Origin: Leptolyngbya sp. BC1307
Lineage (GTDB): Bacteria; Cyanobacteriota; Cyanobacteriia; Phormidesmidales; Phormidesmidaceae
Assembly: GCF_002286735.1 (NCBI RefSeq)
Contig: NZ_NRTA01000032.1
Coordinates: 1-51,151, forward strand
Length of the DNA stretch: 51,151 nucleotides
Direction of reading: 5' to 3'
The notes beneath the pieces are model-generated. The model had not been told where the DNA came from. It made no database searches and saw nothing but the letters and a program-made list of their open reading frames with translations. The translations under genes and the position numbers were made by a program. The first letter of the stretch is position 1; every line of letters starts with the position of its first letter. Positions 1-51,151 of this stretch are shown piece after piece.

Positions 1-99
1 GGTTTTGATCGCTGGCGCATGCTGACCAGAAGGCTAAGAGGATGTGATTTATTCTACCACCCATAATCTGCCTGCTCTGTCAATGCGTAAGTCCTATTG

Positions 100-912
100 C
101 TATAGAAACTGCCGAAAGTCTTCGTCTTGCTGGCTGAGCTGCGCCCAGTGAGCGCCCTGCTGCTGGCACCAGCTAACTAAGCGATCGCACGCGGGTCTTT
201 CGGTCGCATAGTGCCCGGCATCGATCAGCACCAAATTTTGGTCGCGGCTGGCCTGAAACTGATGAAATTTGCAGTCGGCAGTCAGGTATGCCTGAGCGCC
301 CGTTTTGCTCACCGATGGCAGGTAGCCTGCGCCTGATCCGCCCAAGACAGCGACCCGTTGGATGGGCTGCTGCAAATCGGCGGCTGGCGAATAGAGTAAC
401 TGGGGTGGGTCGAGCACAGCTTGAATCTTTTCTAGCAGTTGCTTAAGCGGCAGAGCAGCGGGCAAATTTCCCACTCTACCGTAGCCACGGGCGCTGTCTT
501 GCTGAGGCGCGGTCGGTTCAATCGGGACTGTGGCCTGCAAATTCAGCAGTTGGGCCAGCACGTCGGCGGTCCCATCATTGACCTGGTCAAAGTTGGTATG
601 GGCGCTGTAAATGCCGATGCGGTGAGCGATCGCATTCCTGACCATATCGCCGACGCTATCACCTGCCACTACCGCTGAGAGTCCGCCAAAAATCAGCGGG
701 TGGTGGGCAAAAATTAGATTGACCGGTACGCCCTGAGCTTTAAGGGCGATCGCCTCCTGCATAACTGCCAGGGTAGGCGTCAGGCAAACGAGCACGCCAG
801 CTGGCTCGGAGAGGATGCCCGGTTCTACCTGCCAGCCGCAATTGTCCCACTTTTCTTGCCAGCTCGGCTGAGCCCAGCTCTCAAAGGTGGCAATCAGATC
901 GGCAATCTTCAT
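100..912 (-). CDS. NIF3/YbgI-like dinuclear metal-centre protein
   Basis: Member of the NIF3 family, hexameric proteins with a two-metal site; the cellular role is not settled (GTP cyclohydrolase-like and regulatory roles have been proposed). Seen: the opening MKIADLIATF, the segment WDNCGW, the metal-ligand motif HHPLIFGG, a second motif AHTNFD, and a C-terminal H-Y-A-T-E segment, all in family order. The frame stays open to an ATG at 957, but that longer start lies inside a 16-bp tandem duplication, and family members begin near MKIADL, so I place the start at 912. No Shine-Dalgarno sequence stands out for either start. Length of about 270 residues fits the family. Confidence 0.88.
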   Translation of the reverse strand: MKIADLIATFESWAQPSWQEKWDNCGWQVEPGILSEPAGVLVCLTPTLAVMQEAIALKAQGVPVNLIFAHHPLIFGGLSAVVAGDSVGDMVRNAIAHRIGIYSAHTNFDQVNDGTADVLAQLLNLQATVPIEPTAPQQDSARGYGRVGNLPAALPLKQLLEKIQAVLDPPQLLYSPAADLQQPIQRVAVLGGSGAGYLPSVSKTGAQAYLTADCKFHQFQASRDQNLVLIDAGHYATERPACDRLVSWCQQQGAHWAQLSQQDEDFRQFL

Positions 913-943
913 CTGGTCTTTATTCATCTGGCTTTCATTTCGC

Positions 944-975
944 TGTTTTTGATACATATTGTTTTTGATACATAT
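944..975. repeat. 16-bp perfect tandem duplication
   Basis: TGTTTTTGATACATAT occurs twice head to tail (944-959 and 960-975), immediately upstream of the NIF3-like gene. The copy nearer the gene contains the ATG of the longer possible start, which makes that start less likely. Confidence 0.9.
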
Positions 976-1165
976 GGGAGCTAGCGGTGTAAATTCATCC
1001 TCTAGCGTATAAACTTTGGAAATCTGACCAGTTAATAAGCTGTCACTGTGGGTTCTCTAACTTTGATCAGCAGACCTATAGGATGGGGCCTCCATCGCAT
1101 GCACCTTCTACATTTTCTTTATTTTGGGCGATCAGCTAGCAGAATTATTTAACTGGAGAAACTAG

Positions 1166-2095
1166 ATGCGGGCATTGCGATTTGGTGCGATTTCGACGGC
1201 GGTTAGCCTGGCTGTCTCCGTAGGTTGGAGTGCAGCGGCTACTGCTCAGGAACTCCTCACCGTGCAGGGCGCACTGACAATTGGGGATGCTGTCCTAGAA
1301 GACGGCAGCCTTTACGATGAGTACACCTTTGCGGGCAGCAGTGGCCAGCAGATTACGATTTCTCTCAGCAGCCGAGATTTTGATCCCTACCTGATTTTGC
1401 TTGACCCTCAGGGGCGACGGATTAGCGAAAATGACGATGTCAGCCGCAACAATCGCAACTCGCGGCTGGTGATCACCTTGCCAAGCACCGGCACTTACAC
1501 AGCCGTTGCCAATAGCTATGAATCGGGTAAAACCGGTCAGTACGAGATCAAAATAGAGGCCGGAGAATCTCCAGTTGCCACCCTTCAGGCGATGGTATCT
1601 GAGGCCGTGCCAGGTAGCAGTCCGCCCTGCGATGCCGCTTTGATCAGCGCCATTGGCGATATTGAGACTGATCGGGAAGTTAACGCGGTTGTCAGTGCTG
1701 TACAGCTGCGTGATCGCTACGCAGAGTTTCCTACAGATCGGCCCAATGGCGTCAGAGTAGCGCTAAACGGCCCAGCTACGCTATCGGTTATTCGCTCGTC
1801 GCAGCTATTAGATCAGTTATCGAGCGAGCTGATTCGCAATTGCTCTACCGTTGGCGCTGTCGTCTTCAGATCGGCAGAAACCGGCTTCGAGAAGATTTTT
1901 GGTTTTTTACCCGACCGAGATGAGACCAGCCTGGTTGGGGAGGCCGATGTCGTGCCAGTCGGTGAGTTTACCTGCGTGCCTGTGGCCGCCAATCGCCGGG
2001 CCGGTCGGTCAGCGGCGCGATCACTGGCCTGGGGCGATCAGATCTGCGCGGTAGATAACCCTCGCAGCGGTACCGGCGGCGCTAACCGTAGTTAA
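1166..2095 (+). CDS. Exported protein with PPC-type beta domain
   Basis: A 309-residue protein probably sent across the inner membrane. Residues 1-28 look like a signal peptide, with a cleavage-like end at ATAQ. Residues about 32-130 match the bacterial pre-peptidase C-terminal (PPC) pattern: D-E-Y-T-F, then F-D-P-Y-L-I-L-L-D-P, then G-T-Y-T-A-V-A-N-S-Y, ending G-Q-Y-E-I-K-I. The remaining 170 residues hold several cysteines (PPCDAA, CSTVG, FTCVPV, ICAV) and are not recognised; paired disulfides outside the cytoplasm are plausible. No protease domain is present, so the PPC unit here is probably a binding or stabilising module. CTGGAG lies 7 bases before the ATG. Confidence 0.75.
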   Translation: MRALRFGAISTAVSLAVSVGWSAAATAQELLTVQGALTIGDAVLEDGSLYDEYTFAGSSGQQITISLSSRDFDPYLILLDPQGRRISENDDVSRNNRNSRLVITLPSTGTYTAVANSYESGKTGQYEIKIEAGESPVATLQAMVSEAVPGSSPPCDAALISAIGDIETDREVNAVVSAVQLRDRYAEFPTDRPNGVRVALNGPATLSVIRSSQLLDQLSSELIRNCSTVGAVVFRSAETGFEKIFGFLPDRDETSLVGEADVVPVGEFTCVPVAANRRAGRSAARSLAWGDQICAVDNPRSGTGGANRS

Positions 2096-2096
2096 G

Positions 2097-2152
2097 CCTG
2101 CCAATTCAAGCTTGACAATTTAAGACTGCCAATTCAAGACTGCCGATCAACT
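2097..2152. repeat. Degenerate 14-bp tandem repeat, about four units
   Basis: Four 14-bp units follow the stop of the PPC-domain gene: CCTGCCAATTCAAG (2097-2110), CTTGACAATTTAAG (2111-2124), ACTGCCAATTCAAG (2125-2138) and a diverged fourth at 2139-2152. Units 1 and 3 are nearly identical; 2 and 4 have drifted. Confidence 0.8.
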
Positions 2153-2219
2153 GGGGGACTAGGCTATGGCACAATTGCCATACTGTAATGCGCCTAACAC
2201 CACTCACCCGTAGACTGCT

Positions 2220-2765
2220 GTGAATGTGCCCCTGCCCATTGACGCGATATCGACTGCTCAGCTCAGCAGTATCAAAGCCCAGCTCGATCTGGTGCTGATG
2301 GCCATAGAGGCGCTGACCGGCATGGGTTCTGATGCGGTGCTGGCGGCGGCCCAAGACCTACAGCTTAAGCAAACACTCTCCGACCGAGTTGGCCTGTGGC
2401 GACTGCGGCAATCCAGCCCGCTACGCAAAGGCCAGGGCCGTAAAAAGCTAGATATTGACGAGGCCAGAGCGCTGGTGCTGGTCGTCTGTCATCTGGCTAG
2501 CGGTCATCATCACAGTATTCGCCAGGCCGTTGCCCGCCTAGAGCAGCTCACCGCTAAAGGCGAAGCTCCTCACCGCGCTGCCGTACTGGGCGACTATCTG
2601 GACAACTTTAACAATATGTATTGCGATCGCATGGCCGATCCTGTCCCTGAGACAGAAAAGCTCGCCCAGCTATCGCTCCGCCTGCTGATCGACCTCCTCT
2701 TTTACAGCGCCCCCGGCGGCGAGCGGCAGCTTTGGTTAGCCCTACTAGATCGTTCCAAAGGCTGA
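2220..2765 (+). CDS. Conserved cyanobacterial protein, DUF3038-like
   Basis: A 181-residue soluble, mostly helical protein of unknown function. The segments Q-L-D-L-V-L-M-A-I-E-A-L-T-G, LWRLRQSSPLRKGQGRKK and L-L-I-D-L-L-F-Y-S-A-P-G-G resemble what I recall of the cyanobacteria-restricted DUF3038 family; that assignment is from memory of the family. The start is GTG. A second in-frame GTG two codons later is an alternative, and no strong ribosome site decides between them. It lies 43 bp upstream of aroK on the same strand, so co-transcription is plausible. No catalytic motif is visible. Confidence 0.6.
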   Translation: MNVPLPIDAISTAQLSSIKAQLDLVLMAIEALTGMGSDAVLAAAQDLQLKQTLSDRVGLWRLRQSSPLRKGQGRKKLDIDEARALVLVVCHLASGHHHSIRQAVARLEQLTAKGEAPHRAAVLGDYLDNFNNMYCDRMADPVPETEKLAQLSLRLLIDLLFYSAPGGERQLWLALLDRSKG

Positions 2766-2808
2766 CATAATGTAGCAGTCGCCCCTACGCTAAGAGCCCA
2801 GTCGCCCG

Positions 2809-3474
2809 ATGATGACTGCCGATCTCAAAAAAACCAACCTGTACCTTGTGGGCATGATGGGAGCAGGCAAAACCACCGTTGGCCGTAAACTTGCCAAACG
2901 GCTAGGCTATCGCTTCTTAGACACCGATGCGCTGATTGAGCAGACGGCGGGCCAACCCATTACCGACCTCTTTGCCCAAACGGGCGAAGCCGCCTTTCGC
3001 GCACTCGAAACCCAGGTGCTGGCCCAAGTCTCAGCCCACACTCAGCTCGTGGTCGCAACCGGTGGCGGCATCGTCACGCAGCCGATGAACTGGAGCCACC
3101 TGCGGCATGGCGTCGTGATCTGGCTAGATGTGCCGGTCCCGGTACTGGTCTCCCGGCTGTCGGGCGATACCTCCCGGCCCCTGTTAAAAGATGCCGATAT
3201 AACCACCAAACTCGAATCGCTCCTGGCTGAACGGGGCGATCGCTATGCCCTAGCTGACATTCGCATTGCCTATGAAGGCAGATCGGTTGGCAAAACTTGC
3301 GATCGCATTCTCAGCACCCTTCAGCAGCGCCTCCGCCCCGACCCCAAACTTGCCGCTGGCCAAGTCGTCCTCAGCCAAACCTCAATCAACCCAGTCGCTG
3401 GCTTGGCGAACAACCCAGCCGCTATTCAAACTAACGGCCATCAAACCAACGGCCATCAAACCAAAGCCCACTAA
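2809..3474 (+). CDS. aroK: Shikimate kinase
   Basis: Phosphorylates shikimate at the 3-hydroxyl with ATP, the fifth step of the chorismate pathway, in the cytoplasm. Walker A is G-M-M-G-A-G-K-T at residues 15-22. Substrate-binding residues D40, R64 and the GGG stretch at 85-87 are in place, and the lid arginine is in SGDTSRPLL (R123). The core ends near residue 175. About 45 extra residues follow, ending in three 5-residue units QTNGH, QTNGH, QTKAH that come from a 15-bp tandem repeat. The tail is low in complexity and probably disordered. Two adjacent ATGs (2809, 2812) are equally possible starts. Confidence 0.95.
   Translation: MMTADLKKTNLYLVGMMGAGKTTVGRKLAKRLGYRFLDTDALIEQTAGQPITDLFAQTGEAAFRALETQVLAQVSAHTQLVVATGGGIVTQPMNWSHLRHGVVIWLDVPVPVLVSRLSGDTSRPLLKDADITTKLESLLAERGDRYALADIRIAYEGRSVGKTCDRILSTLQQRLRPDPKLAAGQVVLSQTSINPVAGLANNPAAIQTNGHQTNGHQTKAH
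3426..3470 (+). repeat. 15-bp x 3 in-frame tandem repeat at the 3' end of aroK
   Basis: Units TCAAACTAACGGCCA, TCAAACCAACGGCCA and TCAAACCAAAGCCCA run head to tail just before the aroK stop codon. Because 15 is a multiple of three the frame is kept, and the protein gains Q-T-(N/K)-(G/A)-H repeats. Confidence 0.9.
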
Positions 3475-3521
3475 TTTAATTCCCTTTTCCCTTCCCCTTT
3501 CCCTCTACTCCCAACCCCACC

Positions 3522-4433
3522 ATGCCCCCCTCACCCAGTCTCAACGCGGAAAGCGAATACTTTCAACAAGCTGAAGCTGATCGCGTCCGTATTTTGAGCG
3601 AGGCACTGCCTTACATTCAGCAGTTTCGGGGCCGCACGATGGTCATTAAGTACGGCGGCGCAGCGATGAAAGACAGCAGTCTCAAGGCCAAGGTCATTCG
3701 CGATGTTGTCTTTATGGCCAGCGTCGGCATTCGGCCTGTGGTCGTGCATGGCGGTGGCCCGGAAATCAATACCTGGCTAACCAAGCTCAATATTGATCCT
3801 CAGTTTAAAGACGGGCTGCGCGTCACCGATGCGAAAACTATGGACGTGGTGGAAATGGTGCTAGTGGGCCGGGTGAACAAGGAATTGGTTTCTTTGATTA
3901 ACCAGGCGGGCGGGGCGGCAGTCGGGCTGTGCGGTAAGGACGGCAGTTTGGTAACGGCCCGGCCTAGCTCGGCGCAATCGGGTATCGGGTTTGTCGGCGA
4001 CGTTAGCAGTATTCGCCCCGATCTGGTCAGTTCTCTAGTAGCCGCGAACTATATTCCGGTGATTTCGAGCGTTGCCGCCGATGAAACGGGTCAGGCTTAC
4101 AATATCAACGCCGATACAGTCGCAGGCGAACTAGCCGCTGCTCTGAATGCCGAAAAGCTGATTTTGCTGACGGATACCCCTGGCATCATGGAAGACTTTA
4201 ACGATCCGAGTACGCTAATTAACAAGCTAGATATTCATCAGGCGCGATCGCTCATTGCCAGCGGTGTGGTCTCAGGCGGCATGATTCCGAAGGTGACTTG
4301 CTGTGTGCGATCGCTGGCCCAAGGCGTCCGCGCCGCTCACATTCTCGATGGTCGAATGCCCCATGCGCTGCTGCTCGAAACCTTTTCAGATATGGGCATT
4401 GGCACCATGCTAGTCGCTTCTCACCTGATCTGA
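3522..4433 (+). CDS. argB: N-acetylglutamate kinase
   Basis: Phosphorylates N-acetyl-L-glutamate, the controlled second step of arginine synthesis. Seen: the amino-acid-kinase nucleotide motif V-I-K-Y-G-G-A-A-M (K43), the acetylglutamate loop [10 protein letters not shown] near residue 75, and the C-terminal core LTDTPGIM. In cyanobacteria and plants this enzyme is arginine-inhibited and activated by binding the nitrogen signal protein PII; the N-terminal helix before residue 35 ([13 protein letters not shown]) is of the type seen in the arginine-sensitive hexameric form. The 47-bp leader after aroK is a pyrimidine tract with no Shine-Dalgarno sequence. The same strand and short gap suggest linkage to aroK. 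Confidence 0.95.
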
Positions 4434-4522
4434 TATCTCAGTTCTAGCAATAGACCCAATCAATAGACCAACGCCGCCCCACTGCAACCCGACCGGGATC
4501 AGCTCCTAAGGAAATCTACCCG

Positions 4523-5410
4523 ATGAAAATTGCAGTGCTCTCGCGTGATGCGGCGCTTTACTCTACCCGGCGGCTGCTCGCGGCGGGAGAAGGGCGGGGC
4601 CACACGATGACGGTGATCAACCCGCTGCGCTGCTACATGGATATCACGGCTCGCAGCCCGCAGCTCCTCTATCAGGGTAGCGTTTTGCCGCTCTTAGATG
4701 CGGTGATTCCTAGAATTGGCCCTTCGCATACGCGCTATGGTACCGCTGTCGTGCGTCAGCTAGAGCAAATGGGGGTGTTTGTCGCTAACCGGGCTGAGGC
4801 AATTTCGCGATCGCGAGACAAACTCCACTGCCTGCAAATTCTCTCTCAGCAGGGCATTGATTTACCGCTGACTAGCTTTGCCCACTCCAATCGCGACATT
4901 GACGGACTGATCGAGCTAGTGGGCGGTGCGCCGCTGGTGATTAAAGTGCTAGAGGGCACTCAGGGCGTTGGGGTAGTACTGGCCGAAACTCACCAGTCAG
5001 CAAAGTCCATGATTGAGGCGCTACGCGAGCTTAAGGCCAATATCTTAGTGCAAGAATTTATCGAAGAAGCGAACGGCGAAGATATTCGCTGCTTTGTGAT
5101 CAAAGGAGAAGTGGTGGCGGCGATGAAGCGGCGCGGCGCACCGGGCGAATTTCGCTCAAACGTGCATCGGGGCGGGCAGAGCAGCGTCGTAGAACTCAGC
5201 CCGGCAGAGCGCCGTATGGCCGTTCGGGCGGTTGAGGCGGTGGGGCTGCAGGTGGCAGGCGTAGATATTTTGCGCGCCGGTCATGGCCCAGTCGTGATTG
5301 AGGTGAATTCTTCGCCGGGGCTAGAGGGAATTGAGGCGGTGACGGGGGTAGATGTGGCGGAGCGGATGGTGGATTTTGTCGTGACGGCGGTGAAAGAACG
5401 GCGAGAATGA
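4523..5410 (+). CDS. rimK: RimK-like ATP-grasp ligase
   Basis: An ATP-grasp carboxylate-amine ligase of the RimK family. The E. coli member adds glutamates to the C-terminus of ribosomal protein S6; the target here is inferred. Seen: the N-terminal RimK domain (residues 1-95), the ATP-grasp loop [19 protein letters not shown], the adenine-binding segment LVQEFIEE, and the metal-binding end [13 protein letters not shown]. The length of 295 residues matches bacterial RimK. AAGGAAA lies 12 bases before the ATG. A related possibility is another RimK-clade ligase acting on a small peptide or cofactor tail. Confidence 0.85.
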
Positions 5411-5502
5411 TCGGGGGCAGGGAATATGTAGTCTGTAAAACTATAGCTGGCTTGACTAGAATGGTAACCTGCTTTTACTTCTGAAGAATCTGGATCTGTC
5501 TT

Positions 5503-6333
5503 ATGCATCGGCTTTTTTCAGGCGCGCTATCGGTAGAAGAAAAGACGATTCCGATTCAAGGTTTGCCTGAGCGGCTGGTGGGCACGGTGGTGGCTCAGCT
5601 GTCTGATTTTCATTTTGATGGGCTGCGGCTGTCTGATGCCATGCTCGCAAGAGCGATTGATCGCATTTACGATTTTCACCCTGACCTGATTGCGCTGACG
5701 GGCGATTTTGTCACGCATGACCCGCAGCCGATCTACGAGCTGGCGCGGCGGATTAAGCATTTGCCCAGTCGCTATGGCATGGTGGCCGTACTGGGTAATC
5801 ACGATATTCAGGTGCCGGGGGCGCGTCAGATCGTGACTCGGGCGCTGGAGCAGGCAGATATTGCGGTGCTGTGGAATCAGGTGGCGACACCGCTAGGGGA
5901 AGATTTTCCGGTGGTGGGCTTTGCTGACTACTGGTCGCGTGAGTTTGATCCGACGGTTTTGAACCAGATTGATCCGGCAGTGCCGCGCCTGGTGCTCTCT
6001 CACAATCCGGATACGGCTGAGCCGCTGGCGTCATGGCGAGCTGACTTGCAGCTTTCTGGTCATACGCATGGCGGACAGATATATTTGCCGGGTTTAGGGT
6101 CTGGGCCGCTGGTATGGAAGCGGTTTCGCCAGCGGGTACCGCGCCGGGTTCGCAATAGCATTCCGTTTTTGAGCGATCGCTGTTTTCACGTCGTGCGTCA
6201 CTGGGAATGGGCCCGGGGGCTGCACCGCATCGGTGACAACTGGCTCTATGTAAATCGCGGCTTGGGCACTTATCCGCCCGGTCGTCTCTTTTGCCCGCCG
6301 GAGCTGACGGTGCTTACCCTGATGCGGGCATAA
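5503..6333 (+). CDS. Calcineurin-like metallophosphoesterase (YkuE/YaeI type)
   Basis: A binuclear-metal phosphoesterase. All family metal motifs are in order: D35-x-H37 in QLSDFHFDG, GD68 in ALTGDFV, GNHD at 98-101, H167 in LSHNPD, and G-H-T-H-G-G-Q at 186-192. This set resembles the YkuE/YaeI group, some members of which act on lipid pyrophosphates. There is no signal peptide or transmembrane anchor, so it is probably cytoplasmic or peripheral. The substrate is unknown. The stop lies 6 bp from that of the convergent HTH gene. Confidence 0.85.
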   Translation: MHRLFSGALSVEEKTIPIQGLPERLVGTVVAQLSDFHFDGLRLSDAMLARAIDRIYDFHPDLIALTGDFVTHDPQPIYELARRIKHLPSRYGMVAVLGNHDIQVPGARQIVTRALEQADIAVLWNQVATPLGEDFPVVGFADYWSREFDPTVLNQIDPAVPRLVLSHNPDTAEPLASWRADLQLSGHTHGGQIYLPGLGSGPLVWKRFRQRVPRRVRNSIPFLSDRCFHVVRHWEWARGLHRIGDNWLYVNRGLGTYPPGRLFCPPELTVLTLMRA

Positions 6334-6339
6334 ATGACG

Positions 6340-7047
6340 CTACGAAAGATTTTCTAGCTTGACCTTGGCCCGATGCAATAATTTGCCTTGATACTGATGA
6401 CCGCTGTGAGTGACTCGTACGAGCGCGCCCGGTTCAGCGGTGCCGCCGATCAGCTGGTGGTACTGCGGGTCGTAAGGAAGGGTGGCATCAACAGGCGCGA
6501 TCGCTTCTACGCCCCACTCGGCCATCAGCTGCTCTACGGGCCTGATGAAGGGCAATAGCTTAGCGGCGGGCAATTCTTCACGTTCCTGCGCGCGCTTAGC
6601 AATGGTGGGCCACTGCACTAGCCAGCTTTCCAATGTTTGCAGGGCGTCGATTTGGGTTTGCGATCGCGCCAACGCTACCTGCTGCGCCATCTGCTCTTGT
6701 AACCGCTGATATTCTTTTTGCAAGGCAATTAGCTGCTGTGACTGGGCGACTGAGTTAGATGCTGAGGCAGTTTGATGAGTGTTGGTCAGGCCGAATTCGC
6801 TTAGAAGCGTGTTTAAAGGAATCTCTAAAGCAGCCGCTAGCTGAGCTACCACCCCCAATCGCATCTGAGCGATATTGCCAGACCGCAGCTGCTGAATTTG
6901 CCAGCGAGAGACCCCGGATTGAGTTGCCAACGCTCGGTAGCTAGAAACCTTTGCACGCTGCATCAGCGCCTTTAAGCACTGAGCCGGGTCTACCGGTGCC
7001 TTGAAATCCTCTGTCAAAATGGTGTGCCCTCGATACGCGACAGCCAT
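6340..7047 (-). CDS. HTH protein with coiled coil and GrpE-like C-terminal domain
   Basis: A 235-residue protein in three parts. Residues 35-83 form an XRE-like helix-turn-helix (SYRALATQSGVSRWQIQQL, then ALEIPLNTLL). Residues about 103-145 are a Q/E-rich coiled coil. Residues 177-233 resemble the beta head of the nucleotide-exchange factor GrpE: EWGVEAI, then L-P-Y-D-P-Q-Y-H, then P-G-A-L-V-R-V, and finally G-K-L-L-H-R-A-K-V-K-L. In GrpE the equivalent head opens the nucleotide cleft of DnaK. Here it sits behind a DNA-binding domain, suggesting a regulator or an adaptor to DnaK. Related cyanobacterial proteins have been annotated as GrpE-type chaperones (from memory). The function of this one is unproven. 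Confidence 0.75.
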   Translation of the reverse strand: MAVAYRGHTILTEDFKAPVDPAQCLKALMQRAKVSSYRALATQSGVSRWQIQQLRSGNIAQMRLGVVAQLAAALEIPLNTLLSEFGLTNTHQTASASNSVAQSQQLIALQKEYQRLQEQMAQQVALARSQTQIDALQTLESWLVQWPTIAKRAQEREELPAAKLLPFIRPVEQLMAEWGVEAIAPVDATLPYDPQYHQLIGGTAEPGALVRVTHSGHQYQGKLLHRAKVKLENLS

Positions 7048-7395
7048 GTCTAGCTTAGGCTAAATGCAGGTTCAGCAGCGATCCGAGCACACGGCGGACG
7101 TAGACAAGAACGCGGCGATCGCTGCGGTCAACTGTAAATTTTGCACGTATCTATACAATTTGATAGAGAAACCGTTACGATATAAGCTGCTCATCTGCCG
7201 ACTGACATTGGCTAGCCCCCCCACCGCTATTGCCCCTGCCCCGGCCAACTAGCGCAACCAATGCCGTCTCTAAGCTTCAGCCATCGACTGTTTATGCTCC
7301 TAAGAGCTGTTGAGAACTGCCTGATCGAGCCAGCTCAGCTTTGAAAAAATGATTCAGAAAAATGATTCCAAGGCGGATTTCTTACCGTCTCTGCC
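7048..7395. other. Intergenic region between divergent HTH-GrpE and SpoIID-domain genes
   Basis: This 348-base stretch holds no gene I can support; a 62-codon open frame in it has low-complexity content and no family features. It contains a HIP1 site near 7116, an AT-rich segment near 7140-7185 that could carry promoters, and an 11-bp direct repeat AAAAATGATTC at 7345-7355 and 7358-7368 shortly upstream of the SpoIID-domain gene. Confidence 0.5.
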
Positions 7396-9207
7396 ATGCT
7401 TGCTATGAACCATTTGAGCGATCGCCTTAGAACCACTTTTAGCACCTCTTACCTGGCGACTAGCTGCTCAGCTCTCGGGTTAGGGATAGGAGCGATCGCC
7501 AGTAGCGCTGTGATCGGTGTGGGGATGAGTGGGGCGATCGCCCTGCCCGCCCAAGCCCAATCAGCCAATCGCAACCCAGAAATTGAGGTAGGCATTGTTC
7601 AGCGCTTTGGTGAAAATGAGACCGATAAAATTGTCTTAGCGCCTCTGACCGGCGACCAGCTCAAGGTTGATTTCACCACCAACGGCCAGGCCCAAACCCT
7701 TACCGCTAGTCAGCTACAGATCAACACCGTCATGCAGCCACTCAGCGAGCCGGTATTGCAAGAGTGGGTTGTCCTCAGCACGCACCGCAGCTTTGAGAGC
7801 GCCGAAGACAGCGCCAACCGCTGGCAGGCCGCTGGCATCGCCGCCGAAATCGCCCAGCCCGATGCCTGGCAGGTCTGGGCCAAACGCGATGACTACAGCA
7901 CACCGCTGCTGCGCCGACTGCTGCTCAAAAATTTGCAGGCAGCCGGTGATACCACCGCCTATATTGACAGCCGGGTAGTGACAGAAGTGCCCAAGGTGAC
8001 CTTTACCGCCAACGGCTACCGGTATGTGCGCGACGAATTTACGGTGACCAGCAGCAACCGCCGCATTCAAATGGGCCGGGGCGATGGCCCGACTTTTCGC
8101 GATCTGTTTGCGGGCGATATGAACATTCAGCCCAACGCTTACGGCACCTATACGCTAGTCAACCAGGTACCGATAGAGGACTATCTGCGCGGGGTGGTAC
8201 CGCATGAAATTGGGGTCAGCGCTCCCCGGCAGGCGATTGAAGCGCAGGCAATTTTGGCTCGCACTTACGCACTGCGCAACCTCAGACGATTTGCCATTGA
8301 TGACTATGAGATTTGCGCCGATACGCAGTGTCAGGTGTATTTTGGTCTGGCTGAGACTTACCCAATCTCAGATAGTGCGATCGCGGCCACCGCTGGCCAG
8401 GTACTCACCTACAACAACGAACTGATTGACGCCCTCTACTCTTCTACCACTGGCGGCGTCACCGCCCGCTTTACCGACGTTTGGAACGGCGCGGACCGGC
8501 CCTATCTGCGTCCGGTAATCGATTCCTTGCAAACCCGCTGGAATCTAGCGCAGCGTCCGCTCTCAGACGAAGCCAATTTCCGCGCCTTCATCGCCCTTAA
8601 CAGCGGCTTTAATGAAGACGGCTGGGACGCCTTTCGCTGGAATCGCCAAGCCTCGCTCAAAGATATTGAGGTCACCCTCAAAGAGTATCTCTCTAATCGT
8701 CAGCATCCGTTAGCGAACTTCAACCAGGTCACTGCGCTCACCGTCACCGAAAGGGCTGAGTCGGGGCGCGTACAAAAGATCCAGGTCGATACTGACATTG
8801 GCTCTTTTGATCTGGTTAAAGATGAAGCGGTTAAAGCCTTTATTCCACCTCGCAGTTTGCTATTTTACTTGGAGCCGGTTTTTGAAACGCCGACTGCCGC
8901 CGCGCCCAATGCCGCTAGCCCTACTATCAGCGCTGCCAACCCGCTCCAACCGGTTGACAGCAAGCTAAACAGCAAGCCAGGCAGCCTGGAACAGTTGGAA
9001 AAACAGACGACGCCCCCCCCTCAGCCTGTTCTCATCGGCTACAAGTTCATCGGCGGCGGCTTTGGCCACGGCGTAGGCATGAGCCAGACGGGTGCTTACA
9101 ACCTGGGCAAGCAAGGCTACTCTGACGAGCAGATTCTAGAGTTTTACTATCCGGGCACAGCGCTACAGCCGATCAGCGAATCTATTATCTTTTGGGATGC
9201 TGACTAA
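7396..9207 (+). CDS. Exported SpoIID/LytB-domain protein
   Basis: A 603-residue protein with a SpoIID domain, the lytic transglycosylase fold that trims glycan strands in sporulating bacteria; in non-sporulating cyanobacteria a general cell-wall role is inferred. Residues 1-55 look like an export signal ending A-Q-A. A SPOR-like stretch follows (WVVLSTHRSFESAEDSANRW). The core has NQVPIEDYLRGVVPHEIG with E271 in the position of the catalytic glutamate, then QAILARTYALRN, STTGGVTARF, and the end motif GGGFGHGVGMSQTGAY. Residues 505-545 are a Pro/Ala-rich insert before the last motif. ATG codons at 7396 and 7405 are both possible starts. Confidence 0.88.
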   Translation: MLAMNHLSDRLRTTFSTSYLATSCSALGLGIGAIASSAVIGVGMSGAIALPAQAQSANRNPEIEVGIVQRFGENETDKIVLAPLTGDQLKVDFTTNGQAQTLTASQLQINTVMQPLSEPVLQEWVVLSTHRSFESAEDSANRWQAAGIAAEIAQPDAWQVWAKRDDYSTPLLRRLLLKNLQAAGDTTAYIDSRVVTEVPKVTFTANGYRYVRDEFTVTSSNRRIQMGRGDGPTFRDLFAGDMNIQPNAYGTYTLVNQVPIEDYLRGVVPHEIGVSAPRQAIEAQAILARTYALRNLRRFAIDDYEICADTQCQVYFGLAETYPISDSAIAATAGQVLTYNNELIDALYSSTTGGVTARFTDVWNGADRPYLRPVIDSLQTRWNLAQRPLSDEANFRAFIALNSGFNEDGWDAFRWNRQASLKDIEVTLKEYLSNRQHPLANFNQVTALTVTERAESGRVQKIQVDTDIGSFDLVKDEAVKAFIPPRSLLFYLEPVFETPTAAAPNAASPTISAANPLQPVDSKLNSKPGSLEQLEKQTTPPPQPVLIGYKFIGGGFGHGVGMSQTGAYNLGKQGYSDEQILEFYYPGTALQPISESIIFWDAD

Positions 9208-9282
9208 GTTCGCTCCTTTGATAGAAGGGTAAGGGCGATCGCGCTTTCTACACTGGGCGGCAGTCCCAAACGGTAGAAAAGC

Positions 9283-10020
9283 ATGCGTTCAAAAGATCTC
9301 GATATTGGCGAGCAGGCAATTAGCCAGGCAGCTGAGGCGGGCATTAAGTCTCAGATGGATGAAGTGGAATCGCTCGATGTGGAACTTCGTACCGACCCCG
9401 GCAAGCTAGCTCGCGGCGAAGTCGATGAAGTCACTGTCGAAGGGCGCGGGCTAGTGGTGCAAAACGCGCTGCGCACTGAGCATCTGTCCCTGAAAGCTAA
9501 CTCAGTTGACATCGATATGATCAAAGCTGCCTTAGGCGACATTAAGCTAGAGCAGCCAGCCGATGCCTCCGCACGAGTGGTGCTCAAGGCTGAAGATATT
9601 CAAAAGGCGTTTAACTCCGACTACGTCAAGCAGAAGCTACGGGGCCAAAAGATAGATTTACCCTCAGGTGAACGAGTGACGACCGATGCCAGCAATGTCA
9701 GCTTTACAATCCCTGAGGCAGGCCAGATTGCTGTGGAAGCTGATGTAATGCTAATAGAGAAAGTGGAAACGCATCATGTAGCTTTTACGGCCAGGCCGCA
9801 GCTGATGGAGGGCGGTCATGTGGTGACCCTCGAAGATATTCAGTATGACGAAGCGACGAATGACATGCCTGAGCTAACGCAGTCGCTAGTAGACAGCACG
9901 CAAGACATACTAGATTTGCGCAGCTTTGAACTCAGCGGAACAACGCTACAGTTTGACGAGCTAATGGTAGAGCCCGGTCAGCTGATTATTCAGGCGCAGG
10001 CCAAGATTGAGTCTTTTTAA
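9283..10020 (+). CDS. DUF2993 (LmeA-like) protein
   Basis: A 245-residue member of the DUF2993 family, common in cyanobacteria and actinobacteria; the actinobacterial LmeA binds phospholipid and helps lipomannan elongation. Here no signal peptide is visible and the substrate is unknown. Seen: the N-terminal E-S-L-D-V-E-L-R-T-D-P-G-K-L-A-R-G-E-V-D segment, V-V-Q-N-A-L-R-T-E-H-L, a middle A-R-V-V-L-K-A-E-D-I-Q-K-A-F-N, and a C-terminal L-D-L-R-S-F-E-L-S-G-T-T-L typical of the family. It lies 75 bp behind the SpoIID-domain gene on the same strand, so an envelope role is plausible. Confidence 0.8.
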   Translation: MRSKDLDIGEQAISQAAEAGIKSQMDEVESLDVELRTDPGKLARGEVDEVTVEGRGLVVQNALRTEHLSLKANSVDIDMIKAALGDIKLEQPADASARVVLKAEDIQKAFNSDYVKQKLRGQKIDLPSGERVTTDASNVSFTIPEAGQIAVEADVMLIEKVETHHVAFTARPQLMEGGHVVTLEDIQYDEATNDMPELTQSLVDSTQDILDLRSFELSGTTLQFDELMVEPGQLIIQAQAKIESF

Positions 10021-10261
10021 CGGCTTTGTTACACCTGGGTTCTCGTGGTCACTTGTGTCGTGAGCAAAGGGGCCAACGCTATGGCACTGCGCCTGAATAA
10101 CGTCAGCTTAAAGAGGCGGTCAGCGCCAGCGAATATCCCTAGCGATCCTTAAGGTGATGCTAAGTTGAGAGGTGTCTTTGGAAAGTCGCAGTATTATGCA
10201 CTGGCGAAAGCTCTGCTCGCGGCTGAAACGTAAAGTATCACCGCACACTTTTCAGAAAACT

Positions 10262-10310
10262 GCCCTCCCGAGGGCTCAATTTTCTTTCTACAGTGTGAAA
10301 GAAAATTGAG
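10262..10310. terminator. Terminator-like double hairpin
   Basis: GCCCT/AGGGC (10262-10266 and 10271-10275, loop CCCG) is followed by TCAATTTTCTTT, a form expected of an intrinsic terminator for rightward transcription. The T-rich part is the left arm of a second, perfect 14-bp inverted repeat (10275-10288 and 10297-10310, loop of 8), so the two hairpins compete for at least one shared base. The mutual overlap could equally be a regulatory switch. Confidence 0.55.
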
Positions 10311-10311
10311 C

Positions 10312-10350
10312 TTCGGCTTGTATATTTCGGCTTGTATATATAGACAAGCC
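10312..10350. repeat. 14-bp tandem duplication merging into a hairpin
   Basis: TTCGGCTTGTATAT occurs at 10312-10325 and 10326-10339. The second copy supplies the left arm GGCTTGT (10329-10335) of an inverted repeat whose right arm ACAAGCC lies at 10344-10350. Confidence 0.85.
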
Positions 10351-10430
10351 TACGTCGATTGCTTTCGCAGTCACTTTGCCCATTGGTTGCGTCAGGCTTT
10401 TAGCCGGTATAAATGAGCAAAGCAAGGTGG

Positions 10431-10467
10431 CAGACGCTATAGTTCTTCAGACGCTATAGTTCTTCAG
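10431..10467. repeat. 17-bp perfect tandem duplication
   Basis: CAGACGCTATAGTTCTT occurs at 10431-10447 and again at 10448-10464, followed by a further CAG. It lies about 45 bp before the ndhD start, probably in the promoter or leader of that gene. Confidence 0.9.
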
Positions 10468-10511
10468 TAGCTCATCTGTACGCACATCACGCCGCAGAAT
10501 ATCACTTTGTT

Positions 10512-12113
10512 ATGGATCAATTTCCCTGGCTGTCGTTCATTATTTTCTTCCCGTTTTTAGCGGCACTGCTCATCCCCTTTATCCCCGACGAAAAAGGTCG
10601 CACCGTTCGGTGGTATGCCCTGGTTGTGGGCCTTATAGACTTTGCTGTGATCGTCTATGCCTTTGTCAACAACTACGACATCAGCAGCTCAGGGATGCAG
10701 CTCTACGAAAGCTACACCTGGGTACCTCAAATTGACCTGCGCTGGTCTGTCGGAGTCGATGGCCTTTCGATGCCGCTGGTACTGCTGACGGGCTTCATTA
10801 CCACGCTGGCGATTTTGGCCTCTTGGCCGGTGACTTTTAAGCCCAAGCTGTTTTACTTCCTGCTGCTGTCAATGTACGCCGGTCAAATTGGCGTCTTTGC
10901 CGTACAGGACATGCTGCTGTTTTTCCTGATGTGGGAACTAGAGCTGCTGCCGGTGTACCTGCTGCTCTCGATTTGGGGCGGTAAGAAAAGGCTGTACGCA
11001 GCGACTAAGTTTATTCTGTACACCGCTGGGGGATCGCTGTTTATCCTGCTGGCAGCGCTGGGAATGGCCTTTTATGGCGATACAGTTACCTTTGATATGC
11101 AGTCGCTGATGGCTAAGGAGTTCCCGCTGCGGCTTCAGCTCTTACTGTATTCAGGATTTTTGATTGCCTATGCGGTAAAGCTGCCAATTATTCCGTTTCA
11201 CACCTGGTTGCCCGACGCGCACGGTGAGGCGACAGCGCCTGTGCATATGCTGCTGGCTGGCATTCTGCTGAAGATGGGCGGCTATGCGATTATTCGGATG
11301 AATGTAGAAATGCTGCCGGATGCGCACGCGGTGGTCGCCCCGGCGCTGGTGATTTTGGGCGTGGTGAATATTATCTACGCCGCCCTGACCTCGTTTGCGC
11401 AAAACAATCTCAAGCGCAAGATTGCCTACTCGTCAATTTCACACATGGGCTTTGTGCTGATTGGTCTGGGGTCGTTTACCAACCTCGGACTTAGCGGCGC
11501 AGTGCTGCAAATGATCTCGCACGGACTGATTGGCGCGAGTTTATTCTTTCTGGTGGGCGCAACCTACGACCGCACCCATACGCTCATCCTCGATGAGATG
11601 GGCGGCGTGGGCCGTAAGATGCCGAAGATCTTCGCCATGTTTACCACCTGCTCTATGGCGTCTCTGGCGCTGCCGGGGATGAGCGGTTTTGTCGCTGAGC
11701 TGATGGTGTTTGTGGGCTTTGCCAATAGCGATGCCTATGGCTTTAACTTCAAGCTGATCGTGGTGATGCTGATGGCCGTAGGCGTGATTTTGACGCCGCT
11801 GTATTTGCTGTCGATGCTGCGCGATATCTTTTACGGGCCTGAAAATCAGGAGCTGATTGAGAATGAGGTGCTGATTGACGCGGAGCCGCGCGAAGTGTTT
11901 GTGATTGCCTGTCTGCTGATTCCGATTATTGGCTTTGGGCTATACCCCAAGGGGCTAACTCAGCTTTACGATGCGAAGACGATGCAGCTTACGGAGCGCC
12001 TGCGGACAGAAATGTTTGCGATCGCCCAAGACAAAACCCCACCGCTGCCGATTGCCACTACGCCGCTACTCAATGCGCCGCTACTCAATGCGCCGGAGCT
12101 ATCGCAACCGTAG
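10512..12113 (+). CDS. ndhD: NAD(P)H-quinone oxidoreductase chain 4 (NdhD)
   Basis: Proton-pumping membrane subunit of thylakoid NDH-1, used in respiration and cyclic electron flow. The 533-residue sequence has about 14 membrane helices and the antiporter-like core: [11 protein letters not shown] carrying the key glutamate, [23 protein letters not shown]-like loop (here [10 protein letters not shown]), and [19 protein letters not shown] with its lysine. It resembles the NdhD1-type chain of the NDH-1L complex; assignment among NdhD paralogues is inference. No ndhF is next to it. The last residues carry a repeat [10 protein letters not shown] derived from a 15-bp duplication. Confidence 0.95.
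12061..12094 (+). repeat. 15-bp in-frame tandem duplication at the 3' end of ndhD
   Basis: CGCCGCTACTCAATG occurs at 12061-12075 and 12076-12090, followed by CGCC. It encodes P-L-L-N-A twice in the tail of NdhD and keeps the reading frame. Confidence 0.9.
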
Positions 12114-12168
12114 ACTTCTGCTAAGGCAGACGCTGCGCGTTACGTTTGCGCATGCCCGTAGGGCTTTA

Positions 12169-12213
12169 CGACTGCGCCCAGCCTACGAGAATACCGAAGG
12201 CTGAGCGCAGTCG
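12169..12213. repeat. REP-like palindrome
   Basis: The arm 12169-12184 (CG-ACTGCGCCCAGCCT) pairs with 12198-12213 (AGGCTGAGCGCAGT-CG) with one mismatch in 16 and a 13-base loop. The core ACTGCGC..GCGCAGT with flanking CGAAG resembles repetitive extragenic palindromes that I know from many bacterial genomes. It lies between ndhD and ftsW and may also act as the ndhD terminator. Confidence 0.65.
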
Positions 12214-12260
12214 AAGCTTGACAGACAATCCCCTGATCTCCTATAGCTCTAAGAACGTTT

Positions 12261-13550
12261 TTGCTTTGGGCTACTTCCTTGACACTTACTCGTGCTAGTG
12301 GCATCATCCGATTTTTTTCAGTGCAAAGCTGGGCCTTAGAAGCCAGGCTGCTGCGCTGGATGACGCTGCTGTGGCTATCGGTCGGCATGGTGGTCTTGTT
12401 TTCTGCTTCCTACCCGGTTGCTGAAGCTGATTTTAACGACGGGGCGCGGTACTTTAAGGCTCAGCTGATCTGGGTGATTTTGGGGCTGCTGATCTCCCGG
12501 TGGATTACCCGTCATCCGCTGCGCCAGATCATGCGGCTCTCGGGCTTCTTTTTGCTGGTGTGCATGCTGATGGTGGCGGCTACCCATATTCCGGGCGTGG
12601 GGATTTCGGTAAACGGGGCGACCCGCTGGCTGCCGCTTGGGCCTTTCTTAATTCAGCCCTCGGAGCTGATGAAGCCGTTTTTGGTGATGCACAGCGCTCA
12701 GCTGTTCGGCAAATGGCATCAGCTGACAAACCGCACTAGGCTGATTTGGTTGGGTATCTTTGCAGGCGGGCTGATGCTGATTTTGGCTCAGCCTAATCTC
12801 AGTACGACGGCGGTTTGCGGCATCGCGATCTGGCTGATTGCGATGGCTGCTGGCATTCCCTACCGGCAGCTGCTGATTACGGCGTCTACCGGTCTGCTGG
12901 CGGCGGTGATTAGCGTCAGTATTAAGTCTTATCAGCGCGATCGCATCACCTCTTTTCTCAATCCCTGGGCAGACCCCAGTGAAAACGGCTATCAGCTCAT
13001 TCAAAGTCTGCTGGCGATTGGCTCCGGCGGCGCAGGCGGCACCGGCTATGGGCTTTCTGCCCAAAAAATTTACTTTTTGCCAATTCAGTACACCGACTTT
13101 ATTTTTTCGGTCTTTGCAGAAGAGTTTGGCTTTATTGGCTGCATTATGCTGCTGCTGTTCTTGGCGGTGTACAGTACGGTAGCGCTGATGGTGGCGATTC
13201 AGGCGAAAAAGCCGGTTCATCGGCTGGTTGCAACCGGTTGCATGGTTCTACTCGTCGGCCAGTCACTGATCCATATTGGTGTGGCTGCCGGCACGTTACC
13301 CACAACCGGATTACCTTTACCGCTCTTCAGCTATGGCGGCAGCTCCATGATTGCCAGCTTGATCACCGCTGGTGTGCTGATCCGCGTCGCTAGAGAATCG
13401 CGAGATGCCGATGTTCTTTCTTTGCCGCGATCAGCGCCTGATCTTGCCCCACAAGCTAGCGCCAAAGGCAGCCCCGTTGCCGTCCTGCCAACCGCCAAAA
13501 ATCGCCCGCGCCCCGTTCGTTCGCTCCGCCGTCGGCCTGATCGTCAGTAG
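12261..13550 (+). CDS. ftsW: FtsW/RodA/SpoVE family septal glycan polymerase
   Basis: A SEDS-family polytopic protein, known to polymerise peptidoglycan glycan strands from lipid II at the division site. Seen: about 10 membrane helices, NGATRWLPLGPFLIQPSEL, G-Y-Q-L-I-Q-S-L-L-A-I-G-S-G-G, FIFSVFAEEFGFIG and LPTTGLPLPLFSYGGSSM, all SEDS signatures and typical of FtsW. The start is TTG (12261); a second TTG at 12279 is possible, and no ATG precedes the conserved WALEARLLRW segment. The last 40 residues are basic and Pro-rich. ccdA and ccs1 follow at 51 and 21 bp. Confidence 0.9.
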   Translation: MLWATSLTLTRASGIIRFFSVQSWALEARLLRWMTLLWLSVGMVVLFSASYPVAEADFNDGARYFKAQLIWVILGLLISRWITRHPLRQIMRLSGFFLLVCMLMVAATHIPGVGISVNGATRWLPLGPFLIQPSELMKPFLVMHSAQLFGKWHQLTNRTRLIWLGIFAGGLMLILAQPNLSTTAVCGIAIWLIAMAAGIPYRQLLITASTGLLAAVISVSIKSYQRDRITSFLNPWADPSENGYQLIQSLLAIGSGGAGGTGYGLSAQKIYFLPIQYTDFIFSVFAEEFGFIGCIMLLLFLAVYSTVALMVAIQAKKPVHRLVATGCMVLLVGQSLIHIGVAAGTLPTTGLPLPLFSYGGSSMIASLITAGVLIRVARESRDADVLSLPRSAPDLAPQASAKGSPVAVLPTAKNRPRPVRSLRRRPDRQ

Positions 13551-13601
13551 CGGCGACTCGATTCGATACAATTAGGAAAACAGCTCGATTAGATCATTCC
13601 T

Positions 13602-14342
13602 ATGGGCGAACGCCTGCAACTCTTTCTCTATCACCTCAGCCAGTCTGCTAACGGCTGGGTAGAAGGACAGCTCGGTCATCTCTCGATTGCCAGTATCGGC
13701 ATTATTGCAGTAGCCGGACTGCTGACGAGCCTGACCCCCTGCATGCTGTCAATGCTGCCGATTACCGTTGGCTATATGGGCAGCTACGAGCTAGAAAATC
13801 GCTGGCAGGCCGTAGGCCAGTCAGTCTGGTTTGCGGTGGGGCTGGCAACGACGCTAGCAGGCTTAGGATTAGCCGCCAGCAGCCTGGGCTGGGTCTATGG
13901 TCAAATCGGCATCGGACTCCCCATTATTGTCAGTGCGATCGCTATCCTCATGGGCCTAAACCTGCTAGAAGCCCTCCCGCTGCCGCCCTTACCTTCTTTT
14001 AATGGCACCGGATTCTTAAAAAAGAATCTGCCGCGATCCGCTAAGTCTTACCTGCTCGGATTGACCTTTGGGCTAGTCGCTTCACCCTGCAGCACGCCCG
14101 TTCTGGCCACTTTACTGGCCTGGGTAGGCAAAGCAGGCGATCCGATTCTGGGCGCTTCGCTGCTGCTGGCCTATACCGTCGGCTATGTAGCCCCGCTGAT
14201 GCTGGCGGGTATCTTCACTGCCTCGATTAAACGCCTTTTAGAGCTGCGCCGCTGGTCGGGTTGGATTACGCCTGCGAGCGGTGTGCTGCTGGTCGGCTTC
14301 GGTCTCTTCTCATTAGTTACCCGACTGCTGCCCATTGTCTGA
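13602..14342 (+). CDS. ccdA: Cytochrome c biogenesis protein CcdA
   Basis: A six-helix membrane protein that carries reducing power from cytoplasmic thioredoxin to the lumen or periplasm, keeping apocytochrome c haem-site cysteines reduced (System II). The two redox cysteines are present in their helix-breaking contexts: C47 in SLTPCMLSMLPIT and C163 in VASPCSTPVLATLL. The length of 246 residues is normal. It is followed 21 bp later by ccs1, its functional partner. Confidence 0.93.
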   Translation: MGERLQLFLYHLSQSANGWVEGQLGHLSIASIGIIAVAGLLTSLTPCMLSMLPITVGYMGSYELENRWQAVGQSVWFAVGLATTLAGLGLAASSLGWVYGQIGIGLPIIVSAIAILMGLNLLEALPLPPLPSFNGTGFLKKNLPRSAKSYLLGLTFGLVASPCSTPVLATLLAWVGKAGDPILGASLLLAYTVGYVAPLMLAGIFTASIKRLLELRRWSGWITPASGVLLVGFGLFSLVTRLLPIV

Positions 14343-14363
14343 CCTCTCTCCCCTATTGCCTGC

Positions 14364-15755
14364 ATGAATAGCGCCGTTACTGCTATAAAACGATACTTTC
14401 GTAAAGATCTGCTGCCGCTACTGGCCGACCTGCGGCTGGCTATTGGGCTGCTGCTGGCGATCGCTCTCTTCAGCATCAGTGGCACCGTCATCGAGCAGGG
14501 ACAGGGGCTAGCCTTTTACCAGGAAAACTATCCCGAAGATCCGGCCCTATTTGGTTTTCTCACCTGGAAATTCATTCTCACGGTCGGGCTCAACCAGGTC
14601 TATAGCACCTGGTGGTTTCTATCTATTTTGATTTTGTTTGGGGCTAGCCTGACGGCATGTACCTTTACCCGGCAAATTATTGCCCTGCGGTGGTTTTCGC
14701 GCACCTGGAATTTTTACAGCCAGCCGCGACAGTTTGGCAAAATGGCGCTGAGTACGGAGATCGCGGGCGGATCTTTGAGCGAGCTGAAGACGGGGCTGGG
14801 CGATCGCCGCTACAAACTCTACGAAAAAACAGACGACTCTGGTGAGATGCTCTACGCTCACAAAGGGCTAGTCGGGCGCATCGGCCCGATTGTCGTCCAT
14901 GCCAGTATGCTGCTCATTCTCGGTGGCGCAATTCTAGGCGCGATGACCGGCTTTTATGCTCAAGAGATGGTTCCTAGCGGCCAAACCTTCAAAATTCAAA
15001 ATATCTTTGAGGCTGGGCCCTGGTCAGCTAGTCAGATTCCTAAAGACTGGTCAGTCCACGTCAACCGCTTTTGGATTGACTATTCGCCGGAGGGCCGGGT
15101 CGATCAGTTCTACTCCGATCTTTCGGTGCTGGATGACAGCGGCACCGAAGTGAAACGCAAAACCATCTGGGTAAATCAGCCTCTGCGCTACAAAAATGTC
15201 ACTCTCTACCAGGCCGACTGGTCGGTAGCCGCCGTCAAAGTGCGCATGAACAATAGCCCGATCTTTAACTTGCCCATGGCCGAACTCAAGACGGACAGCG
15301 GCAGGGTATGGGGCACCTGGGTACCCACTAAGCCAGATATGAGTGAGGGCGTTTCGCTAGTCGCACAAGATTTGCAGGGCACGCTGCTGGTATACGACAT
15401 GACCGGCCAGCTGGTTTCTACCGTCCGCGCCGGCGGCTCTACTCAGGTCAACGGCATCACGCTCTTTGTCGATGACATCATCGGCAGCACTGGCCTACAA
15501 ATTAAAGCCGATCCTGGCATCCCAGTCGTGTATTTAGGCTTTGGCTTGCTGATGTTAGGGGTGATGATGAGCTATGTCTCTCACTCTCAAATATGGGCGT
15601 TACAAACCGCTGACACACTCTACATCGGGGGCCGCACTAACCGCGCCCAAGTGACCTTTGAGCGTGAACTGCTGAAACTACTAGACCGGCTCACAGAAAA
15701 CCTCCCAGATACCGATACCGCTACAGAGGTTTTGGTCACTACCGGATCGAAATAG
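14364..15755 (+). CDS. ccs1: Cytochrome c biogenesis protein Ccs1/ResB
   Basis: Membrane component of the System II cytochrome c synthase, working with CcsA to deliver haem to apocytochromes on the lumenal side. The 463 residues start with [26 protein letters not shown], the family opening, followed by [18 protein letters not shown], then [21 protein letters not shown] with the conserved histidine, a large soluble loop, and a last helix [18 protein letters not shown]. ccsA itself is not in the window. The neighbours and spacing indicate an operon with ccdA, possibly including ftsW. Confidence 0.93.
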
Positions 15756-15879
15756 CGAGTTGTGCTGCGATCGCTATACGCTGCCACTCGCGCCCTCCTC
15801 ATCGAACCCTGAGATTTCTATCAGCGTCTTCTAATCCTGGTCAGGTACCGTCAAAATAGCGCGTTCACTCAGGCTGTTC

Positions 15880-17280
15880 ATGAAATCTGCTATCAATCCT
15901 AATTCCATCCAGTTCAGGCTCACTATTGGTATGGTTCTGGTTTCTATTTTAGGCATTGGCAGTCTCACCGGATGGATCAACTGGCGGATGCGACAGCTTT
16001 TAGTCGAGAGCCACAAAGACAATGCGCTGATGATTGCTAGTAGGCTAGGTCAGGATGTCGATCTCTACGGCGAGACCATGCCAATCAGTCAAGCGATGGC
16101 GATGGCGATTGACTACCGCAAACAGCCTGACGTGGCGATTTGGGTAACTTCGCCTCAGGGCGAGATTTTGGCTCAGTCAGACACACTCTCGATGGGTTCC
16201 TGGCAAATTAATGGCTTTGCGCAGGCGCTGCTAGAGCAGGTCAGTGGCAAGCTGGGCTTAGAGGTGATCCGGCTTCAGGGTCGCCATCTGGTGACTTGCT
16301 CTAGCCCCTTAGAAGTAAATGGTCAAGTAATGGGCGAACTGTATGTGGTAGACGATATCACCGAAGATCAAGAGACGCTGTCGCGCATTACCCGAACTCT
16401 GGCCTTCTCTAGCCTGTTAGCGATTGGGGTAGGCGCGATCGCCACAGCCTTCTACACTCGCCAGTCGCTGGCTCCCATTCGTAAAATGAATCGCCTGGCC
16501 GCTAATGTTTCTACCGATAATCTGGCTAGTACGCGGCTAGAATTTGACCGGGCCCCGACAGAAGTGCAAGAGCTAGCCCAAGCCTGCAATATGATGATCT
16601 CCCGCCTGTCTGCCGCCTGGGACCAGCAGCGCCGGTTCGTCAGCGATGTCTCTCACGAGCTGCGTACGCCGCTTACCCTGGTTCATGGCTATTTGCAGAG
16701 CACGCTGCGCCGTTGCAACAACCTCAGCAGTCCCCAGCGAGAAGGGTTAGAAATTGCAGCAGCCGAAGCCGATAGAACCATTCGCCTGCTGCAAGATCTG
16801 CTGGATTTGGCCCGGGCTGACGGTGGGCATTTGCGGTTTCAAATTGAGCGGCAGCCTTTAGAAGCAGTGGTGCAAGAAGTGCTGGAGATGGGTCAGTATG
16901 TGAGCGATCGCATTCACGCCGATCTAGAGCCGGTTGAGGCCCGGGTTGATCGCCATCGACTCAAGCAGGTGCTGATCAATTTAATGGACAACGCGATGAA
17001 GTATTCCAATGACAACGAGCCAATTCGGGTAGGGCTTAAGAAGATAGGCGATCGCGCCTACATAGAAGTGAGCGATCACGGCCGGGGTATCCCCCTGGCG
17101 GATTTGACCAAAATATTTGATCCCTTCTACCGGGTAGATGAAGATCGGTCGCGGGCGACTGGCGGTACCGGACTGGGCTTATCAATTGTTAAAACTCTAG
17201 TCGAAGGGATGAACGGTACGCTGAAGGTGCAATCTAAACTCGGAGAAGGCAGCGTATTCACAGTTAGTTTGCCAATTTAA
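15880..17280 (+). CDS. HAMP-containing sensor histidine kinase
   Basis: A 466-residue transmembrane sensor. Helix 1 is at about 11-31, an extracytoplasmic sensor segment of about 145 residues follows, then helix 2 at about 176-196, a HAMP linker, the HisKA box S-D-V-S-H-E-L-R-T-P-L with the phosphorylated histidine, and an HATPase domain with N box NLMDNAMKYS, G1 DHGRGI and G2 GGTGLGLSIV. All catalytic motifs are intact. The signal is unknown. A response regulator follows 59 bp downstream and is almost certainly its partner. I do not assign a Hik name. Confidence 0.92.
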   Translation: MKSAINPNSIQFRLTIGMVLVSILGIGSLTGWINWRMRQLLVESHKDNALMIASRLGQDVDLYGETMPISQAMAMAIDYRKQPDVAIWVTSPQGEILAQSDTLSMGSWQINGFAQALLEQVSGKLGLEVIRLQGRHLVTCSSPLEVNGQVMGELYVVDDITEDQETLSRITRTLAFSSLLAIGVGAIATAFYTRQSLAPIRKMNRLAANVSTDNLASTRLEFDRAPTEVQELAQACNMMISRLSAAWDQQRRFVSDVSHELRTPLTLVHGYLQSTLRRCNNLSSPQREGLEIAAAEADRTIRLLQDLLDLARADGGHLRFQIERQPLEAVVQEVLEMGQYVSDRIHADLEPVEARVDRHRLKQVLINLMDNAMKYSNDNEPIRVGLKKIGDRAYIEVSDHGRGIPLADLTKIFDPFYRVDEDRSRATGGTGLGLSIVKTLVEGMNGTLKVQSKLGEGSVFTVSLPI

Positions 17281-17285
17281 ACACA

Positions 17286-17304
17286 GACCGATCATAATTC
17301 GGTC
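17286..17304. promoter_or_regulatory. Small inverted repeat between kinase and regulator genes
   Basis: GACCGA (17286-17291) and TCGGTC (17299-17304) form a 6-bp stem with a 7-base loop in the spacer between the two genes. It could be an operator or a stem that sets the ratio of the two products. Confidence 0.35.
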
Positions 17305-17339
17305 ATTAATATCTATCAGTTAATAAGGAGGCTTTGCTG

Positions 17340-18023
17340 ATGTCTAGCGGAGGAGCGCGCATTTTAGTCGTAGAAGACGAAGAAAAGCTGGCTAAATTTG
17401 TGCAGCTAGAGCTGGGCTACGAAGGCTATGAAGTAACTGTCGCTAACGATGGGCTCAGCGGGCTGATGGCTGCTCGGGACAGTGAACCCGATTTGGTACT
17501 GCTCGATTGGATGATGCCGGGCATGAGCGGAGTAGAAGTCTGCCGCCGACTGCGCTCTACGGGGGCAACGATGCCGGTAATTTTACTCACCGCTAAAGAC
17601 GGCATTGAAGATCGGGTCGCCGGGCTCGATGCCGGAGCCGATGACTATGTCGTCAAACCCTTTAGCATTGAAGAGCTGCTGGCACGGGTGCGGGCTCACC
17701 TGCGGCGCAATCAGTCAGACGACCCAGATGCCTTTCAGTTTGCCGATTTGAGCTTGAGCCGCAAAACTCGTGAAGTAAAGCGGGGCGATCGCCCCATCGA
17801 ACTCACCGCCAAAGAATTTGACCTGCTGGACTATTTGATCTCGCATCCCAAGCAGGTGTTGACGCGTGATCGCATCCTCGAAGAAGTCTGGGGCTACGAC
17901 TTTATGGGCGATTCCAACATTATCGAAGTCTACATTCGCTACCTGCGCCTGAAGCTAGAAGCCGAAGACGAAAGCCGCCTGATTCAAACCGTGCGCGGCG
18001 TGGGCTATGTGATGCGGAGTTAG
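17340..18023 (+). CDS. OmpR/PhoB-family response regulator
   Basis: A two-domain transcription factor. The receiver has acidic pocket E-D-E, phospho-acceptor aspartate in L-V-L-L-D-W-M-M-P-G, T in LLTAKDG and K in VVKPFS. The C-terminal winged helix has the OmpR pattern ELTAKEFDLLDYL, RDRILEEVWGYDF and IEVYIRYLRLKLE. The ATG at 17340 is preferred over an upstream in-frame TTG at 17334 because AAGGAGG ends 8 bases before the ATG. It is paired with the histidine kinase just upstream. The target genes cannot be read from this window. Confidence 0.93.
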   Translation: MSSGGARILVVEDEEKLAKFVQLELGYEGYEVTVANDGLSGLMAARDSEPDLVLLDWMMPGMSGVEVCRRLRSTGATMPVILLTAKDGIEDRVAGLDAGADDYVVKPFSIEELLARVRAHLRRNQSDDPDAFQFADLSLSRKTREVKRGDRPIELTAKEFDLLDYLISHPKQVLTRDRILEEVWGYDFMGDSNIIEVYIRYLRLKLEAEDESRLIQTVRGVGYVMRS

Positions 18024-18256
18024 CACTAGGCTTCTACTGTTCGCCATGGGCGGCCTCAATATTCGGGCTGTTGCTAGGTCAAATCGACTCAGCTTCAGCG
18101 CAGGATGGCTCTCAATACAGCGTTGGCAAGCAATTGATATTTTCCGGTCAGGCGACAAAGGCTGATCCCGTTCTGGCACGTTGCCGTAATATATGACGTA
18201 AGTTGGCCCGTTGTGCTGACTGATGCTGGCCTGATTTACGCCGAGGATATTTTTCG

Positions 18257-20470
18257 ATGACTGTAGCTGTTTCAAAATCTCCAGCCCCCGCCTTTTGTGA
18301 GGGAATTCAGCATTTTGGTAAGCCTACTGCTGAGTTTGAGCAGTATGGACAGTCGGCAGTCATTGGTGAAGGTAAGCAGGCTATCTCTTCTCCGAGCGAT
18401 CCGGCAGCGGTTTATCAGACGCTGCTGGCTGCTGATGCGCTGCGCTACCTGACGCTGCAGACAACAGCTAGCAAGCAGTCTGGCCATCCAGGAGGGTTTG
18501 CCAGCATTGCCGATGCGATCGCTTCTTTAGTCATGCTGGGTTACAAAAATCTGATCACCGAAGTCGGCCACCACGCCCCCGGCTTTTATAGCACCGTTTT
18601 TATGGACTCTTCTCTAGAGGCCATGGGCATTAAAACCGTGCAGCAACTGGGCGATCGCTTCCGCGAAACCCACGGGTTGCTCGGTCATCTCTCCGGCCAA
18701 ATTCCCGGCTTGCTCAGTCCGGCAGGCCCGCTAGGTCAAGGTCAGCACTTTGCTATGGCTGGGGCTAAGCTCCACCCTGACAAGCTGTTTCCGGTCACCA
18801 TTGGCGATGGCGGCTTAGGCGAACCCTACATCATGAGCAGTATGGCCCACTTCCATACGGCCTATCCAGAGACCACTAACTTTTTGCCGATTTTGGTGTG
18901 GAATGGCTTTTCGCAAGAGCACCACAGCATGGTCTCTACGCAAAGCAACGAGGCTATGCTGGCCTACTGGCAGGGCAATGGCTTCGAGAACGTCATTTTG
19001 CTAGATGCCAAAGACTACGACGATGCCAATCAGTCTAGCGCTTATGTAGACAGCACTGCTTTTTCTATGGAGCAGCGGCTGGCCTTTACGCAGGCGATGC
19101 TAGAAGCGGTAGACGAAGCTGCTAAATCGGCCCTAGACGGCACGCTAACAGTGCTGATTGTCAAACAGCTCAAAGGCGCAGGAGTCCATAAGCGCGGGGC
19201 CCAGTCTCACAATTTGTATGCGGGTGACAGCCTGGAAAAAGACTACATTGTGGCGGCTCTCAAGGCGCGATCGCTCCCTCCTGCTGGCTGGAATCTGGTG
19301 CGCACCAACTTCGCGCGTGCTGGCGGTGGACCTGCGGCCCAGGTAGCTGTCACTGAATCAGAACTCCCTTTAGCTAAATTAGGTCAACTGCCGCTCAATG
19401 AATTTCCAGTAGGCGAGGGGAAAAAGCAGGTAGCCACAACCGCGATGGGTGCGCTGGTAGCCCACATCGGGCAGCAAGACCCCAACTTTGTGATTACCAA
19501 CGCTGACGGCAACGCGGCTTCGGGCATTAACAATATCAACCAGGCGCTGAAGATTGTGCACCCAACCGTCGATGAAACCTACTTCCAGGGGCCAGGCGGA
19601 CAGGTCTATGAGCCGCTGAGTGAAGATGCCTGTGCGGGCTTGGCAGCAGGTCAGGCACTGTTTGGTGGGCGATCGCTCTGGTGTTCTTACGAGTCTTTTG
19701 CGGTGAACGGTCTACCGATCTGGCAGACTGTGATTCAGGCCATGGCTGAGCTGCGCCGGGAGACCCCTTCTAGCATCTGTCTATTTACAGCAGGCGCACT
19801 AGAGCAGGGCCGCAACGGTTGGACGCATCAGCGCCCCGAAATCGAAAACTACTTTGCGGCAATGATGCGCAATGGCAACGTGTTTCCGCTGTTCCCAGTC
19901 GATGCTAACAGTATTCAAGTCTGCTACGACTGGGCAGTCACTACCAAAAACAAAGGTATTCCGATTACCGCGAGCAAGTCTCCTTTACCGGTCAGAACAA
20001 CAGTTGAACAAACCCGCCAGGCGTTAGAAAAAGGCGCGATTGAATTGCAGTCTACGCCCGGTGGGAGAACGGTTGTTTTTGCAGTCGTCGGCGATCTGGT
20101 TTTAATCCCAGTAATCGACGCGGCTCGCGCTCTAGCCGCGCAGGGCATTGGTTCTAAGATTGTTGCTATTATCAGTCCGCGCCGCCTCTACCGCCCGAGC
20201 GATGTGGCTTGGGAAACCTGTTCGCAGGCCGCAGACAATGGCTTTTTGTCTGATGCTGAGTTTTTAGAGCTATTTGATGGCGACGCTCTCGTCGGTATCA
20301 GCGGCGGGGCGAGCGCCATGCTAGAGCCAGTCATGCTGCGGAGTGGGTTGCCTAGAGATGCGATCGCCTGGAAACGCGGCGAAACCACAGCTAGCGCTGC
20401 TCAGCTCCTCGCTTTTAACGGGCTAACAGCAGAGAAAATGGTCAACCGGGCCAAGGCGTTACTGAGCTAA
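18257..20470 (+). CDS. Transketolase/phosphoketolase-superfamily ThDP enzyme
   Basis: A 737-residue thiamine-diphosphate enzyme. The N-terminal half looks like transketolase: TTASKQSGHPGGFAS, and the cofactor motif GDG at 183-185 with its paired asparagine N216. The C-terminal half looks like phosphoketolase: GQVYEPLSEDACAG (E456) and EQGRNGWTHQ (Q517, H524), positions that by my eye match catalytic Glu, Gln and His of xylulose-5-P phosphoketolase, followed by D-A-N-S and SKSPLPVR. Canonical phosphoketolase is about 800 residues and has a different N-terminus. The likely substrate is a sugar phosphate, but the exact reaction is open. It converges on glnT. Confidence 0.75.
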   Translation: MTVAVSKSPAPAFCEGIQHFGKPTAEFEQYGQSAVIGEGKQAISSPSDPAAVYQTLLAADALRYLTLQTTASKQSGHPGGFASIADAIASLVMLGYKNLITEVGHHAPGFYSTVFMDSSLEAMGIKTVQQLGDRFRETHGLLGHLSGQIPGLLSPAGPLGQGQHFAMAGAKLHPDKLFPVTIGDGGLGEPYIMSSMAHFHTAYPETTNFLPILVWNGFSQEHHSMVSTQSNEAMLAYWQGNGFENVILLDAKDYDDANQSSAYVDSTAFSMEQRLAFTQAMLEAVDEAAKSALDGTLTVLIVKQLKGAGVHKRGAQSHNLYAGDSLEKDYIVAALKARSLPPAGWNLVRTNFARAGGGPAAQVAVTESELPLAKLGQLPLNEFPVGEGKKQVATTAMGALVAHIGQQDPNFVITNADGNAASGINNINQALKIVHPTVDETYFQGPGGQVYEPLSEDACAGLAAGQALFGGRSLWCSYESFAVNGLPIWQTVIQAMAELRRETPSSICLFTAGALEQGRNGWTHQRPEIENYFAAMMRNGNVFPLFPVDANSIQVCYDWAVTTKNKGIPITASKSPLPVRTTVEQTRQALEKGAIELQSTPGGRTVVFAVVGDLVLIPVIDAARALAAQGIGSKIVAIISPRRLYRPSDVAWETCSQAADNGFLSDAEFLELFDGDALVGISGGASAMLEPVMLRSGLPRDAIAWKRGETTASAAQLLAFNGLTAEKMVNRAKALLS

Positions 20471-20481
20471 AAGAGAAGGGC

Positions 20482-20506
20482 GTGAGAAGCGAGAGAATCT
20501 CACCTT
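20482..20506. terminator. Hairpin between convergent genes
   Basis: GTGAGA (20482-20487) pairs with TCTCAC (20498-20503), extended by AAG/CTT past a 3-base bulge. It sits between the stop codons of the ThDP enzyme and glnT and could serve both directions. The T-run after it is short. Confidence 0.4.
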
Positions 20507-20561
20507 TGGCGGCGGCAGCAGACAAGAGACTCAATCACTGACCAACCGACTAACTCAATGC

Positions 20562-21887
20562 CTAAACATTGATATACTGCGCCATCTCCCAATCGGTGAC
20601 GATAGAACAGAACCCGCTCCACTCTTTGTTTTTAAATTCAAAGAAGGTTTTTGCGCCAAGTTCGCCTAAAGTATCCATCAGCAGTTTGTTTTGCTTGAGC
20701 ATGGTCAATGCCTCAAACAGATTCGTCGGCAGGGTTTCCAGATTTGGGAACTCTGCGCCCCGAGCGAACAAATTCTCGTCAATTCTCGCTCCCGGAGAGG
20801 TCTCTTTTTCAATACCGTCTAGTCCTGCTGCCAAGAGTCCGGCTAGCGCCAGGTAAAGATTGGCTGAGCCGTCAATTAACCGACATTCAAATCGGCCAGC
20901 CTCAGGAATGCGCAGCATATGGGAGCGGTTGTTGCCGCCATAGGAAATGTATCGCGGTGTCCAAGTGCTGCCAGAAGTTGTTGCACTTGCCCCTAGCCGC
21001 CGGTATGAGTTCACAGTGGGTGCAAACAGGGCCGTGAGCCCCTTGGCGTGAGCGAGAACACCGCCGAGAAAGCAATAGCCTACCGGAGACAGTCCGCCTG
21101 CGTCTGCGCCTTTGTCAAAGCTGTTGGTGTCGCCTTGCCACAGGCTGCTGTGGACATGCCCGCCGCTGCCGGTAATATGGCTGAAGGGTTTGGGCATAAA
21201 AGTAGCCGTCAGGCCGCGCTGTTCGGCCAGGGTTTTGACCATGTATTTAAAGAAGGTGTGGCGATCGCACGTTGTCTTGGCATCGCTATAGCCCCAGTTC
21301 AGCTCAAACTGACCGTTAGCATCTTCATGATCGCACTGATAGGGATCCCAACCGAGCTGCTCCATATAGCCGACGATAGTAGAAATTAAATCGAACTGAC
21401 GCATCAGGTTAATTTGGTCGTAGCAGGGCCGCTCTGCGGTATCGCGTTCGTCAGCAACAACGTAACCCGCCTCAGTTTTTTTCAGTAAAAAGAACTCCGC
21501 TTCTACTCCAGCTTTGTAGGTGTAGCCCATCGCTTCACACTGATCGACCACCCGGCCTAAAATCATCCGAGGTGCAGCCGGAAAGGGTTTACCTTCAAAG
21601 AACACATCGCTGGCCACCCAACCGACGGTAGGCTCCCACGGTAGCTGAATCAGTGAGCTAGGGTCAGGAATAGCGGCAATCTCCGCAGCGTCTGGTCCCA
21701 GCCCCAAATTAGAAGCAAAGGAGCTAAAAAAAGCGCCGTCTTGCTCGACAGCGGCAATTTTGGCAGCAGGTACCAGCTTGGCCCGCGTTCCGCCTAGCAA
21801 ATCGGTGTAGGAGACCAAAAAGAATTTGATGCCGAGCGTTTTAGCTTGCTCTACCAGGCTTTGTGTCTGTGTTAGCGTTCCGACCAT
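20562..21887 (-). CDS. glnT: Type III-like glutamate-ammonia ligase (GlnT)
   Basis: A 441-residue enzyme of the glutamine synthetase superfamily in the GlnT/type III glutamate-ammonia ligase clade; some relatives make gamma-glutamyl derivatives of amines instead of glutamine, so the acceptor is not certain. Seen: metal site A-G-V-E-A-E-F-F-L-L, NGQFELNWG, ATP-site S-G-G-H-V-H-S-S-L, NSYRRLG, and RIPEAGRFECRLIDGSANLYLALAG. A near-ideal NtcA promoter lies upstream (21927-21968), and GGCGGAA precedes the ATG. Nitrogen-starvation induction is therefore expected. Confidence 0.88.
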   Translation of the reverse strand: MVGTLTQTQSLVEQAKTLGIKFFLVSYTDLLGGTRAKLVPAAKIAAVEQDGAFFSSFASNLGLGPDAAEIAAIPDPSSLIQLPWEPTVGWVASDVFFEGKPFPAAPRMILGRVVDQCEAMGYTYKAGVEAEFFLLKKTEAGYVVADERDTAERPCYDQINLMRQFDLISTIVGYMEQLGWDPYQCDHEDANGQFELNWGYSDAKTTCDRHTFFKYMVKTLAEQRGLTATFMPKPFSHITGSGGHVHSSLWQGDTNSFDKGADAGGLSPVGYCFLGGVLAHAKGLTALFAPTVNSYRRLGASATTSGSTWTPRYISYGGNNRSHMLRIPEAGRFECRLIDGSANLYLALAGLLAAGLDGIEKETSPGARIDENLFARGAEFPNLETLPTNLFEALTMLKQNKLLMDTLGELGAKTFFEFKNKEWSGFCSIVTDWEMAQYINV

Positions 21888-22399
21888 AGTAAGTTCCGCC
21901 AGCTTAAGCTGTATGGTTTCTGCCTTAGTAAAACAGCCTGACTCACCAGCTTTTGTAGCATCTGTTACTAAATCTTTCTTGTAGTCGTAAGCTTAGCTGG
22001 AGAGGGAAAAAACTGTGGGAAAGCCCAGAAGTTGGTGTGATCTCTGCATAGGGATGTACTTTACAAAGGCTGGAATTTGCGATCGCAATCCACAGGCGGG
22101 ACCAGTATTCAGCATGGAGGTCTTGAAAAACCATTTGTACTGCTCAACTGCCGCGACACTAGAGGTGATTAGACCTGGCCCAGAGTCTGAAACGTAGATA
22201 GTTCATCATGTTTCGTGACAAATAGTGGCCTCTGACCGCCTAGTAGTCATAGGGTGTCGAGCTACTTGCGCTCAGTCGCAGCTGCGCTTCAATTGTCATA
22301 ACAAGTATCCTACTCTGTGATTTCAGCTACATATTGATGTATCAAAAGATAGTTCACTGTGCGTAGCTATGTACTTTAGCAAGCAACAGGTATCTGTCT
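21888..22399. other. Divergent intergenic region between glnT and the acetamidase gene
   Basis: A 512-base spacer. It contains the NtcA promoter of glnT at its left end, a HIP1 site near 22079-22086, the segment ATTGTCATAACAAG (22292-22305) that matches 12 of 14 bases of the palindrome upstream of the desaturase gene at 42759, and a small inverted repeat TTGAT-gt-ATCAA (22334-22345) near the acetamidase start. Open frames here of about 60 codons show no family features. Confidence 0.55.
21927..21968 (-). promoter_or_regulatory. NtcA-activated promoter of glnT
   Basis: On the minus strand, GTAACAGATGCTAC (21968-21955) is a perfect GTA-N8-TAC box, the known binding site of the cyanobacterial nitrogen regulator NtcA. 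Exactly 22 bases later lies TTTACT (21932-21927), a -10 element close to TAnnnT. This is the class II activation spacing. It predicts a transcript start near 21920 and a leader of about 33 bases before the glnT ATG. Confidence 0.8.
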
Positions 22400-23611
22400 A
22401 TGGAAAGCATGAAGGTGTGGTTTGGTGGATCGTTGAGGCAAGTGCAGCAGCGTTTCAGATGGTTTTTAGGAGAACGAGCCGCTGCCGGGAAGGATCGGCG
22501 ATCGCTGATCGCCCTCGCATTGGTAACCATGCTGACGCTCTGTGCCGCCAACGGGTCACTCAAATCTTTAGCGTCAACTGAAATTGCTCAGTCAACAGGT
22601 CAGGTTTACGAGGTAAAGTCAACGCCAGATCATGTGATCTGGGGAGAACTCTTTAAGCCAGATAGTGAGCCGATTTTGACGATTCAATCGGGCGACCAGG
22701 TAGTCTTAGAAACGATTTCTCACGAGGGAATCTTAGCCGACCAGGGTGACACGGTTGAGTTTTTGACAGGGCAGGGAATTAAAGAAGAGGATATTCTCCC
22801 TGACCAGCTGATAGTGAAAGCCAACGTCGAGAAAACCGGCCCCGGTCCCCACGTCATCACCGGCCCAATTTATATAGAGGGCGCGGAACCTGGCGATGTA
22901 TTGGAAATCAAAACTGTCGATATTGCCTATCGGGTACCCTATGGTGTGATTTCCAACCGTCATGGTAAAGGCGCGCTACCGGGAGAGTTTCCGGTGAACG
23001 ATGCAGATATCTATACCAAAGTGATTCCTGTTGATATGGCGAAAGATATCGGTGTTTTTCGGCCTAGCAATGGCCAGCCTGATCTGGGCATCCCGTTAAA
23101 ACCCTTCATGGGAATTATGGGTGTGGTTCCGGCCAATGTGGAAGATGCTGTAAACTCTATTCCACCCGGCGTCTATGGCGGGAACGTCGATATCAAACTG
23201 TTGGGCATCGGCAGCAGTCTTTATTTACCCGTTCAGGTACCCGGAGCCCTGTTCTATTCTGGCGATCCGCACTGCGCTCAGGGAAACGGAGAGGTCGCGC
23301 TGACGGCGATTGAATGCTCACTGACGCCCACCTTTGAGTTAGTGCTGCACAAAGAGATGACACTCGAACAACCCATGGGTGAGACTGAAGATGCCTGGAT
23401 CGCCGTTGGTCTCGATGAAGATCTCGATGAAGCGATGAAAGAGTCAGTCAGAGAGTCTTTGCGAATCGTCAACAGCGAATATGAGCTGACCGAGCAAGAC
23501 GCGCTACTTTTAGGAAGCGCTGCTATTGACTTTGAGGTCTCTCAAGTTGTCGACATTGTCAAAGGCATTCACGGCGTGATTCCAAAGCAGCTATTTGTGC
23601 CGTTGGAATAG
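22400..23611 (+). CDS. Exported acetamidase/formamidase-family protein
   Basis: A 403-residue FmdA/AmdA-family protein. Enzymes of this family hydrolyse formamide or acetamide, releasing ammonia. Seen: the D-H-V-I-W-G start of the fold, GPGPHVITGPIYIEGAEPGDVLEIK, FMGIMGVVPA, P-P-G-V-Y-G-G-N-V-D-I-K, and the conserved F-Y-S-G-D-P-H-C-A-Q-G-N-G-E-V loop. Residues 35-60 (SLIALALVTMLTLCAANG) form a hydrophobic export signal or anchor, which is unusual because the well-studied members are cytoplasmic. ATG codons at 22400 and 22409 are both possible; GGAAA lies before the second. With glnT divergent upstream, the pair could recover ammonia from amides. Confidence 0.85.
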   Translation: MESMKVWFGGSLRQVQQRFRWFLGERAAAGKDRRSLIALALVTMLTLCAANGSLKSLASTEIAQSTGQVYEVKSTPDHVIWGELFKPDSEPILTIQSGDQVVLETISHEGILADQGDTVEFLTGQGIKEEDILPDQLIVKANVEKTGPGPHVITGPIYIEGAEPGDVLEIKTVDIAYRVPYGVISNRHGKGALPGEFPVNDADIYTKVIPVDMAKDIGVFRPSNGQPDLGIPLKPFMGIMGVVPANVEDAVNSIPPGVYGGNVDIKLLGIGSSLYLPVQVPGALFYSGDPHCAQGNGEVALTAIECSLTPTFELVLHKEMTLEQPMGETEDAWIAVGLDEDLDEAMKESVRESLRIVNSEYELTEQDALLLGSAAIDFEVSQVVDIVKGIHGVIPKQLFVPLE

Positions 23612-23774
23612 GCCGGGTATTTTGAGTCGTGGCACTGTCGCCCGCTATCCTGTCTATGTTGTTTAGGAATTGCAGACCAAGGCAGATAGGCAATTCTTCA
23701 GCGAGAATAGAGGCGCTCAAAGCGGCGATCAATCTTTAAACCTGACTATGCGGTCGAACATTCGGCCGCTACTC

Positions 23775-23800
23775 AGACAGCATCAAAAGACAGCATCAAA
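23775..23800. repeat. 13-bp perfect tandem duplication
   Basis: AGACAGCATCAAA occurs at 23775-23787 and 23788-23800, about 100 bp upstream of the cation transporter start. Confidence 0.9.
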
Positions 23801-23902
23801 ATATACTTTAGAGACAACTCAGAACCAATCAGTATGCGCCGTTGTAACTGCTCAGAACATAATCTATTGCAGGGTAATCTGCCCGAGTCGACTTCTACCC
23901 GC

Positions 23903-24523
23903 ATGAATAAAATCCACATGCTGAGTATTGGCCTATTTTTATCAGGTGGGTTCTCGTTTTTTGAATGGACGGCAGGTTGGTGGAGTCATAGCCTTACACT
24001 AATAACAGACGCGGGCCACATGCTGTCTGACTGCTTGGCATTGAGCTTGGCGATTGGGGCAGCTTGGCTAGCGCATTTAGCCATCCAAAAGCAGGACTCC
24101 TTGGGGCCACAAACAGCAGAAATTGCCGCTGCACTCGCCAATGGCATAGGGCTATTAGTTCTTGCTGTATGGGTGGTTTGGGAAGCGGTGAATCGCTTTC
24201 ACGGAGAGCATCCTGCCGTGGCAGGCGAGGTGATGCTAGTGACGGCTATCGTGGGCTTGGGCGTCAATATCATAGCCGCGTCAGTTTTGCATGACCACAG
24301 CCAACACGACTTCAATGTTCGCGGCGCGTTTCTGCATGTCTTGGCAGATACTGTCAGTTCGGCGGGTGTGATTGTCTCCGCCGTTCTGATCTGGGCGTTT
24401 CATTGGAATTGGGTCGATCAGATTATCAGCCTATGCATCGCCGTCATGCTTGGCATAGGCTCACTTCCCCTAATCTTTGATAGCCTTCAGTCCCTTCAAA
24501 GGGCCAGCACTGCAAAGCACTAA
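23903..24523 (+). CDS. Short CDF-family cation transporter
   Basis: A 206-residue member of the cation diffusion facilitator family, which exports Zn2+ and similar ions by proton antiport. Six membrane helices are visible. The metal site is intact: H-M-L-S-D in helix 2 (D-A-G-H-M-L-S-D-C) and H-V-L-A-D in helix 5. The usual His-rich loop between helices 4 and 5 is reduced to HDHSQHDF, and the protein ends right after helix 6, so the cytoplasmic C-terminal domain of about 90 residues is absent. The frame is open upstream to 23834, but MNKIHML at 23903 matches family starts better. It could be a naturally short type or a 3'-truncated gene. Confidence 0.8.
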   Translation: MNKIHMLSIGLFLSGGFSFFEWTAGWWSHSLTLITDAGHMLSDCLALSLAIGAAWLAHLAIQKQDSLGPQTAEIAAALANGIGLLVLAVWVVWEAVNRFHGEHPAVAGEVMLVTAIVGLGVNIIAASVLHDHSQHDFNVRGAFLHVLADTVSSAGVIVSAVLIWAFHWNWVDQIISLCIAVMLGIGSLPLIFDSLQSLQRASTAKH

Positions 24524-24544
24524 GAACATCACAATCAGTCATCC

Positions 24545-24850
24545 TTAACGATAGGTTTCAAACAACAATAGTTCAGGGCTGAGAAATGACGTCTGCTTCG
24601 GGCTCTTGTCCACTTTAGATACTAGTGGCGAAATATTTTTTAACCTATCGATAGGGTCATGAGTTTGACGAACTGAGATGTGCGAGTCGTCTCTTTTCAA
24701 CCACTCGTGAACCCGCTTACAGTCGATCACAGTCGCCGTCATCAGATGTTGTAAGTGAGTTTTGGCCAAACCAATATAGCGAACATGGCGTAGCTCATAA
24801 GCGCGGATGCCTTCGGAGAGCGTACCTGCGATACCAGAGCGTAACGCGGA
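24545..24850 (-). pseudogene. Transposase C-terminal remnant (IS1182-like)
   Basis: The frame reads RSGIAGTLSEGIRAYELR, then H-V-R-Y-I-G-L-A-K-T-H-L-Q-H, which matches the C-terminal signature of IS1182-type DDE transposases as I know it (R-A-G-I-E-G-T-L-S-Q-G .. R-Y-I-G-L-A-K-T-H-L-Q-H). Only about 100 residues remain of an expected 450 or more; the N-terminus and catalytic acids are gone and the frame then runs into the 3' end of the aldo/keto reductase gene. It is a dead relic of an old insertion. Confidence 0.75.
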
Positions 24851-24870
24851 GAGCAAAACAAGCGATGACT

Positions 24871-25821
24871 CTACGCCCAAAAGCTCTCACCCTCGTAGGT
24901 GATGCCAGGGAAAAACCACCCTCTCGGGCTGACGTAGCGATAGTGAATATCAATGTTTTCTAGGGCAGCGCGAGCTTCATCAGAGAGATTGTGCTCTGTA
25001 GCCGCCAGGTTTTGGGCAATCCGCCCAGCGTTAGTAGACTTAGGAATGACCACAGTATCGCGGCTTAAGGCCCAGGCAATTAGCATCTGAGCAGGGGTCA
25101 CGCCTTCTTTGTCGGCAGTCGCTTTCACCGTCTCATTTTCGAGCAGCGGCGGCTCGTCTTTTGCCTTCATGCTGTCGGGGCGATCGCTCGATCCTAAAGG
25201 CGAATATGCCGTCACACAGATGCCCTGCTCGCGGCAGTAGGCCAATAGCTCAGTTTGCGGATTGTAAGGATGCAGTTCTACCTGATTCATCGCTGGCACA
25301 GCGCCGCTCTCATCAATTAGCTGCTTCAGCTTAGAAACCGTAAAGTTAGAGACCCCAACGCTCTTCACAAGATTCTTCTCCCGCAGCTTCAGCATTGCCT
25401 CAAACGTTTTAGACAAGGGCATTTCCGCCAGCGGCCAAAAATCTTCAGGAGCCTTGTGCTGCGATTTTCCAGGCCGAAAGGCAATCGGCCAGTGCATCAA
25501 AAACAGATCTATATAGTCGAGTCCAAGCGCCGTCAGCGTCTCCTGACAACCCGTTTCTACATCATCGGGTGCATGAAAAGTATTCCACAGTTTAGAGGTG
25601 ACGAAAATCTCCTCGCGCGTTACTATCCCGGCATCTATAGCATCACGGATGCCCTGACCCACCTCTTTTTCATTTTGATAAATCCAGGCCCCGTCAATAT
25701 GGCGATAGCCGACCCGCAGTGCTTCTTTTACCGCCTGACGAACTTCCCCTTCCGGCGATTTCCAGGTACCCAAACCGAAAGCGGGGATTTTGTTTCCATC
25801 GTTGAGCGTGTATGTCTTCAT
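24871..25821 (-). CDS. Aldo/keto reductase
   Basis: A 316-residue NADPH-dependent carbonyl reductase of the AKR superfamily, cytoplasmic. The complete catalytic tetrad is visible: D43 and Y48 in HIDGAWIYQNEKEVG, K77 in VTSKLWN, H110 in LFLMHWP. The C-terminal cofactor segment VVIPKSTNAGRIAQNL is intact. It resembles the AKR4/AKR5-type broad aldehyde reductases. GGAG lies 9 bases before the ATG. The stop is at the border of the transposase relic, so the last residues (PGITYEGESFWA) may be recent or altered. Confidence 0.92.
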   Translation of the reverse strand: MKTYTLNDGNKIPAFGLGTWKSPEGEVRQAVKEALRVGYRHIDGAWIYQNEKEVGQGIRDAIDAGIVTREEIFVTSKLWNTFHAPDDVETGCQETLTALGLDYIDLFLMHWPIAFRPGKSQHKAPEDFWPLAEMPLSKTFEAMLKLREKNLVKSVGVSNFTVSKLKQLIDESGAVPAMNQVELHPYNPQTELLAYCREQGICVTAYSPLGSSDRPDSMKAKDEPPLLENETVKATADKEGVTPAQMLIAWALSRDTVVIPKSTNAGRIAQNLAATEHNLSDEARAALENIDIHYRYVSPRGWFFPGITYEGESFWA

Positions 25822-26007
25822 GCGGGCTTCTCCACCAGTTTAGGCGGTTGATTACCTCGCTACCCTAAGGGTTCTTTTCATTAAAATCAATACCCCACAG
25901 CCTGAGAGAGTGACACAACGGCTACAGGGCATATAGGACAGCTTCCATAGCCTTCTGACCCTTCAGATAATATATTTAATTTTGCCAGGATTGAGCTCCA
26001 TTAACCT

Positions 26008-26035
26008 TTGTATCTGCTGCCAGCAGCAGATACAA
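26008..26035. terminator. 12-bp-stem hairpin downstream of cruP
   Basis: TTGTATCTGCTG (26008-26019) is a perfect inverted match of CAGCAGATACAA (26024-26035) with a 4-base loop CCAG. It lies 31 bp beyond the cruP stop codon on the minus strand. No T-run follows, so it may act as a 3' stabiliser or a weak terminator. Confidence 0.6.
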
Positions 26036-26066
26036 CTTGGTACCTACAGCGATCGCTCTCACCACA

Positions 26067-27608
26067 CTAATAGTCACCGCCAGAGCCATATTTCAGGGCG
26101 TCGATCCAGCGATTAGCGTAGTATTGTTTTTTCGCAGAGCTGGCCAGCGCTCTATCAACCGAGCTTTCAGCCGCGTTTAGGACGTTGTATCCGCCTAAGC
26201 TGACAAAGTGTCGCATCCAGCTAGCCACCGAGCCGACGCCGACCTGCGGCAAAATGCTGGCGACCAAGAGTGGATGCCGGGTAGAGGTTCGCAGCATGGT
26301 TTTTGCCAGCGCCGGAAATTGAACAACATCTTGCAAAAAAGGCTTGAGCACATCATCTCCTAACGCGGCCATATCTGCAAAAATGGTGGAGAGAACGTCG
26401 TTAATTTTATTAGGAGGAACCTTTTGATTTACCCCTACGCTCATCGACTTTTGAAATAGCCAGGTAACAGAGAGATTCGGCTGATAAGGCTGGAGCACTC
26501 CCAACGATTTGCTGTCTAACAAATCGGCATCTAAGGCTTCATGAATGCCCTTTGTGAGTCTTCCTAAGTGACGAACCATCGCGCCAAAGCCGCCGAAGCT
26601 CAGTGGCGATTGGCTGCCGCTGCTATCACCGACGGGCAGCGTACGGTTCCAGGGATACTGCAAGGGACTATCTTTGTAACAGGGAAAAAAGCCAAAGAGG
26701 GCGCGGACAAAATCAAGCTGGTCGAGCGGCGTATTCTGGTATTCAGGCAACAGCGTCAGGTAGTCTTCAAAAAACGCTTCTAAGCTAGGCCGACTGGGAT
26801 GCGCATCCAGGTAGGTGAACATATAAGTGGTCCGGCCATCGCGAGCAGGAAAGGCTTCCCAAAAGTACTGACACTGGTTTTTGATGGGCGTAAACGAGGC
26901 GATCAGGTCGCCGGTTTCGTTGTTGTTGTAGCCTTTTGCACAGGTACCGACAACCATACAGGCAGCATCTGGCTTTTCGCCCTGGCGAGCTTGCTGCACG
27001 ATAGGAGAAAAGTGCCCCATCGCGTCTACCAGCAGCCGGGCGGTAATGGGTGAATCTGATGCCTGAATGCTGACGCCGTTAGGATGGACGGTAGCCGACT
27101 GAAAAGGCGTGTGCTCTAAGAGTGTGCCGCCGCTGGCGAGAAACTTTTGCTTCAGCTTATCTAACAGATACACCGGGTCTACGCCAATGTTGAGAACGTC
27201 TGTTACCCAAAGTTCTTTGCCGCCGTTGAAGGTGATGCGAGCGGGGTTGTATTGGGTGGCGATCGCCTCACCCAACTCCTCTTCACTCAGCAACTCCAAC
27301 TCCACAAACGTCTCCAGCTCCCGCCGCGAGATATTCCACTCCTGCTCGCGTCCGCGCAGCTCCCCTCGCTCCAGCAGCACCACTCGCCAACCTTTACCCG
27401 CCAGCGCCGCCCCCAGCAAAATACCAAGCGTTCCCCCACAGACCGCCACATCATAATCGACTTGTTCTAGAGGCTTAGCCTGCTCAGTAATCACAGTCGG
27501 GAAAGAGCGCTCGCCAGCCTTATAAGTCCTCCACAGCTCATCAGCTTTCTGGAGGCCAATAAGCGGATTGCCGGGGATGGTAGACAGTATTTCTTGGGTT
27601 TTACTCAT
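26067..27608 (-). CDS. cruP: CruP, lycopene-cyclase-family flavoprotein
   Basis: An FAD-binding protein of the CruA/CruP family. CruP is conserved in cyanobacteria and plants; it is a paralogue of the CruA lycopene cyclase and has been linked to carotenoid metabolism under photo-oxidative stress, with disputed enzyme activity. Seen: the dinucleotide fold DYDVAVCGGTLGILLGAALA, then G-R-E-Q-E-W-N-I-S-R-R-E-L, LVDAMGHFSPIVQQ, FWEAFPARDGRTTYMFTY, and PVGDSSGSQSPLSFGGFGAM. These match plant CruP from memory very closely. ATG at 27608 is preferred over 27647; neither has a clear ribosome site. Confidence 0.88.
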   Translation of the reverse strand: MSKTQEILSTIPGNPLIGLQKADELWRTYKAGERSFPTVITEQAKPLEQVDYDVAVCGGTLGILLGAALAGKGWRVVLLERGELRGREQEWNISRRELETFVELELLSEEELGEAIATQYNPARITFNGGKELWVTDVLNIGVDPVYLLDKLKQKFLASGGTLLEHTPFQSATVHPNGVSIQASDSPITARLLVDAMGHFSPIVQQARQGEKPDAACMVVGTCAKGYNNNETGDLIASFTPIKNQCQYFWEAFPARDGRTTYMFTYLDAHPSRPSLEAFFEDYLTLLPEYQNTPLDQLDFVRALFGFFPCYKDSPLQYPWNRTLPVGDSSGSQSPLSFGGFGAMVRHLGRLTKGIHEALDADLLDSKSLGVLQPYQPNLSVTWLFQKSMSVGVNQKVPPNKINDVLSTIFADMAALGDDVLKPFLQDVVQFPALAKTMLRTSTRHPLLVASILPQVGVGSVASWMRHFVSLGGYNVLNAAESSVDRALASSAKKQYYANRWIDALKYGSGGDY

Positions 27609-27717
27609 CCTCTCAGTATAGGAAAAAAGCGCGTCCCGATGGGTCATTCAAAAGGCTACCGCTTCCTAGTAGGCTGATACACATAGGCGTAGCGCATAGC
27701 AGGAGGCTTTATTCGCG

Positions 27718-28806
27718 ATGGCACAGACATCTATCGGTGTGGCAGTTGTCGGCACGGGCTTTGGGCAGAAGGTGCATATCCCAGGGTTGCAGGCGCATCA
27801 TCGAACGGAAGTAGTGGCGGTGTGGAACCGCGATCGCGCCAAAGCCCAACAGGTGGCTGATGACTGTGGGGCCGGGTTTGCGAGCGATCGCCTCACCGAC
27901 ATCCTCGCCCAAGACAGCGTACAGGCCGTCACCCTGGCCACGCCACCTTTTGCCCACTACGACATGGCCTGCGAAATCATCAGAGCCGGCAAGCATCTCC
28001 TGCTAGAAAAGCCTGTGACCCTTTCAGTTGGTGAGGCCAAGCACCTGCAGTCTCTGGCAGCAGAACATGACGTCGCCGTTGTGCCCGACTTTGAATTTCG
28101 CTATATCCCCGCCTGGCAGCACTTTGCCGAACTGCTAGTTCACGGCGCGGTGGGAGAAAAGCGCCTGGTCAAAATTGACTGGCTGGCCTCCAGCCGGGCC
28201 AATTCGCAGCGAGCCTGGAACTGGTACGCGCAGAAAAAGCTTGGCGGCGGCGCACTGGGCTCTATCTCTCATACCTTTGACTATGTCAACTGGCTATTTG
28301 GCCCTGCAAACAATATCAGCGCCACGCTCAGCACGTCGATTACGCAGCGGCCCGACCCAGACACTGGCGAAATGAAGCCGGTTGATTCTGATGATGTCTG
28401 TGCCATAGCCCTCACCCTCGCTAGCAGTACCCTCTGCCAGATCACGCTCAGCGCCGTCAGCTACGCCGGACGCGGCCACTGGATAGAAGTGTATGGCGAC
28501 AAAGGCACGCTGGTAATCGGCAATCCTAGCCAAACAGATTACGTGAACGGGTTCAAAGTGTTTGCCAGTGAGCAGGGCGGTGAACTCCAGGAAGTGCCGA
28601 CACCAGAGCGGCTGAATTTTCCCAAGGTGTATAGCGACGGGCGGATTGCGCCATTTGTGCGAGTGGTGAATCACTGGGTGAGCTGCATTGAGACGGGGAG
28701 AGCGATCGCGCCCTCCATGGCCGAAGGCGTCTACTCACAGCTCCTGATGGACTTGACCCACCGCTCTCACGAAGGCAAAACTCAGCTATCGGTTCCTAAC
28801 CTTTAG
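27718..28806 (+). CDS. Gfo/Idh/MocA-family oxidoreductase
   Basis: A 362-residue NAD(P)-dependent dehydrogenase acting on a sugar or sugar-like hydroxyl. The Rossmann motif GVAVVGTGFGQKVH is at residues 7-20, and E-K-P (97-99) carries the conserved active-site lysine. The C-terminal sheet domain has G-G-G-A-L-G-S-I-S-H-T-F-D-Y, typical of the family. The substrate cannot be told. AGGAGG lies 12 bases upstream of ATG. It is divergent from cruP with a short spacer of about 110 bases. Confidence 0.9.
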   Translation: MAQTSIGVAVVGTGFGQKVHIPGLQAHHRTEVVAVWNRDRAKAQQVADDCGAGFASDRLTDILAQDSVQAVTLATPPFAHYDMACEIIRAGKHLLLEKPVTLSVGEAKHLQSLAAEHDVAVVPDFEFRYIPAWQHFAELLVHGAVGEKRLVKIDWLASSRANSQRAWNWYAQKKLGGGALGSISHTFDYVNWLFGPANNISATLSTSITQRPDPDTGEMKPVDSDDVCAIALTLASSTLCQITLSAVSYAGRGHWIEVYGDKGTLVIGNPSQTDYVNGFKVFASEQGGELQEVPTPERLNFPKVYSDGRIAPFVRVVNHWVSCIETGRAIAPSMAEGVYSQLLMDLTHRSHEGKTQLSVPNL

Positions 28807-28863
28807 CGGACAATGCCGAATTCACTATACTGAAGCTACATCATTACTGTTTGGCACTGGCCA

Positions 28864-29700
28864 ATGCGCTTCCTCAACCCCAAGACAGACTTTGCCTTCA
28901 AAAAGATCTTTGGCTCAAGCCAGAGTAAAGATATCCTCATCAGCTTTCTTAACGCTTTGCTGTACGAAGGGCAGGCGGCTATTCAAGACTTAGAGATTAT
29001 TGATCCGTACCAAGCGCCTCAGCTTAAGGGCATGAAAGACACCTTTCTCGATGTCAAAGCGACGCTGACTGACGATAAAACTGTGATTATCGAAATGCAG
29101 GTGCTGAACGTTCTGGGCTTTGAAAAGCGAGTGCTTTACAACGCGGCCAAGGCATTCTCCATTCAGCTTGAGAGCGGTCAACAATACGCCCGCCTCAACC
29201 CGGTAATTGCCCTCACCATCACCGACTTTGAGATGTTCCCTGAGAGTGAAAAGGTAATTTCAAGATATGCCCTCAAGGAAAAAGACGACCTCACCACCTA
29301 CTCAGACGATATTGAGCTGGTGTTTGTAGAGCTGCCCAAGTTTGAGAAATCACTCGACGAACTCACAACCTTGAGCGATCGCTGGATATACTTTCTCAAG
29401 CAGGCAGAGAGCCTGGAAGTCGTGCCGCAGTCCTGGCAGGATACGCCCGCCTTTGAAAGAGCCTTTGAGATTGCCGAGCTGAGCAATCTGAGCCGGGAAG
29501 AATTAGACATTTTTGAGCGTAAGCAGATGTTTTTGCAAGACAGCCGCAATGCCGTGCTAAAAGGCATTCAACAGGGAATTGAGCAGGGTAAGCGGCAGCA
29601 GGCAGAAGCGATCGCCCGCTCCCTCCTAAACGTATTAGACATCGAGACCATCAGCCAGACAACAGGACTAAGCGTAGAGCAGATTTTGTTGCTCAGATAG
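28864..29700 (+). CDS. Rpn-family PD-(D/E)XK nuclease
   Basis: A 278-residue Rpn/YhgA-like protein. E. coli RpnA family members are DNA endonucleases that promote RecA-independent recombination. Seen: the opening FLNPKTDFAFKKIFG, the nuclease core with D63 (LDVKATLTD) and E77-x-Q79 (V-I-I-E-M-Q-V), and Y-N-A-A-K-A-F-S-I-Q-L. The C-terminus has a charged helix with QQGIEQGKRQQAEAIARSLL, then an HTH-like ETISQTTGLSVEQILLL. The reading frame is intact. Such genes are often mobile or present in many copies in cyanobacteria. Confidence 0.88.
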   Translation: MRFLNPKTDFAFKKIFGSSQSKDILISFLNALLYEGQAAIQDLEIIDPYQAPQLKGMKDTFLDVKATLTDDKTVIIEMQVLNVLGFEKRVLYNAAKAFSIQLESGQQYARLNPVIALTITDFEMFPESEKVISRYALKEKDDLTTYSDDIELVFVELPKFEKSLDELTTLSDRWIYFLKQAESLEVVPQSWQDTPAFERAFEIAELSNLSREELDIFERKQMFLQDSRNAVLKGIQQGIEQGKRQQAEAIARSLLNVLDIETISQTTGLSVEQILLLR

Positions 29701-29784
29701 TTCAAAAAGGAATAAAGCTCGGCTATCAGCTCTAATAACAGAGTCTATCGTTAATATAAAGACGTTCGCTACGGGAGATTCGTG

Positions 29785-30084
29785 ATGTCCAGTCAATCAG
29801 ATAAAAAGGCGTACCAAGAAACAGCCGAAGCCAAAATGCAGGAGCTAGGCGCTCAAATTGACGCGCTTCAGGCCAAAGCAGATGCCGCCAAAGCCGAAGC
29901 CAAAGTCAAATATCAAGAGCAAATTGCCGCCTTAAAGGTGAAGCAGACAGAAACGAAGGCTAAGTATGCAGCGCTAAAAAACTCAGCAGACAGTGCCTGG
30001 GAAGAAATGAAGGCAGGCGCAGACTCCGCCTGGCAAGAACTGCAAATAGCCTTTGAAAAAGCTAAGTCTAAGTTCGATGCCTGA
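29785..30084 (+). CDS. Small coiled-coil protein
   Basis: A 99-residue, almost fully helical, Lys/Glu/Ala-rich protein with heptad-like spacing (EAKMQELGAQIDALQAKAD) and a repeated D-S-A-W-(E/Q)-E motif (ADSAWEEMKAGADSAWQEL). No enzyme motif or membrane segment is present. Similar small alanine-rich coiled-coil proteins are common in cyanobacteria; the function is unknown. ATG 29785 follows GGGAGATTC; a GTG at 29782 is the alternative start. Confidence 0.7.
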   Translation: MSSQSDKKAYQETAEAKMQELGAQIDALQAKADAAKAEAKVKYQEQIAALKVKQTETKAKYAALKNSADSAWEEMKAGADSAWQELQIAFEKAKSKFDA

Positions 30085-30131
30085 AGCCAGCAGACACCAT
30101 CAGCCAGAAGACCGGCTTGAGCAGTAGTGAA

Positions 30132-30161
30132 ATCTCAGCGCTGAAACGGCAGCGCTGAGAT
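30132..30161. terminator. Perfect 12-bp hairpin between convergent genes
   Basis: ATCTCAGCGCTG (30132-30143) pairs perfectly with CAGCGCTGAGAT (30150-30161), loop AAACGG. It lies between the stop codons of the coiled-coil gene and ndhH and is well placed as a two-way terminator, although no T-run follows on either side. Confidence 0.65.
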
Positions 30162-30197
30162 AGTCGATACAGACAAACGATTGTCAACAGGGGTGCT

Positions 30198-31382
30198 CTA
30201 TCGGTCAACAGAGCCCATGATGATATCTATGCTCCCGAGAATAGGCATAATATCAGCCAGCTTCACGCCGCGCAGCAGATTGGGCAAAATTTGCAGGTTG
30301 TTAAAATCAGCCGAGCGGATTTTCCATCGCCAGGGGAAGACATTGTCTTCACCAATGATGTAGATGCCCATTTCGCCTTTGCCAGTCTCAATGCGGACGT
30401 AGTGCTCCCCTTCAGGAATTTTAAAAGTAGGCGCGATCTTTTTCCCAGAAAACTGATAGTCAAAGCCATTCCACTCCGACTTCGGTCCGCCTGCCATCCG
30501 CTGAGCTTCTAGATTTTCGTAGGGGCCACCAGGCAGCTGATCCATCGCCTGACGGATGATTTTCACCGACTCGCGCATTTCGTTATTGCGCACAACGTAG
30601 CGGGCAAAGCAGTCGCCTTCGGTGGCCCACTGCACGTCCCAATCTAGCTCGTCGTAGCGCTCATAGTGGTCTACCTTACGCAAGTCCCACTTCACACCAG
30701 AGGCTCGGAGCATCGGGCCAGAGCAGCCCCAATTAATCGCATCTTCCCGAGACATGGTGCCGACGCCTTCTACCCGGCGACGAAAAATGGGGTTATCAGT
30801 AATCAGCCGCTCATACTCATCCACCTTGGGCATAAAGTAATCGCAGAAGTCTCTGCACTTATCAATCCAGCCGTAGGGCAAATCGGCAGCAACGCCACCA
30901 ATGCGAAAATAGTTATTGTTGATCAGCCGGGCGCCAGAAGCCGCTTCCCACAAGTCATAGATCATCTCCCGTTCGCGAAAGATGTAGAAGAAGGGCGTTT
31001 GAGCGCCAACGTCGGCCATAAAGGGGCCAAGCCACAGCAGATGGTTAGCAATGCGGTTTAGCTCTAGCATGATCATGCGGATGTAGCTAGCGCGTTTGGG
31101 CACTTCGATGTTGGCTAGCTTCTCAGGCGCGTTGACCGTGATGGCTTCATTGAACATGCCAGCGGCGTAGTCCCAGCGGCTGACGTAGGGCACGTACATG
31201 ACGTTGGTGCGGCTTTCGGCAATTTTTTCCATGCCGCGATGCAGATAGCCAATGACCGGCTCAACGTCGATCACATCCTCACCATCTAGGGTGACAATCA
31301 AACGGAGCACCCCGTGCATAGAAGGGTGATGAGGCCCCATGTTAATGACCATGGGCTCGGTCTTGGTTTGCAGCGTTGCCAT
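30198..31382 (-). CDS. ndhH: NAD(P)H-quinone oxidoreductase subunit H (NdhH)
   Basis: The 49-kDa-type peripheral-arm subunit of NDH-1, forming part of the quinone site next to cluster N2. All 394 residues are typical: [46 protein letters not shown], and the C-terminal [35 protein letters not shown]. It stands alone here; in cyanobacteria ndhH is commonly separate from the ndhCKJ and ndhAIGE clusters. Confidence 0.97.
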
Positions 31383-31564
31383 GTGTTTACGGGTTTCCTT
31401 TACGGCTCTACTCTATTACTTTGCTATTGTCATACGTTTACTCTAAAGATTCAACGGTCAAACAATATTGATTTGCAGGGGTTAGACTGCCCTGTGAGTC
31501 TATTCCAAGGTAGCGTTTTTCGGCGCTGCTGAACTGCTGCCGCCCAACCCTAGCGCTTAAAGAT

Positions 31565-32443
31565 ATGTCTGAAGATGGATTTGCTCAGCCTTTTTTTCAT
31601 GTTCCTGTCCTGAGTGGGGCGGTGATTGAGGGGCTACAGGTGCGGGCGGGCGATCGCTATTTAGATGCGACCGTGGGCGGGGCGGGCCATGCCGAGCTGA
31701 TATTGCAGGCTGCGGCAGATGTGGAGCTAGTAGCGCTTGATCAAGATTTGCAGGCGCTAGCAGCGGCTGAGGAACGGCTAGCTGAGTTTAACCGGACGAC
31801 TTTTATTCACACTAATTTTGCTCGCTACGATCCGGCTGACTTACGCTTTGACGGCATTTTGGCTGATATTGGCGTTAGCTCTACGCAACTTGATCAGTCG
31901 CAGCGGGGGTTTAGCTTTCGCCACGAAGCTCCGCTAGATATGCGAATGGACAGCACGCAGGAGCTGACGGCGGCTGAAATTGTCAATCATTGGGATGAAA
32001 AGACGCTGGCCGATACGATTTATCAATATGGAGAGGAGCGGCTGTCGCGGCGGATTTCCCGGCGAATGGTAGAGAAGCGGCCTTTTAGTACGACGACGGA
32101 ACTGGCTGATGCGATCGCGGGTGCCTACCCCGCCAAAGCCCGCCACGGTCGCATTCATCCGGCGACCCGCACCTTTCAAGCGCTGCGGATCGCGGTGAAT
32201 GGTGAGCTAACGGCGCTAGAGAATTTTTTGGCAAAAGCGCCTGACTGGCTAGCCCCGGGAGGACGGCTGGCGATTATCAGCTTTCACAGTTTGGAAGATC
32301 GGATTGTGAAGTATGCCTTTCGGGGGGACGAGCGGTTGCAAATTATTACCAAAAAGCCGATTGTGGCGACGCGAGAAGAAGTGAGGGAGAACAAGCGATC
32401 GCGCTCTGCCAAACTGAGAATCGCCGAACGCAAGGCGCTGTAG
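31565..32443 (+). CDS. rsmH: 16S rRNA (cytosine-1402 N4) methyltransferase
   Basis: AdoMet-dependent enzyme that methylates N4 of C1402 in the 16S rRNA decoding centre. The 292 residues carry H-V-P-V-L-S near the start, [13 protein letters not shown] (AdoMet loop), [30 protein letters not shown] and [13 protein letters not shown]. All are signatures of the family. In many bacteria rsmH heads the division/cell-wall cluster, but here it does not. Confidence 0.96.
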
Positions 32444-32715
32444 TTCAAGGCTATTTTGTCGGTGCTGTATCGCCGCAGAATTAATACTTTGGTGGTATTG
32501 ACTGCTTGCTGCGCTATCCAGCCTATTGCCAGGATAATGGCAATGGTGAATGCATGGGCAAGTTTGTCATCCCAGGAATCAGGCAGATAATAATCTACGA
32601 GCGACAGCGCACTGTTGGCAATGCCTTCGTGGACAACTCCCAGGGTCAGAATATTGACTGTAGTGTTGCCGTCATCTAGCCTCTGTGCATTCTAACCCTC
32701 TAGCAGAACCGACCC
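32444..32715 (-). other. Spacer with a startless open frame on the minus strand
   Basis: No complete gene is seen. On the minus strand a frame open from about 32691 leftwards reads G-V-V-H-E-G-I-A-N-S-A-L-S-L, then a hydrophobic helix-like L-A-H-A-F-T-I-A-I-I-L-A-I-G-W-I, with no ATG, GTG or TTG before it; it continues into the 3' end of rsmH. It may be a remnant of a small membrane protein or chance. Confidence 0.3.
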
Positions 32716-33372
32716 TTAGAAAAGCGCGAAGGCCACATTTTCTAGCGCTTTGAGTCCTTTTAGCGAGCCTCTAATAAATCGGATTGCTGATAGCGGACGT
32801 TTTATAAAACTGAGAGCTAGGTACATTGGCCTGAGTGAGCCGTCGGCTGCGATCGCCCCCGCAATATCGGGCAAATCATCCTGACAGTCATCACTGATCA
32901 CTCTCAAGATAGCGATCGCCCTCTCAGGCAATGCCTTCAGTAAAACAGCTCCTTCCATATCGACGACGCTGGCACTGTAGCGATCGCCTAATCTCTTTTT
33001 CTCCGCTACGGTTGTAATCACGCGATCGCATGTCACGCCTATCCCAGTGGCAATCCTCAGTCGTTCTGCCAGTTGAGTGGTGAGAGTGCGATCGCATGCA
33101 AACATCTCTCCTGCCGCCTGCCAAATTTTCTCTATCACGACTCCATTACCCACGCTCAGCTCAGGCGTGAGACTGCCGCCTAACCCCATCAGCAATACGC
33201 CGCCCTCCCGAATAGACCGGGTTTCTAAAAACGTTTTAACACCCTGCGGCCCCGCCGGAATCGCCACTAATTCAGGAGCATTTGGCACCCTACTCAGTCC
33301 GCTTTTGACGGCCTGGTACTCAGCCCCCGCCGGCACCAGAACTGTCTGAATTTTTACGCTTTCGCTATACAT
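32716..33372 (-). CDS. hpnG: Hopanoid-associated phosphorylase, HpnG-like
   Basis: A 218-residue nucleoside-phosphorylase-fold protein. In hopanoid synthesis HpnG removes adenine from adenosylhopane, the product of HpnH. Seen: V-L-V-P-A-G-A-E-Y at the start, L-L-M-G-L-G-G-S-L near residue 61, the substrate motif S-A-S-V-V-D-M-E-G-A-V-L, and R-V-I-S-D-D with the base-binding aspartate. Fold motifs alone would allow other MTA/SAH nucleosidase-like roles; the HpnG call rests on hpnA and hpnH close by. Its ATG overlaps the stop region of the ABC gene by 8 bp, so translation is probably coupled. Confidence 0.7.
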   Translation of the reverse strand: MYSESVKIQTVLVPAGAEYQAVKSGLSRVPNAPELVAIPAGPQGVKTFLETRSIREGGVLLMGLGGSLTPELSVGNGVVIEKIWQAAGEMFACDRTLTTQLAERLRIATGIGVTCDRVITTVAEKKRLGDRYSASVVDMEGAVLLKALPERAIAILRVISDDCQDDLPDIAGAIAADGSLRPMYLALSFIKRPLSAIRFIRGSLKGLKALENVAFALF

Positions 33373-34999
33373 GAGATGGCTGAACAGGTGGGTTATCGTA
33401 GCTAATGCTGCCGTAGTCGAGCTTAATTAAGCGATCTGCCCAATGAAAATAGCGGTCGTCGTGGCTGATGACAAAAATAGTCTTGCCTTGGGCTTTTAAA
33501 TCAGGCAAAAACTGAGTGTAAAAAATGTGCTTGAAGGTAGGGTCCTGGTCGGCTGCCCATTCGTCAAACAGGTAGATCGGGCGATTCTCTAGATAGGCGC
33601 TTAGCAGCGTGAGTCGCTTGCGCTGACCCTGAGAAAGTGACGTTGTCGAAAATTCGCCATGATCAATGCTGACCTTATGGTCGAGCTGTAATTTTTTTAG
33701 GTATTCTCTGGCGCGAATATCGTCGGCGCTGCTGTCGAAGCCCAACAGTCGATCAAATAGATAGAAATCTGAGAAAACAACAGAAAAATGCTGGCGATAC
33801 CAGTCTTGATTTTGAGCCGTCACCGGCTGATCGTCTAGCCAGATAGATCCAGACTGAGGTTGATACAGGCCCGTTATTAGCTTGGCTAGTGTAGATTTGC
33901 CGCTGCCATTACCGCCAATGACGAAAATTAGCTCGCCAGGATGCACTGTCAGGTTTACGGGGCCAAGCGTGAATTCGCTGTCGCCCTGATCGGTGCGGTA
34001 GGTATGGGTTGTCTCCTTGAGGCTAAGGCGGTGCCAGTCGGTGGGCGGTGGGGGCGCTGTCGCAGCAGACTTAGGACTGCTCAAGCTCAGACCCAGTGTC
34101 CTGATTTTATCAAGAGCGATGCTGGCGCGACTGAGCAGCGGTAGCTTGTTGACCAGGCTTTCCATCGGGCCGAGCACATAGGTAAAGGTAAGCACGTAGC
34201 CAAAGCGCATTTCTGGGGTGATGCCAATCCATCGCGGTAGGGCAAACAGTATCAGCCCCACCGCAAAGAAGTAGATGAACTTTCCCCAACTATCGATAAT
34301 GGCAAACAGGCTCATGCCTCGCTCGTTGGCGCGGCGAACTCGAATAGCGGTTTGTTGTAAATCTGCTTCTAAAAAGTCTTGCTGACCCAAATAGTGCAGC
34401 TTGAGTTCTTTGACGCCATCAACCAAAGTGCGAAAGTGTTGAAATAGCTGATCCTGTTGTTCTCGGGCTATGCCCAACCACCGCCAGCCACTGACTAGAA
34501 ACCAGCGACAGCTCACTGAAGCGATCAGCGTCAGCAAAATCACCAGCGCCAGCACTTGCCACGACAGCCAGGAGATATAGACCATGCACCCTGCGGCGCT
34601 AGCAATGTTAATTACTAGCATCGGCACCACACCAGCGGCGTTTGCGACCGTCTGTACGTCTTCTGTGAGCACTACTAGCAGGCGCGGCAGTCCTAAGGTC
34701 TCTAAGGGTTTTAGTTCAGTCGCTAAAATCTGGCGGCTGAGGCGCATTTGCAGATCAAATACCGCCGCCTGAGAGAAGCGGACTAGCAGAATGCGAGAGA
34801 ACATAGCAGTCGTGAGCGCGACAATGCCCAAGCCGATGAAGGCAACTGTGATTGCCCCACTCGGCAACCCTTCCTGCACGACCGTCCGGCTGATCAATGC
34901 AATCAGACCCGCGCTACAGCCACCGCTGACTAAGCCAGTCAGGAGCGCGATCGCCACCGCCCGCCACGAAGCCTTCAACAAAAAAACAATGACATCCAT
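33365..34999 (-). CDS. Cyclic-peptide-exporter-type ABC transporter
   Basis: A 544-residue half-transporter with fused membrane and ATPase parts, resembling the SyrD/PvdE/YojI-type family named for cyclic peptide export. Six membrane helices span residues 1-290. The ATPase has Walker A G-G-N-G-S-G-K-S-T at 362-370, signature S-L-S-Q-G-Q-R-K-R at about 453, Walker B I-Y-L-F-D-E-W-A-A-D, and switch VISHDDRYF. There is no peptidase or peptide-synthetase gene nearby. It lies inside the leftward hopanoid-type operon, 24 bp after hpnA and overlapping hpnG, so a lipid or lipid-conjugate substrate is a reasonable inference. Confidence 0.85.
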   Translation of the reverse strand: MDVIVFLLKASWRAVAIALLTGLVSGGCSAGLIALISRTVVQEGLPSGAITVAFIGLGIVALTTAMFSRILLVRFSQAAVFDLQMRLSRQILATELKPLETLGLPRLLVVLTEDVQTVANAAGVVPMLVINIASAAGCMVYISWLSWQVLALVILLTLIASVSCRWFLVSGWRWLGIAREQQDQLFQHFRTLVDGVKELKLHYLGQQDFLEADLQQTAIRVRRANERGMSLFAIIDSWGKFIYFFAVGLILFALPRWIGITPEMRFGYVLTFTYVLGPMESLVNKLPLLSRASIALDKIRTLGLSLSSPKSAATAPPPPTDWHRLSLKETTHTYRTDQGDSEFTLGPVNLTVHPGELIFVIGGNGSGKSTLAKLITGLYQPQSGSIWLDDQPVTAQNQDWYRQHFSVVFSDFYLFDRLLGFDSSADDIRAREYLKKLQLDHKVSIDHGEFSTTSLSQGQRKRLTLLSAYLENRPIYLFDEWAADQDPTFKHIFYTQFLPDLKAQGKTIFVISHDDRYFHWADRLIKLDYGSISYDNPPVQPSHV

Positions 35000-35023
35000 A
35001 GGAATAGAGAAAATCTGGATTGC

Positions 35024-36010
35024 TCAGGCCGCGTAGCCATTCGCGACAAACCAATCGACCTCACGCTGTAAAGCCTGCAAAATTGGCGTTTGGGGCAATC
35101 CCAATTCCTTAACAGCCTTAGAAGCGTCGTAATACATAGTTTTGGTACCCTTGCGAACGCCATCTAGCGGCACGGTCGGCTTTCTACCCAGGCGGGCCAA
35201 GAGATTTTCTTCTATCCAGGCAACGGCGAGCGGAATGCCGACTGGAATGGATCTTGTGGGGGCGCTGATACCCGTGAAGTCTTCTAGCAGGTCGAGCATC
35301 GCTTTAAGCTTCATGTTTTGGTTGCCTAGAATGTAGCGATCGCCCGAGTGCCCTTTCTGCAGCGCCAGCAGATGCCCCCAGGCCACATCTTGCACATCAA
35401 CAAAATTGAGCCCTGTATCTGCCAGATAAAACGGCATCTTCTGCCGTAAAAACCGCACAATAATATCCCCGGTAGGCGTTGGCCTAACGTCCCAGGCCCC
35501 AATCGGCGACGTAGGATTAACAATCACGATATCTTGCCCCCCGGCGATCGCCTTAAAAGCCTCTTGCTCCGCCCAGTATTTAGACTTGCGGTAGTGCCCA
35601 ATCAGGTCTTCCACCGGAGACTGATGCGTTTCATCGACTGGCACGCCTTGAGGCCCCAGGCCAATCGTCGCCGCCGAGCTGGTATAGACCGTGCGTTTAA
35701 TGCCTGCGCGGTTAGCCGCTGCCAGACAGTTGCGCGTGCCCAAAACATTGGCCTGGTGTAGCCGCTCCCGGTCTGACTGCCAGAGAGAATAGTACGCCGC
35801 CACATGAAACAGCGCCTCGCAGCCCTGCATCTGCTGCCAGAGATCGGGATCGTTTAAATCGCTCGTGACTTTTTCAACGTTCAACCCTTGCAGATTATCA
35901 AGCCGGCTGTTGGGCCGCACGAGAGCGCGGACGCTGTGCCCTTCTTGCAGCAGTAGGCGAATGACATTTGCCCCGATAAATCCGGTGCCGCCGGTGACAA
36001 ACACTTGCAT
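35024..36010 (-). CDS. hpnA: Hopanoid-associated sugar epimerase HpnA
   Basis: An extended short-chain dehydrogenase of 328 residues. NAD-binding G-G-T-G-F-I-G at 7-13, catalytic S111-S112 region in YTSSAATIG, and Y140-x3-K144 in HYRKSKYWAE are intact. The sequence agrees with the hopanoid-associated HpnA family: VRPNSRLDNL, VDETHQSP, Q-D-I-V-I-V-N-P-T-S-P-I-G and D-T-G-L-N-F-V-D-V-Q-D-V-A. HpnA acts on a sugar-like head group or side chain; the precise substrate is not established. Third gene of the leftward unit, 45 bp from the RND gene and 24 bp before the ABC gene. Confidence 0.88.
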   Translation of the reverse strand: MQVFVTGGTGFIGANVIRLLLQEGHSVRALVRPNSRLDNLQGLNVEKVTSDLNDPDLWQQMQGCEALFHVAAYYSLWQSDRERLHQANVLGTRNCLAAANRAGIKRTVYTSSAATIGLGPQGVPVDETHQSPVEDLIGHYRKSKYWAEQEAFKAIAGGQDIVIVNPTSPIGAWDVRPTPTGDIIVRFLRQKMPFYLADTGLNFVDVQDVAWGHLLALQKGHSGDRYILGNQNMKLKAMLDLLEDFTGISAPTRSIPVGIPLAVAWIEENLLARLGRKPTVPLDGVRKGTKTMYYDASKAVKELGLPQTPILQALQREVDWFVANGYAA

Positions 36011-36055
36011 GGTCTGAATTCCCCTTTTGTATCCGGTTCCGGTTCCACCGCCTTC

Positions 36056-38728
36056 TCAGGCAGAGCGTCGGGCTACCTTTTCCCAACTATCTTCTAAAAG
36101 ACTATAGAGCACGGGCACCACCACCAGGCTCAGTAACGTAGAAGTCAGCAGCCCGCCAATAATCGCCACGGCCATCGGCTGACGCAGCTCCGAGCCTGCG
36201 CCCAACCCTAGCGCGATCGGGATCATCCCCAGCACAGTAGAAGCCGTTGTCATCAAGATAGGCCGCAGCCGCACCAGCCCCGTCTGCAAGATGGCCTCGG
36301 TGCGCTTCATGCCCGTGCGCCTGAGCTGATTGGTGTAGTCCATCATTAGCAGTGCGTTTTTATCGAGCAGCCCGAGCAAAAACAGCAGCCCGAGCACCGA
36401 CACCAGGCCAAAATCGCTCTGAGTGACCAGCAGCGCCAGCATCGCCCCGACCACAGACAGTGGCAGCGTCAGCCCAACCACCGCCGGTTCTAGCAGCCGC
36501 CCAAACGGGATCAGCAGCACCGCCAACATACAAACGACGGCAAAAGCCAGCGTTCTCCCAAAGCTGCCCAGCACTTCACCAATGCGGGCAGAGTCGCCGC
36601 CTAGGTCGATGCGAATGTCGGCAGGAATAATAGACTGGGCAATCTCTACCACCTGATCGGTAGCGTCTCCCAAGGCTTTACCCTCGCTCAGATTGGCGCT
36701 GATAAAGGCTACTCGCTCACCGTTTTGGCGGGTGATTTCAACAATTTGCTCAGGGGTATTGTCTTCTCCAGAAAGGCTGACATCGGCAAAGCCGGGCAAA
36801 CCTTCAACTTCTGCTTTGACTTCAGCAGCGGCTTGATCGAGCGTTGCCAAATCGTCGCCGAGTAGGGCCACTTGCAAAGGCTTTTCGCCACCAGTATCGA
36901 CAAACTGAACGTCTTCGATGCTGGTGATGAGGTCGCTTTGCTCGGGTAGATCCTGGCGAAGCTGGGTTTGGACGGCGGCGGTGTCACGGGTGCGATCGCC
37001 CTTCAATTTGATATAAAGACTGCCCTGATTAGGTCGCCCCTGTCCGCCTGCAGTTGTCAGCACCGAGTCCACTTCTGAGAGTTGAAATACTGTGTCTTCT
37101 AGCGGTTCAGCCGCTGCCAAAGTTTGCTGCAGTAGCTGCGCTCTCGGGTCAATAGAGGAAGGATTGGCTTGGGGATCTTGTAATGGCCCGCCCGCCGGTC
37201 GGGGCTGAGATTGGGCCAGCGGTACCGTGTAATTGAGATAGAATTCACCCCGATCAAGCTGCGGGATAAAGCCTTGAGGAATCAGCGGAATGATGGCAAT
37301 CCCGGCGATGAAACTAGCGATCGCAATTCCTACCACATTCCACCGATGCGCCAGCGACCAGGCTAGTAAGCGGCTATAGCTACGTTCTAACCAGGAGACA
37401 GGCGCTGCCTGACCACCACCTTGATCGGCCTCTGTTGGCGGCAATCGTCCTGGTTTCAGCCAGTAGGCCGCCAGCACCGGAGAGAGCGTCCGCGCTACCA
37501 GCAGAGAAATCAGCACCGCTGCCGATACGGTCAGGCCGAAGGGTTTAAAAAACTGCCCAATCGTGCCGCCCATAAAGGCCACGGGCAAAAATACTGCTGC
37601 GATCGTCAGTGTAGAGGCCGATACCGTCAGGCCAATTTCTCGCGTGGCAATCAGTGCCGCCTGACGCGGACTGTGCCCCAGCTCAATATGCCGGATGATA
37701 TTTTCTAGCTCCACAATGGCATCATCTACTACAATGCCAATCACCAGCGCCAGGGCTAGCAGCGTAATCGTCTCCAGGTTAAAGCCTGCCACCGCCATGA
37801 CGATGCAGGTACCTAGCAGCGAGAGCGGAATCGCCAGGGCGGTAATTAGCGTGGCCCGCCAGCTACGTAAAAAGGCAAAGATTACCAAAACGGCAATGGC
37901 GATCGCCCCAATCAGCGAGCTAATCGTCGCCTGCGTTGCCGCCCGAATGTACTCCGCCTGACTTGCCGCCAGCGTAAACTGCACCTGCGGCAGGTCGCTT
38001 TCCAACTGCTGCACGGCAGATTCTACGCGGTCTACCACCTCTAGCGTATTCGCATCGCCCTGCTTCACCACCTGCACCGCCAGCGCCGTCTGACGGTCAA
38101 AGCGCACCAGCGTCGGTGAGTTTTGCAAAGCAGCTAGCGATCCCTCCAATTCGTCTGGCTGCGCTTGAACGCCTGTGCCTCGCAGATCTACCCGGAGAAC
38201 GCCGGAAATTTCTTGCAGTACGGGCAGAATTTCAGCTTCCGCCAGGTCTGCCAAGTCGGTTAGCGATAGGCCCTCACTCGAAAGCGCATAGCTAATGGCC
38301 GTGGCCTCATTGAGATTCAGCGGAATAATGTCGTAACTAGCCGCTGGCGGCAGTTCGACCTCGCCCAGCGCTTGCTCAACAGCAGCCCTATCTTCATCGA
38401 GTGCCGTACCAACTTTAAACCGCAGATTGATGACGGTGCGACCCGCCGATGTCGATGAAACGGTCTTGTTAAGCGGCTCTAGCGATCGCAGCTGATCTTC
38501 CAATGGAATGGTTAACTGCGTCTCGCTTTCTAGCGCGGTCTCAATCGGCGCAGTGGCACTGACCACCACGACTGGAAAAGTAATGTCAGGAAAAAGGGCG
38601 TACTTGAGGGAACTCAAAGCAAATAGGCCCGCTACTGCGATCGCAATCCAGCAGCAAACGGTCACCCAAGAATGCTGAATTGCAATCCTGGAGACGTTAA
38701 ACCGATCTCGAAACGAAGTAGGGGCCAT
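36056..38728 (-). CDS. RND transporter lacking docking subdomains
   Basis: An HAE/AcrB-type RND protein of 890 residues where about 1040 is normal. Helix 4 keeps the proton-relay pair D334-D335 (GIVVDDAIVELEN) and helix 10 keeps K790 (G-L-L-D-K-N-A-L-L), so it should be proton-driven. The first porter loop jumps from ISGVLRVDLRGTG (about 174-186) almost straight to F-D-R-Q-T-A-L-A-V-Q-V-V. The second jumps from S-L-S-G-E-D-N-T-P-E-Q-I-V-E-I to N-G-E-R-V-A-F-I-S-A-N-L. In AcrB the docking subdomains DN and DC lie at these two points. No periplasmic adaptor gene is adjacent. The operon position points to lipid handling. Confidence 0.88.
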   Translation of the reverse strand: MAPTSFRDRFNVSRIAIQHSWVTVCCWIAIAVAGLFALSSLKYALFPDITFPVVVVSATAPIETALESETQLTIPLEDQLRSLEPLNKTVSSTSAGRTVINLRFKVGTALDEDRAAVEQALGEVELPPAASYDIIPLNLNEATAISYALSSEGLSLTDLADLAEAEILPVLQEISGVLRVDLRGTGVQAQPDELEGSLAALQNSPTLVRFDRQTALAVQVVKQGDANTLEVVDRVESAVQQLESDLPQVQFTLAASQAEYIRAATQATISSLIGAIAIAVLVIFAFLRSWRATLITALAIPLSLLGTCIVMAVAGFNLETITLLALALVIGIVVDDAIVELENIIRHIELGHSPRQAALIATREIGLTVSASTLTIAAVFLPVAFMGGTIGQFFKPFGLTVSAAVLISLLVARTLSPVLAAYWLKPGRLPPTEADQGGGQAAPVSWLERSYSRLLAWSLAHRWNVVGIAIASFIAGIAIIPLIPQGFIPQLDRGEFYLNYTVPLAQSQPRPAGGPLQDPQANPSSIDPRAQLLQQTLAAAEPLEDTVFQLSEVDSVLTTAGGQGRPNQGSLYIKLKGDRTRDTAAVQTQLRQDLPEQSDLITSIEDVQFVDTGGEKPLQVALLGDDLATLDQAAAEVKAEVEGLPGFADVSLSGEDNTPEQIVEITRQNGERVAFISANLSEGKALGDATDQVVEIAQSIIPADIRIDLGGDSARIGEVLGSFGRTLAFAVVCMLAVLLIPFGRLLEPAVVGLTLPLSVVGAMLALLVTQSDFGLVSVLGLLFLLGLLDKNALLMMDYTNQLRRTGMKRTEAILQTGLVRLRPILMTTASTVLGMIPIALGLGAGSELRQPMAVAIIGGLLTSTLLSLVVVPVLYSLLEDSWEKVARRSA

Positions 38729-38794
38729 ACCAGCAGGACTTAGGTTTTTAGCGTGCGATCCGATCGCGCTTCTATAGTATCAATAGATACAAAG

Positions 38795-39631
38795 CTAGCT
38801 GGCAACTTGGGCGATCTGCTCCTTAGTAATCTGGCCGACAATGGCCAGCACATCGCTACGGCTGAGCTTCTCTCTGCCTTGAGAAAGCGCGTCAAGCGTA
38901 CCGTGTGCCAGCGCTAGCGGAATGCGGCAAAACGTCAGCGCCGGGCCTTTAGGTAAGGTGGCTGTATAGGCATCTGCCAGCGCCAAGTTGCGGCGGGCAT
39001 AGCGCTGCATGTCAGCGTCTGTCCAGCCGTTGGGGTAAAAGTCTACGCCTCGGGTCATATCTTCAGCGTGGTTGCGCAAAATATTGACTGACTGTAGACC
39101 CCGCCCAAAGCCAATCGCCTCGGTGCGGCTAGTCTGAGTTCCATCGTGCCAGGCCCACAGATCAGACAGCATCAGGCCCACCGCCCCCGCCACGCTAAAC
39201 GAATAGCGATTGAGATCCGCCTCATCTTGAATCAGCCAGTTGCGCTCTGCCCAGTAGGCCATCCGGTCGGCCATCGCCGCTGTCGCATCCCAGATACGCG
39301 GTGAAATCGTCGCCGGGGCCAGCAGCGCCCACTCGCCAATTCGCAGCGTCACCTCTTCCAACTCTGCCCCGCCATCTTTCAGCCCGACCGCAAAATCATC
39401 TGCGGCAGAAGTTGCTGTCCCTGCCTGCAAATTTAAGCTGAGCTGCCTGAGTAGCTTGGACTTAAGAACAAAATCCATATCGGCATGATCTTCAATCTGG
39501 TCAATCGCCCGCATACACAGGTAGGCAGACGCTACAGCTTCTTTAAGACCTGAAGGCAATAGGCTGATAGGAATAAAAAAAGTTCGGCTGGTTGCTTTCA
39601 ATAAAGCCAGAGCGGGATCGACAGGTAGCAT
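38795..39631 (-). CDS. Squalene/phytoene synthase family protein
   Basis: A 278-residue class I isoprenyl head-to-head synthase. In the hopanoid pathway such enzymes supply squalene from two farnesyl diphosphates. The first Asp-rich motif is D44-Q-I-E-D48 (CMRAIDQIEDHAD) and the substrate loop SRTFFIPI is present. The second motif reads N187-H-A-E-D191 (VNILRNHAEDMTRG), so the usual first Asp is Asn. YSFSVAGAVG matches the family core. It may be a one-enzyme squalene synthase; phytoene synthase is less likely by context. GGAGAG precedes the ATG. It opens the leftward operon, with the RND gene 66 bp behind. Confidence 0.82.
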   Translation of the reverse strand: MLPVDPALALLKATSRTFFIPISLLPSGLKEAVASAYLCMRAIDQIEDHADMDFVLKSKLLRQLSLNLQAGTATSAADDFAVGLKDGGAELEEVTLRIGEWALLAPATISPRIWDATAAMADRMAYWAERNWLIQDEADLNRYSFSVAGAVGLMLSDLWAWHDGTQTSRTEAIGFGRGLQSVNILRNHAEDMTRGVDFYPNGWTDADMQRYARRNLALADAYTATLPKGPALTFCRIPLALAHGTLDALSQGREKLSRSDVLAIVGQITKEQIAQVAS

Positions 39632-39788
39632 AGTTCTCTCCTCATATACACTACGGATAATGTAGTGATTGCTATATAGAATAATTAATGGTGGGTTAAT
39701 TTTGAAGTAGCTAATTTTGCCACGATAGGATAAAAATTCAAATAGTCTAGAAATTAAATAGCTAAAAATTCAAAGGACTTAAGCATTC
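39632..39788. promoter_or_regulatory. Divergent promoter region of the hopanoid island
   Basis: An AT-rich spacer between the squalene-synthase-type gene and hpnH. It contains CACTAC-n7-GTAGTG (39649-39667), a 6-bp-arm inverted repeat just upstream of the leftward gene, and two copies of TAAAAATTCAAA (39731-39742 and 39763-39774) just upstream of hpnH. TATATAG/TATTCT-like -10 boxes lie near 39675. These are candidate operators, not proven. Confidence 0.45.
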
Positions 39789-40802
39789 ATGGGCATTCAT
39801 CTCCAGCAGGCGGTCTCAGTCGGCCAATACCTCGTGTCTCAACGTCTTAGAGGTCGCAAGCGGTATCCTCTGGTACTCATGCTAGAGCCGCTGTTTCGAT
39901 GCAATTTGGCCTGCTCTGGCTGCGGAAAAATTCAGCATCCAAAAGAAATTCTTAAGCAAAATCTTTCTCCTCAAGAATGTTTTGATGCGGTTGAGGAGTG
40001 CGGTGTGCCGGTAGTTTCTATCCCCGGCGGTGAGCCCTTGCTGCACCCTCAAATTGACGAAATTGTACGGGGATTAGTCGAGCGTAAAAAGTTTGTCTAC
40101 CTCTGTACAAACGGACTGCTGCTAGAAAAAAGCCTGGATAAGTTTGAGCCCTCGGCTTACTTGAGCTTTAGCATTCATCTCGACGGACTGAAGGAACTGC
40201 ACGACCACTGCGTAGACCGCAAAGGCGTGTTTGAAACGGCGATCAGCGCCATTCGTGCGGCCAAGGCCAGAGGCTTTCGGGTGACGACCAATACCACTGT
40301 ATTCCAGGGCACCGATCCCAAAGAAATTCAAGATCTGTTTGACTACCTGACTGAAATTGGGGTAGATGGCATGATGGTCTCTCCTGGGTACAGCTACGAA
40401 TGGGCCCCCGACCAGGATCACTTTCTGCAAAAAGAACAGACCAAAGCGCTGTTCCGGGAGATCCTAGCGCCTTTTAACAGCGGCAAAAAAGCCTGGCAGT
40501 TTAATCACAATCCGCTCTTTTTAGATTTTTTGATCGGCCAAAAAGACTACGACTGTACGCCTTGGGGCAGCCCTAGCTACAGCGTATTGGGCTGGCAAAA
40601 GCCTTGCTACCTGCTAAATGAGGGGCACTACAAAACTTTTCAAGAGCTGCTCGATCAGACCGACTGGGATAGCTACGGCGCAAAAAGCGGCAATCCTGAA
40701 TGCGCAAACTGTATGGTTCACTGCGGCTATGAGCCCACGGCGGCAGCAGATGCGATGCAGCCTCGGAATATGGCGCGATCGCTCGGCAGTCTTTTCGGCT
40801 AA
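39789..40802 (+). CDS. hpnH: Adenosyl-hopene transferase HpnH (radical SAM)
   Basis: Radical SAM enzyme that joins a 5'-deoxyadenosyl group to diploptene, the first step of the C35 hopanoid side chain. The cluster motif is C38-x3-C42-x2-C45 ([12 protein letters not shown]). [10 protein letters not shown], the SAM-binding strand, follows. C-terminal cysteines lie in D-C-T-P-W-G-S-P and [12 protein letters not shown], the layout of the HpnH family. The 337 residues match the usual length. It starts the rightward unit, and the sulfotransferase gene begins 5 bp after its stop. Confidence 0.93.
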
Positions 40803-40807
40803 ATCCT

Positions 40808-41917
40808 GTGCCCTCTTCTACCCAGCCCCGCCTGCTGCACCCCCTCATGGGTGCAAATCTAAAGACGCTTACGGCCCTCCTTCGCCAAAATGGGCCGGGG
40901 CGCTACCCGGTGCATCTCTCTATCATTCTAGGAACTGCGCTGCTGCGCTGGCCTTTCTCAACGTACGAACGCTGGCAGGTGGCGCGTTCTCCGCTACCTG
41001 AGCAGACCAAATCTCCTATTTTTATCGTGGGCCACTGGCGTAGCGGCACGACATTTTTGCACAGCGTACTGTGTCAGTCGCCTCAGTTTGCCTATACCTC
41101 ACCGCTAGCCGTAGGTTTACCTTGGGACTTTCTCACCCTGGGCAATGGGCTACAGCCAATTTTAGAGCGAGCCCTGCCCAAAGATCGATTTATTGACCGG
41201 GTGCCGGTGAACCCAGATTCTCCCCAAGAGGACGAGATCGCCTTAGCTAGTATGCAACTGCTGTCGTTCTACCACGGCCTGTATTTTCCCCAACGCTTTA
41301 CCCAAAACTTCAACGCCGGGATTTTTTTTGAGGGCTGTAGCGAATTAGAAATTGAGCGCTGGCAGCAGGCAATGGTTCACTTTTGCAAAAAGCTTCAGCT
41401 CCAAAACCCCGACCAGCAGTTGCTGATCAAAAATCCGGTTTACACCGCCCGCGTGCAGCGGCTGCGTCAGCTCTGGCCAGATGCCAAGTTCATTCACATC
41501 TATCGCAATCCCTATGTTGTCTTTCGCTCCACGCTAAATTTTTACGCCAAGCTTTTTCGAGAACTGTCTTTGCAGCCTTTTGAGCATGTCCCAGTCGAAG
41601 AGATTGTGCTGGAGAGCTACCCTAAGATGATCAATCAGCTTTTGCAAGATACTGAGTCTTTGCCCAAAAAAGATTTTATCGCGCTCCAGTTTGAAACGTT
41701 TGAAGCTCAGCCGATTGAACAGCTCTCTCAGGTTTATGAGCAGCTAGAGTTAGCGGGTTGGGAAGATGACCTGCCTGCTTTTCAGCGCTATCTCGACTCA
41801 CAAAAACACTATCAGAAGAACCAATATTCTTTTCCTAAAGAGATGATTGAACAGGTGAGCGATCGCTGGCAACCTTTGATTGATCGCTGGGGCTACGAAC
41901 CTCCTACCTGTTCGTGA
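40808..41917 (+). CDS. Sulfotransferase family protein
   Basis: A 369-residue PAPS-dependent sulfotransferase-fold protein. The 5'-phosphosulfate loop is I-F-I-V-G-H-W-R-S-G-T-T-F-L-H at about 71-85, and the 3'-phosphate site is FIHIYRNPYVVFRSTLNFY with R233 and S241. Both are intact. The acceptor is unknown; its place right behind hpnH suggests a hopanoid or a lipid made with it, by inference only. The start is GTG 5 bp after the hpnH stop; an ATG at 40847 is the alternative. The stop lies 24 bp from the convergent gntR-type gene. Confidence 0.85.
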   Translation: MPSSTQPRLLHPLMGANLKTLTALLRQNGPGRYPVHLSIILGTALLRWPFSTYERWQVARSPLPEQTKSPIFIVGHWRSGTTFLHSVLCQSPQFAYTSPLAVGLPWDFLTLGNGLQPILERALPKDRFIDRVPVNPDSPQEDEIALASMQLLSFYHGLYFPQRFTQNFNAGIFFEGCSELEIERWQQAMVHFCKKLQLQNPDQQLLIKNPVYTARVQRLRQLWPDAKFIHIYRNPYVVFRSTLNFYAKLFRELSLQPFEHVPVEEIVLESYPKMINQLLQDTESLPKKDFIALQFETFEAQPIEQLSQVYEQLELAGWEDDLPAFQRYLDSQKHYQKNQYSFPKEMIEQVSDRWQPLIDRWGYEPPTCS

Positions 41918-41928
41918 TTATCTATTCG

Positions 41929-41950
41929 CGGCAGGTCAAGTTAGCTGCCG
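41929..41950. terminator. Hairpin between convergent sulfotransferase and gntR-type genes
   Basis: CGGCAG (41929-41934) pairs with CTGCCG (41945-41950) over a 10-base loop. It overlaps the last codons of the regulator gene and could end rightward transcription. No T-run follows. Confidence 0.35.
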
Positions 41951-42657
41951 TTCCCTTTAATCGTCAGCGAGTAGCAAAATCGGTCTGCTCGCGAGATGGT
42001 CTCGCCGTATAAAATCGGCTGCTGACTGGTGTAAGTGGTGTAGCGATAGACAATCAGCGGCTGTCCGATCGGCACCTCTAAGTAGCCGCTCATCTCGTAG
42101 TCGGCGTGCGTGCATTCGATCACAGCGTCAATGCGCTCAATAGCGATCGCATTGGCTTCTAAGGTCGGAAAGGTCATTTTCTGCTTGAGCTGCGCCCCCA
42201 GTCTCTGGCCCAATTCTGGCAAAATGTAGGTGATATCGATAGCTCCTACCGCCCCATCCATCCGCAGCAGCTTCTTTTGCAAATAGGCTATCGGCTGATC
42301 GGTGAGCTGCAAGATGGCTTGCACGGCCTTGGGCGGACGCACTTTTCTAAAGGTCAGGTTTTCAAACGTAAAATTCATGCCTTTGCGGGCAATGTCTTCC
42401 TCTAAAAAGACTAGCGGGCTAGAGAGTGAGTAAGCCACCTTCTGCTGAGGCGTGACAAATACCCCTTTGCCCTGCTGCGCCTGAACCAAACCCTGACTAA
42501 CCAAATTGGTAATTGCCTGCCTGGCGGTGATGCGGCTCACATCATATGTTTTCATTAGCTGATGTTCGCTCGGCAGCTTTTCGCCGGGCCGATACTTGCC
42601 TGCTTCAATCTGGCCGCGAAGCTGCTCAGAGATACTGATATGTAAAGGAACGGTCAT
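41941..42657 (-). CDS. GntR-family regulator (HutC/UTRA type)
   Basis: A 238-residue transcription factor. Residues 1-68 are the winged helix: L-R-G-Q-I-E-A-G-K-Y-R-P-G-E-K-L-P-S-E, then YDVSRITARQAITNLVSQGLV. Residues 85-235 form a UTRA ligand-binding domain (FENLTFRKV, IAYLQKKLLR, LEVPIGQPLIVYRYTTY). The effector is unknown. It is divergent from the fatty-acid desaturase gene, and a perfect 14-bp palindrome lies in the shared spacer, so control of that gene and of itself is likely. Confidence 0.9.
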   Translation of the reverse strand: MTVPLHISISEQLRGQIEAGKYRPGEKLPSEHQLMKTYDVSRITARQAITNLVSQGLVQAQQGKGVFVTPQQKVAYSLSSPLVFLEEDIARKGMNFTFENLTFRKVRPPKAVQAILQLTDQPIAYLQKKLLRMDGAVGAIDITYILPELGQRLGAQLKQKMTFPTLEANAIAIERIDAVIECTHADYEMSGYLEVPIGQPLIVYRYTTYTSQQPILYGETISRADRFCYSLTIKGNGS

Positions 42658-42758
42658 AGTCAGCAGGTTAGGAGCAGCAGGCTATAGAGCTAAACGACTC
42701 ATTTTTTTGTATAGCCACGTACAGATTGTTATAGCAGGCTTGCGTGTGTTACGCTCAG

Positions 42759-42772
42759 CTTGTTATAACAAG
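42759..42772. promoter_or_regulatory. Perfect palindrome, candidate GntR operator
   Basis: CTTGTTATAACAAG is identical on both strands. A diverged copy (ATTGTTATAGCAGG, 11 of 14) lies at 42725-42738, 34 bp away centre to centre, about three helical turns. Their place between gntR-type and desaturase genes fits a dimeric GntR binding site. Confidence 0.6.
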
Positions 42773-42842
42773 TGATAATACGAGGCTAGCTTTTCTCGTC
42801 AATCAGCTACGTTTTACCCTCATCATCTTCAGCGTGCAGCAG

Positions 42843-43769
42843 ATGTTAACTACCGTGCAATCTTCCGCTTCAGCCAGCTTTAATCCGCGTCAGCTTCTAT
42901 CACCTGCCGAACTCACCCCTTTAAACCAACGATCTAATCTGGCGGGTACCGGCCGATTGGCTGCGCACCTAGCAGTCATGGCGGTGAGCGGCTACCTCTG
43001 GGAAACGGCTCCCGGTTGGCTGGCGCTCCCGGCGCTGGTGGTGTACGGGGCGAGTTTGGCCTTCATGTTTTGTGCGGTGCATGAGTGCGTCCATCGAACG
43101 GCGTTTGCCAATACTCGGGCGAATGATGCGATCGCCTGGCTAGCCGGACTGCTGTCGTTCTATAACAGTACCTTCTACCGGCACTATCATAAGTGGCACC
43201 ATCGCTACACCCGAGTGCCGGGTAAAGATCCTGAGTTAGAAGATCCTGAGCCGAAGACGTTGAGCCAATACCTCTGGCATCTCACGGGCTTCTCTTGGTG
43301 GATAGGTAAGATCAAAGGTCACCTCAGAGCGGCTTTAGGAGACTTGGACGACTGCCCTTTTTTATCTGACAGCGCTCGCAGAGAAGTCATACGCTCGACC
43401 CAACTACAGTTAGGCACCTACATCGCTGTTGGACTGATTGCTGCCGCCATCGGACATCCCTACTTTTTGGTCACGGGCTGGCTCTTGCCGCTAGCCGTCG
43501 GACAGCCGCTTTTGCGATTTGTTCTCTTAGCTGAGCATACCGGCTGCACTTATGGCGACAACTTGCTCACCAATACGCGCACAACCCTCACCCTTTGGCC
43601 GCTGCGACTGCTTATGTGGAACATGCCTTACCATGCCGAGCACCATCTCTATCCGTCGATTCCTTTTCATGCCTTGCCTCAGGCTCACCAAACGCTAAAA
43701 CAACATTTTGCCTCGGTAGATTCCGGATATCTGCGCGTTAACCAAAAGATTGTGCAACAGCTGAGTTAG
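42843..43769 (+). CDS. Membrane fatty-acid desaturase family protein
   Basis: A di-iron membrane desaturase/hydroxylase of about 308 residues. The three histidine boxes are H80-E-C-V-H84, H116-K-W-H119-H120 and H264-A-E-H267-H268, with about four to six membrane helices around them; LLAEHTGC adds a further conserved histidine. Regiochemistry and substrate cannot be told: acyl lipid, carotenoid-like and other substrates all occur in this superfamily. The frame is open to a GTG at 42744, but that start would overlap the palindrome; ATG 42843 is preferred. It is probably controlled by the divergent GntR protein. Confidence 0.85.
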   Translation: MLTTVQSSASASFNPRQLLSPAELTPLNQRSNLAGTGRLAAHLAVMAVSGYLWETAPGWLALPALVVYGASLAFMFCAVHECVHRTAFANTRANDAIAWLAGLLSFYNSTFYRHYHKWHHRYTRVPGKDPELEDPEPKTLSQYLWHLTGFSWWIGKIKGHLRAALGDLDDCPFLSDSARREVIRSTQLQLGTYIAVGLIAAAIGHPYFLVTGWLLPLAVGQPLLRFVLLAEHTGCTYGDNLLTNTRTTLTLWPLRLLMWNMPYHAEHHLYPSIPFHALPQAHQTLKQHFASVDSGYLRVNQKIVQQLS

Positions 43770-43831
43770 CCGCTGGCATTGATTAGCGCTCAGGATCTCT
43801 CCGCTCATCTCTAGCCCGGTTTTTCCCTGAT

Positions 43832-44836
43832 ATGGCCTCCCCCCACCGTTTTACTATCAAAGCTTTTCAGCTACAGTGCGGCGCAGTTCTCCCTGAGGCC
43901 GATCTGGTATACCAAACCTACGGCCAGCTAAATCCTTCTCGTACCAACGTCATTCTCTACCCCACTTCCTACGGAGCGCAGCATACCGATGTTGACTGGT
44001 TGATACGTCCAGGTGGCATCTTAGACCCGGCAGACTGGTTTGTGATCATGCCGAATATGTTTGGTAACGGCCTTTCTACCTCGCCTAGCAACTGTGAACA
44101 GGCTCAGCAACCCGGCTTTTATTTCACGCACTATGACAACGTTCGGGCTCAGCAGGCGCTGCTAAACAGTCTGGGTATAGAGCAGTTAGCGCTGGTCTAT
44201 GGCTGGTCGATGGGGGCGCAGCAGGCGTATCACTGGGGTGTGCTCTATCCGGAGCAGGTCAGGCGGATTGCGGCGCTGTGTGGTACCGCCAAAACCACCG
44301 ATCACAATCGTATTTTTCTCTACAGTTTGCGGGCGGCTTTACAGGGTGACCCGGCTTGGAAGGGCGATCGCTTTGAGGGCATACCCGAGCGTGGATTTCA
44401 CACCTTTACTCAAATCTATGCAAGCTGGGCGGCTTCGCAGGCTTATTACCGGGCCAAGCCCTATCTAGAATGGGGGTACGAGTCTTTAGAAGACTATTTG
44501 CTACGCAGTTGGGAAGCGGGCTATCGCAAACGCGATCCGCATAATTTGCTAGCGATGATTGAGACCTGGCTACGCTGCGATGTCAGTGATAATCCGGTTT
44601 ACAACGGCTACTATGAGCAGGCACTGATGTCTATTGCCGCGCAAACGCTGGTGATGCCTGCGACCACCGATCTGTACTTTACACCAGCAGACTGCGAGGC
44701 GGAGGCTGCGCTGATTCCACACAGCGAGTATCGACCCATTCCTTCAATCTGGGGTCACCGGGCGGGCAATCCCTATCAAAACGCTGAAGATGAAACCTTT
44801 ATCAAACAAGCTATTGAAGATCTGTTAAGCCGTTAG
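43832..44836 (+). CDS. MetX-like alpha/beta hydrolase
   Basis: A 334-residue alpha/beta-fold protein of the homoserine O-acetyltransferase-like group. The nucleophile elbow is G-W-S126-M-G-A-Q-Q; an acid is offered by T-T-D-L-Y-F and the histidine by S-I-W-G-H-R-A-G. L-V-Y-Q-T-Y-G-Q-L-N and P-N-M-F-G-N-G-L-S-T-S-P-S-N are typical of MetX-like proteins. Many such proteins are not true MetX, and no met gene is nearby, so I leave the substrate open. The start lies 62 bp after the desaturase stop. Confidence 0.8.
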   Translation: MASPHRFTIKAFQLQCGAVLPEADLVYQTYGQLNPSRTNVILYPTSYGAQHTDVDWLIRPGGILDPADWFVIMPNMFGNGLSTSPSNCEQAQQPGFYFTHYDNVRAQQALLNSLGIEQLALVYGWSMGAQQAYHWGVLYPEQVRRIAALCGTAKTTDHNRIFLYSLRAALQGDPAWKGDRFEGIPERGFHTFTQIYASWAASQAYYRAKPYLEWGYESLEDYLLRSWEAGYRKRDPHNLLAMIETWLRCDVSDNPVYNGYYEQALMSIAAQTLVMPATTDLYFTPADCEAEAALIPHSEYRPIPSIWGHRAGNPYQNAEDETFIKQAIEDLLSR

Positions 44837-44935
44837 AGGGGCGCTGTTTTGTAGAAGATGGCACTGACCGAAGAGTGGCGATCGCTAATTTTGCGCTGGG
44901 AAGAATATAGACGGGTATCCATATGAGACAACGTC

Positions 44936-45517
44936 ATGGCATCTCGGCAGCGAGGAAAATTGTCATCCTGGAAGGATGATAGGGGATTTGGCTTTATCAA
45001 ACCGGACGATGGCAGTCAAGATGTCTTTTTGCACATCAGTGCACTGGAGAGATTGAGCCGTCGGCCCAAAGTAAACGATATGATTTTGTACGAGCGAGCT
45101 ACCGAATCGAATGGGAAAGTGCGCGCTGCTAAAGTCTCCATTCAAGGGGTTTCGCCGCGTTCTCTGACCACGAAAACGGCTGGTAGCAGATATAGAAAAA
45201 GGTCAAGCGACCAGGTTAAAAATTTGCTAAGTGCTGTTTCAGGCATTGGCGCTTTAGTCGCTGTCTTGCTTTCAGTCTTACTTTCAATAGAGGCTGACTG
45301 GTTTCACGACAAACTCGCTCCGTTTGTGAATGCAAACATCGCAAATTCGAACTGCACTGTTAAGGGCAATATCTCAATGAATACAGGCAGAAAGCTCTAC
45401 CATCTGCCAGGTATGGAAGATTATGAGACAACGGTGATTGACTCTCAAAAAAGAGAGCGATGGTTTTGTACGGAATCAGAGGCGATCGCCGGCGGTTGGC
45501 AAAAGGCACCCCACTAG
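44936..45517 (+). CDS. Cold-shock domain, membrane helix and C-terminal Cys-pair domain protein
   Basis: A 193-residue composite. Residues 1-67 form a cold-shock nucleic-acid-binding domain with RNP1-like D-D-R-G-F-G-F-I-K and RNP2-like D-V-F-L-H-I-S. One hydrophobic segment follows at about 95-117 (LLSAVSGIGALVAVLLSVLL). The C-terminal 55 residues read NCTVKGNISMNTGRKLYHLP, then a segment ending R-W-F-C-T-E-S-E-A-I-A-G-G-W, the pattern of a small domain found on secreted or membrane nuclease-like proteins (sometimes named sunset domain). Its stop TAG overlaps the convergent gene's stop by sharing CTAG. Confidence 0.8.
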   Translation: MASRQRGKLSSWKDDRGFGFIKPDDGSQDVFLHISALERLSRRPKVNDMILYERATESNGKVRAAKVSIQGVSPRSLTTKTAGSRYRKRSSDQVKNLLSAVSGIGALVAVLLSVLLSIEADWFHDKLAPFVNANIANSNCTVKGNISMNTGRKLYHLPGMEDYETTVIDSQKRERWFCTESEAIAGGWQKAPH

Positions 45518-46224
45518 CGATTAGCGCGATCGCCCCCACTCAGCTCCCGATGCACGCTCGTGCCGATCTGAATCGCTTCATTCAGCAGACGGCTGTATTC
45601 ACTAGCGTCATCGCTCACCTGTAGCCGCTGCAGCGTGGCTAAATTTCGCTCAATGTTGGAAAACATCTCCGCCCGCTGACTCATAAACCGCTGGTGCTTG
45701 CGCATGACTCGCTCCGTCATCAGACCGCACACCAGGCTCTCTCGGGTGAGATGCAGCGCCTCTATCACTTCCTGCTGGTTTTCTAAGTTCAGACGGCTGG
45801 TCTTAGCCGCGCCCAGTTCTTTTAAAATTTCGACGGCAGCGACCATTTCGTTAAAGCGGTCGATTTCATCGAGCAGGTAGCTCAAGGTGAGCAGACCTTT
45901 GCCTGCCTGCCAGCGATAGATACTCCAGGCAAAGGTGAGCGCGATCGCCCCGATTCCTCCTAGCGGCAACCAGCGCCACACCGCCTGCATACTGTCTCCG
46001 CTGAGCGCCCGCACCAACAGCAGCGTCACCGGCACGCAAAAGATCAGCGCGACCCCCAGGGTAAGTATCTGTTCGCTTAGCCAGGCCAGCCGTCGCTGCG
46101 GACGAAAAGCGCTCTGCCGGTAGGCCCAGCCCATCGTCACTTCGCTGATATCGAGATCTGTAAGCTGGTCTAGCTCGCGCTGAGTGATCCTCAAATTATC
46201 CAGATTTGCTAGCTCTTCAGCCAT
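45514..46224 (-). CDS. Conserved membrane protein with C-terminal coiled coil
   Basis: Not recognised. The 236 residues contain an N-terminal acidic segment, two membrane helices (about 51-71, LTLGVALIFCVPVTLLLVRAL, and 86-105, LPLGGIGAIALTFAWSIYRW) and a helical C-terminal half (residues 115-225) rich in Leu, Glu and Arg, suited to coiled-coil or helical-bundle assembly. No catalytic motif is visible. Its stop codon overlaps the stop of the convergent cold-shock-domain gene by three shared bases around 45514-45517. Confidence 0.75.
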   Translation of the reverse strand: MAEELANLDNLRITQRELDQLTDLDISEVTMGWAYRQSAFRPQRRLAWLSEQILTLGVALIFCVPVTLLLVRALSGDSMQAVWRWLPLGGIGAIALTFAWSIYRWQAGKGLLTLSYLLDEIDRFNEMVAAVEILKELGAAKTSRLNLENQQEVIEALHLTRESLVCGLMTERVMRKHQRFMSQRAEMFSNIERNLATLQRLQVSDDASEYSRLLNEAIQIGTSVHRELSGGDRANR

Positions 46225-46274
46225 TATTGCTGTCCACCCATCCCAATTTATAAGCCTGAGAGAATCTCACCCAT

Positions 46275-46304
46275 CGGTCTTTATTATCTCGGTTTTTATT
46301 ATCT
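46275..46304. repeat. 15-bp tandem duplication with one mismatch
   Basis: CGGTCTTTATTATCT (46275-46289) and CGGTTTTTATTATCT (46290-46304) lie head to tail in the 98-bp spacer between the two membrane-protein genes. Confidence 0.85.
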
Positions 46305-46322
46305 GTCTGCACTTCTCGCAGT

Positions 46323-47006
46323 TTAGTAAAAGCCCAGCATAGAGCCAATGGAGCGAAAGACCTGAGCGTAGAAATTACCGTCAATCTCGGGCCGAAAGAT
46401 TTGAAAAGGTTCTCCTTCTGTGCCGACAAACGGTCTCAGCGTCCAGCCAAGCTGAGAGCCCACCAGGGCGTATAGCACCACCCAGCCTTGCAAGAGTCGG
46501 CGGCGCATTTTTTGCTCAATCGCCTCCGGGCCAACCATGTCGATCATCCCCTTGTAAAACAGTCTGACGCCCACACAGCCAGTAATCGCCATTACCAGCA
46601 CCGTCATCAGTAAAAAGAATTTGTAGCCTTTGACCGAAATCAAGAAGAACAAGACGACCGGGGCAAAGCTAAAAAGCAGCACGCTAATCACGGCCACCGA
46701 AGTCAGCGCCATGGTGACATATTGCTTAAAGCCGAGCCTGGAGCCAAACAAAATGTCGAAGAAGTAGAGAGTTGGCAGACAGATAATCAGCGTCAGTAAA
46801 TACAGCGCCGGGAGCTTGATGGCCGAAGAGATAATTTGTAAGCCGCCGCCGTAAGAGCCGATAATCGCGCCGTATATTGAAAAAAAGAAGCTGCTAGCCA
46901 CCAGTAGCGAGGCGATTTTGGTCTCTAGCTTAGTGCCTGAGCGCACCTCGTCTAAGAACATTCGGCGATCGCGCAATAGCCGAATGAGCACTGCAAAATG
47001 ATTCAT
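46323..47006 (-). CDS. Polytopic membrane protein of unknown function
   Basis: Not recognised with confidence. The 227 residues have about five or six membrane helices from residue 30 to 155, a cytoplasmic loop with Y-K-G-M-I-D-M-V-G-P-E-A-I-E-Q-K-M, one more helix (GWVVLYALVGSQLGW) and a conserved-looking end RPFVGTEGEPFQIFRPEIDG. The overall layout is like YIP1-type membrane proteins, but the match is only by appearance. It shares strand with the coiled-coil membrane protein 98 bp downstream and may be co-transcribed with it. Confidence 0.7.
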   Translation of the reverse strand: MNHFAVLIRLLRDRRMFLDEVRSGTKLETKIASLLVASSFFFSIYGAIIGSYGGGLQIISSAIKLPALYLLTLIICLPTLYFFDILFGSRLGFKQYVTMALTSVAVISVLLFSFAPVVLFFLISVKGYKFFLLMTVLVMAITGCVGVRLFYKGMIDMVGPEAIEQKMRRRLLQGWVVLYALVGSQLGWTLRPFVGTEGEPFQIFRPEIDGNFYAQVFRSIGSMLGFY

Positions 47007-47184
47007 AGTTTCCCTCTGTAATTCTCTTTCGTGGTTCCCTGCGTTGGGAGTAAATGCCGAGAGATGCTACCTGTCTAAAGGGATACAGAGAGAAGCGATC
47101 GCATTCCGCAAACCGTCAGAGTCACTCATGCGGATGACACGCGCTAAGCTTAGAGACTAAGGGAACCCTGCTATCAGACTGCTT

Positions 47185-48564
47185 ATGAAAACTTCAGACG
47201 GCCCGCTCAAGTTAGATACCAGTTTGGCTACTACTGCACTCAATGAGGAAAGCGCTGAGAATGGCGCTGGCTTTGACCCTGCTGCACCTCCCGAGCAGTC
47301 ATTGATTGACGCCTGCGTACACTGCGGATTTTGCTTGCCCACCTGCCCGAGCTACCGGGTTATCGGCAAAGAAAACGACTCTCCGCGCGGTCGCATCTAC
47401 TTGATGGATGCCATTAACAAAGGTGAAGCCCCTCTCTCTGCCGCTTCAGTCAAACATTTTGATACCTGCTTAGGCTGCCTGGCCTGTACCACCGCCTGTC
47501 CCTCCGGCGTTCAGTACGACCAGCTCATCGCCAATGTCCGCCCTCAAATTCAGCGCAATCATTCCCGCCCTCTCCCTCAAAAAGTGCTGCGCCAGCTAAT
47601 CTTCTCTCTGTTTCCCTATCCTGATCGCATTCGTCTTTTGTTAGCGCCGCTGGCTCTCTACCAAAGATCTGGGCTCTCTAAGCTAATTCAGTCCAGCGGA
47701 TTGCTGAAGCAACTCTCGCCAAATCTGGCGGCGATGGAGAGTCTGCTGCCCCCGGTAACGGCTAGCTGCTTTGCAGACAATCTCCCTGAGCTGATACCGG
47801 CTCAGGGGAAGGCTCGCTATCGGGTGGGGATGATTTTAGGCTGCGTTCAGCGAGTTTTTTTCACAGGGGTCAACGAAGCGACTGCTCGGGTGCTGAGCGC
47901 TAACGGCTGCGAGATTGTTGTTCCGAGATCTCAGGGCTGCTGCTCTGCGCTCCCGGCGCACCAGGGCGAAACAGCTCAGGCGCAAGCACTCGCCCGCCAG
48001 ATGATCGACAGCTTTGCAGGCGCGGACGTTGACTATATAATTATCAATGCGGCAGGCTGCGGCCACACGCTAAAAGAGTACGGTCACATTTTGGCAGACG
48101 ATCCAGACTATGCGGAGCGTGCCCGAGCCTTTTCTGCCAAAGTTCGAGATGTTCAGGAGTTTCTTGCCGAAATAGGGCTGACAGCGCCACTGTCTCCCTT
48201 GCAAGACGAGCCGCTAGTGACTGTTTACCAAGACGCTTGTCACTTGCTCCACGGTCAAAAAATTAGTCTTCAGCCCCGTCAGCTTTTACAGCAAATTCCC
48301 GGTATTAGCCTGCGCGAACCGCTAGATGCGGCACTGTGCTGTGGCAGCGCCGGGGTATACAATATGCTACAGCCAGAAATTGCTCAGGAACTTGGCCAAA
48401 TGAAAGCCACTAGCTTACTGAATACCGGAGCTGAGCTAATCGCTTCTTCTAACCCAGGTTGTTCTTTACAGATCAAGCAATCCTTAGAAAAGCAAGGTAA
48501 AACCGTTATCCTCATGCATCCTATGCAGTTGCTAGATATGTCTATTCGAGGCGTGCAGCTATAG
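47185..48564 (+). CDS. glcF: Glycolate oxidase iron-sulfur subunit GlcF
   Basis: Electron-transfer subunit of the glycolate dehydrogenase GlcDEF complex, which turns photorespiratory glycolate into glyoxylate. Two ferredoxin-type 4Fe-4S motifs are intact: C44-C47-C50-C54 (CVHCGFCLPTC) and C95-C98-C101-C105 (CLGCLACTTAC). Two CCG domains follow, with G-C-C-S-A-L-P-A-H-Q-G and CCGSAGVYN. The 459 residues are close to the normal GlcF length. glcD and glcE are not in the window. The family is known in cyanobacteria as part of a photorespiratory bypass. Confidence 0.92.
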   Translation: MKTSDGPLKLDTSLATTALNEESAENGAGFDPAAPPEQSLIDACVHCGFCLPTCPSYRVIGKENDSPRGRIYLMDAINKGEAPLSAASVKHFDTCLGCLACTTACPSGVQYDQLIANVRPQIQRNHSRPLPQKVLRQLIFSLFPYPDRIRLLLAPLALYQRSGLSKLIQSSGLLKQLSPNLAAMESLLPPVTASCFADNLPELIPAQGKARYRVGMILGCVQRVFFTGVNEATARVLSANGCEIVVPRSQGCCSALPAHQGETAQAQALARQMIDSFAGADVDYIIINAAGCGHTLKEYGHILADDPDYAERARAFSAKVRDVQEFLAEIGLTAPLSPLQDEPLVTVYQDACHLLHGQKISLQPRQLLQQIPGISLREPLDAALCCGSAGVYNMLQPEIAQELGQMKATSLLNTGAELIASSNPGCSLQIKQSLEKQGKTVILMHPMQLLDMSIRGVQL

Positions 48565-48634
48565 CTCGATACGTGCCAAACTAGGTAGTCCTGAATTTAG
48601 GGACTATTCAGACAGCGCCGACCAGGAGGAGACT

Positions 48635-50050
48635 ATGAGCAAAGTGCTGATTAAAGGCGGACGCATTGTGACTGCTGTTGACGATTACGTCGCGGATGTT
48701 TTGGTTGAGAACGGAAAGGTGGAAGCGATCGCTCGCACCCTACAGCCAGAAGATGCCGAAGTTCACGACGCCACAGGGCTGCTCGTCATCCCCGGCGGCG
48801 TCGATGTGCATGTGCATATGGAAACGCCGATGGGCAATGACGTTTATACCTGCGACAGCTTTGAGAGCGGCACTCGCTCAGCGGCCTTTGGCGGCACGAC
48901 AACAGTCATTGACTTTGCCCAGCAGTTTCATGGAGAAAGCCCGAAGGCAGCGCTAGATCGGCGGCTAGCAGCAGCAGAGCCTCAGTGCTGCGTAGACTAC
49001 GGCTTTCATGTCATTATCACCGATGCGAATGACGATGCGCTGGCCGAACTCCCTGACTTGGTCAACAATGAAGGCGTCTCCAGCTTTAAGCTCTACATGG
49101 CCTATCCTGGCGTGCTGATGGTAGATGATGCGGCCATCTACAAGATTATGCGCAAAGTGAGTGACCACGGCGGCATGGTAAATATTCATGCAGAAAACGG
49201 CACCGTGATTCAGGCGCTGATTGAAGAGGCGCTGGCAGCGGGTAACACTTCTCCTAAATTCCACCAGCTGACGCGGCCCCGGCTGATGGAGGGCGAAGCT
49301 ACTCACCGGGTGATTCGGATTGCAGAGCTGGCGGAGGTGCCGGTTTATATCGTGCATCTGTCGGCAAAAGAGGCTTTAGATGCGGTGGTGGAGGCGCGCG
49401 ATCGCGGCATTCCCGCTTTTGCCGAAACCTGCCCTCACTATCTTTTTCTAAACCAGGGTGAATATGATCGTCCTGGCTTTGAGAGTGCCAAGTATGTGAT
49501 GACGCCGCCCCTGCGAGACCATAAATGTCAGCACGAACTCTGGCGGGGCTTGCGCTTTGACGATCTGCAAATTGTCTCGACCGATCACTGTCCCTTCTGT
49601 TTTAATGAAAACCCGATGGGCATATTCAGATCTAAGCGGATGGGTCAAGACAACTTCAACAATATTCCGAACGGTGCTCCTGGCGTAGAGCTGCGGCTAG
49701 AGCTACTGTATGATGGCGGCGTGAGAGCAGGCAAGATCACTCTCAATCGCTTTGTGCAGCTTACCGCTACTGCCCCTGCCAAGATGTTTGGGCTATTTCC
49801 TCAAAAAGGAACGATCGCCGTCGGGAGCGATGCCGACATTGTGTTGTTCGACCCCAATCAACAACACACGCTGAGCGCCAGCACGCAGCATTCAAACGTA
49901 GACTACTCTCTCTTTGAAGGGCGAAGTATTCAGGGGCAGGTGAAGAAAGTGTTTCTGCGCGGAGAGCTGATTGTAGAAGAAGAGCAGTGGCTGGGGCGAT
50001 CAGGTATGGGGCGGTATCTAAGCCGGTCAGCCTCTGGCAGAGTGATGTAA
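48635..50050 (+). CDS. hydA: Dihydropyrimidinase
   Basis: Zinc amidohydrolase opening dihydrouracil, dihydrothymine or hydantoin rings (reductive pyrimidine breakdown). Metal ligands are present: H-x-H in DVHVHME, the carboxylated lysine in SSFKLYMAYPG, histidines in NIHAENG and VHLSAKEA, and D in STDHCPF. The 471 residues agree with bacterial dihydropyrimidinases. AGGAGGAG lies about 6 bases before the ATG. A short inverted repeat TAGTCC-n9-GGACTA (48586-48606) lies upstream. The next pathway enzyme, beta-ureidopropionase, is not in the window. Confidence 0.92.
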   Translation: MSKVLIKGGRIVTAVDDYVADVLVENGKVEAIARTLQPEDAEVHDATGLLVIPGGVDVHVHMETPMGNDVYTCDSFESGTRSAAFGGTTTVIDFAQQFHGESPKAALDRRLAAAEPQCCVDYGFHVIITDANDDALAELPDLVNNEGVSSFKLYMAYPGVLMVDDAAIYKIMRKVSDHGGMVNIHAENGTVIQALIEEALAAGNTSPKFHQLTRPRLMEGEATHRVIRIAELAEVPVYIVHLSAKEALDAVVEARDRGIPAFAETCPHYLFLNQGEYDRPGFESAKYVMTPPLRDHKCQHELWRGLRFDDLQIVSTDHCPFCFNENPMGIFRSKRMGQDNFNNIPNGAPGVELRLELLYDGGVRAGKITLNRFVQLTATAPAKMFGLFPQKGTIAVGSDADIVLFDPNQQHTLSASTQHSNVDYSLFEGRSIQGQVKKVFLRGELIVEEEQWLGRSGMGRYLSRSASGRVM

Positions 50051-50239
50051 GCGGTGATGCTGGTCACTCATCTCTGTAGATTTTTATCGCTCGGTAGAAT
50101 CTTTCTCTAACAGCCTTCGGCTACTATTTTCTTAATTGAGATGGTTTTATAACCTACCGGTTTTTTAGTGCTTGGCATTAGCCCTAGACAGACATTCGAT
50201 GCAATAGCTCAATAACCGCTGGTAGAAGGCAAGCTTGTT
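50051..50239. other. Spacer between hydA and the transposase
   Basis: Holds AGCC-TTC-GGCT followed by ACTATTTTCTT (50112-50133), a weak terminator-like site for hydA, and, at its right end, hairpin-forming sequence that may mark the insertion-element end: GCAAGC (50229-50234) pairs with GCTTGC (50243-50248), or alternatively GCTTGTTTT (50233-50241) with AAAACAAGC (50252-50260). The element end itself is not located. Confidence 0.45.
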
Positions 50240-51151
50240 TTAGCTTGCAACAAAACAAGCCGACTCAGCAGGCAGGGCCTGAGCCGTTGCCTGAGCCGCT
50301 CTTTGTCTAATGACATCAGGCAACAAGGGAACAGTGTCATCGTGTTTGAGCCTGGAGGTCAAATATTGCCAGAACGAAAAGCCCAGCTTGCGACAGGTTT
50401 TTTTGAGGCCGACAAAGGTGTCACGCGCCTGCCTGCCCAAGTCATGGCGAGTGGTGCCACTAATCTTACGACGAGTGACCATCTCGCGAATATCAGATTC
50501 AGCGGCATTGGTATGCAAAGGCAGCGCTGGCATCTCCAGGACGCGCAGGAGTTCTGCCTTGTGGTTGGTAAACTGCTTGAGCACCGCGTTTAAGGGCGCA
50601 TTGTCCTCGAAGGTCTGTGCAAAGATGGCATCAAAGCCTCGGTTGAATGCAGGTATATCGTCAGCAGAGGGGTCTTGGCGATAAAACTTCAAGGCTTGGT
50701 AGTAGGCCCACAGCTGATAGCGCAGGGCTTCAATTTCGTTGAGCTGCGCAGGGGTTTCGCCGCTCAATTTGCGCAGGGTACGTTCCATATGTATCCAGCA
50801 CAGGGCATGGACGAACAAGACAAACTGCGGCGCACCATCACTGAGGATAATCAACTCAGGTGACACCCCATGGCTAATCACACTGCCGAGCAAAGCCGCT
50901 TCGGTGACCAACCTAACCGCGAGCGGGGTGACGATATCAAGGCGCTCTAAATAAGCTGCCCATGCCGATTCACCCTGACAAATCACCTGCTCAGAAAAGC
51001 TCAGTTTCTCTAAATGGCGAGACGCTAGCCCATGAGCGCTCAGGTAGGCTTGGGCATATTCGTTGAGCACATAGTCCTCAAACGGATGACGCAGGAGCTT
51101 GAGATAGTTTTGCCGGGACTTGTGCTCACTACTGCGAAAATAGGCAAATAG
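50240..51151 (-). mobile_element. IS66-like transposase, cut by the window edge
   Basis: The frame is open to the last base, so the N-terminal part lies outside the window (27 more codons are visible beyond a GTG at 51070). At least 303 residues are seen. Motifs I-I-L-S-D-G-A-P-Q-F with a DDE-type aspartate, VHALCWIHMER, L-P-L-H-T-N-A-A-E-S-D-I-R-E-M with the late glutamate, and D-T-F-V-G-L-K-K-T-C-R-K-L-G are those of IS66-type transposases. The visible part has no frame defect. Whether the whole element is intact cannot be judged. Confidence 0.85.

Follow-up and report, generated by a model that had tools for sequence, protein, structure and literature searches.

A docking-less RND permease of the AcrB lineage as a probable hopanoid transporter in cyanobacteria

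Gene Organization of the Locus

The window, which is the whole stretch of 51,151 nucleotides analyzed here from Leptolyngbya sp. BC1307 (contig NZ_NRTA01000032.1), harbors an RND permease gene surrounded by genes related to hopanoid biosynthesis, which are arranged as follows.

32716..33372, minus strand: HpnG-like phosphorylase (PF01048; TIGR03468 75.7 bits, below the cut-off of 187)
33365..34999, minus strand: ABC exporter of the cyclic-peptide-exporter type (TIGR01194 490 bits, cut-off 286)
35024..36010, minus strand: HpnA, hopanoid-associated sugar epimerase (TIGR03466 442 bits, cut-off 368)
36056..38728, minus strand: docking-less RND permease, apparently HAE-1-derived (open reading frame of 890 aa)
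38795..39631, minus strand: squalene/phytoene-synthase-type protein (PF00494 87.5 bits; squal_synth 70.7 bits, below cut-off)
39789..40802, plus strand: HpnH, adenosyl-hopene transferase (TIGR03470 556 bits, cut-off 225)

The first five genes constitute one close run, in which the squalene/phytoene-synthase-type gene is located 66 nt upstream of the RND gene and the HpnA gene 45 nt downstream of it, exactly the flanking pair that a preceding sequence-only reading had named. The ABC exporter gene follows after 24 nt and is overlapped by the HpnG-like gene by 8 nt, while the HpnH gene is divergent from the entire run. The ABC exporter, despite its position in the same run, falls outside the neighbor clusters common to at least three of the 60 loci at which the short RND form was compared.

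Within 7 kb of the RND gene in these 60 loci, HpnG-like genes were found at 27 (the window locus being one of them), HpnA at 24, HpnH at 20, SHC at 9 and HpnB at 8, where the cluster labels derive from one or two representatives each and only open reading frames of at least 100 aa were clustered. Altogether, hopanoid genes occur within this distance at 39 loci. The remaining 21 have no recognized hopanoid gene within 7 kb, and the proposal that the short form is invariably found in a hopanoid locus had to be abandoned. The hopanoid link holds at the level of the genome, although this "invariably" fails at the level of the locus. Regarding the sampling, one carrier genome (G119) of 61 stands outside the 60 loci; the family alignment comprises 46 sequences drawn from them; one gene cut to 521 aa (L094, genome G157) was excluded from alignments and length ranges, and another locus (L180) was left out because the wrong open reading frame had been taken.

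Domain Architecture and Proton Relay of the RND Protein

The RND protein is 159 residues shorter than Escherichia coli AcrB (890 against 1049 aa), close to the difference of about 150 estimated beforehand. It matches PF00873 in four stretches with 578 bits against a cut-off of 28, as an HAE-1/AcrB-type protein should, and its best family models are multidrug permeases, all of which score below their cut-offs. The features discussed below are located within its gene as follows.

38111..38179, minus strand: linker of residues 184-206 replacing DN, between strands 2 and 3 of PN2 (alignment; pLDDT below 50 at 190-200)
37721..37726, minus strand: proton-relay aspartates D335 and D336 (AcrB D407 and D408), invariant in the family alignment
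37154..37228, minus strand: PC1 insert of residues 501-525, absent from AcrB (alignment and model)
36737..36772, minus strand: linker of residues 653-664 replacing DC, between strands 2 and 3 of PC2 (alignment; model)
36359..36361, minus strand: proton-relay lysine K790 (AcrB K940), invariant in the family alignment

Alignment with AcrB revealed that R820 and T827 are kept as well, and all five residues are invariant among the 46 aligned sequences; their counterparts were taken to be D407, D408, K940, R971 and T978 of AcrB, which we assume to be its relay set. The earlier assignment of the relay thus stood for K790, while its aspartates, given as D334 and D335, are actually D335 and D336. Since the relay is preserved, proton-driven cycling of the protein is to be expected. 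The phenylalanines that presumably line the distal pocket of AcrB, by the list we used for comparison, are not conserved, which is compatible with a changed substrate without naming it.

Loss of the Docking Subdomains and Absence of Nearby Adaptor Genes

In AcrB, the funnel that faces the outer-membrane channel is made up of the DN and DC subdomains. When the RND protein was aligned with AcrB and with the full-length paralogues of its own genome, AcrB residues 194-265 (DN) and residues 720-795 plus 806-814 (DC) were found to have no counterpart. The span corresponding to AcrB 182-271 has a median of 11 residues in the family (0-42; n = 59 members) against 85-91 in the genome's own six full-length RNDs, and that corresponding to AcrB 724-812 a median of 5 (0-7; n = 59) against 89-92. 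The four porter subdomains are retained, with 144 residues for AcrB 38-181 and 137-154 for its family equivalent. The predicted model (pLDDT 85.1) displays only short linkers between strands 2 and 3 of PN2 and PC2, the DC-replacing one being flanked by strands 647-652 and 665-668, and PC1 has gained about 25 residues between strand 1 and helix 1, modeled with pLDDT below 50 at 507-525. This model superposes on AcrB-type pumps over 810-829 residues with Z of 48-51 among the best 50 matches listed, a set in which HpnN does not appear. The matched loss in both halves that had been read by eye from the sequence is accordingly borne out by alignment and model alike; the porter subdomains remain, and the funnel characteristic of a tripartite HAE-1 pump is missing.

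No adaptor gene adjoins the RND gene in the window, as had been noticed at the outset, and none was found within 5 kb of the short form at any of the 60 loci, nine of which are flanked by less than 5 kb on one side; the case that would have spoken against the proposal, namely same-form homologues located mainly beside adaptor genes, did not occur. The full-length RNDs of the genome served as a control: each of the six has an adaptor gene as its neighbor, one with a small open reading frame between, and the stretches around these six contain no hopanoid genes. An adaptor need not be encoded close to its pump, and at least six adaptors are present in this genome, which lends some room to the reading that the protein still cooperates with TolC and an adaptor from other loci by docking through its porter domain alone. 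Such an arrangement is hardly probable at all, given that the funnel subdomains are missing in both model and alignment and that an adaptor gene was found beside every full-length RND of this genome (6/6) and within 5 kb of the short form at none of the loci (0/60).

Family Clade and Ancestry

In a quick, midpoint-rooted tree, which was built without an HpnN row, the short form appears as one clade of 24 rows that is sister, with a branch support of 100, to C8, a full-length RND of the same genome with an adjoining adaptor gene. Because the short clade is nested among full-length RNDs, the docking loss looks derived, from an AcrB-type (HAE-1) ancestor. The AcrB-type ancestry put forward originally is in line with this position as well as with the PF00873 match, the fold and the relay residues.

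Length was rejected as a marker of the family, as a Moorena member is docking-less at 1070 aa; its additional residues are located mainly in the inter-half loop, where it has 164 residues over AcrB 500-565 and the window protein 63, and in PC1, where the two have 164 and 120, respectively. Among the 80 loci kept from the matches listed, five share the short-form span of the query, all of them cyanobacterial, and the open reading frames from three of these measure 866, 978 and 1070 aa. The non-cyanobacterial frames among the same matches are at least 1013 aa long, save seven of 798-938 aa, six of which begin less than 80 bases from a contig end, while the seventh (L112) was taken as N-terminally shortened by inspection only. 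The family profile found nothing at E 1e-150 in 150 Pseudomonadota genomes, a set that contained no positive genome, so this result is weak evidence for a restriction to cyanobacteria.

Co-occurrence with Squalene-Hopene Cyclase

Hopanoids are sterol-like lipids, known as molecular fossils. Of 292 Cyanobacteriota genomes, the squalene-hopene cyclase is present in 70 and the RND short form in 61, every one of the latter carrying the cyclase (61/61), while the short form was found in none of the 222 genomes that lack it. Within the class, the short form occurs in 61 of 68 cyclase genomes versus 0 of 71 without cyclase. These counts are phylogenetically non-independent, for which contrasts at lower rank are of help: where the cyclase varies, the presence of the RND gene tracks it in six of seven families (f1, f2, f7, f11, f13 and f20) and in three of three genera. 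Nine cyclase genomes contain only much lower-scoring RND matches, a few of which are open frames of less than 1000 aa (216-942; G029, G159 and G241), and the RND protein is consequently not needed for hopanoid synthesis. Taken with the 39 of 60 loci described above, the co-occurrence sustains the hopanoid connection that was suspected from the gene order.

HpnH scored above cut-off in 59 of the 61 carriers. The other two (G051 and G097) have the cyclase and no HpnH match above cut-off, and since G051 is one contig, the cargo in that organism need not be an extended hopanoid. This favors an alternative in which the transporter is hopanoid-linked and carries something other than the completed hopanoid. 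Examples would be squalene, diploptene that has not yet received its side chain, or an intermediate (side chain or sugar) of the HpnA, HpnG or HpnH step, the genes of which (HpnG-like, HpnA and HpnH) are the commonest neighbors of the RND gene. Nevertheless, it is not obvious why intermediates that are both made and used on the cytoplasmic side should require an RND facing the periplasm, and the HpnG-like proteins tested fall under the curated HpnG cut-off, which renders the pathway step itself uncertain, so that we regard this alternative as rather unlikely.

Comparison with Known RND Transporters

HpnN, the hopanoid-linked HAE-3 member of proteobacteria, shares with the RND protein the superfamily, the occurrence with hopanoid biosynthesis and the proposed job. 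It was ruled out as the transporter of cyanobacteria, as it was found in none of the 70 cyclase-bearing genomes at E 1e-30, while the same search matched three of six proteobacterial genomes as a positive control. The RND protein scores 22.5 bits with the HpnN model TIGR03480, far under the cut-off of 751.85, and the profile comparison of its family with HpnN, whose profile held two sequences only, gave a probability of 2 percent. HpnN is described as dimeric, its PD1/PD2 carrying helical PD3/PD4 inserts rather than the docking subdomains of AcrB (PMC8277102), in contrast with the four AcrB-type porter modules and the lack of a helical PD3/PD4 insert in our model. The mycobacterial MmpL proteins (HAE-2), introduced in the same source as lipid-exporting RND proteins that do not follow the AcrB-TolC scheme, resemble the RND protein in that respect, but its MMPL match (PF03176) reaches only 60.6 bits against 578 for PF00873. 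With AcrB itself it has whole-length homology, fold and relay residues in common, and it differs in the absence of DN and DC, the additional PC1 insert, the changed distal-pocket phenylalanines and the lack of a nearby adaptor.

In Synechocystis, Slr0454 is an AcrB-family protein of 890 aa with an annotation for efflux of cations or drugs (PMC6058365), which perhaps belongs to the short-form family, judged by length and annotation only. According to that paper, overexpression of slr0454, wild-type or truncated, raised cadmium tolerance. This kinship, so far as it holds, together with the multidrug permeases as best, below-cut-off models, would suit a drug, metal or solvent pump that operates in the inner membrane alone and releases its substrate to the periplasm, with a secondary hopanoid link such as a dependence on hopanoid-rich membranes. 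A general pump would not be expected to show the observed gene order or to occur in 61/61 cases with the cyclase and in 0/222 genomes without it, and deletion of slr0454 in the wild type is reported to make no significant difference at 4.0 uM CdSO4 (PMC6058365); we consider this explanation distinctly improbable. Another Synechocystis protein, Slr0369/EnvD, which also appears in PMC7076178, was dismissed as a relative at 1083 aa (PMC5738210).

A cyanobacterial co-occurrence module, module 65, comprises HpnA, HpnB, HpnF, HpnH and a phosphorylase (PMC5862535), genes that neighbor or co-occur with the RND gene here. As described there, the module consists of five gene groups without a transporter, and the words "RND" and "efflux" are absent from the main text of that paper.

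Proposed Function

We propose, with a probability of roughly 0.7, that the protein descends from RND permeases of the AcrB (HAE-1) line and was turned, in cyanobacteria, into a hopanoid transporter that works without an adaptor. The protein is probably an unrecognized hopanoid transporter, because every genome in which it was found, among those examined, is able to make hopanoids; its substrate, direction and oligomeric state are what we infer. Hopanoids, either C30 or extended bacteriohopanepolyols, would be taken up at the periplasmic face of the inner membrane via the PC1/PC2 cleft, porter cycling would be powered by protons passing through TM4/TM10, and the lipid might then leave into the periplasm, bound for a soluble carrier or the outer membrane, rather than into a TolC duct. 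The protein would thereby perform in cyanobacteria the job of proteobacterial HpnN from a different RND branch. A need for such a transporter exists, as the outer membrane of akinetes is reported to be where the hopanoids of Nostoc punctiforme are concentrated (PMC3883690).

The analysis provides one concrete candidate gene for hopanoid transport in 61 of 70 cyclase-bearing cyanobacteria, in none of which HpnN was found. If the proposal is true, the AcrB fold can lose the docking platform entirely and take on a new role in lipid traffic, and porter function without the funnel becomes directly testable. Cyanobacterial hopanoids also figure in fossil-biomarker claims on early oxygenic photosynthesis, as discussed in PMC12583986.

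A small four-cysteine protein may serve as carrier or subunit for the transporter in some lineages. Fold searches with it gave no clear match, and Pfam and NCBIfam searches no convincing one (best E 0.0014 and 0.0076). The fuller version of our proposal, in which the missing cyanobacterial hopanoid exporter arose within a multidrug-pump lineage, separately from HpnN, shed its docking subdomains, dispenses with adaptor and TolC and, in some lineages, would hand its cargo to this protein as a candidate carrier, stands at somewhat less than even odds. The four-cysteine protein is encoded just upstream of the RND gene at 11 of the 60 loci, and is secreted-looking and helical.

Loss of both docking subdomains

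The permease of the window belongs to the RND superfamily and is encoded by the following ORF:

36056-38728, minus strand, docking-less RND, 890 residues

The AcrB/AcrD/AcrF family model matched it with 578 bits, while in NCBIfam the top models were multidrug RND permeases, under the curated cut-offs for all 18 families listed, and the model of HpnN, the proteobacterial hopanoid transporter, reached only 22.5 bits. MdtB is the nearest solved chain by sequence. When the protein was aligned with E. coli AcrB and the RNDs of its own genome, AcrB residues 194-265 and 720-795 plus 806-814, which represent the docking subdomains DN and DC, were found to be without counterpart, and the porter segments had unchanged lengths. 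The DN of AcrB also contributes to holding the trimer together. Among 59 members, the median length is 11 residues (0-42) for the DN interval (AcrB 182-271) and 5 (0-7) for the DC interval (AcrB 724-812), against 85-91 and 89-92 in six full-length RNDs of the window's genome. The proton-relay residues D335, D336, K790, R820 and T827 are retained according to the alignment with AcrB, and none of the five varies within the family alignment; the phenylalanines of the distal pocket, as delimited by the residues that we take to make up this pocket in AcrB, are not retained.

The sequence-only reading had proposed that both docking subdomains were lost, and structure prediction with superposition on AcrB-type chains bore this out, with DN and DC both missing and the porter subdomains remaining. 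All four porter modules are complete in the AlphaFold2 model (46 sequences; pLDDT 85.1, pTM 0.82), where a low-confidence linker (190-200) occupies the DN site and a short loop (about 653-664) the DC site. Superposed on AcrB-type chains, it gave Z 48-51 with 810-829 residues aligned and rmsd 2.5-4.8 among the 50 matches listed; Foldseek was also used for the fold comparison. The cuts lie where, according to the review PMC8277102, the funnel subdomains are inserted, in PN2 and PC2 alike between strands 2 and 3. PC1 has gained some 25 residues, which form a disordered insert seen in both model and alignment.

Descent and distribution

A quick maximum-likelihood tree (57 rows, midpoint-rooted, with no HpnN row) was calculated on an alignment from which the columns of the docking subdomains, and some of those of the PC1 insert, had been taken out. 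The 24 short proteins constitute one side of a single branch (support 100), and the closest full-length row (support 100) is C8 from the window's own genome, with an HlyD-type adaptor gene beside it; some long branches occur outside the short-form group. None of the rows read showed a half-lost docking state. Judged from this tree, the docking-less RNDs appear to be one derived clade. A gene cut short, either in reality or through an assembly fault, was encountered in one locus:

L094 (genome G157), 9743-11308, shortened RND gene, only the C-terminal 521 residues left

The docking-less RND was detected in 60 of 292 Cyanobacteriota genomes at E 1e-150, and in 61 with the family profile at E 1e-180. 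RND matches were inspected at E 1e-30 in 13 genomes, including all nine that possess the hopene cyclase but not this protein. There the highest score of any other RND for a single stretch was 321 bits, other RNDs matching the profile in two stretches, whereas intact members reach about 1237 or more within a single stretch, so that the threshold is safe in those 13 genomes.

Association with hopanoid genes

Squalene-hopene cyclase (TIGR01507) and HpnH (TIGR03470) were found over cut-off in 70 and 68 of the 292 genomes, respectively. All 61 carriers of the docking-less RND possess the cyclase and 59 possess HpnH, while the RND is missing from nine cyclase genomes and was found in none of the 222 cyclase-less ones. 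Within the class (139 genomes), 61 have both, seven the cyclase only, none the RND only and 71 neither. Seven families vary in the cyclase; in six of them (f1, f2, f7, f11, f13 and f20) the RND shows exactly the same pattern, and f12 is without RND; its presence also matches the cyclase in all three variable genera. Nine genomes (G007, G029, G085, G089, G159, G179, G241, G247 and G280) contain hopene cyclase and HpnH with no match to docking-less RND or HpnN at the thresholds used.

The expectation that the short form always lies in hopanoid loci proved too strong, since a hopanoid gene occurs within 7 kb in only 39 of 60 loci, including the window (HpnG-like 27, HpnA 24, HpnH 20, SHC 9, HpnB 8, SQS-like 3, HpnI 3), and is the immediate neighbour in 27. 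These identities rest on representatives, the HpnG-like and SQS-like proteins being under curated cut-offs. One strand of the window carries the SQS-like, RND, HpnA, ABC exporter and HpnG-like genes in a row, with gaps of 66, 45, 24 and -8 nt. Around the genome's six full-length RNDs, the 9-14 kb stretches examined contain no hopanoid genes.

In a co-occurrence study, the cyanobacterial hopanoid module comprises five gene groups with no transporter (PMC5862535). A mainly cyanobacterial clade figures in an RND phylogeny whose main text lacks the words "docking" and "hopanoid" (PMC10872679). The 890-aa Synechocystis protein Slr0454 has been described as an efflux protein for cations or drugs, with an effect on cadmium tolerance (PMC6058365). 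No cyanobacterial RND protein tied to hopanoid transport was found in the openly licensed literature searched, mostly at listing level rather than full text.

Relation to HpnN and to adaptors

The HpnN model at E 1e-30 had no match in the 70 cyclase-bearing cyanobacteria, and as a control the same model detected HpnN over cut-off in three of six proteobacterial genomes. The family profile against a weak, two-sequence HpnN profile yielded a probability of 2 percent. HpnN is a dimer with helical PD3/PD4 inserts (PMC8277102), whereas neither insert was seen in the docking-less RND. On these grounds it is not a member of the HpnN family, although it may work in an HpnN-like manner. In Alphaproteobacteria, hpnN was reported from every examined genome of predicted producers (PMC12583986).

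All six full-length RNDs found in the window's genome have a same-strand gene alongside that matches HlyD-type Pfam models; at C68, a 159-aa ORF intervenes. When 851 ORFs of 60 short-form loci were searched with the six HlyD-type proteins and AcrA, two matches emerged, and these lie 5.3 and 5.9 kb away from the RND gene. The search appears reasonably sensitive because most queries recover one another. The lack of an adjacent adaptor, noticed earlier in the window, was seen in the 60 loci as well, none of which gave a match within 5 kb, nine stretches having under 5 kb on one side.

Proposed mechanism and a candidate partner

The docking-less RND keeps relay and porter, has lost the docking platform, has no adaptor found alongside, and occurs only in cyclase genomes of the sample. 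Proton flow would drive porter cycling, hopanoids might enter at the PC1/PC2 cleft, a substrate entry site of AcrB (PMC8277102), and they could leave on the periplasmic side, heading for the outer membrane. G051, a single-contig genome, has RND and cyclase with no HpnH match over cut-off, a hint that the cargo is not confined to extended hopanoids.

In 11 of 60 loci, the gene immediately upstream of the RND gene, on its own strand, encodes a small four-cysteine protein; the gaps measure 47-176 nt, except for one that measures 634:

L042, 929-1288, four-cysteine protein
L044, 8042-8401, four-cysteine protein
L059, 8228-8569, four-cysteine protein
L091, 8021-8365, four-cysteine protein
seven other loci, four-cysteine protein

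Its cysteines are invariant and its N terminus is signal-like by eye. At E 1e-16 or better, a threshold picked after list inspection, the profile matched 29 of 292 genomes, all RND carriers, and at E 1e-5 it matched 42 (31 carriers, 11 non-carriers); Fisher tests were run on the overlap. No named family matched, and the model, a four-helix unit (pLDDT 77, N terminus poor), had no clear match in the PDB. It is a possible partner of the docking-less RND, and not a general requirement, as the window's own genome has no match at E 1e-5.

Neighbouring genes in the window

The squalene/phytoene-synthase-type protein (38795-39631) scores far under the squalene synthase and HpnC/HpnD cut-offs, and relatives occur near the RND in L046 and L055. 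Since a second, much stronger PF00494 protein is encoded elsewhere in the genome (C3:65831-66628), the protein of the window may have another role. An ABC exporter gene (33365-34999), matched by the cyclic-peptide-exporter model TIGR01194, separates HpnA from the HpnG-like gene; all three share a strand, and the exporter falls in no neighbour cluster common to three or more of 60 loci. A sulfotransferase-family protein (40808-41917; PF13469) starts 5 nt past HpnH, which hints at a tailoring step or at a product that carries a sulfate group. The HpnG-like phosphorylase (32716-33372), whose cluster is found close to the RND gene in 27 of 60 loci, has 75.7 bits against the HpnG cut-off of 187, and that model may represent the HpnG of cyanobacteria poorly.
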